Part shown: positions 1 to 31,319 of the stretch, piece after piece
Layout: every line of letters starts with the position of its first letter
How positions within the stretch are numbered: position 1 is the first letter of the stretch
Source: a virus
Virus record (IMG/VR): IMGVR_UViG_3300009152_000132
Coordinates: 1-31,319 of that record
Direction: 5' to 3' (one strand)
Length of the DNA: 31,319 bases
Notes under the pieces: model-generated
Database searches by the model: none
Seen by the model: the letters and a program-made list of their open reading frames with translations, nothing else
Told to the model about the DNA's origin: nothing
Program-made: the position numbers and the translations under genes

Positions 1-303
1 CGCAGGGTGGTTGGCCGTAGCTGGATACTTGGGAGCTGCTCTTGGGCTGACATGCCAACCCTTTTCCTCATTGTGGTGCAGCTCGAGCTGACCAAACATA
101 GGACCTTTATCTGCTTTGACTTCAAGGTTATGTTTTTTACCACGAATATTCATGTGGGCGTCAGGAGCATCACCCGAACTACCAGCTGTCTTGGTATCCT
201 TATCCATGATACCATGCTTTTTCAGCTTATCAGCTACTTGATTTTCGTAATTGAAGCCACCGATGGCGTGAGCTTCGGTAACAAAACTTGTGAATGATTT
301 CAT
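1..303 (-). CDS. Probable internal head protein with capsid-targeting N-terminus (3' end outside window)
   Basis: The first 101 codons are visible; the gene runs off the window edge. The N-terminus MKSFTSFVTEA closely resembles the T4 capsid-targeting sequence (MKTYQEFIAEA in internal proteins), which directs a protein into the prohead core and is cut off by the prohead protease after an I/L/V-x-E site, here after E10. The start is fixed by a CGGAG-type ribosome site and a TATAAATA late promoter about 25 bases upstream. Downstream, D48, E61-V-K63 and Q72 are spaced like a PD-(D/E)XK nuclease core, so the packaged protein might be an injected nuclease; this part is inference. Without the C-terminus the function remains open. 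Confidence 0.75.
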   Translation of the reverse strand, partial: MKSFTSFVTEAHAIGGFNYENQVADKLKKHGIMDKDTKTAGSSGDAPDAHMNIRGKKHNLEVKADKGPMFGQLELHHNEEKGWHVSPRAAPKYPATANHPA

Positions 304-327
304 TACATACTCCGTAGTATTATCTAC

Positions 328-335
328 TATTTATA
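328..335 (-). promoter_or_regulatory. T4-type late promoter
   Basis: The minus strand reads TATAAATA, the exact T4 late promoter core recognised by the phage sigma factor gp55. It lies about 25 bases upstream of the head protein gene starting at 303 and directly after the terminator of the preceding gene, a position expected for an independently expressed late gene. Confidence 0.8.
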
Positions 336-338
336 CCA

Positions 339-363
339 CAAAAAAACCCACCGAAGTGGGTTT
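339..363 (-). terminator. Rho-independent terminator with UUCG loop
   Basis: On the minus strand AACCCAC and GTGGGTT form a 7-bp stem closed by a C(UUCG)G tetraloop and followed by a run of T. It ends the transcript of the repeat-containing head protein gene (stop at 402) and is followed at once by the late promoter at 328-335. Confidence 0.9.
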
Positions 364-401
364 CTTGCAACTGATTGCTTAGATTTTAACCTGCGTATAT
401 A

Positions 402-1172
402 TCATCCATAATTCCGGTTGTGATGATCAGCAATTTCTTCGTGAGCAGGATGTACTTTATCTGATCCAGCAGCCTTAGCAACCTTTTCAGGTGTTGTCTT
501 CTTGGACATAGAAATACTCACACCATGCACTGTTCCTGATTTTTTATCGCGAATACCGTACACAATATTATCAGATGTTTCTGTATCACCTGCCTCAGTT
601 TCCTTAGCATGATGGTTAGCATCATTGTGGATAGTACCTGATTCACCCGCAGCGTATTTCATACCATCTCTGAACGATTGCTTACTTAAAGGATAAGATT
701 CGGTATCATGCATCTCATCTTTATTTTCAACAATAGATCTGAGACCAATTGTTTTGGTTTTTTGCTCGTGTAAATCTGAAATATCATGCATACCTCTAAG
801 ACGTCTCATGTTTGTTTCATACTTTTTCACAAGCCCATCTTTTGTATCTGTCTTATTATGCTTTTTTTCATAATAAACTGATGCATGGTTTTCTGAGTGG
901 TCTCGCATATCAACAACAACACCGTGACCATATTTGTCATGAACTTTATTTTCTATATCACTTGTAACTTTGTCGTGTTTTTCCACTGCACTGTCATTTT
1001 CGTTATCCTCAGCTTTAAGCCCTAACAAATGATGCTTAGCATGCTTGTGCCAAAGATCGGAAAGTTCTCTATCTGACTCGGATTTAGCAAATTCATTAAT
1101 AGATCTGAGACCAATAGTTTTGGTTTTTTGCTCGTGTAATGCAATATATTCTGAATATTTTTTAATCGACAT
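402..1172 (-). CDS. Putative internal head protein with duplicated 14-residue segment
   Basis: A 256-residue, strongly hydrophilic protein rich in His, Lys, Asp and Glu, without membrane segments or a recognised domain. The N-terminus (KKYSEYIALHE) resembles a T4 capsid-targeting sequence, with L-H-E as a possible prohead protease site at residues 12-14. The 14-residue segment LHEQKTKTIGLRSI occurs twice, at 12-25 and 134-147, so a second cut after E136 is possible. A TATAAATA late promoter lies about 35 bases before the ATG, a GGAG ribosome site precedes it, and a strong terminator follows. These signals make a late, virion-associated role likely; the exact function is not known to me. Confidence 0.7.
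   Translation of the reverse strand: MSIKKYSEYIALHEQKTKTIGLRSINEFAKSESDRELSDLWHKHAKHHLLGLKAEDNENDSAVEKHDKVTSDIENKVHDKYGHGVVVDMRDHSENHASVYYEKKHNKTDTKDGLVKKYETNMRRLRGMHDISDLHEQKTKTIGLRSIVENKDEMHDTESYPLSKQSFRDGMKYAAGESGTIHNDANHHAKETEAGDTETSDNIVYGIRDKKSGTVHGVSISMSKKTTPEKVAKAAGSDKVHPAHEEIADHHNRNYG
732..773 (-). repeat. 42-bp direct repeat, copy 2 (within head protein gene)
   Basis: This 42-bp stretch matches 1098-1139 at 41 of 42 positions by eye (one A/T difference) and encodes the same 14 residues. The single difference is silent, so the duplication is either recent or held by selection on the peptide. Confidence 0.9.
1098..1139 (-). repeat. 42-bp direct repeat, copy 1 (N-terminal)
   Basis: Partner of 732-773. 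It encodes residues 12-25 of the same protein, next to the putative capsid-targeting N-terminus. Confidence 0.9.
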
Positions 1173-1206
1173 TGTTTTCTCCGTAAGGTTGAAGTTAGGT
1201 TAATTG

Positions 1207-1214
1207 TATTTATA
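1207..1214 (-). promoter_or_regulatory. T4-type late promoter
   Basis: The minus strand reads TATAAATAC, an exact T4 late core, about 35 bases upstream of the ATG at 1172 and just after the stop of the ClpP-like gene. It should drive the repeat-containing head protein late in infection. Confidence 0.8.
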
Positions 1215-1216
1215 CT

Positions 1217-1792
1217 TTATAAAATTGCATCCGCTACACCTAGCTCCACGCATTCTTCTGCAGATAGCCAGACATCTGATGGTGGAAGGAGCTTCCGTTT
1301 GATCATTCTCTCATCCATTGTACAGCTCTCTTTGATAATATCTAACATTCTCTGCTTGATATACCTGGTTTCTTTCTCTGAAGCCTTGACATCGTGCTCC
1401 TTACCTTCGTAAAAAGTAGAGAACTGGTGAGACATAATACTTGTATTTTTAGTAACGGTTCTTTTTCCTTTAGCACCCGACATGAATATGAGGAAGGCTG
1501 CGCTCATGAGACTACCAACGCCACTAGTGGCTACTGGAATTTTACTCGACTTCATCATATCAATTAAACCAAATGCTTGGTAAAGATCTCCACCAAAACT
1601 ATTAATGTAGAGATTCAACTGCGCATGGCGTTGAGCCATATTCTCAGCAAGGATCCATTTAATGACAGGTGTTATGCTATGTTCATCAATATCACCAGTT
1701 AGATAATATGTACCAGACTTATGAATAGTCCATTCAATATCATCTAGTACAGTTAAAGGCAAGAGTGTTTCTGATTCGTTTATTTTGGACAT
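1217..1792 (-). CDS. ClpP-like serine protease
   Basis: A 191-residue ClpP-fold peptidase, close to the usual 190-200 residues of ClpP. INSFGG (63-68) matches the INSPGG oxyanion segment with Pro replaced by Phe. The nucleophile is probably S97 in GSLMSAAF, the His is H122 in MSHQ, and D173 in the PPSDVWLSAEE segment completes the triad. It overlaps the 3' end of the metallopeptidase gene by 13 bases and is probably translated from the same message. Phage ClpP-like proteins either act alone (for example in head maturation) or borrow host Clp ATPases. The genes next to it suggest a late or proteolytic role, but the substrate cannot be read from the sequence. Confidence 0.88.
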   Translation of the reverse strand: MSKINESETLLPLTVLDDIEWTIHKSGTYYLTGDIDEHSITPVIKWILAENMAQRHAQLNLYINSFGGDLYQAFGLIDMMKSSKIPVATSGVGSLMSAAFLIFMSGAKGKRTVTKNTSIMSHQFSTFYEGKEHDVKASEKETRYIKQRMLDIIKESCTMDERMIKRKLLPPSDVWLSAEECVELGVADAIL

Positions 1793-2232
1793 TTTAGGCT
1801 CGCAGTTACATCGTTGACAAAAGAGGGATTAATTCCACGTGATCGGAGGTAGTCAGCTTGAAGTTTGTACGCTTGACGTTCTTTATGGTACCACATATCA
1901 CATTCAAGTGTAATTCCATACTTCTTTGCTTGAATGTGATGGATCAGTTCATGAATTATAATTGATCGATCAATAATGTTATTTTTGTAGTCTATTCGCT
2001 TATCGTAATACACTGTACCACCAGTATAAATGGCAGATACAGAGCAATCCTGACCAGGACAAAATATCTGCTTCAACTCCTTCTCGGTCTTTGGAACCAT
2101 TACTGGAAGTTCAATTTGCCCTTTGTAACTCATCAATAGCTTGGCCTGCTCTAGCATAGGCACAAACTCAGGTTCAATTCCCTGCGCAGCAGAGCTAGTT
2201 AATAAAAGGATAACAAATAAGTATTTAATCAT
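1780..2232 (-). CDS. Exported HExxH zinc metallopeptidase-like protein
   Basis: 150 residues. An N-terminal signal peptide is evident (MIKYLFVILLLTSSAAQG, likely cut after about residue 17), so the protein should reach the periplasm. The zinc-binding HExxH motif is H94-E-L-I-H98, with further conserved-looking acidic residues in KERQAYKLQADYL (117-129). Cysteines at 58, 63, 111 and 148 would suit disulfides outside the cytoplasm. A clear sigma70-type promoter lies upstream at 2258-2286. The substrate is unknown; a role in cell envelope modification or lysis is possible. Confidence 0.72.
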   Translation of the reverse strand: MIKYLFVILLLTSSAAQGIEPEFVPMLEQAKLLMSYKGQIELPVMVPKTEKELKQIFCPGQDCSVSAIYTGGTVYYDKRIDYKNNIIDRSIIIHELIHHIQAKKYGITLECDMWYHKERQAYKLQADYLRSRGINPSFVNDVTASLKCPK

Positions 2233-2257
2233 AGCGGTCTCTAATTAATTATACTTA

Positions 2258-2286
2258 ATTATCCCATAATACTTAAATTTGGTCAA
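2258..2286 (-). promoter_or_regulatory. Sigma70-type early promoter
   Basis: The -35 box is TTGACC (2286-2281), the spacer is exactly 17 bases, and the -10 box is GATAAT (2263-2258). The spacer begins AAATTT, as in other promoters of this window. It faces the exported metallopeptidase gene at 2232. Confidence 0.75.
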
Positions 2287-2315
2287 CAGGTAAACCACAC
2301 TATTTATGCAAGTTT

Positions 2316-2753
2316 TCAAAGACTGATCCCTGTAGCATAACATTCACTCACAAAATCAATGTAAAGTTGTTCTTCTAGTAATAGAGCTTCTGCTTCCCAT
2401 GGCTGCTGGAAGTAGTTGACATTACGAAAACGTTTGCCCTCCCATATATCAATTGTACCAGTCTTCAAGTACCATGTTCTCAGTTGCTTTGTGAGATATT
2501 GTTTGATGTGAACAGTCTCATGAGCCAGAGTAATGAGACAATGTTCTAGTTTAAGATCATCGTTGAGTTCAATAACAAATTCTTTTTTGGATATCTTTTC
2601 ACAAGTACCATCAGCTCCTAACTTGGGCATCTGAATAATATTAATAGTAACGTTGGCTGTGTTTTGATCTAGTCTGCTAAGATAAAACGAAGCTGCTTTT
2701 TTAATAGTATTGGAAAGCTTTTTATTTTTGAATCGTCTCGTCAATATCTTCAT
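2316..2753 (-). CDS. Cytoplasmic HExxH zinc metallopeptidase-like protein
   Basis: 145 residues with the zinc motif H78-E-T-V-H82 in LAHETVHIKQY and a downstream PWEAEA segment (119-123) whose glutamate could be the third ligand, an arrangement reminiscent of SprT-like or minimal gluzincin proteins. No signal peptide is seen, in contrast to the neighbouring HExxH protein. Its start overlaps the 3' end of the small membrane protein gene by 32 bases, which suggests coupled translation. Substrate unknown. Confidence 0.7.
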   Translation of the reverse strand: MKILTRRFKNKKLSNTIKKAASFYLSRLDQNTANVTINIIQMPKLGADGTCEKISKKEFVIELNDDLKLEHCLITLAHETVHIKQYLTKQLRTWYLKTGTIDIWEGKRFRNVNYFQQPWEAEALLLEEQLYIDFVSECYATGISL

Positions 2754-2931
2754 GTGATTTTTTCATTTCTTTAATTATTTGTATGGCTGTTATCACATCG
2801 TAAGGAAGATCAAACATCTTTGAGAGATAAATGAACAAGGTATTAAATGTTAGCATAAGCGTTGAAAGAAAGAACACCCATGTGAACGTAAGTACAAACC
2901 CCACTGCATTAAATAAACGTGTCAAAAGCAT
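2722..2931 (-). CDS. Small membrane protein
   Basis: 69 residues with one long or two adjoining hydrophobic segments (about residues 8-37) and a charged C-terminal tail. It overlaps the 3' end of gene 41 by 23 bases and the start of the HExxH protein by 32 bases, so it is probably translated as part of that message. I do not recognise the family. Confidence 0.6.
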   Translation of the reverse strand: MLLTRLFNAVGFVLTFTWVFFLSTLMLTFNTLFIYLSKMFDLPYDVITAIQIIKEMKKSHEDIDETIQK

Positions 2932-4297
2932 CTTTAAATTTGCCCTTCTCCTGTTTCATACGTATGCCTGTATCAGATTTGTCAAACACTGGTTTATCAT
3001 CAACGACATCTTCTTGGGCACTCTGTTCTACATCATACAGCTTCATCTTCGATCTGTCAACACCTATAACAAACCTACGGTGCATTCCTGGATCGCTGTA
3101 TCGGTTCTTCAACTGCTTGACCATAAACTGGTTGAGGTCTTGTAGCTCTTCTGAACTAATCAACGCAAGCATAAAGTCAGCAGTAGCTGGAAGACCAAAT
3201 GATTCACTCGTATCTTCTAATCCAAGATCACTACTGGTAAAACCACTTCTGGTAGTCTGAGTCGCTGTAACAATTGGCACATCAAACTCAACTGCCAGTC
3301 CACGTAGTTCTTCTGCAATAGCCTTGATGTACGTGTAACTGTTTACATTAGCACCATACTTCAACCTCGACGATACACATATATTTAGGTAGTCAATGTA
3401 AATGATATCAGGTTTGAAGTTTCTCTTCAACTTCAACTCATTTAACAGGTGACGCATATGACCAGCACCAGCTGATGCGGTTGGATATTCTTTGATGATT
3501 AACTTACCATTTGTCTTCTCACGTACACGATTAATCTTCTTATCATACGCATCCTTAGGCAGGATAGACAACTCATCAACTGTAACATTGAGCATATTAG
3601 CATCAATACGTTCAGCAATACGTTCTTCAGCCATCTCCATTGTTATGTAAAGAACATTAGCACCCTTGAAAAGATTAGCTGCTGCACAGTGACACATGAA
3701 AAGAGACTTACCAACACCAGTACCAGCAAGAACTACATTGAGAGTCTTGTTTGGTAACCCACCCTTTGTAATCCTGTTAAGGTAATCAAGATCAAATGGT
3801 ACTCTTGTTTCTTTCTTGTGATAAAATTCATATCGTGCATCGAAGTCTTCTAGGAAGTCATGGCCAACGTGAGAGTCAAAAGATACAGCAAGAGCATCCG
3901 AAAGTATTTGTGGAATAGCACCCTTACCGTGACTATCTTTATCACTATCTAGTATCTGAATAGATTTCATGATAGCATTGTAGATTGCTTTATCTTGACA
4001 GAACTTCTCTGTCTGATCTACAAGCCATTGCATGTTTGTTGTAGGGTCTGTCTCTAGTTCCTCTACAATACCAACCACCTCGGTATAATACGATGCTATC
4101 TCTTTGACATTATCAAGTTCAATTGTTAATGCTTCTTTAGATGGAAACTTATTATACTGCTTAATGAAACTATCAATACCATCAAATACAGCTTTGAGCT
4201 TTCTTTCTTGAAAGTACTCAGACTTTAAAAAGGGAATGGCCTTACGGCCATACTCTTCATTATTTAATAGGTTCGAAAGTATAAGTTTTTCTATCAT
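2909..4297 (-). CDS. 41: Replicative DNA helicase (T4 gp41, DnaB-like)
   Basis: 462 residues, about the length of T4 gp41. The N-terminal domain opens like gp41 (MIEKLILSNLLNNEEYG, then SEYFQERKLKAVFDGI). The RecA-like C-terminal domain has Walker A AGTGVGKS (191-198) and Walker B IIYIDYLNI with D302. The protein forms the hexameric 5'-3' helicase of the replisome that unwinds the fork and works with the primase. It lies downstream of uvsX, as in T4 where the order is uvsX-40-41. The start is supported by similarity and by tight packing against the upstream 60-residue gene, which it overlaps by 38 bases. Confidence 0.95.
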   Translation of the reverse strand: MIEKLILSNLLNNEEYGRKAIPFLKSEYFQERKLKAVFDGIDSFIKQYNKFPSKEALTIELDNVKEIASYYTEVVGIVEELETDPTTNMQWLVDQTEKFCQDKAIYNAIMKSIQILDSDKDSHGKGAIPQILSDALAVSFDSHVGHDFLEDFDARYEFYHKKETRVPFDLDYLNRITKGGLPNKTLNVVLAGTGVGKSLFMCHCAAANLFKGANVLYITMEMAEERIAERIDANMLNVTVDELSILPKDAYDKKINRVREKTNGKLIIKEYPTASAGAGHMRHLLNELKLKRNFKPDIIYIDYLNICVSSRLKYGANVNSYTYIKAIAEELRGLAVEFDVPIVTATQTTRSGFTSSDLGLEDTSESFGLPATADFMLALISSEELQDLNQFMVKQLKNRYSDPGMHRRFVIGVDRSKMKLYDVEQSAQEDVVDDKPVFDKSDTGIRMKQEKGKFKDAFDTFI

Positions 4298-4442
4298 ATT
4301 GTTCCAGTAAGATTATAGTGACTCCGTTAGGTTTCTCATTAAGAAACTCTATAAGATCTCTTTCTTTAAAAAAGAACTTAAAGCCTACTTGGTCATTCTT
4401 GTTCTTGAACGTCACTTTGCAATGATTCAACAGCTGATCCAT
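4260..4442 (-). CDS. Small protein between uvsX and 41
   Basis: 60 residues, starting at an internal ATG with a good AGGGAG ribosome site seven bases upstream. It overlaps the end of uvsX by 50 bases and the start of 41 by 38 bases, each in a different frame. The sequence is mixed charged/hydrophobic (FKFFFKERDLIEFLNE) with no membrane segment. Its position equals that of gene 40 in T4, but I see no similarity that would justify the name. The overlaps lower confidence. Confidence 0.5.
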   Translation of the reverse strand: MDQLLNHCKVTFKNKNDQVGFKFFFKERDLIEFLNEKPNGVTIILLEQYDRKTYTFEPIK

Positions 4443-5442
4443 AGCTAAACTCCCTTTTTGCACATTCTTCCAGACGCTGCATAATTTCTTCAGTAAAGTA
4501 TGCACTTGGATTACTGTTGATCTCTTTACCAAATACTTTACGACCATCTGGAAGTTCATAGCGATTACCAGACTTATTAAAGATCTTGTGTTGCTCAGCA
4601 AAGTCAAGTAAACCAAAGTACCTATCTAGCCCCTTGTCGTAAGTAAGCAGCACTGTTGCTTCTTGGTTCTCTTTAGAGAGCCTTGATTTGTATGTCTTAA
4701 TTTTAATCTGGCTTCCGATGATGTCTCCATCAGAGTCTTTCTCTTTCTTTTTAGAGAGCATTGCAATAGTACTGGCAGCGTACTTGAGTCCTGTTCCTCC
4801 ACCAAGTTCTTTTGTTGGTACATACGATCCGATTACCTCATAAACGTGGTTGGTGACAAGCATTGGCACTTTGACCTTTGCTAACTTTAATGTCAGAACA
4901 CGAAAAGCAGCTTTGATAACTTGCGACTTTGTCATATCCCTAACATCTTTACCATCATGAGAATCTTCCATCTCTTTTGACGTTGACAGTAATCCTAGAC
5001 TATCCAGCACAAACATCATTGGTGGACGATCAGCTTGCTTCTCGTATGCGTCCAACATCTTCAGGGCATGGGTCTTAAACTTTTGAATTGTATCTGGCTC
5101 TGCAATGATCACTCGATTGGTATCAATACCACGAGACTCCATCATTGCTTTTGTTACTGCTGCTTCTGTGTCGTAGTAGACGACTGCTGCATCTGGGTTC
5201 TTGTCAAGGAAGGCTCTAACGATACCAAGTACGAAGAAAGTTTTACCAGTAGCGGACTCTCCTGCAAAAGCAGTAATTTTGTTATCAGGTACGCCCCCAT
5301 AGAAGCTACCAGAGAGAAGAGCGTTGAGAATATAGCTGCCAGTATCAATACAACCAGTAAACTCAGCACTACCAGTGCCGTCACTGGCCAAATAAGTATC
5401 CTCATCACCAACCTCCTTAATCAATGTCTTTAAAAAACTCAT
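4393..5442 (-). CDS. uvsX: UvsX RecA-like recombinase
   Basis: 349 residues. Walker A is GESATGKT (61-68), followed by VVYYDTEAAV and MMFVLDSLGLLS (Walker B), and LVTNHVYEVIGSYVPTKELGGG as the DNA-binding loop region. It is the phage strand-exchange protein for recombination-dependent replication and repair, acting with gp46/47 and UvsY. Its ATG overlaps the stop of the upstream membrane protein gene by four bases. Order with 41 downstream matches T4. Confidence 0.95.
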   Translation of the reverse strand: MSFLKTLIKEVGDEDTYLASDGTGSAEFTGCIDTGSYILNALLSGSFYGGVPDNKITAFAGESATGKTFFVLGIVRAFLDKNPDAAVVYYDTEAAVTKAMMESRGIDTNRVIIAEPDTIQKFKTHALKMLDAYEKQADRPPMMFVLDSLGLLSTSKEMEDSHDGKDVRDMTKSQVIKAAFRVLTLKLAKVKVPMLVTNHVYEVIGSYVPTKELGGGTGLKYAASTIAMLSKKKEKDSDGDIIGSQIKIKTYKSRLSKENQEATVLLTYDKGLDRYFGLLDFAEQHKIFNKSGNRYELPDGRKVFGKEINSNPSAYFTEEIMQRLEECAKREFSYGSAVESLQSDVQEQE

Positions 5443-6341
5443 GTCATCTTCCTTATCTTGTTTTTATCAATAGTAACCTTACTACGGTTTGCTTTGCCAG
5501 TCAACTCCTGTAGCTTCTTGAATCTCTTTTCAGCAGCAAGGTCTTTGTTTATTTCAATGTTTGCAGATCTTGTACTATTCATCTTGTTAATTCTTGTCTG
5601 ACGTATCATACCCATGTTAGCTGCAATTAGTAAAAGCACAGCAAGAGGATCAAATACAGTCACAATCATTATAATGACCCATCTAACCGTTTTCTCCAAA
5701 AACGAATCATCAGCCCTATCAACAAAAAGCTCGGCGATGTACTTGAGTGGACCGACCTCTGCTTCGACTTTTTTAACTTGAGATGCCAAAGGGGATTTCT
5801 CAACGTTAAGCCTCCCAACCTCTTTTTGTAGAGTCGAAATTTCTTCCATGAGTCGGCTACGCTCTTTCTGCTGGGTCTTTCTAATTTGGAGCGCGCGTTC
5901 GGCCCCTTTAGAATCCGTCGAGCGTGACATGACCTGGTCAACGACCTCGTAAAACTGTTTAAGAAGTGTACGATTGGCATTGATTGTTTCATTTATAGAT
6001 CTGATCCTTTCATCATAAACTGCTACTTGTGCTGCAACATCACTTACCGATGCAGATTGTTCAATATGAGCTTTGGACAAATATCCAAATGTACCCATTG
6101 AAGTGATCATCATTAGAACAGCAACAGCAACAACAAGGTAGTATCTAATGAAAGCAGGAGCATGGCTCCAATTACGAAATGTCCATGATGCAGCAACAAC
6201 CTTAGCAGCCTCAAGCATTGACCCCATAATAATAACAGGCCAATAAGAAGCTGCAAAGATTGCAGTCAGCCCAAGTATAGAAAAGTAGGCAGCTACTGAC
6301 GAGAGACCTACAGCAACAAGTAGTGCTATGTAATTAATCAT
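5439..6341 (-). CDS. Membrane protein with central coiled coil
   Basis: 300 residues. Hydrophobic segments lie at about 3-30 and 34-52, another at about 66-88, and a fourth at about 218-240. Between the third and fourth is a long Lys/Glu-rich coiled coil (about 100-200), and the C-terminus is basic. Proteins of this layout sit beside uvsX in other marine T4-like phages as conserved unknowns. A role as a membrane anchor or spacer is only a guess. It overlaps both neighbours by a few bases. Confidence 0.7.
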   Translation of the reverse strand: MINYIALLVAVGLSSVAAYFSILGLTAIFAASYWPVIIMGSMLEAAKVVAASWTFRNWSHAPAFIRYYLVVAVAVLMMITSMGTFGYLSKAHIEQSASVSDVAAQVAVYDERIRSINETINANRTLLKQFYEVVDQVMSRSTDSKGAERALQIRKTQQKERSRLMEEISTLQKEVGRLNVEKSPLASQVKKVEAEVGPLKYIAELFVDRADDSFLEKTVRWVIIMIVTVFDPLAVLLLIAANMGMIRQTRINKMNSTRSANIEINKDLAAEKRFKKLQELTGKANRSKVTIDKNKIRKMT

Positions 6342-6630
6342 TTTCCATTAGCTTGTTAACTTTATCAATAAGTGCTTTCATCTTTTTGGATCGATCTGGC
6401 CACAGTATGTACTGTTTTTCAGAATCCTTGGCTAGGTTGAGTAGTAATGGCATGATTAACTTATAAAGAGCCTCCAGCTTATCCTTGTACTCCTTAGAAG
6501 TCAACGATAACTCTTGTTCCTTCTGCTCAACTTGTTGTTGAAGCTGACGCTCCATTGATTTAAGTTCATCTTCACTGACTGCAGAAAAACCAAAGTCGTG
6601 ATCATCAAGATCAATTGAAATTTTACTCAT
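6334..6630 (-). CDS. Conserved unknown with coiled coil
   Basis: 98 residues. The N-terminus is acidic (SIDLDDHDFGFS), followed by a Gln/Glu-rich coiled-coil segment at about 22-58 and a basic C-terminal helix. It lies between DNA polymerase gene 43 and the coiled-coil membrane protein, overlapping the latter by 8 bases. No function recognised; the shared coiled-coil character hints that the two products may interact. Confidence 0.65.
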   Translation of the reverse strand: MSKISIDLDDHDFGFSAVSEDELKSMERQLQQQVEQKEQELSLTSKEYKDKLEALYKLIMPLLLNLAKDSEKQYILWPDRSKKMKALIDKVNKLMEND

Positions 6631-6638
6631 GGTAGTTC

Positions 6639-9179
6639 CTATTGGAAAAAGTCTTGGAGAGTTGCTCTGGTACTATATTCAGTCTTCCATCCAATAGCAT
6701 CAAGGATAGAACGAATTGGTTCAAGGAATGCTTTATCAAACTGCATATCATAATCAATGTACTGTTCAATACCAAGCTCTTTAGGTGGTGCTCCTGGACA
6801 GGATATAACGGTGTCTCTAGTCGGATTAGGTCTTTGTAGATATGAGAACTTAATCTTATCGCCGTCAATGATAAGTGGATATTTATTCTGTATCTTCTGC
6901 TCAGCAAGCATCTGATTGTATATCAACGAACCCTTTACGTGAATTGGAGTACCCTTTCTATAGATGCTAGACTTATCTGCATACTTCTTAAGATCTCGTA
7001 CACCTCGAGGAAATGCAATCTCCTCAAATGATAATGTTCTAAATTCACGTCTAAAGTTATTAATAAAATCAATAATATCTTTCTCATCCTTGTTCATGAT
7101 AACACTAAGAGCTGTCTTAATATTCTTTCGACAAGCTACTGGTGTAGATGAACGTACAGCCTCGATACCACTTAACTTTAACTTAGGTTCAGCATACTGC
7201 ACACCTTCATTGTTGTACACATTAAGAATGTAATGCTTCTTACCAGTCCAGATACCTTTGTTGGCAATCGCTTCACGTTTCATGACCATCTTCTGATCCA
7301 TGACCTTCATGTAGGTAGCAAGGTTATCAAACGTCCTGTCAATAAAAGGTTGAATCTTTTTCTCACATACATCATCTAAAAACTTGACAATCTTTTCGTT
7401 ATCGGACTGATCATCACCAAAGGCACTATCAACTAACCGTTCAAGTCGGATGTACATCGAGTCGGTGTCACAAGCAATTACATAGTCTTCATCTTCAGTC
7501 TTAAACAACTTGTTCAGATAGGCATTGATGTGCTTCTCCATCCAACGAATAGAGAGCTTACCAGACATAGTGATTGCTTCTGCAAGGTTACGCTGATACC
7601 ATCTAAAGTAAGTATTACCCAAAGCACCATAAGCAGAGTTCAGCTGAATCTTCTTTGCCATCTGCATATTATTGCATCGTGCAATTTCATTCTCTAAGGC
7701 TCGCGTTGGAGTCTTTTCATACTGCTTCTTTGCTTCAATCATTCTCTTCTTCCAAGCAGAACGATCGTTGTACATGTTCTCCATCAGTGTAGGTAAGAAT
7801 CCTTTGAAGTCTTTATCAAACAAAGCTCCATTAGCACCCATAGTCAGATTATCTGATTCTAACTTATCCGATAGCTCTTCACCTACAGTCTGGTCAATCA
7901 AACCTTCAATAGTGATATTAGACTCAACCCCACGATAAGTTTCAGGACTGATGTTGTATTGCATGATCAAGTGAGGATAGAGTGAATTCAAGTCAAACGA
8001 GCACACCCACTTATGTAATCCCACTTGTGGATCTTTAACATATGCTCCAATGATAGGACCCATACGCTTATCAGTAGCAATACGCTCTTCAATAGACTCG
8101 GTCTTGAAATGAGGAACTACTATCTTCTTATCCATTAGATAGTTTGCAATGATAACGTCCCAAATACGAACAGTAGTGTATGTGTCTACAAAGTTCACTT
8201 TAGCATCATAAGCAATAGCAAACACCTGCTCAATAAACTTTAGTTTCTCTTCTAGCTTATCAACAAGCACAACGTCGTGAATGTTATAGTCTACAAACTT
8301 CTCAAAGTTCTGAACATAGAAATCATGCATCGATTCGTACTCTGAATAGTCTAGCTTTCTTTCCCCTAGCTCATACTCAGCAATATGATCTAGCTTATAT
8401 GACTCTTGTGGTGTGTATGAAAACTTCTTATACAGTGCAAGGTAGTCAAGCGTGGCTACCCCAATGAGATCGTAAACAAAAGGCCCATTTTCTTTATCAC
8501 CAGTAATAGATCTAGAGTTAACAATGCTCCACGGAGATAGCTTCTTAGCTTCTTTAACTCCCAGTACGTTTGATATTCTAGTGTATAGGTATGGAATATC
8601 AAAGTTCTCAATGTTCCAACCAGTAACAACATCTGGTTTCCATTGTTCAGAATTCCAAATCCTTAGGAATGTAGTTAGTAAATCAACTTCATCCCTACAC
8701 TGGTGGTATTTCACATCAGCAGACTTTGGTGTATAGGGTCTTGTGCCAAGCACAATACACTTACTACGCTTTCTCATTGAAAGAGTAATAATCTCTTTGT
8801 CGGCAATAGCAATATTAGGAAAGCCGTTTTGGGTTGATGTCTCGATGTCTAACGACACAACGTTGATTAAATCAACATCGTAGTTCATGTCCCCTTTGAA
8901 GTTCTCATATATGCACTGATAAGTGAATGATGTTGTGCCGTATATGGAAAAGTTTTCAACCTCATCGTAACGCTTAACAAAGTCTCTTGCTTCTCTTGTA
9001 TCAGTAAAATGAACGGACTTTACGTGCTTGCCGTCTATAGTTCTAAACTCAGAAGAGACTGGTGATGGTAAGAATAAGAACGGAGAATAAGCCTGCTCGT
9101 ATTCAAAACGAACACCGTTATCATATCCTCTTAGGAATGCAGTGCTTCCGTTGACATGAACATTAGTATAGAAACGCAT
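6639..9179 (-). CDS. 43: DNA polymerase (T4 gp43, family B)
   Basis: 846 residues (T4 gp43 has 898). The 3'-5' exonuclease is intact: Exo I D111-I-E113, Exo II GWNIENFDIPYL (187-198), Exo III with Y298 and D302. Polymerase motif A is D396-LNSLYP, motif B is K510-IQLNSAYG, and motif C is D571-T-D573-S. No intein or split is seen, unlike in some cyanophages where 43 is divided. A strong sigma70-type promoter precedes it at 9201-9229. It replicates the phage genome with clamp gp45 and loader gp44/62 encoded nearby. Confidence 0.98.
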   Translation of the reverse strand: MRFYTNVHVNGSTAFLRGYDNGVRFEYEQAYSPFLFLPSPVSSEFRTIDGKHVKSVHFTDTREARDFVKRYDEVENFSIYGTTSFTYQCIYENFKGDMNYDVDLINVVSLDIETSTQNGFPNIAIADKEIITLSMRKRSKCIVLGTRPYTPKSADVKYHQCRDEVDLLTTFLRIWNSEQWKPDVVTGWNIENFDIPYLYTRISNVLGVKEAKKLSPWSIVNSRSITGDKENGPFVYDLIGVATLDYLALYKKFSYTPQESYKLDHIAEYELGERKLDYSEYESMHDFYVQNFEKFVDYNIHDVVLVDKLEEKLKFIEQVFAIAYDAKVNFVDTYTTVRIWDVIIANYLMDKKIVVPHFKTESIEERIATDKRMGPIIGAYVKDPQVGLHKWVCSFDLNSLYPHLIMQYNISPETYRGVESNITIEGLIDQTVGEELSDKLESDNLTMGANGALFDKDFKGFLPTLMENMYNDRSAWKKRMIEAKKQYEKTPTRALENEIARCNNMQMAKKIQLNSAYGALGNTYFRWYQRNLAEAITMSGKLSIRWMEKHINAYLNKLFKTEDEDYVIACDTDSMYIRLERLVDSAFGDDQSDNEKIVKFLDDVCEKKIQPFIDRTFDNLATYMKVMDQKMVMKREAIANKGIWTGKKHYILNVYNNEGVQYAEPKLKLSGIEAVRSSTPVACRKNIKTALSVIMNKDEKDIIDFINNFRREFRTLSFEEIAFPRGVRDLKKYADKSSIYRKGTPIHVKGSLIYNQMLAEQKIQNKYPLIIDGDKIKFSYLQRPNPTRDTVISCPGAPPKELGIEQYIDYDMQFDKAFLEPIRSILDAIGWKTEYSTRATLQDFFQ

Positions 9180-9200
9180 GACACCTCACTTTAAACCATC

Positions 9201-9229
9201 ATTATACAGCGGTACAATTATTTTATCAA
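9201..9229 (-). promoter_or_regulatory. Sigma70-type promoter for gene 43
   Basis: TTGATA (9229-9224), a 17-base spacer and a perfect TATAAT (9206-9201) lie directly upstream of the polymerase start at 9179. The -35 box overlaps the 3' end of the upstream gene. Confidence 0.8.
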
Positions 9230-9529
9230 CGATCCTGCAGTTGCAATCTGAATACCAGATCCGTACATCTTATTGTAGTTGTTAATAAGTTCAACACCTG
9301 GATCCATAGTAATGATAATATGTTTAGTACTAAAAAAATGGGACCTGTCCTCGGTGTAAGGAGCAAAGGGAAATAAAGAAAGGCCAAGACCTGTTTGAGT
9401 AGGAACCATTTGAACAATGGCTACTTCTTTAATCTCATAAATGAAGTCTCCATCAGAACCAGGGTTAACATTTACCAACTCACCAATTAGTTCTTCACCA
9501 GTAACCAACTTAATAATTTTAATGCTCAT
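9218..9529 (-). CDS. Sm-like fold protein
   Basis: 103 residues. The N-terminus MSIKIIKLVTGEELIGELV followed by alternating beta strands resembles an LSm/Sm-type small barrel, a family often found as a single copy near gene 43 or Hsp20 in marine T4-like phages. An RNA-binding role is possible but not shown by the sequence. Start ATG has an AAGGATAAAC ribosome site. Confidence 0.6.
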   Translation of the reverse strand: MSIKIIKLVTGEELIGELVNVNPGSDGDFIYEIKEVAIVQMVPTQTGLGLSLFPFAPYTEDRSHFFSTKHIIITMDPGVELINNYNKMYGSGIQIATAGSLIK

Positions 9530-9545
9530 GTTTATCCTTAGAGAA

Positions 9546-9564
9546 GGGGGACATTGCGTCCCCC
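9546..9564 (-). terminator. Intercistronic hairpin, possible attenuator
   Basis: GGGGGAC and GTCCCCC form a perfect 7-bp stem with a five-base loop between the DUF3563-like gene and the Sm-like gene. On the minus strand no T run follows (TTCTC), so it may stabilise or punctuate the message rather than end it; on the plus strand TGTTTT follows. Confidence 0.55.
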
Positions 9565-9568
9565 TGTT

Positions 9569-9745
9569 TTAATAATGAAGGTGTGAGTGCTTTCTTTCAA
9601 GCTGTCTCATGCGATGTTCTAAATCAGCATGGTCAACAGATTGATTCAAGTACTGAAGTTCTGTTTTGGAAAATTGTTCTGAGCTAGGTTCACTAAACAG
9701 AAACTTTCTCGTCACTTCGAGAATGTTCTGAATAGATTCACTCAT
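9569..9745 (-). CDS. DUF3563-like small protein
   Basis: 58 residues. The segment LQYLNQSVDHADLEHRMRQL (30-49) matches the DUF3563 signature (YLaqStDhaDLErRmr). The ATG overlaps the stop of the Hsp20 gene in an ATGA arrangement, so translation is coupled. Function of the family is unknown; it is common in marine T4-like phages and in some proteobacteria. Confidence 0.75.
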   Translation of the reverse strand: MSESIQNILEVTRKFLFSEPSSEQFSKTELQYLNQSVDHADLEHRMRQLERKHSHLHY

Positions 9746-10257
9746 TTTTCCTCCGTCAAGAACTCTTTGTCCCCTTTTGAAGGTTTCTCATTGATTTCAA
9801 TTTTCTTTGGCTTCTTATGTTCTGGAATAATACGCTCAAGGAAAATCTTCAACATTCCATTCAACATCTCAGCATTTTGAATCTCAACTTGATCGTCAAG
9901 AACAAATGTACGAGTGAATGCACGATTAGCAATACCCTTCCACAAGAACGTATCATTATCAGAATCTTCTGTTGCCTTGCCAGTAACAATTAACTTGTTA
10001 TCGACAAACTCAAGTTCAATATCTTGTTTGGCAAAGCCAGCAACAGCAAGTTCAATAGCGTACTTGTTGTCGTCTACTTTTTTGATATTGTATGGAGGGT
10101 AGTTAGGAATGTTTTTTGTTACTTCATCGTGTAGCTTTGCCATTCTGTTGAATTGATCATCAAAACCAACAAAGAACTTATCAAGATCTTTTGTTCCGTA
10201 CTTGAAACCAGGGCCGAAAGCAAAAGTGTTAGCGAGTGCAGATAATGCGTCAGTCAT
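9742..10257 (-). CDS. Hsp20 small heat-shock protein
   Basis: 171 residues. The alpha-crystallin domain covers roughly residues 55-150 (NIKKVDDNKYAIELAVAGF, then ELEFVDNKLIVTGK and the ANRAFTRTFVLDDQVEIQNAEMLNGMLKIFLER pattern split across strands). It resembles IbpA/HspA-type holdases that keep proteins soluble. It is a core gene of marine T4-like phages. The leader has an unusual overlapping early/late promoter and a UUCG hairpin, and an AGGAGG ribosome site precedes the ATG, so high expression is likely. Confidence 0.93.
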   Translation of the reverse strand: MTDALSALANTFAFGPGFKYGTKDLDKFFVGFDDQFNRMAKLHDEVTKNIPNYPPYNIKKVDDNKYAIELAVAGFAKQDIELEFVDNKLIVTGKATEDSDNDTFLWKGIANRAFTRTFVLDDQVEIQNAEMLNGMLKIFLERIIPEHKKPKKIEINEKPSKGDKEFLTEEK

Positions 10258-10291
10258 TTAAGACCTCCTATTAAGCAAGGTTAGTATAAGA

Positions 10292-10314
10292 ATGCGTCCC
10301 CGAAGGCAACGCAT
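10292..10314 (-). promoter_or_regulatory. 5'-leader hairpin with UUCG tetraloop
   Basis: In the Hsp20 leader, ATGCGT pairs with ACGCAT around an inner CC(TTCG)GG closure with one G-G mismatch. C(UUCG)G hairpins are a known feature of T4 messages and are very stable; here it could protect or tune the Hsp20 mRNA. Confidence 0.65.
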
Positions 10315-10317
10315 CCT

Positions 10318-10325
10318 TATTTATA
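10318..10325 (-). promoter_or_regulatory. T4-type late promoter for Hsp20
   Basis: The minus strand reads TATAAATA, an exact late core, about 60 bases before the Hsp20 start. It shares TATAAA with the -10 box of the sigma70-type promoter at 10320-10348. Confidence 0.7.
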
Positions 10326-10348
10326 CATCATCTCACATAGCAAGTCAA
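10320..10348 (-). promoter_or_regulatory. Sigma70-type promoter overlapping the late promoter
   Basis: TTGACT (10348-10343), 17 bases, then TATAAA (10325-10320). The -35 box overlaps the stop region of phoH. Host polymerase could use it early and gp55 polymerase late from the same spot. Confidence 0.65.
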
Positions 10349-11088
10349 CTTTTTATTGACTCAATGTGTAAATTTGCTACAATAAATTCTTTCACTAGAG
10401 AGCTACGAACAATATCTTCAACTCCAAACTCTACGTTTCTGAACGAAGGCATCCTGTTAATAACTTCTACAAAATCCTTTAGACCTGATTGATCATGCTT
10501 TTTACAAAGATCTGTTTGTTTAAAATCTCCACTGAATATAATTTTAGAGTCTTCTCCAACTCTTGTAATAATTGAACTCAACTCTTGGAAGTTCATATTT
10601 TGACACTCATCAACAATAATGACAGCGTTATCAATTGTGATGCCTCTAACAAATGATGTGATCATGAACTCAACATTCTTCTGCTCGACTAATCTCTCAT
10701 ACGCTTGTTCTGTATCAAAGAGGTCTTGGCAGATAGCCTTGTATGGTGCAACGTACACATCTGTCTTTTCTTTTTCATCTCCTGGTAGGTGACCAATGTC
10801 CCTGGATGGGACTACCGATCTAACTAACACAACCTTCTGGTATGGGTTACTCTTATCCATTACTTCTTCAAGTGCTTTGTAGAGTGCAATAAACGTTTTA
10901 CCTGTACCAGCTGCTCCATGCAGCATGATTGCTTGTGCTCCTTGTTTGTATAGTTCAAAGAATTTAGATTGGTTTTTAGTAAGAGCGTCGAATACATTTA
11001 AATCGTCGATCTTTAACTTGAGTTTCCTTTTAGTTTGGTCAGGAAATTGGTGGATGGAGGCTTCAGCAATTTTTGCTCTGTGTTTCAT
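10345..11088 (-). CDS. phoH: PhoH-like P-loop ATPase
   Basis: 247 residues, essentially one PhoH domain. Walker A is GAAGTGKT (58-65) and Walker B IIVDECQN (157-164), followed by GDFKQTD sensor region. PhoH proteins are predicted RNA-binding ATPases/helicases and are one of the most widespread genes in marine phages; the biochemical role in infection is unsettled. It starts after a strong bidirectional terminator at 11120-11158. Confidence 0.93.
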   Translation of the reverse strand: MKHRAKIAEASIHQFPDQTKRKLKLKIDDLNVFDALTKNQSKFFELYKQGAQAIMLHGAAGTGKTFIALYKALEEVMDKSNPYQKVVLVRSVVPSRDIGHLPGDEKEKTDVYVAPYKAICQDLFDTEQAYERLVEQKNVEFMITSFVRGITIDNAVIIVDECQNMNFQELSSIITRVGEDSKIIFSGDFKQTDLCKKHDQSGLKDFVEVINRMPSFRNVEFGVEDIVRSSLVKEFIVANLHIESIKS

Positions 11089-11119
11089 GCGCTGTCCTTC
11101 TTATTGAAGTTGAAAAAAC

Positions 11120-11158
11120 AAAAAAGGCACACAGCCTTTAAGCTAATGTGCCTTTTTT
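11120..11158 (-). terminator. Bidirectional rho-independent terminator
   Basis: AAAAAAGGCACA and TGTGCCTTTTTT form a long stem with T runs on either strand, upstream of phoH. On the minus strand it would end transcripts coming from the 73-residue gene at 11217-11438. Confidence 0.88.
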
Positions 11159-11216
11159 CCTACTACTGCATTACTTCTTTATAGTGCATGCAATAATCCT
11201 GTGATGTTTTGAGTAT

Positions 11217-11438
11217 TTATAATCCAAGCACCCCTGACTTGAAAGTTAATCCCTTAGAAGGAGTAAAATCTTTTCTCAAGTACTCTGCAATACACTCAAA
11301 ACGGAATGCCTCATCTTCATGACCTTTAGACTTGAGCGTAGTCTCACAACTCTCAATAAAATTGATAAGAGACCCTAAAGACACATTACAATTATCTTGC
11401 AGGGCTGCAGGCTTCATATTTGCTTTACGCTGGAACAT
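11217..11438 (-). CDS. Unknown small protein
   Basis: 73 residues, basic at both ends, with a predicted helical middle (NVSLGSLINFIESCETTLKSK). Overlaps the end of the upstream SH3-like protein gene by 14 bases. It is the last gene before a terminator. No family recognised. A TATAAATA string overlaps its stop codon. Confidence 0.55.
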   Translation of the reverse strand: MFQRKANMKPAALQDNCNVSLGSLINFIESCETTLKSKGHEDEAFRFECIAEYLRKDFTPSKGLTFKSGVLGL

Positions 11439-11694
11439 TGATTTCTCCCATGTATACAGAATGCTCTAGTATACTATCAAATCGAAAAGATCTCCACGAG
11501 TTTTTTTCACAATCCCAAACAGCAAGAACATCATCATTAACTTCTTTAACACGTTCTGTCTTCTTCTCATGAGGAATTGCAACATCCTCTTTCAGAGTAC
11601 AGATCATATCACGAATTTCACCGTTAGTTTTGGTGAATTTGACCTTACATATGTTCGACTTTAGGGTCAAGCGGATCAGTTCCTTCGATATCAT
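11425..11694 (-). CDS. DUF2693-like SH3-fold phage protein
   Basis: 89 residues. CKVKFTKTNGEIRDMICTL followed by ...VWDCEKNSWRSFRFDSI is the pattern of DUF2693 / SH3-beta-barrel proteins common in T4-like cyanophages. The ATG has a GAGGTGG ribosome site five bases upstream and overlaps the dCMP deaminase gene by 50 bases. Function unknown. Confidence 0.65.
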   Translation of the reverse strand: MISKELIRLTLKSNICKVKFTKTNGEIRDMICTLKEDVAIPHEKKTERVKEVNDDVLAVWDCEKNSWRSFRFDSILEHSVYMGEINVPA

Positions 11695-12154
11695 TTAGCC
11701 ACCTCTCAAAAATGTTATATTGGTACTGGACTACCTCAACTCCAGACTCTTTAAGCATTGTACTTGAAACGGATAAAAAGAACAACAGATTTTTTCCTGG
11801 GTCGGGAGTGAACGTTACTACTTTAGTAATTCCACGCTGTATAATCGATTTCACACACTCATTGCACGGAAACAGTGTAGCGTAAAGAGTTGCCCCTTCT
11901 ACGCTGCCAGGACTGTTATCTAGCGCGTTTCTTTCTGCATGGCAGATAAACTGTAACTTAGTCTCACGATCCTCATAGCGAGCGATCTGATCCTCTACAC
12001 CACGTGGAAGTCCATTGTAACCTAGACTCAGAACTCTTCGCTTTGAGTCTACAATTACACTACCAACTTTGCGTGAAGGGTCTTTTGACCAACTAGCCAC
12101 TGTTTCCGCTAACTGAAGAAAGCGGAAATCCCATAATATATTATTTTTCATCAC
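11645..12154 (-). CDS. cd: dCMP deaminase
   Basis: 169 residues. The zinc/catalytic motif is H72-A-E74 in CHAERNA, with C97 and C100 in PCNEC as the other ligands. It converts dCMP to dUMP, supplying thymidylate precursors during phage replication. The N-terminal KDPSRKVGSVIVD and LGYNGLPRGV are typical of the phage family. The start overlaps the regA stop by four bases. Confidence 0.93.
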   Translation of the reverse strand: MMKNNILWDFRFLQLAETVASWSKDPSRKVGSVIVDSKRRVLSLGYNGLPRGVEDQIARYEDRETKLQFICHAERNALDNSPGSVEGATLYATLFPCNECVKSIIQRGITKVVTFTPDPGKNLLFFLSVSSTMLKESGVEVVQYQYNIFERWLNDIEGTDPLDPKVEHM

Positions 12155-12564
12155 TCTGGCCTACGTTTGGATCCTATGTTATATTTGGCAACCAATTCCC
12201 AATCATGCTTCTCTTTGTGAGTAATAACTTTCACTTGAGAGAATGGGGCTACTGGAGAACTTGATTTCTGAGGGTTAATTAACTTGATTAATCCCCACTC
12301 TGCGAGCAGGTTAATGATCGTGTTACGTCTTGCTTTATCATCGTCCGAAAAGTTAGATGGCTTACCATCAAGCGCAAACAATTCTTTGAAATGAACGATA
12401 TAGTATCTTCCCTGTTTATGTAAAATATGACAAGACTGAAATAATTTCCTGTCTTTACGCGAGGCTACACCAATGCGTGTTAATGTTTCTTTAATTTTTA
12501 AGAAGTCTTCTTCTGAACCCAGTGCAACTTCAACCAGGCTTTCAATGATACCCATGTTATCCAC
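12151..12564 (-). CDS. regA: RegA translational repressor
   Basis: 137 residues, close to T4 RegA (122). EDFLKIKETLTRIGVAS, SCHILHKQGRYYIVHFKEL and EWGLIKL match T4 RegA nearly position by position; the N-terminus is somewhat longer. RegA binds AU-rich start regions of early messages and blocks ribosome binding, including the clamp loader gene 44. The gene sits after 62 exactly as in T4. Confidence 0.95.
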   Translation of the reverse strand: MDNMGIIESLVEVALGSEEDFLKIKETLTRIGVASRKDRKLFQSCHILHKQGRYYIVHFKELFALDGKPSNFSDDDKARRNTIINLLAEWGLIKLINPQKSSSPVAPFSQVKVITHKEKHDWELVAKYNIGSKRRPE

Positions 12565-12928
12565 CTTTTTCTAATTTTTGTTTTATAATAGTTAACTGCT
12601 CAGAAGAAAGGATAGATAAAGCATTTTCGGCTTTTTGTGGATTATAACCATAATATTCCATAACTGCTGTAATGTCATTATCTTCTTGTTTCTTCACCCA
12701 CTTTGCAAATCGCTTCGCAGGACGTATACTATTTAGAAAAAAATGGAACTGTAGCTTTGGATCTAGGTGGTGGAACTGATTGATTTCATTGGCATAGAGA
12801 ATTGTATCAGGAAAGTATGAAAGAGCCTTATTTACCATATAGGCAGGATAATGCTTCTCCAATTCCGGATCCTTTAGAAGATCTTCTTTACTCTTGTTAA
12901 TAGCATTTACAAAGTCAAATGGGTTCAT
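12557..12928 (-). CDS. 62: Clamp loader small subunit (gp62)
   Basis: 123 residues (T4 gp62 has 187; cyanophage versions are shorter). MNPFDFVNAINKSKEDLLKD is the family start. It pairs with gp44 to form the ATP-driven loader that opens the gp45 ring onto primed DNA. The start overlaps no upstream gene but follows an AU-rich TATATTATTATG initiation region, and its 3' end overlaps regA by 8 bases. Confidence 0.88.
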   Translation of the reverse strand: MNPFDFVNAINKSKEDLLKDPELEKHYPAYMVNKALSYFPDTILYANEINQFHHLDPKLQFHFFLNSIRPAKRFAKWVKKQEDNDITAVMEYYGYNPQKAENALSILSSEQLTIIKQKLEKGG

Positions 12929-12946
12929 AATAATATAGTTATAATG

Positions 12947-13129
12947 CTATCCGTTTAGCTGTATCACAGAATCTTCTGCTCGATTACAAGCATCTTCGTA
13001 GTACTTAAAAAATTCAGCAATCTCTTTACCTGTAGAAGCGTTGAATATTAATACTTGATAGTTACCGTCCTGAAGTCTAAACACTCTTGAGTTTACTGGA
13101 CCTTGTTCGTATTCGCTTAGTAGTATCAT
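12947..13129 (-). CDS. 60-residue protein between 44 and 62
   Basis: The start at 13129 is chosen because it forms an ATGA overlap with the stop of 44 and has a strong AAGGAGAA ribosome site; an ATG further upstream at 13165 has no such support. The product (MILLSEYEQGPVNSRVFRLQ...) looks like a small beta-rich protein. In T4, 44 and 62 are adjacent, so this is an insertion into the clamp loader operon. No function recognised. Confidence 0.65.
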   Translation of the reverse strand: MILLSEYEQGPVNSRVFRLQDGNYQVLIFNASTGKEIAEFFKYYEDACNRAEDSVIQLNG

Positions 13130-14064
13130 TTGAATTCTCCTTCGACCATGATTTCTGTTAGACACGCCAGTATATTTATTTCTTGGTCTGCGACGAAGGC
13201 TGCTTTATACTGATATGCTGCGAGAATTAAAACCAATTGAGGAATAGAACTTGGCTTCATATAATCAGAAGCGGCATCGTATAACTTCCTAAAGAACGTT
13301 GTGGTATCAATATCTGTATTCTCACCAACCCACTTACGAATCTCTGTGAAGTTCTTTTGCTTGATTAGCTCAATCAATCCCTTCAGTTTATCATCTGTAA
13401 AGTTTACAAGAATGCCAGTGTCAATTTTACCAGTAGCAGAGTACCTCTGTAGTTCATTCAGTACACGTCTAAAGTCTGGAAAGAACTTCTTCACAACCTC
13501 AGCAACTGCTTTTGGATCAAACTCAACTCCCTCTAAGTCCAGTATCTGCTGAGCTCGTTTGAATAACAACGCTGCCATCTTCGGCTTATCATCCTTCTCA
13601 ATCTTGAACTCTACGACTGAGCAACGAGAATGGAGAGGATCAATAATGCGATTGCTGAAATTAGCTGTAAGAATAAATCCACAGTTCTTAGAGAACTCCT
13701 CCATAAAATTACGAAGAGCAGGCTGGGTGCTATTAGGGTTAAGGTAATCAGCTTCATCCAAAATGACATACTTACGACCTCCATAGAAAGATATAGACGA
13801 AGCAAACTGTCTAATATCATTTCTAAGAGTGTCGATGTTACCATTCATCGAACCGTTGATGATAAGATAGTCAGCACCAATCTCTTCAAGCATAGCACGT
13901 GCTACTGTTGTTTTACCAACACCAGCACGACCACACAAGAGAAGATTAGGAATATTTTGTTGATTAATAAACTGCTGAAACGTCTGCTTGAGAGATGGTG
14001 GGAGAATAGTATCCGCTATTGTTTTCGGACGGTACGCTTCCACCCATAAAAAATCACTTGACAT
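13126..14064 (-). CDS. 44: Clamp loader large subunit (gp44)
   Basis: 312 residues (T4 gp44 has 319). AAA+ motifs: Walker A GRAGVGKT (45-52), Walker B ILDEAD (101-106), sensor 1 ILTANFSNRI and the arginine-finger SRC (146-148). It hydrolyses ATP to load the gp45 sliding clamp. The ATG is preceded by the AU-rich string TTATATT, a plausible RegA operator as known for T4 gene 44. Confidence 0.96.
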   Translation of the reverse strand: MSSDFLWVEAYRPKTIADTILPPSLKQTFQQFINQQNIPNLLLCGRAGVGKTTVARAMLEEIGADYLIINGSMNGNIDTLRNDIRQFASSISFYGGRKYVILDEADYLNPNSTQPALRNFMEEFSKNCGFILTANFSNRIIDPLHSRCSVVEFKIEKDDKPKMAALLFKRAQQILDLEGVEFDPKAVAEVVKKFFPDFRRVLNELQRYSATGKIDTGILVNFTDDKLKGLIELIKQKNFTEIRKWVGENTDIDTTTFFRKLYDAASDYMKPSSIPQLVLILAAYQYKAAFVADQEINILACLTEIMVEGEFK

Positions 14065-14085
14065 AATATAATATTCCAGTTCATG

Positions 14086-14763
14086 TTAACCAGCAAAGAC
14101 AGAATTTTCTTCACATGCAATCCAGTACTTTACATCAGTTCCTTCCATATAGATAAACCTTTTTGAAGATATTTTTAGTGTATAATCTCCACCTAACAGT
14201 TTCATATTGTCTGGCTTCACTACCATCTTAAATTGCTTTGTAGTATCACCAATGTTAATGGCAAAGTTATCACTTGCTGTCTGTCCACCTTTTGCTTTAG
14301 GATTAGTATCCAAAGCTTCAATCAATACCTTCCCATCCTTCCCTGTAAAAGCAATATCTGGTAACTGGAGTACGGCTACTGCTTTCATCAGGGACTGAAG
14401 GGTCGAAGCTGTAAGAGACTTCTCTACAGCATCATTGGGTATATCAATTTCTCTATCAGGTGGTGATTTGACATGACTAGGATCGGCATACAGATAGTTC
14501 AACGTCTGTGTGCCACTCTTAATCATAATGAACTGCTCGCTGAACTCAAGATCTGGATCCTCAAACAACGATAATACACCAAGAAAGCGGGCCAGGTCAA
14601 AGATAGCAAAGTTCTGAGGAATAGTCTCAGCAATTGTAGCTTTGGCCATCACCGTTGACATTGGTGATATCGTTGCAAGAGTGTTACCAGGTGAGAAAGC
14701 AAGACTTGGATTAATCTGATTAAAGTTCTTCAGAATTTGAATCGTTCTCGCGCTGAACTTCAT
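14086..14763 (-). CDS. 45: Sliding clamp (gp45)
   Basis: 225 residues, like T4 gp45 (228). MKFSARTIQILKNFNQINPSLAFSPG and the FAIFDLARFLGVLSLF segment are typical. The trimeric ring tethers polymerase gp43 to DNA and, in T4, also activates late transcription with gp33/gp55, which fits the late promoters seen here. Upstream of 44 as in T4. Confidence 0.95.
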   Translation of the reverse strand: MKFSARTIQILKNFNQINPSLAFSPGNTLATISPMSTVMAKATIAETIPQNFAIFDLARFLGVLSLFEDPDLEFSEQFIMIKSGTQTLNYLYADPSHVKSPPDREIDIPNDAVEKSLTASTLQSLMKAVAVLQLPDIAFTGKDGKVLIEALDTNPKAKGGQTASDNFAINIGDTTKQFKMVVKPDNMKLLGGDYTLKISSKRFIYMEGTDVKYWIACEENSVFAG

Positions 14764-14780
14764 AGTATAGATTCCTCAGA

Positions 14781-15755
14781 TTACTTCTTTTTGTTTTTGT
14801 GCTTTAACTGGCCAGCATCCGCTGTTGCCGAAGCACCAATGGAGGCCAAATCAGCCAACGAACCACCAAACACATAACTACCAACGTGCTGCAGTTGCAT
14901 CCAAGGACAGAAGAATACCTTACCACCCATCTTCTGCACATTGTAGCAGAACATATAGTCTTCAGACAGGTAACGCTTAGATGCTGTCTTTTCTGCTTCC
15001 TTCATTGCTTGTGCACGCTGCTTCAACTCTTCAGCATCGTTACCCTTAGCAAGATCTTCGATCAGCTGATGCATGTCTTCTTGACCATAGTTGCGATCAA
15101 CAACACAGTCAAAGTAAGCCATGATCTCACGTGTACCATCAAAGTGCTCAGTACGTACATGATCGGGCTTGTACCAGAGATGTGGAAATGCTTTCTGATA
15201 GTCTTCAAATGTCTTACGACGAATCATCATAAAGCCAGTACCAATCTCAAGAACCTCTACTGGCTGGTTGAGAGGGATCTCACGCTGAGTGGTCTTAGGG
15301 TTGAACACATAGTCACCAACGTACTTCTCAAGAGTGTTCGGATCCTCATCAGCCATACCCTTGTCAACAGCTTGCTTGATCTTCTCCCACGAGATACACT
15401 TCTTAGGATACGGACCACCAATAACATCATACTCGCTTGCATCGTCTTGCATAGCAAGCAGAGCAATAACGTCTTGTGGATTAAATCCAATGTCACTATC
15501 GATGAACATTAGGTGAGTAGCACCAGAACGCATGAACTCATCCACGCAATAGTTACGAGCACGTGTGATCAGAGATTCATTAAACAAGAAGAACATCTGA
15601 AGCTGAATACCGTGCTTAGTACATACAGCCGATAGATCAGCAACCGATCGTGTAAACATACCAGCACACTGGCCACCGTACATCGGAACTGCAAGGAACA
15701 GCTTGCGCTTTTGCAATTCCTCAATACTTACTTGTAGTTTGAAACCTTCACTCAT
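14781..15755 (-). CDS. GT-A fold glycosyltransferase-like protein
   Basis: 324 residues. The start LFLAVPMYGG..., the F-I-D86-S-D88 DXD motif for metal and sugar nucleotide, GTGFMMIRR and SEDYMFCYN followed by a late QLQHVGS histidine are typical of GT-A glycosyltransferases of phages. The C-terminus is rich in Ala and basic. It overlaps the upstream dCTP deaminase-like gene in an ATGA arrangement. Target (DNA base, tail protein or host surface) is unknown; its location beside the base-modification genes makes DNA a candidate. Confidence 0.75.
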   Translation of the reverse strand: MSEGFKLQVSIEELQKRKLFLAVPMYGGQCAGMFTRSVADLSAVCTKHGIQLQMFFLFNESLITRARNYCVDEFMRSGATHLMFIDSDIGFNPQDVIALLAMQDDASEYDVIGGPYPKKCISWEKIKQAVDKGMADEDPNTLEKYVGDYVFNPKTTQREIPLNQPVEVLEIGTGFMMIRRKTFEDYQKAFPHLWYKPDHVRTEHFDGTREIMAYFDCVVDRNYGQEDMHQLIEDLAKGNDAEELKQRAQAMKEAEKTASKRYLSEDYMFCYNVQKMGGKVFFCPWMQLQHVGSYVFGGSLADLASIGASATADAGQLKHKNKKK

Positions 15756-16261
15756 TGTAAAACTCCTTGTGTATATTTTTTGTCATGCTCACTCTTCAAA
15801 CCATATGAGCCGTTGTACTCCGATAATGCCTCTGCTTTAAAAAGTAGGAACTGTGCTACACGCGTTCCCTTCTTAATCTTTGCTGGTCCATTACAAACAT
15901 GCATTGCACCAGCCATAACTCCGTGATATCCTGAATCATATAGTCCAGATGTGATAAAGATACCATTACGGTTCAGTGTTGACCTCGTAATAACCCACCC
16001 AGCTTCATCAGCACCAACATGGATAATGTTCTCCATTACTACCTCGTATGTACAGCCACTTTGTAAATGAAACCAACCATTTTCATCAGGTTGCAGCTCT
16101 ATAGTACCACGATGAGTTTTATGTTCGTTATCCAGAATAAACTGGTTCTCTTTCATTACATATACTTTATCCAGACGAAGATCAATCGCATTAGGTTGCG
16201 AGTCTCCTTCTTGTACTCCCGTGAGAGTAGAATTGCTATTACTTCCCAGAACGTGTATCAT
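15752..16261 (-). CDS. dCTP deaminase / dUTPase fold protein
   Basis: 169 residues. AIDLRLDKVYV near the N-terminus, RSTLNRNGIFITSGLYDSGY in the middle and KKGTRVAQFLLFKAE towards the end follow the dCTP deaminase/dUTPase pattern (RSSxxRxG, DxGYxG, GxRxAQ). Members remove dUTP or deaminate dCTP. Which reaction occurs cannot be decided by eye, although lack of the C-terminal P-loop-like dUTPase motif favours the dCTP deaminase side. The start overlaps the DUF3310 gene by 23 bases. Confidence 0.75.
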   Translation of the reverse strand: MIHVLGSNSNSTLTGVQEGDSQPNAIDLRLDKVYVMKENQFILDNEHKTHRGTIELQPDENGWFHLQSGCTYEVVMENIIHVGADEAGWVITRSTLNRNGIFITSGLYDSGYHGVMAGAMHVCNGPAKIKKGTRVAQFLLFKAEALSEYNGSYGLKSEHDKKYTQGVLQ

Positions 16262-16622
16262 TATAATCTACCCTTTCATAAGCATCACGAATATCTTGCA
16301 TCATATTTGGTCCAAGTGGCCGCTGCGCTTGGAAAATACCTTTAACTTTCTCAATCTGTTGCTCTTCTTCACTAGCATACATCATTAGCATAATATAATG
16401 AATTGCTTTCAACAAATCTTTTTTATTCTTACCACTCTTCTTACCATACCTACAAAGATACTTAATAGCTGTATCCCGAGCAGTAGATTCTAAAGAGCCA
16501 AGCGATTCCCAAATATCAACTACTTGAATATCTTTACTAACATAATGCTCACCGTACGTACCATTAACATAGGTTTCAATGTCTTTTAGGTACTGTCCTT
16601 CATTGTAATCATAATCAGGCAT
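16239..16622 (-). CDS. DUF3310 family protein
   Basis: 127 residues. GEHYVSKDIQVVDIWESLG, then AIKYLCRYGKKSGKNKKDLLKAIHYI, matches DUF3310 (HY...id.i......aiKYl.R...K....dl.KA..Y), a common phage family of unknown function sometimes called nucleotide-kinase-like. I place the start at the ATG at 16622 because GGAGG lies six bases before it; a GTG at 16628 is also in frame. It overlaps the DpdA-like gene by 8 bases. Confidence 0.75.
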   Translation of the reverse strand: MPDYDYNEGQYLKDIETYVNGTYGEHYVSKDIQVVDIWESLGSLESTARDTAIKYLCRYGKKSGKNKKDLLKAIHYIMLMMYASEEEQQIEKVKGIFQAQRPLGPNMMQDIRDAYERVDYNDTRSGK

Positions 16623-17466
16623 CTTCACCCTCCGTCAGGTACATTGAGATATAATTGTCGATTATACTCTTGTTAATGATTGCAGTCAACGTACCTCTCT
16701 CGTTTTCATAGTCAAAGTTTACTTCTTCTTCATACTTCCCATGTAACAATCCAGTTGGAGAACTGTCAAACGTTTTACCAGCATGAAGACCTAACCAAAT
16801 AGAAGCACTACTATCCCATGTGTTAATATATTCTTTAAATGGTTCCATCAATCTAATTTCACCAGGACCATCAAGCATACCAAGCATATGAAGCTTCTTA
16901 CCGTTTGATTTGATCTTATCAAGAATCCCACAGTCACGCAGTTCTTGCATAAACATAAAACGGCTAACAAAACGTTGCAACTTGTTACCCTTCTCTACAG
17001 CATAGGCATTGGGAATTGCAAGGATCGATACTCCAATATAATCAACATGATCTGATTCAGCTGCCCACTCGAAACTATTAAACAAATCACTCTTATCCCC
17101 AATTTTAGACTGAGGACAGAAGAAAGTACCAAATCCCTCTTCTCTTAACTGTGGAGCTAATACCCTGGCTGCATTGATTGTACTTGATGCATAATCATTT
17201 GGATAGTCTGACATTACAACATAATCAGCCTTGACCTTTCTGGCCATACCAATCAGCTTGTCAATATTATACATTGGTCTGTTCTGCTTGTACATTTCAA
17301 AAGCAGAGTTGTCAAGAATCAGCTCACTACCTTGCTTTTGTTCTTCAAGATAGAAATCAACATACTCTGGACTCTGCTCTACTAGATGGGCAAGTAATAG
17401 ATGGGTAGGTGCATCCTTTACTAGATCTAAGTGGGGAATTGGTGCGATGTGACAAAATGTAGCCAT
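16615..17466 (-). CDS. dpdA: DpdA-like DNA 7-deazaguanine transglycosylase
   Basis: 283 residues. It resembles the tRNA-guanine transglycosylase (TGT) barrel: LILDNSAFE with D52 aligns with the TGT substrate-binding aspartate (TDSGGFQ), and KLHMLGMLDGPGEI...YINTWDSSASIW aligns with the TGT segment holding the nucleophile, here D218. The zinc-binding Cys cluster of TGT is absent, as expected for phage DpdA. DpdA enzymes exchange guanine in DNA for a 7-deazaguanine. Upstream neighbours are a QueD-like protein and a PD-(D/E)XK-like protein; folE, queD and queE occur elsewhere in the window, which supports the assignment. Confidence 0.8.
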   Translation of the reverse strand: MATFCHIAPIPHLDLVKDAPTHLLLAHLVEQSPEYVDFYLEEQKQGSELILDNSAFEMYKQNRPMYNIDKLIGMARKVKADYVVMSDYPNDYASSTINAARVLAPQLREEGFGTFFCPQSKIGDKSDLFNSFEWAAESDHVDYIGVSILAIPNAYAVEKGNKLQRFVSRFMFMQELRDCGILDKIKSNGKKLHMLGMLDGPGEIRLMEPFKEYINTWDSSASIWLGLHAGKTFDSSPTGLLHGKYEEEVNFDYENERGTLTAIINKSIIDNYISMYLTEGEDA

Positions 17467-17469
17467 AAT

Positions 17470-17907
17470 TTATTTCCAATCACCAAGTTGAGCCTGTGTC
17501 GCATCTACGTACATACCATCCATGTACATACCAGTACTCAGTGTCATATCTTTTTTATAGACAAGAGTACATCCGTTCTCATTATCTTCACTGACATTGA
17601 TTGTGCAATCACGACCACGATAAGTCTCATGAATATAGGTAAGAAGTTCTCTGGCAATCATCTCACAGGACATATTATTAAGTTGAAGAGTACCTGTAGT
17701 ATATAGTCCTTCCAACTCACGCTTCAACAAAATAAATTCAACTTCGCGGTCATCATGAAACACTTCTAGTTCCACACGAAAGTGAAACATATGTCGATGA
17801 GGATTAGCTAGAAAAGAAACAGCCGCAAGCTTTGGATCGCTTGCAGCTGCAGGATACTTGTGGATACCTTCTTTCTGAAATGTAACCCAAATACTAGTTT
17901 TTATCAT
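17470..17907 (-). CDS. QueD/PTPS-fold protein beside dpdA
   Basis: 145 residues. The tunnelling-fold (6-pyruvoyl-tetrahydropterin synthase/QueD) pattern is present: H15, the pair H37-R-H39 for zinc, DREVEF (53-58), NNMSCEMIAREL (77-88, like the PTSExLA segment) and VSEDNENGC with E107 as substrate-binding glutamate. The cysteine that QueD carries four residues before the His pair is replaced by L33, so ordinary QueD catalysis is doubtful. Position three bases before dpdA suggests a role in making or trimming the 7-deazaguanine base. It differs clearly from the other QueD at 27677-28207. Confidence 0.6.
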   Translation of the reverse strand: MIKTSIWVTFQKEGIHKYPAAASDPKLAAVSFLANPHRHMFHFRVELEVFHDDREVEFILLKRELEGLYTTGTLQLNNMSCEMIARELLTYIHETYRGRDCTINVSEDNENGCTLVYKKDMTLSTGMYMDGMYVDATQAQLGDWK

Positions 17908-18392
17908 TATCCAATCTTTCTTTTGTTAATAAAATCAATCTTGTGACGAGTTGTTACCTCAAACAAACCAACTTTGAGATGACCATTCTTACGTAACCAC
18001 TCAACCATTTGATCTCTACCATACCATGCAATCCAACCAGTGTCAACACACACATGACATATACGATCACTAGTTTTTGATGGGTGTCGTAACCATCCTT
18101 CTGGAGATGTCTCTACCCAAAAAGTACCATACTTGTTCATATTTGATTTGACATCAATCGAATATGCTTTACGCCAGTCTGGATGTTTGATAGTTAAATC
18201 AATACCATGTTTCTGACTCTGGAAATCAGACTCACAATCGAGTACCTGATATCCCCAACCTGCAAAAGCCTCAATTACCATAACCTCTGCTTCACGTGCC
18301 TTACTAGCTTCAGGACCATATGCTTCTACCAACGAAGGCGTCCATTTTTTAGTAATGCGCTCCATACCTACCCTTTGAAGTTTGCGTTTCAT
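17907..18392 (-). CDS. PD-(D/E)XK nuclease-like protein
   Basis: 161 residues. GIDLTIKHPDW (63-73) with D65, then YSIDVKSN with D80-V-K82, form a PD-(D/E)XK-like core; E36 in the first helix fits the family. The remainder (TFWVETSPEGWLRHP, CVDTGWIAWYGRD) resembles restriction-endonuclease-fold proteins with short beta additions. The start has a GGAG site five bases upstream. It is the first gene after a terminator and heads the operon that continues into the QueD-like and dpdA genes with TAATG and near-zero spacing. It might cut unmodified DNA; this is inference. Confidence 0.6.
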   Translation of the reverse strand: MKRKLQRVGMERITKKWTPSLVEAYGPEASKAREAEVMVIEAFAGWGYQVLDCESDFQSQKHGIDLTIKHPDWRKAYSIDVKSNMNKYGTFWVETSPEGWLRHPSKTSDRICHVCVDTGWIAWYGRDQMVEWLRKNGHLKVGLFEVTTRHKIDFINKRKIG

Positions 18393-18404
18393 AAAGTCTC
18401 CATA

Positions 18405-18435
18405 ATAAAAACCCGCTGTTGATTAGACAGCGGGT
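18405..18435 (-). terminator. Rho-independent terminator
   Basis: ACCCGCTGT and ACAGCGGGT form a 9-bp stem with a seven-base loop and TTTT on the minus strand, 18 bases after the stop of the winged-helix gene and just before the ribosome site of the nuclease-like gene. Confidence 0.93.
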
Positions 18436-18453
18436 CATCTTGCGTTTTAGTGA

Positions 18454-18705
18454 TTAAGCATGACGTGTGAAAGCGTGGTTACCGACCAAGCGGTAAGCCA
18501 AAGCTACCATACGACGTGAAGGTTTGCCAAGACGGTAAGCAGTCTTACCATTCTTAGTTTTGTTGGTGTAGATAGAGTAACCTTCTGCACGTAACTCAGA
18601 TACACGTGCTGAAAGATTAGTTACACCGAAGAGACCTTCAGCTTGAGCTGGTGTGATCTCTTTACCGGACTTAAAAAAGCCAATTAGTTTTTCATGCTGT
18701 GTCAT
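18454..18705 (-). CDS. Winged-helix DNA-binding protein
   Basis: 83 residues. EKLIGFFKSGKEITPAQAEG, then LSARVSELRAEGYSIYTNKT, then GKTAYRLG is a helix-turn-helix plus beta-wing pattern seen in small phage transcription regulators. The basic C-terminus could add DNA contacts. It ends shortly before a strong terminator. Target unknown. Confidence 0.75.
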   Translation of the reverse strand: MTQHEKLIGFFKSGKEITPAQAEGLFGVTNLSARVSELRAEGYSIYTNKTKNGKTAYRLGKPSRRMVALAYRLVGNHAFTRHA

Positions 18706-18736
18706 TCTTTACTTCTCCTATTTCATGTTAAAAAGA

Positions 18737-18949
18737 TTATTTAATTACAGGGTCACCGTCTCTCAATATAAGATTTGCAGCTAAGAAGTCGAGACGTTTA
18801 GAGGATGTAGTAGATTCTACTTCTTCAATGAACTGCTGGATCTTATCCCTATGTTGAAACTGCCCCAGTAAGAGTAGCATTGCACTCCTCTTAGCATCAA
18901 CATTTTCTGCAGCCCATACATTCTTAGCAAACTTAGACAAATCTTTCAT
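18737..18949 (-). CDS. Unknown small helical protein
   Basis: 70 residues, predicted mostly helical (KFAKNVWAAENVDAKRSAML, QQFIEEVES). Behind a weak sigma70-like promoter. Similar short proteins occur beside folE or the winged-helix gene in T4-like phages, but I do not know a function. Confidence 0.55.
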   Translation of the reverse strand: MKDLSKFAKNVWAAENVDAKRSAMLLLLGQFQHRDKIQQFIEEVESTTSSKRLDFLAANLILRDGDPVIK

Positions 18950-18957
18950 AGAAGTCC

Positions 18958-18986
18958 ATTCTATATCAGTTAATTAATAAAATCAA
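18958..18986 (-). promoter_or_regulatory. Possible sigma70-type promoter
   Basis: TTGATT (18986-18981), 17 bases, TAGAAT (18963-18958), just before the 70-residue gene at 18949. It overlaps the 3' end of folE. The boxes deviate more from consensus than other promoters in this window. Confidence 0.45.
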
Positions 18987-19687
18987 CACTTCATTGACTG
19001 TAATTTAATATTATCAAAGAACTCTTGCTTAACACTATTGTTATGGAATAAACCATGTACAGCAGATGTCTGTGTCATCGATGAATGAGCCATCACACCA
19101 CGATTGTCCATGCAGCCGTGTGTTGCTTCAATATACACAGCAACGTTCTCAGTATCAGTAGCTGTCATAATCTCTCGTGCAATCTGATTGACCAACTCTT
19201 CTTGTAACTGACCACGACGAGCACACCACTGAGCAATGCGAACATACTTCGAAAGACCAATCACACGTCCTGTAGGAATAATACCAATATAGCAAACACC
19301 CTTGACAGGCTGGTGATGATGAGAGCACATAGAACGAATCTCAGCACGCACTACAAGCATACCCTCAAAGCGTCCCTCACCCTCATTAGGGAAAGAAGTT
19401 ACATCTGGTCTAGGCTCATACCGACCTGACATTAACTCATACACATACATCTTAGCTAAACGCTTAGCTGTATCCTTAGAATTAGGATCGTTATCAGTGT
19501 CAATGACAAGTGATTCCAGTACCTTCTGAAACTTCCATTTAACTTCTTCAACTAATACTGGTAGCTCATGATCGTGGACATACTTGGAGATATTGTCACT
19601 AGCTTTGAACTGTGCCTTATCAGCTTTGATCCGCTGTTTAATTATTTCCGATACTTGCATAGTAGGACTGACTCCATTGTCAATCAT
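18983..19687 (-). CDS. folE: GTP cyclohydrolase I (FolE)
   Basis: 234 residues from the ATG at 19687, which has GGAGAG five bases upstream and overlaps the upstream stop; an upstream in-frame ATG at 19729 would overlap that gene by 50 bases. Zinc ligands fit: C121 and H124 in CSHHHQP and C192 in THGCMDNRG. It converts GTP to 7,8-dihydroneopterin triphosphate, the first step toward folate and 7-deazaguanines. With QueD and QueE in the same window, the deazaguanine pathway is the likely use. Confidence 0.95.
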   Translation of the reverse strand: MIDNGVSPTMQVSEIIKQRIKADKAQFKASDNISKYVHDHELPVLVEEVKWKFQKVLESLVIDTDNDPNSKDTAKRLAKMYVYELMSGRYEPRPDVTSFPNEGEGRFEGMLVVRAEIRSMCSHHHQPVKGVCYIGIIPTGRVIGLSKYVRIAQWCARRGQLQEELVNQIAREIMTATDTENVAVYIEATHGCMDNRGVMAHSSMTQTSAVHGLFHNNSVKQEFFDNIKLQSMKC

Positions 19688-19991
19688 CTTGCTCTCCAAC
19701 CGTTGTGGTTCCAATGGGGTAGATAACATTTTGTGTGTTGTACCTTTCTTTTAGTTCTTTGGGAATAGCTCGGTCTCTGTTGAAATAGAAATCAAGCAGC
19801 TGCTGGTTGATCATCGAAGGTACATTATTGTACAGAGGATCAAGATTGAATCGAAGATTGTTGGGCCACTTTCCAGAGAGTTTAAACTCCATGAAAGCGG
19901 TCCTATGCTTCTTATTGAATGGGTCAAAATCTACATACTCGTATTGCTTTGAAATAAAATTAGCTTTGTTTTCAGCACTGTGCTGTAGCAT
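19680..19991 (-). CDS. Unknown protein upstream of folE
   Basis: 103 residues from the ATG at 19991, chosen because of its GGAGAG ribosome site and the TTATATTATG start context; a further ATG lies nine codons upstream. The sequence is polar with many aromatic residues (DFDPFNKKHRTAFMEFKLSG). Its stop overlaps the folE start, so the two are translationally coupled. Similar short proteins are common in T4-like phages; function unknown. Confidence 0.6.
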   Translation of the reverse strand: MLQHSAENKANFISKQYEYVDFDPFNKKHRTAFMEFKLSGKWPNNLRFNLDPLYNNVPSMINQQLLDFYFNRDRAIPKELKERYNTQNVIYPIGTTTVGEQDD

Positions 19992-20060
19992 AATATAATC
20001 TCTCCAATCAATTAACAATGTTACAGCCTACAGCATTATGGAATAAAAATCAACAACTTG

Positions 20061-20131
20061 AGCGGGATATCAGAATCGAACTGATGACGAAAGATTGGAA
20101 ATCTCTAGTTTTACCATTAAACTAATCCCGC
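20061..20131 (-). tRNA. tRNA-Gly (TCC)
   Basis: Acceptor GCGGGAT/ATCCCGC, D-arm GTTT/AAAC with GG in the loop, anticodon loop TTTCCAA (anticodon TCC), T-arm ATCAG-TTCGATT-CTGAT. No CCA is encoded after the discriminator (T, then CAA), unlike the other four tRNAs here. Confidence 0.92.
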
Positions 20132-20137
20132 ATTGAA

Positions 20138-20212
20138 TGGTCCGGCGTGACAGAATCGAACTGCCGTTTAGGAGGTAGAAGCTCCCTGTATTTTCCACTA
20201 TACGAACGCCAG
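20138..20212 (-). tRNA. tRNA-Arg (TCT)
   Basis: Acceptor CTGGCGT/ACGCCGG (one T-G wobble), D-stem GTAT/ATAC, anticodon stem GGGAG/CTCCT with loop CTTCTAC (anticodon TCT), T-arm GGCAG-TTCGATT-CTGTC, discriminator A and an encoded CCA. AGA is a frequent codon in AT-rich phages. Confidence 0.92.
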
Positions 20213-20216
20213 TATG

Positions 20217-20654
20217 TTAGTACTTTAGCTTCTGTTCTTCTGCTTTATGAATACGACCACGCAATTCAGTAGTAGAGAAAGAATGCTCACGACTGTTGTA
20301 GTGCAGTTCAATATGATGTAAATGTCTACCAGTAAAGTCTTTATCCTGATATTCTTTTCCAAGGATCCTAACATCTATAGAATAAGAATTCAAGATATCT
20401 AGAAGATCTTTCTATGTCTCGTACACAACAATCTCATCTACGTACTTACAACCTTTCAGTTGAACAAACCGTTCAAACACAGATTGTACTGGCTTGTTCT
20501 TTTCTGGACGATCAATGGTAGGGTCTGTTTGTAGACCTACTATTAGATAGTCGCATTGTGCTTCTGCTTCTTTCAACATTAGAACATGACCTGCGTGAAA
20601 CAAATCAAACGTAGAACAAGTAAATCCAACCTTCATATTTTCATCATCCCACAT
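20217..20654 (-). pseudogene. Cytidylyltransferase-family gene with in-frame amber codon
   Basis: The reading frame covers 145 sense-length codons but carries TAG at codon 81 (20414-20412). Before it: FTCSTFDLFHAGHVLMLKEA, the HxGH nucleotidyltransferase signature of the TagD/glycerol-3-phosphate cytidylyltransferase type. After it in the same frame: KDLLDIL, IDVRILGKEYQDKDFTG and HSFSTTELRGRI, which contains the ISTT-type motif needed for catalysis. So this is one gene, split by a single-base change (from GAG or CAG), a sequencing error, or a read-through stop. The 80-residue product alone would lack the C-terminal motif. No suppressor tRNA is seen among the five tRNAs. Confidence 0.8.
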
Positions 20655-20663
20655 AATATATCC

Positions 20664-20867
20664 TCATTTATACACTACTGGTTTAAACGGCTTATCAAAT
20701 TTATTCTTTGCTGCGTGTTCGGAAGTAACGTCGGCTAGATCAAAGTTTATTGATACCATATCAGAATCTTCTTCAAGAGAAATTGTAAATGATTGTATCT
20801 CTTGAAAGTGATTGTAAATGTCAATTAATTTTTCAATTTGATCACGTCTAAGTTTTATGGTCATCAT
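20664..20867 (-). CDS. Unknown small protein
   Basis: 67 residues: a basic helix (IKLRRDQIEKLIDIYNHF) followed by an acidic beta-like segment (ISLEEDSDMVSINFDLADV) and a basic tail. An AAAGGAAA ribosome site precedes the ATG. It lies 10 bases upstream of the amber-split gene. No family recognised. Confidence 0.55.
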   Translation of the reverse strand: MMTIKLRRDQIEKLIDIYNHFQEIQSFTISLEEDSDMVSINFDLADVTSEHAAKNKFDKPFKPVVYK

Positions 20868-20886
20868 ATTTCCTTTAACAAAGGGA

Positions 20887-21669
20887 CTATAAACTATTCA
20901 AAATCTTTCTTGATACCTTTTCTACATCTCTCATGTTACGTTCACCAAGAATAACTACTGCATAATGCTCACCGTTCTTAGTAACAAACATTGTTAGACA
21001 TTTACCAGCTGGGTTAGTATATCCAGTCTTGGATATCTCTATCTCATCATACTCGTTGAGTAAGTGAAAGTTAGTATTGCTTACAGTTATCACTCTATAG
21101 CTACTAAACGTCTTTGCTTTCTTTTTCTTCTTTACTGGTACATTCTTTGCAGCCGGCTCCACCAATACAAAGCTGGTCATTGAAGCAATCTGTTTAATTT
21201 TAGGGTAGGTCGAAGCATAATACAACAGTTTTGTAAGATCTTTTGCTGTACTTTGATTGTGTGGACTAAGACCAGAAGGATCATCGTAGGTAGTGTGAGC
21301 CATGCTCAAGAACTTTGCTGTGATGTTCATGTGCTGAATAAAAACATCCCTACCACCAGGAAAGCTTTTTGCAAGTGCCTCTGCAGCATTGTTATCACTC
21401 TTAATTAACAGCAAAGACATCAACTCATCTCTTGATCTTTGTTTAGCTGGGACACCTTTGAATCCTTTGTAAGTAACCTTTTCATCTAAACTAACGTTAC
21501 TTTCAAGAATGATAAGTGCAGTCATCAACTTGGTAACACTAGCTATTGGTCTTACCTTATCAGATCCTTCATCTATTACAGCTTCATTTCTTGTGTAGTT
21601 GTAAACGTACTGAGTTGCTGCTAATACATTAGTACTCAGTAGCGCAAAGGAAAGAATTAGTGCTTTCAT
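20887..21669 (-). CDS. D-alanyl-D-alanine carboxypeptidase-like protein (S11)
   Basis: 260 residues. A signal peptide (MKALILSFALLSTNVLA, cut after about residue 17) sends it to the periplasm. All three penicillin-binding motifs are present: S44-V-T-K47, S91-D-N93 and K214-T-G216. It is about the size of the catalytic domain of PbpG/DacA without the C-terminal anchor domain. It would trim peptidoglycan stem peptides or crosslinks in the host. Phage copies are uncommon; roles in superinfection resistance, wall remodelling or lysis timing are all inference. It ends with TAG, showing that TAG is a genuine stop in this genome. Confidence 0.92.
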   Translation of the reverse strand: MKALILSFALLSTNVLAATQYVYNYTRNEAVIDEGSDKVRPIASVTKLMTALIILESNVSLDEKVTYKGFKGVPAKQRSRDELMSLLLIKSDNNAAEALAKSFPGGRDVFIQHMNITAKFLSMAHTTYDDPSGLSPHNQSTAKDLTKLLYYASTYPKIKQIASMTSFVLVEPAAKNVPVKKKKKAKTFSSYRVITVSNTNFHLLNEYDEIEISKTGYTNPAGKCLTMFVTKNGEHYAVVILGERNMRDVEKVSRKILNSL

Positions 21670-21702
21670 TGTTACCTTTGTTAGTTAACAGTGTTGTATA
21701 TA

Positions 21703-21942
21703 TCACGATTTTTTCCTCATAATCATGCCTACGTAGGTACCACAAAAAGCACCTAAGCAAGCAGGGATGAGTAGCCAGTGATTAGTAGTATAGTTAATAA
21801 CTGCAATGCTGGCAACAGCAAACACTATAACAGCCCAGATGCTTGAAGCAAGTGGCTGCTCGTTCTGTACTGATCTTAGATAGTATGTGTAAAATATATC
21901 CGTAAAAAACAATGCTAAGAATGTAAATATAACTTCTAACAT
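21703..21942 (-). CDS. Small membrane protein
   Basis: 79 residues with about three hydrophobic segments (3-20, 33-50, 54-74) and a basic tail (MRKKS), suggesting the C-terminus stays in the cytoplasm. It follows the tRNA-Asn gene on the same transcript direction and precedes the carboxypeptidase gene. Function unknown. Confidence 0.65.
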   Translation of the reverse strand: MLEVIFTFLALFFTDIFYTYYLRSVQNEQPLASSIWAVIVFAVASIAVINYTTNHWLLIPACLGAFCGTYVGMIMRKKS

Positions 21943-21956
21943 ACTACCCTTCTACT

Positions 21957-22032
21957 TGGCTGCTCAACCTGGGCTCGAACCAGGGACAAACGGATTAACA
22001 GTCCGTTGCTCTACCAACTGAGCTACGGAGCA
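21957..22032 (-). tRNA. tRNA-Asn (GTT)
   Basis: D-arm GCTC/GAGC, anticodon stem ACGGA/TCCGT with loop CTGTTAA (anticodon GTT), T-arm CCTGG-TTCGAGC-CCAGG, discriminator G and an encoded CCA. The acceptor TGCTCCG/TTGAGCA has one C-T mismatch and one G-T wobble near the inner end. Confidence 0.93.
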
Positions 22033-22185
22033 ATAATTAATTGGCCGGTGTAGACACATCAAGGAATCACCCTCTCCCGCTACTCCGTTTACTACAAACA
22101 ACCGTTCACTAATTCCCGATTGATCGTCGGTTTTCGTTAATACTAGGTCGTCTAGTCGTCCTTCCCACTGGACTCTGCTCCTACC
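22033..22185 (-). other. Unassigned spacer with tRNA-like pieces
   Basis: No protein-coding gene is visible. On the minus strand a D-arm-like hairpin GTCC-AGTGGGAA-GGAC is followed by ACTAG-ACGAC-CTAGT and by CCGA-CGATCAA-TCGG, the order of arms in a tRNA. A canonical TTCGA T-loop and a pairing acceptor are missing, so it could be a decayed tRNA or a stable phage RNA like T4 RNA C/D. Low confidence. Confidence 0.3.
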
Positions 22186-22254
22186 AAATTAAAGTGCACT
22201 ACTTTCTCTTTATGTTCCACGCCTAGGTTCGTGTACGGCAATGCACTTTAATTT
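22186..22254 (-). ncRNA. Putative structured RNA element A (long-stem type)
   Basis: A perfect 13-bp inverted repeat (AAATTAAAGTGCA / TGCACTTTAATTT) encloses 43 bases that hold an inner hairpin CACG-AACCTAGG-CGTG. It lies four bases from element B, within the tRNA cluster. A perfect arm with no T run argues against a terminator. I infer an RNA because it sits inside the tRNA transcript; no known family is recognised. Confidence 0.5.
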
Positions 22255-22258
22255 AGTA

Positions 22259-22364
22259 CCATATTGAAGCACACTATACGATAGGTTTAGGTCTGCTTCT
22301 ATATCCTATCACGGCATAGTATGAAGTTATCTCTAGACCTTGGCCGTAATGTGCTTTAATATGG
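22259..22364 (-). ncRNA. Putative double-pseudoknot RNA element B
   Basis: The outer arms CCATATTAAAGCACA and TGTGCTTCAATATGG pair over 15 positions with one mismatch. Inside, on the minus strand, three helices interleave in the order a-b-a'-c-b'-c': ACGGC with GCCGT, AGGTCT with AGACCT, and GATAGG with CCTATC. This is a nested double pseudoknot. The 5' arm begins with the encoded CCA of tRNA-Glu, so processing of the tRNA 3' end would free the element. Family and function unknown. Confidence 0.6.
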
Positions 22365-22436
22365 CACACCGTAGGAGAATCGAACTCCTCTTCCATCCGT
22401 GAAAGGGATGTGTCCTAACCGATAGACGAACGGTGC
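22362..22436 (-). tRNA. tRNA-Glu (TTC)
   Basis: Acceptor GCACCGT/ACGGTGT (G-T at the first pair), D-arm GTC/GAC with GG in the loop, anticodon stem CATCC/GGATG with loop CTTTCAC (anticodon TTC), T-arm AGGAG-TTCGATT-CTCCT, discriminator G and an encoded CCA shared with the first bases of element B. Confidence 0.93.
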
Positions 22437-22444
22437 AACAAACT

Positions 22445-22529
22445 TGGTGGGGATGGAAGGAATCGAACCTCCTCACCCGAAAGAACTGATTTACAGTCAG
22501 CCGCCACTCTCCTACTTAGCCGCATCCCC
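22445..22529 (-). tRNA. tRNA-Tyr (GTA)
   Basis: 85 bases with a long variable arm as expected for bacterial tRNA-Tyr. Acceptor GGGGATG/CATCCCC, anticodon stem GCTGA/TCAGT with loop CTGTAAA (anticodon GTA), discriminator A and an encoded CCA. Confidence 0.93.
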
Positions 22530-22535
22530 ATTTTC

Positions 22536-22958
22536 TTACGCTACATCTTCGTAGCTTTCTTCATCTTCATAGAAGTCATCATGTGGATCAGTATTAATGA
22601 TAACATCACCAAATACAATCAGACCATCTTCGTATCGTACTTCAAAGTCTCTAGCAAACTCAACTTCGTTGATGTATGTATTATCTTCACCCTTATCCCA
22701 CATCTCTACAGGAATACATGCAAGACAACCAGCATCCACGCCATACTTGAAACCATTACCATCACGATACAATCCATCACCGTACTTGGTACTGAATACA
22801 GCAAAGAACTTTCCTGATTGCTTATCAGCCATTATACCACCACGATCAACAGCCTGATACATGAAGAAGTCTGTTTCTTTCAGTAATCTATCGTACGTAG
22901 CATAACTCAGTACATAACAGGGGTCTGCAATTACATACTTACCGGCAGCTAATTTCAT
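22536..22958 (-). CDS. Conserved phage protein with DPCYV motif
   Basis: 140 residues. GKYVIADPCYVL (6-17), KFFAVFSTKYGDGLYRD and YGVDAGCLACIPVEMW belong to a phage family of unknown function resembling DUF4241-type proteins. The C-terminus is very acidic. A good sigma70-type promoter precedes it and the tRNA cluster follows 7 bases after its stop, so tRNAs may be cotranscribed with it. Confidence 0.7.
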   Translation of the reverse strand: MKLAAGKYVIADPCYVLSYATYDRLLKETDFFMYQAVDRGGIMADKQSGKFFAVFSTKYGDGLYRDGNGFKYGVDAGCLACIPVEMWDKGEDNTYINEVEFARDFEVRYEDGLIVFGDVIINTDPHDDFYEDEESYEDVA

Positions 22959-22987
22959 ATAATATCCTTTATCAAGTTAACAAAGAT

Positions 22988-23016
22988 ATTATCTCATATT
23001 GGTGAAATAAAGTCAA
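22988..23016 (-). promoter_or_regulatory. Sigma70-type early promoter
   Basis: TTGACT (23016-23011), TTATTT at the start of a 17-base spacer, then GATAAT (22993-22988). It faces the gene starting at 22958 and very likely the tRNA cluster behind it. Confidence 0.8.
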
Positions 23017-23041
23017 CAGCTAAAACACCGCATATAATGCG

Positions 23042-23227
23042 TTATTTTTTGATCAGTGGATTGTCAATAGGTTCATCTATGTAAGCACCCATCTCTTCAC
23101 TGATCCTCATCATTTCTTGTAGTGCTTTCTCTTGGTCTGCCTTCTTTTTAAAGATTGCATCCCAGTTGTTATCATACTCATCAATTGAGATGGTGATTGG
23201 TCTTGGTTTACTACCTTTGCCGCTCAT
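23042..23227 (-). CDS. Conserved small phage protein (SGKGSKPRP type)
   Basis: 61 residues. The N-terminus MSGKGSKPRPITISIDEYDNNWDAIF is a well-known small phage protein signature found in many tailed phages. The start has a GGAGGATAT ribosome site. Function unknown. It follows the metallophosphoesterase gene by 12 bases. Confidence 0.75.
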   Translation of the reverse strand: MSGKGSKPRPITISIDEYDNNWDAIFKKKADQEKALQEMMRISEEMGAYIDEPIDNPLIKK

Positions 23228-23239
23228 ATATCCTCCACA

Positions 23240-23842
23240 TTACCTTCTAAAGTCAGTCATACCACCTTGCTCTTTGATTCTGATTTTAACATCCTCAAGT
23301 GAGATGGGTGTAAAGTCAATTTGTTCAACACTAACATTAAAGTACCTTGGATCAATAACTTCTTTCTCCACTGTGTATGGTCTAGGATCAAAAGGTTCAG
23401 GAGCATGCTCTTCAACCTTTATCTTCTTCATTACACGGTTGCTGTGAAGGTGACCATGAATGTTAACACCAAACCTAGCAATGCTTTCTTCGTGTACAGG
23501 AATGTGACTCATGATCATTCCGTTCAAAACATGGTATCCTCTAATATCTCTAAAGTGTGGCGTGTAATCTTCTAGTTTAAAGATATCATGGTTGCCCTTG
23601 ATTAGAACTTTACTACCATTCAACCTGTGAAGAGTGCTTAGAGCTTTCCTATTAATTACAACATCTCCAAGATGGTACACCTTATCGTTTGGTTTGACAA
23701 CAGAGTTCCATCTCTTGACCATGTCCTCATCCATCTCTTCTGGAGTATCCCAAGGTCGAAGTTTGGTACCATCATTTCGAAGGAAATGGCAGACACCAGC
23801 GTGACCAAAATGTGTATCGCTAACTAAAAATATGTTTGCCAT
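23240..23842 (-). CDS. Calcineurin-like metallophosphoesterase
   Basis: 200 residues. Metal-binding motifs in order: D9-T-H11 (VSDTHFGH), H57-LGDVV, KGNHD, a lone His in IMSHIPVH and GHLHS near residue 150. The family contains phosphodiesterases and phosphatases; the substrate is unknown. Start ATG has a GGAGG ribosome site and comes directly after a terminator, yet no promoter is obvious between them, so some readthrough is likely. Confidence 0.9.
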   Translation of the reverse strand: MANIFLVSDTHFGHAGVCHFLRNDGTKLRPWDTPEEMDEDMVKRWNSVVKPNDKVYHLGDVVINRKALSTLHRLNGSKVLIKGNHDIFKLEDYTPHFRDIRGYHVLNGMIMSHIPVHEESIARFGVNIHGHLHSNRVMKKIKVEEHAPEPFDPRPYTVEKEVIDPRYFNVSVEQIDFTPISLEDVKIRIKEQGGMTDFRR

Positions 23843-23856
23843 CCTTACCTCCTTAA

Positions 23857-23882
23857 TAAAAAAACCCGAGTGTTACTCGGGT
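23857..23882 (-). terminator. Rho-independent terminator overlapping a stop codon
   Basis: ACCCGAGT and ACTCGGGT form an 8-bp stem with a three-base loop followed by TTTTTTT on the minus strand. The TAA stop of the 41-residue gene (23875-23873) lies in the stem-loop itself. Confidence 0.92.
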
Positions 23883-23998
23883 CTGTATGTATACTTATCC
23901 TTACGCGTGTATGTCTTCTTTGAATCAACAACACGCATTCGGTACTTCGGTGTACGAAGATCCTTAGCTACTGCATTAGGTTTTCTTTCCCTTTTCAT
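23873..23998 (-). CDS. 41-residue basic phage protein
   Basis: The product starts MKRERKPNAVAKDLRTPKYR and ends KDKYTYRPE; it is very basic. Similar tiny proteins (KPNxVAKxLRTPKYRxRVV) are common in T4-like and other tailed phages. The start overlaps the 3' end of the lipoprotein gene by 23 bases, with an AAAGGC-type site upstream; the stop lies inside the terminator stem. Function unknown; the charge suggests nucleic acid binding. Confidence 0.75.
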   Translation of the reverse strand: MKRERKPNAVAKDLRTPKYRMRVVDSKKTYTRKDKYTYRPE

Positions 23999-24515
23999 TT
24001 AAAGCCTCATCTAAGTCTTTGAATTGATCGTCTCTGTCCTTTGGATTCCTACGAAGACCATCAAACAGCTTACGACCTTGGTCAGCTGACATCTTCAGCA
24101 TAACAAAAGCTCGGAACCCACCATCCTCTTTAGCTACCACTAACTTCTCTCTCGTGTACATTGAAAGAGCTTGGTTAGTTACTTGCTTAGATACACGATC
24201 CACTTCACGATCTATATCTTTCATCTTACTACCACTATCTTCTTTCAAGCTCTCACGCATCAAAGATTCAATCTTAACTCCGATACGATTAGCAAGCTCC
24301 ACTCGAGCGTTCATCATTGCTTTATCAATTGCAAACTGCATATCTTTTGATGTATCAGTAGCAGTGACCACAATCTCATTATCAGTCTTAACTGGTTCAG
24401 CAGCAAACCAATCTGGTACAGTTCCTTTTGATGGAGGTATCTCGACCATTTTAGAACTAGATGCACATCCTGTCAAAGCCATTGAAATGGCCATCATAAT
24501 ATAAAGTTTCTTCAT
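23976..24515 (-). CDS. Putative outer-membrane lipoprotein
   Basis: 179 residues from the ATG at 24515. MKKLYIMMAISMALTGCASS is a lipoprotein signal with the lipobox L-T-G-C (Cys about residue 17). The mature part (PDWFAAEP, ATDTSKDMQFAIDKAMMNARVELANRIGVKIES) resembles LPP20-type lipoproteins. An upstream in-frame ATG would bury the signal, so the later start is chosen; it follows the previous stop by one base. Phage lipoproteins can block superinfection; that is inference. Confidence 0.78.
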   Translation of the reverse strand: MKKLYIMMAISMALTGCASSSKMVEIPPSKGTVPDWFAAEPVKTDNEIVVTATDTSKDMQFAIDKAMMNARVELANRIGVKIESLMRESLKEDSGSKMKDIDREVDRVSKQVTNQALSMYTREKLVVAKEDGGFRAFVMLKMSADQGRKLFDGLRRNPKDRDDQFKDLDEALNEKGKKT

Positions 24516-24516
24516 G

Positions 24517-25173
24517 TTAATCCCATAAATTTTGATAATATTTGCCAAAGAGCCTGAAGCCGTTAGTTATACGGTCCTGAACTTTCTGACGTGCTTCCCA
24601 ATCACAGGTACGGTCACCTGTATTACTCATAGTATACACCTTTTCAGATTTGTTTGTCAACGGGTTAGTATACTCTTCATCAGTTTCAGTCCACTTAGTC
24701 TCACCCCATTCACCTGACCAAAACTGGTCATCCCAATCTTCGTTGAGCTCACTCTCAAAAGCAAATATCATTTCACCCATTGCCCAATCCCACCGTTTAA
24801 AGTGGTTATCATCAGTATCCCACTCATCTTTCTTTGGTGGAGCTGATGTACTTTTGAGTTCATCAGGTACATCTGTATCATCCACCAAAGGAGATCCATG
24901 CTTAGTCTTTTGAAGCTGCTTTAACATTGGTAGAATAATATGAGCTAACGTATGATCCATTGACCATGTATCCCATGGATCAATCCTAACCTTGATCTTT
25001 TGTTTCCTGTGCTTTTCTATCCACCAACACAACGACATCAAACCAGGAATATTATAAATCCATTCACCAAGGGTATATACGCGATTATCGTTCCTGTCCA
25101 TCCAGAACAAGATCTTCTCAGCAATCTGATAAGGACCTATCCAGTTTCTGTACGGTCCAATATGTACTTTCAT
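24517..25173 (-). CDS. Conserved phage protein of unknown function (IGPYRNWIGPYQ type)
   Basis: 218 residues, rich in Trp, Asp and His. The start MKVHIGPYRNWIGPYQIAEK and the DRVYTLGEW segment mark a family common in tailed phages. No catalytic motif is clear. The start overlaps the stop of the 48-residue membrane protein in an ATGA arrangement. Confidence 0.75.
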   Translation of the reverse strand: MKVHIGPYRNWIGPYQIAEKILFWMDRNDNRVYTLGEWIYNIPGLMSLCWWIEKHRKQKIKVRIDPWDTWSMDHTLAHIILPMLKQLQKTKHGSPLVDDTDVPDELKSTSAPPKKDEWDTDDNHFKRWDWAMGEMIFAFESELNEDWDDQFWSGEWGETKWTETDEEYTNPLTNKSEKVYTMSNTGDRTCDWEARQKVQDRITNGFRLFGKYYQNLWD

Positions 25174-25316
25174 ACGTCCCCTCTAACTAACCAATCAATG
25201 ATTAAGACTGCAACTAATAGCATAACTACAACCTCAACCAAAGTAAAGCGTTTACGAAGTTGGTATTCCCAATCGTATCCTAGTAGCTTTTCATACCAAC
25301 GTTCAATTATTTTCAT
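25170..25316 (-). CDS. 48-residue single-pass membrane protein
   Basis: MKIIERWYEKLLGYDWEYQL starts the product; a hydrophobic stretch VEVVVMLLVAVLIIDWLV (27-44) near the C-terminus follows a basic segment, so the N-terminus should stay inside. It overlaps the genes on both sides (14 and 4 bases), as is normal here. Unknown function. Confidence 0.6.
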   Translation of the reverse strand: MKIIERWYEKLLGYDWEYQLRKRFTLVEVVVMLLVAVLIIDWLVRGDV

Positions 25317-25734
25317 AATCAATCTCGTTAATGAATTTCATTTTCTCATCCTCACTCCAAGAGGATAGGTAACCATTATCTTTATTAAATAATTCTAGGT
25401 ACTCTTCCTTAGTAATTTTTCGAGCATCGAATGCATTAACATCAAGATGCTTCTGACTAAACTCTTTAAGAGAATCACCACCCATTACTACCTCATCATA
25501 TGCATGAGACTCTTCCTTGGCTCGTACAACATATCTTATGTGAAATATGCTGTAACAATCAACCATGTACAGATCACCTTCGGCTTTTGTTAGACTGTAG
25601 GATCCGTCTTTGAGGTCGGTCCACTTTAACTCATCCCCAATTTTAAATCCACTGCCTTCTAGGATTTCATCATTAAGTTCGATATAAAGTTCACCGTTCT
25701 CGTTTTCTTTAACAGGTAATGTCCACTTCTTCAT
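25303..25734 (-). CDS. AbrB/MazE-like protein with C-terminal extension
   Basis: 143 residues. The first 50 (LPVKENENGELYIELNDEIL, then GFKIGDELKW and YSLTK) follow the swapped-hairpin AbrB/MazE DNA-binding pattern. The remainder (ESHAYDEVVMGGDSLKEFSQ...) is an unrecognised acidic domain. The GAGGAG ribosome site lies directly after structured element C, so expression may be controlled by that RNA. Confidence 0.6.
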   Translation of the reverse strand: MKKWTLPVKENENGELYIELNDEILEGSGFKIGDELKWTDLKDGSYSLTKAEGDLYMVDCYSIFHIRYVVRAKEESHAYDEVVMGGDSLKEFSQKHLDVNAFDARKITKEEYLELFNKDNGYLSSWSEDEKMKFINEIDYENN

Positions 25735-25748
25735 ACATTCTCCTCAAA

Positions 25749-25826
25749 TTATATTGAAACACACTACCCTAGATAAGTCTTTGGGACGGACTATACACCG
25801 TATATTCGAAGTGTGTTTCAATATAA
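25749..25826 (-). ncRNA. Putative structured leader RNA element C
   Basis: Perfect 17-bp inverted arms (TTATATTGAAACACACT / AGTGTGTTTCAATATAA) enclose 44 bases. Inside, ACGG and CCGT pair, and CCC/GGG plus AGT/ACT could interleave in the same order as element B, though these are short. It lies about 14 bases before the start of the AbrB-like gene and directly after a GAAA-capped hairpin. Its position suggests cis control; function unknown. Confidence 0.5.
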
Positions 25827-25848
25827 GAAGTAGGGTTTCCCCTACTTC
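25827..25848 (-). terminator. GNRA-capped hairpin after HTH gene
   Basis: GAAGTAGGG and CCCTACTTC form a 9-bp stem with a GAAA tetraloop three bases after the stop of the HTH gene. TTATATT follows, a weak T run, so it may be a terminator, a stability hairpin, or part of the structured leader with element C. Confidence 0.6.
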
Positions 25849-25851
25849 ATC

Positions 25852-26166
25852 TTACGCACGAGCTAACGACTCTTGCAAACGAGCATCAGCTTTTTCGCTT
25901 TTCACAAAACGCTTGTAGTAGTAAGCGTTAGCATACGTGATGTTAAGCGTCTTTGATACGTCCTTTGCGCTGAGTCCCTGACCGTACAGGTTTACTGCCT
26001 GCGTCTTTAGATCCACCGACTTTGTCTGTGGCTTCTCGGTCACTACTGGATCCGGATTCCGAGCCAGTTTGCGCTGTGGCTTTTTTGAGAATACATTGTT
26101 AAAAGCCTCCAATTGCTGCTCCGCGGTATAGCCAGTGTCTGGATCCACTTTAGATTTTGTTGCCAT
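25852..26166 (-). CDS. HTH-containing DNA-binding protein
   Basis: 104 residues from the ATG at 26166, which has an AGGAG site and the TTATATTATG start context. The C-terminal half VNLYGQGLSAKDVSKTLNIT...YYYKRF is a clear helix-turn-helix; the N-terminal half is Pro/Lys-rich and probably disordered. It looks like a small phage regulator. Base use appears more GC-rich than nearby. Behind a good sigma70-type promoter. Confidence 0.72.
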   Translation of the reverse strand: MATKSKVDPDTGYTAEQQLEAFNNVFSKKPQRKLARNPDPVVTEKPQTKSVDLKTQAVNLYGQGLSAKDVSKTLNITYANAYYYKRFVKSEKADARLQESLARA

Positions 26167-26212
26167 AATATAAACTCCTAATAAGTTAATCAATTAATTT
26201 AACAGCTTGACC

Positions 26213-26241
26213 ATTATCGTACATTACCAAAATTAGGTCAA
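26213..26241 (-). promoter_or_regulatory. Sigma70-type early promoter
   Basis: TTGACC (26241-26236), TAATTT at the start of a 17-base spacer, GATAAT (26218-26213), 47 bases upstream of the HTH gene start. Overlaps no coding sequence beyond the upstream stop region. Confidence 0.8.
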
Positions 26242-26246
26242 CGCCT

Positions 26247-26429
26247 TCAAAATACGCATGAACTGTGGGTCATAGCAAGTCTTTTTAAAATAGTAACATC
26301 AGTTTCAGACAAAATTCCTTCGTTTTTGTACATTTCTGCATCCTTTATTGTCTGACGCAGCATGGCTGGTTTGTGCTTGAAGCAGTTTACAGCCTTAATA
26401 AAGTTATCACGTAGTGATTCGTTATTCAT
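26247..26429 (-). CDS. Unknown small helical protein
   Basis: 60 residues from the ATG at 26429, chosen for its GAGGAAG site and 8-base overlap with the upstream gene. It is predicted to be helical (NFIKAVNCFKHKPAMLRQTI). Third gene of a set of three small genes from the promoter at 26841. Function unknown. Confidence 0.55.
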   Translation of the reverse strand: MNNESLRDNFIKAVNCFKHKPAMLRQTIKDAEMYKNEGILSETDVTILKRLAMTHSSCVF

Positions 26430-26631
26430 CTTCTTCCTCAAAATCATTAACAGTTAACATTTTATAAAGAGCAATGTAGTCTTTGCTGAGTTTGTAAAGT
26501 GCACGAAACCCCTCTTGCTCATACTCATTAAGATTAAGATCTTCAAGATCACGTGCCTCTTGCATTGTTCTCACACACTGATGCAAGTCGTTCATTGTAT
26601 TCTCGAACATACAGTAGCTCATATTAGCCAT
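26422..26631 (-). CDS. Unknown small acidic protein
   Basis: 69 residues, helical and acidic at the C-terminus (NDFEEEDE). ATG with GGAGATGG upstream; overlaps the upstream gene by 8 bases. Second gene of the small-gene set. No family recognised. Confidence 0.55.
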   Translation of the reverse strand: MANMSYCMFENTMNDLHQCVRTMQEARDLEDLNLNEYEQEGFRALYKLSKDYIALYKMLTVNDFEEEDE

Positions 26632-26812
26632 TATCCATCTCCTTCAACTGCTTAGCAATTGAATTAGTGACCACGTAGACAGCTGTCATAACAGCCATGG
26701 GGTTATCAGATGCTTTTGCAACCATCAAAGCATACTCGAATGCCTCCTCGATTGTCTCACGGTTGGCAAATATTGGTGTGTGAATGTCGTTTAGAATTTC
26801 ATTCAATGTCAT
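26624..26812 (-). CDS. Unknown small helical protein
   Basis: 62 residues, helical (ETIEEAFEYALMVAKASDNP). Strong GAGGAG ribosome site. First gene after the promoter at 26841-26869, so probably early expressed. No function recognised. Confidence 0.6.
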   Translation of the reverse strand: MTLNEILNDIHTPIFANRETIEEAFEYALMVAKASDNPMAVMTAVYVVTNSIAKQLKEMDNG

Positions 26813-26840
26813 AACATCTCCTCATCAAGTTAGTTTGATA

Positions 26841-26869
26841 AGTATAGACCTCAAATGAAATTAAGTCAA
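26841..26869 (-). promoter_or_regulatory. Sigma70-type early promoter
   Basis: TTGACT (26869-26864), TAATTT at the start of a 17-base spacer, TATACT (26846-26841). It drives the three small genes 26812-26247. Confidence 0.8.
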
Positions 26870-26878
26870 CAACTATTT

Positions 26879-27442
26879 TTACGCTGCGTAATGGAGATTA
26901 GTAGCCAAAAGATATTTGGAATTTGATAACGGTTTTTCACCTGTGTGCGGGAAAAACCAGTTGGGAGGGAATATAAGAAGGGAGCCCTTTTTTGGTTTGA
27001 ACGATAATCCAAGGTTAGGGAAAGTAGTCTCACCACCTTCTTCTACGTCATTGAGATAACAAAAGAGGTTCAAGAATCTTGAGCTACTAGCTTTGTCACC
27101 AATATCAACATGAAGTTTAAACTCATCATGATCATTCACCTCATACTTCTTGAGTCTGATTAATTCAAATGAATAATCTTCTGGAAAGAATTCGCGGAGA
27201 CCAACCTCTGTTGCATACTTCTGTGCATGATTGTGAAACATGAATGCAACTGACTTGTTAATGTTGTTATAAAGTTCTTCGTCAGATATACCAGTAAAAT
27301 CCAACTTGGTGAAGTTGGGGGCACCTTCGTTATCGTACCGCTCAGCTACTTCTTTATTCTCTTCAAAGAACTTAATGAAGAAGTCACAGTAGTCGTTAGG
27401 AAGTACGTTGTCGTAACACTTGACCAAGTTGGATAGATTCAT
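26879..27442 (-). CDS. 2OG-Fe(II) oxygenase (prolyl hydroxylase type)
   Basis: 187 residues from the ATG at 27442, the first after the upstream stop. The iron triad is H111-V-D113 and H166, and K177 fits the 2-oxoglutarate carboxylate ligand. LFCYLNDVEEGGETTFP and KPKKGSLLIFPPNW are typical of the prolyl-4-hydroxylase branch abundant in marine T4-like phages. The substrate (protein side chain or nucleobase) is unknown. Confidence 0.9.
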   Translation of the reverse strand: MNLSNLVKCYDNVLPNDYCDFFIKFFEENKEVAERYDNEGAPNFTKLDFTGISDEELYNNINKSVAFMFHNHAQKYATEVGLREFFPEDYSFELIRLKKYEVNDHDEFKLHVDIGDKASSSRFLNLFCYLNDVEEGGETTFPNLGLSFKPKKGSLLIFPPNWFFPHTGEKPLSNSKYLLATNLHYAA

Positions 27443-27449
27443 ATTATTT

Positions 27450-27680
27450 TTAAGGTTTAGGTGGAAGGTCAATGTAAGTACCCCATGGAAGCCTCAGTGC
27501 AATATCAACAGTATCTGGACCTCCTTTATCTACCCACATTTTTGAGATTGCTGTCATCATATATCCCTGCTTGATCTCATACCTGACTTCATATTGAGAG
27601 TGATCATATACACCATCAGGTACCCAAGGAAACTGCTTCCTCGTGTGTCTTGATTCAGGATCAAATGGAAGGTCACTCAT
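27450..27680 (-). CDS. Unknown small protein after queD
   Basis: 76 residues, rich in aromatic residues and Pro, predicted beta (SQYEVRYEIKQGYMMTAIS, LRLPWGTYIDLPP). Four-base ATGA overlap with queD. Conserved-looking, but no family is recognised. Confidence 0.6.
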   Translation of the reverse strand: MSDLPFDPESRHTRKQFPWVPDGVYDHSQYEVRYEIKQGYMMTAISKMWVDKGGPDTVDIALRLPWGTYIDLPPKP

Positions 27681-28207
27681 TCAAACAGATCCTCATTCCA
27701 TTCACGATGACCTTCACGGAAAGCCATGTTAGACTGTGTTTCACGCACCTCAACACGATAACACCACAAGCGCTTAGCCTCACCTATGCCCCAGTAGTCA
27801 GGGATGTATACGCCGTTTACATACTTGTATAACTGATCAGCAAGACCTTCACATCCAAGTTTAGGAAGGACAACAACCTTTGCTATGTTGCGACGCTGTG
27901 CTTCCTCATACCAATCAATGTTTGGATCATCTTCTGCAACTAGCAATGTGTGATCAAATTGATCTTGTAATACTTCTTTTAGTTCTTTCAATCCACCATA
28001 GTCAGCTGCCCAGTTACGAACATCTAGATCATTAGTGCCAAAATAAAACTTCATACTAAATGCATATCCATGAATAAGGTTGCAATGCGAGTCAGCACGA
28101 TGCTGACGGTATGCTACTGGAAATGCATCCACATACTCTTTAGTACTCGTGTACTTGTATGTGATAGGAGGATGTTTAGGTCCCAACGCTATGTCAAATA
28201 TGTCCAT
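27677..28207 (-). CDS. queD: 6-carboxy-tetrahydropterin synthase-like (QueD)
   Basis: 176 residues. The PTPS/QueD site region reads QHRADSHCNLIHGYAF (35-50): C42 is the catalytic cysteine and H46 a zinc ligand, but the usual HGH is HGY, so one zinc ligand is replaced by Y48 or taken over by H36/H41. FDHTLLV and CEGLADQLYKYV follow the family pattern. It makes 6-carboxy-tetrahydropterin from dihydroneopterin triphosphate (FolE product). It overlaps the phosphoribosyltransferase gene by 14 bases. Confidence 0.82.
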   Translation of the reverse strand: MDIFDIALGPKHPPITYKYTSTKEYVDAFPVAYRQHRADSHCNLIHGYAFSMKFYFGTNDLDVRNWAADYGGLKELKEVLQDQFDHTLLVAEDDPNIDWYEEAQRRNIAKVVVLPKLGCEGLADQLYKYVNGVYIPDYWGIGEAKRLWCYRVEVRETQSNMAFREGHREWNEDLFE

Positions 28208-28646
28208 TTTTTTCCCACCAAAAGTTAACCCACTCTTTATCTACATCTCGGTCTATTTGATTAAACCAAAAGTCTGGAACAACAAGATCCTGTGCTGTGT
28301 TATGCACAATACATGCCACACTAACATTAATCTCATCTTCCCTGCCCCAGATGTCCAACAGCTCTCGAATGGTTTTACCGCTGTCTATAATATCATCTAC
28401 AAGAAGTATTTGTTTTCCTTCAATGATTGATTGATAGAGATCCTCTGGACAGTATTTGTATCCAGTATCTCTCGTGGACCACTCCACAACCCGTAAAGGA
28501 ATCTCAAGCCTGTGAGACAGAACAGTAGAAGCAATAAGACCACCACGACTGATTCCAACCACATTGTCAAATCTGATCTCACTCTGTCGGACTTGCTGAT
28601 CAAGGCAAGCCATCGCTTTGAAGAAAACATCAATTGTTATGTCCAT
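28194..28646 (-). CDS. Phosphoribosyltransferase (Gpt-like)
   Basis: 150 residues. The PRPP-binding motif is ILLVDDIIDSGKTI (80-93), and VVGISRGGLIAS (29-40) is the PPi loop. The length and motif fit xanthine/hypoxanthine-guanine phosphoribosyltransferases. It may salvage guanine, perhaps released by the base exchange of DpdA; this link is inference from context. Located between queE and queD in one operon. Confidence 0.88.
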   Translation of the reverse strand: MDITIDVFFKAMACLDQQVRQSEIRFDNVVGISRGGLIASTVLSHRLEIPLRVVEWSTRDTGYKYCPEDLYQSIIEGKQILLVDDIIDSGKTIRELLDIWGREDEINVSVACIVHNTAQDLVVPDFWFNQIDRDVDKEWVNFWWEKNGHI

Positions 28647-28667
28647 AAAGTATTCTTTTCAAGTGTG

Positions 28668-29519
28668 CTATGTGCCCCACGCATTACGCCAAATGTCTAC
28701 CTGGAGACGAGGGCTATATCTCCAGCCACGTTTCATTGCCATTTCAGCTACTGCTTTGTAATTATTAAAATATAATTGATCAGTACCACCTACTGGCATC
28801 AAGTATATGTCGCTATCAATTCCTGCACCACGATACGCTTCAATAGCACGATCAATCTCATACATATCAGTTTCTTTGTCAACTACAAACTTAAAGTAAA
28901 CTTCTCCATACCATTGATACTCTTTCACCACATCGGGTAGAATTGCTTCTTCCCACTTCTCACCAGATGGACTCAACTTAGCGCTAACAGAAAAAATAAT
29001 CTCTGTATTACCCTTATAATGCTTTGAGTAATTATACAAGAACTTTTTGAAGTCCTCTGTTAGTCTCTGAGTACCATTGGTCTCAAACGTAATAGATTTG
29101 ATTCCCTTCATCTTACTATGCATTAACAAATCTTCATATGAACGTTGCCATCCAAGAAGTGGCTCTCCACCAGTAATAATAAGATGCTCGTTATTCCATT
29201 TGTTTTCAGGAAGCATGTTTGCAATAGTTTCTGCAATAACATCAGTATCTAATACTGGTGAGAGATGTTTGAACCTTGGATCCCAACTGGCATATGAATC
29301 ACATCCTGTATGAACTAAAGGTAGATCGTTATAAGTTTTGTACTGTGCAACATTGATTGCTATTGGCTCTCTCTCAACAGATTGTTGTCCTGTAGGCATA
29401 CCAAAGCCACTACACGTAAAGTTACATCCAAACGTCCGTAAAAACACACTAGGAACGCCTACATACTTGCCCTCACCCTGAAGTGAATAGAACAGCTCAG
29501 CTACTTTAATTTTACTCAT
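28668..29519 (-). CDS. queE: 7-carboxy-7-deazaguanine synthase-like radical SAM protein (QueE)
   Basis: 283 residues. LFYSLQGEGKYVGVPSVFLR and TGGEPLLGWQ are hallmarks of QueE. The iron-sulfur motif is unusual: C32-NFT-C36 is present, but the third cysteine expected at 39 is F; C73 in HTGCDSYASWDP is the best replacement. The protein is longer than the 210-220 residues of many QueE. It would form 7-carboxy-7-deazaguanine from 6-carboxy-tetrahydropterin. Start overlaps the deformylase gene by 8 bases. Confidence 0.87.
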   Translation of the reverse strand: MSKIKVAELFYSLQGEGKYVGVPSVFLRTFGCNFTCSGFGMPTGQQSVEREPIAINVAQYKTYNDLPLVHTGCDSYASWDPRFKHLSPVLDTDVIAETIANMLPENKWNNEHLIITGGEPLLGWQRSYEDLLMHSKMKGIKSITFETNGTQRLTEDFKKFLYNYSKHYKGNTEIIFSVSAKLSPSGEKWEEAILPDVVKEYQWYGEVYFKFVVDKETDMYEIDRAIEAYRGAGIDSDIYLMPVGGTDQLYFNNYKAVAEMAMKRGWRYSPRLQVDIWRNAWGT

Positions 29520-30024
29520 ATTCTGGCACCTTATAAGATTTTTGACGCTTGTTCTTTTGTCTCATTGCTTGATCGAAGTGAAACTTATTTGCCTTGAATG
29601 TAAAGTTAACACCATCAAGATGATCCATTTCATGTAATACACAACGTGCCGATATTCCGGTAAACTTATCCGTCTGTGCTTCACCAAATGAATCCATATA
29701 ACGAACACGAACTAACTTGGGACGCTTTATTTTAATGAAGAGATTTGGATAAGTCAAGCACCCTTCTTCCAACATAATTTGTTCAGTGGACACATCAGCA
29801 ATTACAGGATTAAACATTACCTTTGTTGGATTAGACCAAAGAACAAACGCTCTGTAAGGTAGCCCACATTGGTTGGCAGAAAGACCAATCCCCTTATAGT
29901 GAATCATAGTCTCAATAAGGTTGTTTGCTAGCTCGTGTGGATTGATTGGAGGATTGCTAAAGTTAAATCTCTCTAACTTTGTTCTGAGCATTGGATGATC
30001 TGGAGCAACTAAATCATATATCAT
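29512..30024 (-). CDS. def: Peptide deformylase
   Basis: 170 residues. All three motifs are present: GIGLSANQ (45-52), EEGCLTYP (86-93, metal ligand C89) and HEMDHLDG (131-138, with H131 and H135 as ligands and E132 as base). It removes the formyl group from new proteins. Phage versions are common in marine myoviruses and may speed host or phage protein turnover. The one-base contact with the gene 46 stop shows tight linkage. Confidence 0.95.
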   Translation of the reverse strand: MIYDLVAPDHPMLRTKLERFNFSNPPINPHELANNLIETMIHYKGIGLSANQCGLPYRAFVLWSNPTKVMFNPVIADVSTEQIMLEEGCLTYPNLFIKIKRPKLVRVRYMDSFGEAQTDKFTGISARCVLHEMDHLDGVNFTFKANKFHFDQAMRQKNKRQKSYKVPEYE

Positions 30025-31319
30025 TATTTCACCATCTGACTAAAGTTTTTTACTTTTTGGAATTTGATCACTGAATGGAATTTATCGAACAACTGATCGC
30101 CTTTGTGGGATATTATAAACAAGTTCGTATCAGCAGTCAACGTGCTTATGATCTTGAGGAACTCTTCCGTACCATTATTATCTAATGAACTGTCAAACAC
30201 CTCATCCATAATCAACAGGTTAGTAGAAGCAGAGTTTCTAAGTTTACTAATTGCTCTCCATGTGAATAGCAAAGCAAGGTCAATCCTCATCTTCTCACCC
30301 TCAGAGAACGACTCATAACAGAAATCATCCCTATGTCTTGATTTGATAGTCTCTTCGAAGTTTTCATTCAACTCAAAGTTAACAAAGAAGTCCATTGCAG
30401 CCAAGTATTTGTTAACTAGTTTATTTATTACGGGAATGTACTGCTTGATGATCTTAGTCTTAACACCAGAGTCCTTCAACAATATAGCCGCAACATCAAG
30501 AGCTGACTTGTCTTTCAGCAGTTCTTCTTTCGTATTAATTGCTGCTTTCAGCGTTCGTTTGATTGCTGTTAACTCTTCGGCATCATCTGTAGACTGCACT
30601 TCAATTTCGGATCGAAGAGACTTTATTTCATCTTGTAACAGTTTAATTGTATTCTGATATATCTTTACTTGTGTGTTATAGTCTTGTATGAAGGTCTCTT
30701 GTTCTTGAATAAGAGAATGGACATCAGCTATAACTTTCAGTCTTTCATCCAAAGCTGTAATGAGTCCTTGCAAAGAAGTGAGCGATGTTTCAATCTCAGT
30801 TTTTTGTTTAGTCTTCTCTTCAATACTACCATCTTTAAAATGAGCGTCTATATTCTGACTACAGGTTGGACAGCTTTCATGATCCTGTAAGAATACAATA
30901 CCATCGTTTATGTTCTTTAGCTTGTTCTCACCTGCACGCTTCAGGTTCTTATAGTTAGAATACTTAGTGGACACCGTATCCTCATCTACTATGCTACCTT
31001 TGAGAGTTACAATCTTTTCTCTGTGCTCCTTGATAACATCAAGAGCTATTTGCATGTTACCTACTACTTCTTTGAGTTGGTTACTCTTTGTATCAATTGT
31101 AGTTTGCTTATTGTCAGTAATAGTCTTTACAAGTTTGTTATGTAATTCAATCTTATCTGCAGCAACCTTCATCTCATAAGAAACACTCGTAATCTCTTGT
31201 TTGTTTAGAGCTACTTTTTCTTTTAGTAGAGTATTCATAACTGAAAAGATCTGTATGTCTAACAGATCCTCAATGATCTCTCTACGATGAGCAGCAGGCA
31301 ACTGCATGAAAGGAGTAAA
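30024..31319 (-). CDS. 46: Recombination nuclease subunit gp46 (SbcC/Rad50-like; 5' end outside window)
   Basis: 432 codons are visible; the frame is open at the window edge, so the N-terminal ATPase half with Walker A is missing. FMQLPAAHRREIIEDLLDI marks the family; long coiled coils flank the zinc hook CPTC; the signature SEGEKMRIDLALLF and Walker B LLIMDEVFDSSLD lie near the end. With gp47 it resects DNA ends for recombination-dependent replication and helps degrade host DNA. Confidence 0.95.
   Translation of the reverse strand, partial: FTPFMQLPAAHRREIIEDLLDIQIFSVMNTLLKEKVALNKQEITSVSYEMKVAADKIELHNKLVKTITDNKQTTIDTKSNQLKEVVGNMQIALDVIKEHREKIVTLKGSIVDEDTVSTKYSNYKNLKRAGENKLKNINDGIVFLQDHESCPTCSQNIDAHFKDGSIEEKTKQKTEIETSLTSLQGLITALDERLKVIADVHSLIQEQETFIQDYNTQVKIYQNTIKLLQDEIKSLRSEIEVQSTDDAEELTAIKRTLKAAINTKEELLKDKSALDVAAILLKDSGVKTKIIKQYIPVINKLVNKYLAAMDFFVNFELNENFEETIKSRHRDDFCYESFSEGEKMRIDLALLFTWRAISKLRNSASTNLLIMDEVFDSSLDNNGTEEFLKIISTLTADTNLFIISHKGDQLFDKFHSVIKFQKVKNFSQMVK

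What the first reader, a model, noticed from the sequence alone, without database searches (positions are those of the whole stretch)
22186..25826. Three long-stem inverted-repeat elements, one with a double pseudoknot, in the tRNA cluster and a gene leader
Three intervals (22186-22254, 22259-22364, 25749-25826) each have near-perfect 13-17 bp outer arms sharing a TTGAAACACAC / TTAAAGTGCA-like theme and a 40-76 base core. In the middle one, three inner helices interleave in the order a-b-a'-c-b'-c', which is a double pseudoknot with 5-6 bp perfect helices. The third shows the same order with shorter helices and sits in the leader of an AbrB-like gene. I do not recognise a known ribozyme or riboswitch. 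They may be a new small RNA family, a phage regulator or a self-cleaving RNA.
Basis: partly seen in the sequence, partly recalled or inferred. Interest (0 to 1): 0.85.

Follow-up and report, generated by a model that had tools for sequence, protein, structure and literature searches.

The report
Swappable RNA cassettes beside phage tRNAs
T4-like viruses of freshwater and marine bacteria carry a large set of small structured RNAs, each closed by the same kind of long stem and fused to transfer-RNA or tmRNA genes, whose inner parts have been exchanged like cassettes between sites and between viruses; nothing of the kind was found in Rfam or in the papers searched.

Summary
All three stem elements are real. 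E1 and E2 follow tRNA-Glu in the tRNA cluster; E3 lies in a gene leader. The sense strand is minus, like the tRNAs. They belong to a phage RNA group absent from Rfam: 284 distinct elements in about 187 core clusters on 124 held sequences. The shared part is the closing stem (AUAUUGAARCACAUU...AGUGUGYUUCAAUAU), with a conserved U·G pair and many compensatory changes. E2's interleaved helices are two hairpins with 6-bp complementary loops (a kissing interaction). E3's loop contact is only 3 bp and not conserved. E1 is a single hairpin with a self-complementary loop.

The stem often starts exactly at a tRNA's CCA end. Relatives of all three window elements also sit in the excised loop of two-piece tmRNA genes. 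At six sites the flanks of two phages are over 90% identical while the cores are unrelated; identical cores also occur at unrelated sites. Cores are therefore exchangeable cassettes. Most likely tRNA/tmRNA processing releases them as small stable RNAs comparable to T4 RNAC/RNAD, whose function is unknown. An anti-defence role is plausible but untested; no expression data were available.

The parts
22186..22254 (-). E1: stem-closed RNA; hairpin CACG/CGUG at 22218-22233 with loop AACCUAGG (22222-22229) holding the self-complementary CCUAGG
   Evidence: relatives with covarying stems and self-complementary loops
22259..22364 (-). E2: stem-closed RNA directly 3' of tRNA-Glu; hairpin c (22343-22347 with 22311-22315), hairpin a (22305-22310 with 22280-22285), loop-loop helix b (22335-22340 with 22289-22294)
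   Evidence: 10 members (the window and nine relatives)
25749..25826 (-). E3: stem-closed RNA in a gene leader; hairpin ACGG/CCGU (25798-25801 with 25786-25789), weaker second hairpin CCC/GGG (25783-25785 with 25767-25769)
   Evidence: relatives
22362..22436 (-). tRNA-Glu(UUC); its CCA is the first part of the E2 stem
22445..22529 (-). tRNA-Tyr(GUA), neighbouring tRNA of the cluster, upstream of tRNA-Glu in the sense direction
21957..22032 (-). tRNA-Asn(GUU), downstream of E1 in the sense direction
25827..25848 (-). terminator-like hairpin GAAGUAGGGGAAACCCUACUUC directly before E3
25303..25734 (-). ORF of 143 aa whose ribosome-binding site and ATG follow E3; no Pfam match

Best explanation
E1, E2 and E3 are three members of a large system of exchangeable RNA cassettes in T4-like phages. 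Shown by sequence comparison: (1) each cassette is an RNA read from the tRNA strand, closed by a 13-25 bp stem whose inner part (RCACAUU/AGUGUGY, with a U·G pair next to the innermost pair) is conserved; (2) it sits directly after the CCA of a tRNA, in the excised intervening segment of a permuted two-piece tmRNA as an extension of the acceptor stem, elsewhere in the tRNA array, or more rarely in a leader; (3) the cores inside the stem are of very many types, several of them with covarying helices, and are exchanged as units between sites and between phages while stem and flanks stay. Inferred: the cassette is cut out of the tRNA or tmRNA precursor by the usual tRNA 5' and 3' processing and persists as a small, nearly blunt-ended stable RNA; the shared stem is both a processing and stability scaffold and the short homology through which phage recombination swaps cores. 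Inferred with less certainty: the cores act in trans during infection, most plausibly against host defence or on translation, which would explain their rapid turnover, the tRNA-like members and their place in an accessory tRNA array.
For: Family: 117 stretches in IMG/VR match a strict two-arm pattern; a near-equivalent pattern finds 0 in 84,980 bacterial and archaeal genomes. RNA-level stem: U·G at the second pair in 238 of 284 elements and compensatory pair types along the arms; in a count that the pattern did not bias, 21 G·U against 0 A·C, p about 1e-6. Position: of 85 elements within 15 nt of an upstream tRNA end, 76 start exactly 0 nt after it, and for 27 elements the next tRNA starts 1 nt after the scanned arm. 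In four long contigs the family-like elements lie in the tRNA region on the tRNA strand. tmRNA: 13 of 16 element-bearing records encode a permuted tmRNA, of beta-proteobacterial type in the five loci scanned; the intervening segment holds 19 core types in 36 distinct sequences, including E1-, E2- and E3-type cores. Exchange: flanks of 91-100% identity over 100 nt with unrelated cores at six sites, and 184 pairs of same core in unrelated flanks. Covariation. Same cores after different tRNAs.
Against: No expression or processing data exist here; release, stability and function are inferred. Averaged over 163 distinct cores the fold is only slightly better than shuffled (nested mean z -0.35; kissing-type mean z -0.42 with 22% in the best tenth), so some cores may be fillers. 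An A·C mismatch at the tenth stem pair in 46 of 284 elements is unexplained. No recombinase of the integrase or Y1 transposase families was found in 16 records, so the exchange route is open. A stem that pairs the CCA should hinder ordinary tRNA end processing.
Confidence: 0.7

Rival explanations
1. Processing spacers: only the stem matters, as a clamp that holds a tRNA 3' end and the following tRNA or tmRNA 5' end together for processing; the cores are neutral filler that drifts and recombines.
For: The stem is the shared part; in two phage records the tmRNA intervening segment is the stem with a 5-nt loop; average core folding is only slightly above shuffled.
Against: The E2-type core is nearly invariant over 10 phages and five kinds of site while arms vary; cores covary and are re-used, up to 100% identical, at unrelated sites; E3 and the L214 element sit outside tRNA spacers.
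Confidence: 0.2
2. Anti-defence decoys (a functional reading of the best explanation, not exclusive of it): cores imitate tRNA parts or other ligands and titrate host nucleases or defence sensors.
For: Rapid exchange and many types; phage tRNA arrays are themselves discussed as anti-defence (own knowledge); 18 of 284 cores carry a T-arm motif against 0.3 expected.
Against: Most cores show no tRNA feature; no target is known; purely inferred.
Confidence: 0.3
3. DNA-level mobile hairpins (MITE, REP, attC or IS200/IS605-like) without an RNA role.
For: Inverted repeats, several copies per genome, cores that move.
Against: G·U without A·C on one strand; compensatory arm changes matched to the local tRNA or tmRNA acceptor sequence; strand nearly always that of the tRNAs; no integrase or Y1 transposase in 16 records; the core moves while the arms stay.
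Confidence: 0.06
4. Riboswitch or self-cleaving ribozyme.
For: E2 is a three-way junction with kissing loops, the topology of some riboswitches (own knowledge).
Against: No Rfam match even at permissive thresholds beyond chance miRNA-like and snoRNA-like hits; the same core occurs after several different tRNAs and in tmRNA, not with one gene; no catalytic core is shared.
Confidence: 0.04
5. Decaying tRNA genes that kept a paired leader and trailer.
For: Some cores contain D-arm and T-arm remnants (L067 1181-1303).
Against: Only about 6% have a T-arm motif; E1, E2 and E3 have none and are conserved as types over many phages.
Confidence: 0.03

Closest known systems
T4 RNAC and RNAD (species 1 and 2 stable RNAs)
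   Same: Small RNAs in the tRNA cluster of a T4-type phage; RNAD starts just after tRNA-Arg and RNAC follows, the same order as tRNA-Glu, E2, E1; RNAC has a T-arm. Classed as late RNAs and validated by Northern blot (PMC9697503); roles unknown (PMC3014915).
   Different: No long shared closing stem of this sequence, no known exchange of cores, different sequences and lengths (119 and 139 nt).
Intervening segment of permuted (two-piece) tmRNA, RF04321/RF01850
   Same: E1-, E2- and E3-type cores occur there, in a stem that extends the acceptor stem.
   Different: Known as a sequence absent from mature tmRNA (PMC11915505); no report found of exchangeable structured RNAs there, nor of the same module after tRNA genes.
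tRNA-precursor spacer RNAs that act in trans, such as 3'ETS-leuZ (own knowledge)
   Same: A spacer released from a tRNA precursor with a function in trans.
   Different: No stem of this kind, no cassette exchange, bacterial.
Bacterial Y RNAs / YrlA (own knowledge)
   Same: Terminal stem with variable inner modules, some tRNA-like.
   Different: No Ro60 (TROVE) gene in 16 element-bearing records.
Integron gene cassettes (own knowledge)
   Same: Exchangeable units bounded by paired arms.
   Different: The units are RNAs, no integron-type integrase was found, and the arms enclose the unit instead of ending it.

Membership tests
T4 RNAC/RNAD-like stable RNAs | position directly 3' of a tRNA in the tRNA cluster, same strand | tested here: met
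   (E2 and E1; E3 not)
T4 RNAC/RNAD-like stable RNAs | structural likeness to RNAC or RNAD (long closing stem around a core) | tested here: not met
   no closing stem of this type in the folds of RNAC or RNAD
T4 RNAC/RNAD-like stable RNAs | accumulates as a discrete stable RNA | not testable with these tools
   no transcript data
Permuted tmRNA intervening segment | lies between acceptor piece (CCA) and coding piece of a tmRNA gene | tested here: not met
   no tmRNA in the window; met by relatives of all three types
Known Rfam family (riboswitch, ribozyme, sRNA) | covariance-model match at gathering score | tested here: not met
Y RNA / Ro60 system | TROVE-domain protein encoded with the RNA | tested here: not met
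   0 of 16 records, positive control rings
Integron / attC cassettes | tyrosine integrase in the same genome | tested here: not met
   0 of 16 records, positive controls ring; records may be incomplete
REP/RAYT or IS200/IS605 hairpins | Y1 transposase in the same genome | tested here: not met
   0 of 16 records, positive controls ring; records may be incomplete
Intrinsic terminators | short G+C-rich stem followed by a U run | tested here: not met
   none of the three elements is listed; only the hairpin 25827-25848 before E3 is
tRNA / tRNA-like RNA | cloverleaf or T-arm | tested here: not met
   E1-E3 are not found by ARAGORN or RF00005; 18 of 284 other cores have a T-arm motif

The most novel reading that the evidence does not exclude
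T4-like phages maintain a shared, rapidly exchanged library of small structured RNAs, delivered by fusion to tRNA and tmRNA precursors and bounded by a common stem that serves as the exchange site; each phage carries a different hand of several cassettes that act in trans on host defences or translation, so this would be an RNA counterpart of gene-cassette systems.
Probability: 0.4. Interest if true: 0.95.

Novelty: categorically new. Interest (0 to 1): 0.85.

Why it matters
Phage accessory functions are usually sought as proteins; here the exchanged units appear to be RNAs, so they would escape ordinary annotation. If the cores act in trans they form a large unexplored pool of phage RNA effectors (about 187 core clusters on 124 held sequences). 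The finding also gives a comparative handle on the long-unexplained T4 stable RNAs RNAC and RNAD, and adds a possible use for the permuted tmRNA of these phages: its intervening segment is a further place for the same cassettes.

Tried and rejected
Rfam at gathering and permissive thresholds: only tRNAs, tmRNAs, group I introns and chance hits. Annotated phage collection with the window, with the bare arms and with a whole RNA array: no clear relative of the cassettes; one 74% match of a stem-less array RNA in Limnohabitans phage DC31. Bacterial genomes: 0 hits with the tRNA-site pattern; one hit with the tmRNA-site pattern, on a contig that encodes a T4-type DNA polymerase fragment, so most likely a misbinned phage (reading of the translation by eye). 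Y RNA/Ro60, integron and REP/IS605 readings not supported, as the proteins are missing. Kissing helix in E3 rejected (3 bp, not kept). An extra E1-type scan gave no further members because its pattern was wrongly built. Literature: no match found; preprints and most subscription papers are not in the library. The papers read mention RNAC and RNAD as RNAs of unknown function.
Full report
CHECK OF THE OBSERVATION. The window is a 31,319-base IMG/VR record from a T4-like phage: DnaB-type helicase, gp43-type polymerase, clamp loader and SbcC-like subunit. Its polymerase is about 50% identical to those of marine cyanophages and up to 100% to other IMG/VR contigs. All named genes and all five tRNAs are on the minus strand. 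An independent inverted-repeat scan puts the three intervals among its four best repeats. With their cores they fold 4.8-5.2 sd below dinucleotide shuffles. E2 begins at the CCA end of tRNA-Glu, E1 follows four bases later, and E3 lies between a terminator-like hairpin and the ribosome-binding site of a 143-aa ORF.

THE DOUBLE PSEUDOKNOT. Read on the minus strand: c'(ACGGC), b'(AGGUCU), c(GCCGU), a'(GAUAGG), b(AGACCU), a(CCUAUC). This is two adjacent hairpins whose loops pair, inside a closing stem. Its three-helix energy of -33.4 compares with a shuffle mean of -21.2. The window and nine relatives keep all helices; 97.3% of cells pair against 94.8% in shuffles; six pairs change on both sides, four in the outer stem and two in helix a. 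The kissing helix itself never varies, so it is conserved but not proven by covariation. For E3 the loop contact is 3 bp and relatives do not keep it (by eye). Its hairpin ACGG/CCGU does covary (GCGG/CCGC, CUGG/CUAG, AUAG/CUAU in relatives), and the model of outer stem plus this hairpin gives 96.1% paired cells against 88.1% in shuffles with 9 two-sided pairs. E1 is a single hairpin in a closing stem. Its relatives replace the hairpin stem completely (GCCG/CGGC, GCUG/CAGC, GUUG/CAGC, GAAGC/GCUUC, against CACG/CGUG in E1), and all four loop variants hold a self-complementary 6-mer (CCGCGG, UCUAGA, UCCGGG with G·U ends, and CCUAGG in E1). The chance for a random 7-8 nt loop is about 0.12 each, so four of four suggests a kissing dimer, but this was noticed after the fact.

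A LARGE FAMILY DEFINED BY THE STEM. A strict two-arm pattern finds 117 stretches in IMG/VR; a near-equivalent finds none in the 84,980 bacterial and archaeal genomes. Fuzzy scans of the held loci give 340 elements, 269 unique; a stem-based scan gives 284 unique elements in about 187 core clusters on 124 held sequences, where overlapping loci count apart. The sense consensus is AUAUUGAARCACAUU-core-AGUGUGYUUCAAUAU. The pair next to the innermost one is U·G in 238 of 284, and outer pairs show many alternative Watson-Crick types; because elements were selected for pairing, the informative part is the change of pair type, not the fraction paired. In a count that the search pattern could not bias, the seventh pair is A-U, G·U or G-C but never A·C (21 G·U against 0 A·C, p about 1e-6), which marks a stem selected as RNA on the tRNA strand. 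An A·C mismatch at the tenth pair in 46 of 284 remains unexplained.

FUSION TO tRNA AND tmRNA. Of 85 elements within 15 nt of an upstream tRNA, 76 start exactly 0 nt from its end, and for 27 elements the next tRNA starts one base after the scanned 3' arm. In four long contigs of 133-177 kb the family-like elements lie in the tRNA region on the tRNA strand; a few weak hits elsewhere are at the level of the reversed control. Thirteen of 16 element-bearing records encode a permuted tmRNA above the Rfam cut-off, of the beta-proteobacterial type in the five loci scanned, which suggests beta-proteobacterial hosts (inference). In these tmRNA genes the intervening segment is closed by the same kind of stem, here extending the acceptor stem through CCA. 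At this one site 36 distinct sequences carry 19 core types, among them E1-type (L291), E2-type (L207) and E3-type (L202, L203) cores. In two records the same segment is a bare hairpin with a 5-nt loop, so stem and core are separable.

EXCHANGE OF CORES. Flank comparison finds sites where two phages agree on both sides and differ in the core: L262/L004 (tmRNA, 0.97/0.99), L113/L042 at two sites (0.99/0.99 and 0.91/0.99), L227/L014 (0.94/0.95), L217/L223 (0.99/0.98) and L023/L042 (0.96/1.00) over 100 nt. In local alignments within 600 nt the agreement continues at 0.85-0.99, and the boundary falls at or within a few bases of the inner end of the stem. Conversely, 184 pairs share a core in unrelated flanks, some cores being identical; one core of contig G012 sits at a second site in L201. 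The E2-type core follows tRNA-Glu six times and also occurs after tRNA-Lys and tRNA-Arg, in a tmRNA and outside tRNAs; the E3-type core follows tRNA-Lys, tRNA-Leu and tRNA-Glu, lies in two tmRNAs and in the leader in this window.

HOW IT MOST LIKELY WORKS. Shown: an RNA-level stem, exact placement, covarying cores of several types, and exchange of cores. Inferred: normal tRNA 5' and 3' processing (perhaps helped by RNase III on the stem) releases a nearly blunt RNA, and the arms give the short homology for phage recombination; no integrase or Y1 transposase family member was found in 16 records. Inferred with less certainty: cores act in trans. The closest known parallels are T4 RNAD and RNAC, which follow tRNA-Arg in the same order, were validated by Northern blot (PMC9697503) and have no known role (PMC3014915). 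RNAC has a T-arm, as do 18 of 284 cores here against 0.3 expected. A decoy or anti-defence role fits the fast exchange but is untested. The strongest rival is that only the stem matters and the cores are filler. The near-invariance of the E2-type core in 10 phages at unrelated sites speaks against it for that type, whereas the weak average folding of all cores leaves room for it in others.

LIMITS. All relatives are metagenomic contigs, so exchange rests on assemblies, although several independent ones. No transcript data were available. The literature library lacks preprints and most subscription journals, so 'categorically new' means that no described system of this kind was found in it or in Rfam; a cautious reader may prefer 'new variant' of the T4 stable-RNA kind.

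Noticed in passing
window 22033-22185: About 150 bases without a convincing gene between E1 and tRNA-Asn on the tRNA strand; may hold a further RNA without the stem motif.
   Followed up: no
L067 1-2661: An array of stem-closed RNAs and further unrecognised spacer RNAs with few recognisable tRNAs; one spacer RNA (1763-1850) is 74% identical to unannotated DNA of Limnohabitans phage DC31 (PQ492658).
   Followed up: partly
L032 10145-10239 and L109 5024-5133: Ordinary tRNA-Gly genes whose leader and trailer pair for a further 12-14 bp beyond the acceptor stem.
   Followed up: partly
held loci, tenth stem pair: A·C mismatch on the sense strand in 46 of 284 elements, opposite in sign to the other wobbles.
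   Followed up: partly
L041 1521 and 3022: Two cassettes of one phage carry the same sequence ACGATTGT in both hairpin loops, able to pair with each other through G·U pairs.
   Followed up: no
window 27299-27434: A 17-bp near-perfect inverted repeat inside the ORF 26879-27472 (2OG-Fe(II) oxygenase match), unrelated in sequence to E1-E3.
   Followed up: no
window 27677-30024: PTPS (QueD-like) and QueE-like genes next to phosphoribosyltransferase and peptide deformylase genes, reminiscent of phages that make 7-deazaguanine.
   Followed up: no
window 20887-21669: D-Ala-D-Ala carboxypeptidase (Peptidase_S11) gene beside the tRNA cluster.
   Followed up: no
L321: Contig FZLS01000007 of a Rhodobacteraceae bin carries a T4-type DNA polymerase fragment and a permuted tmRNA with a cassette; probably a misbinned phage.
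   Followed up: partly
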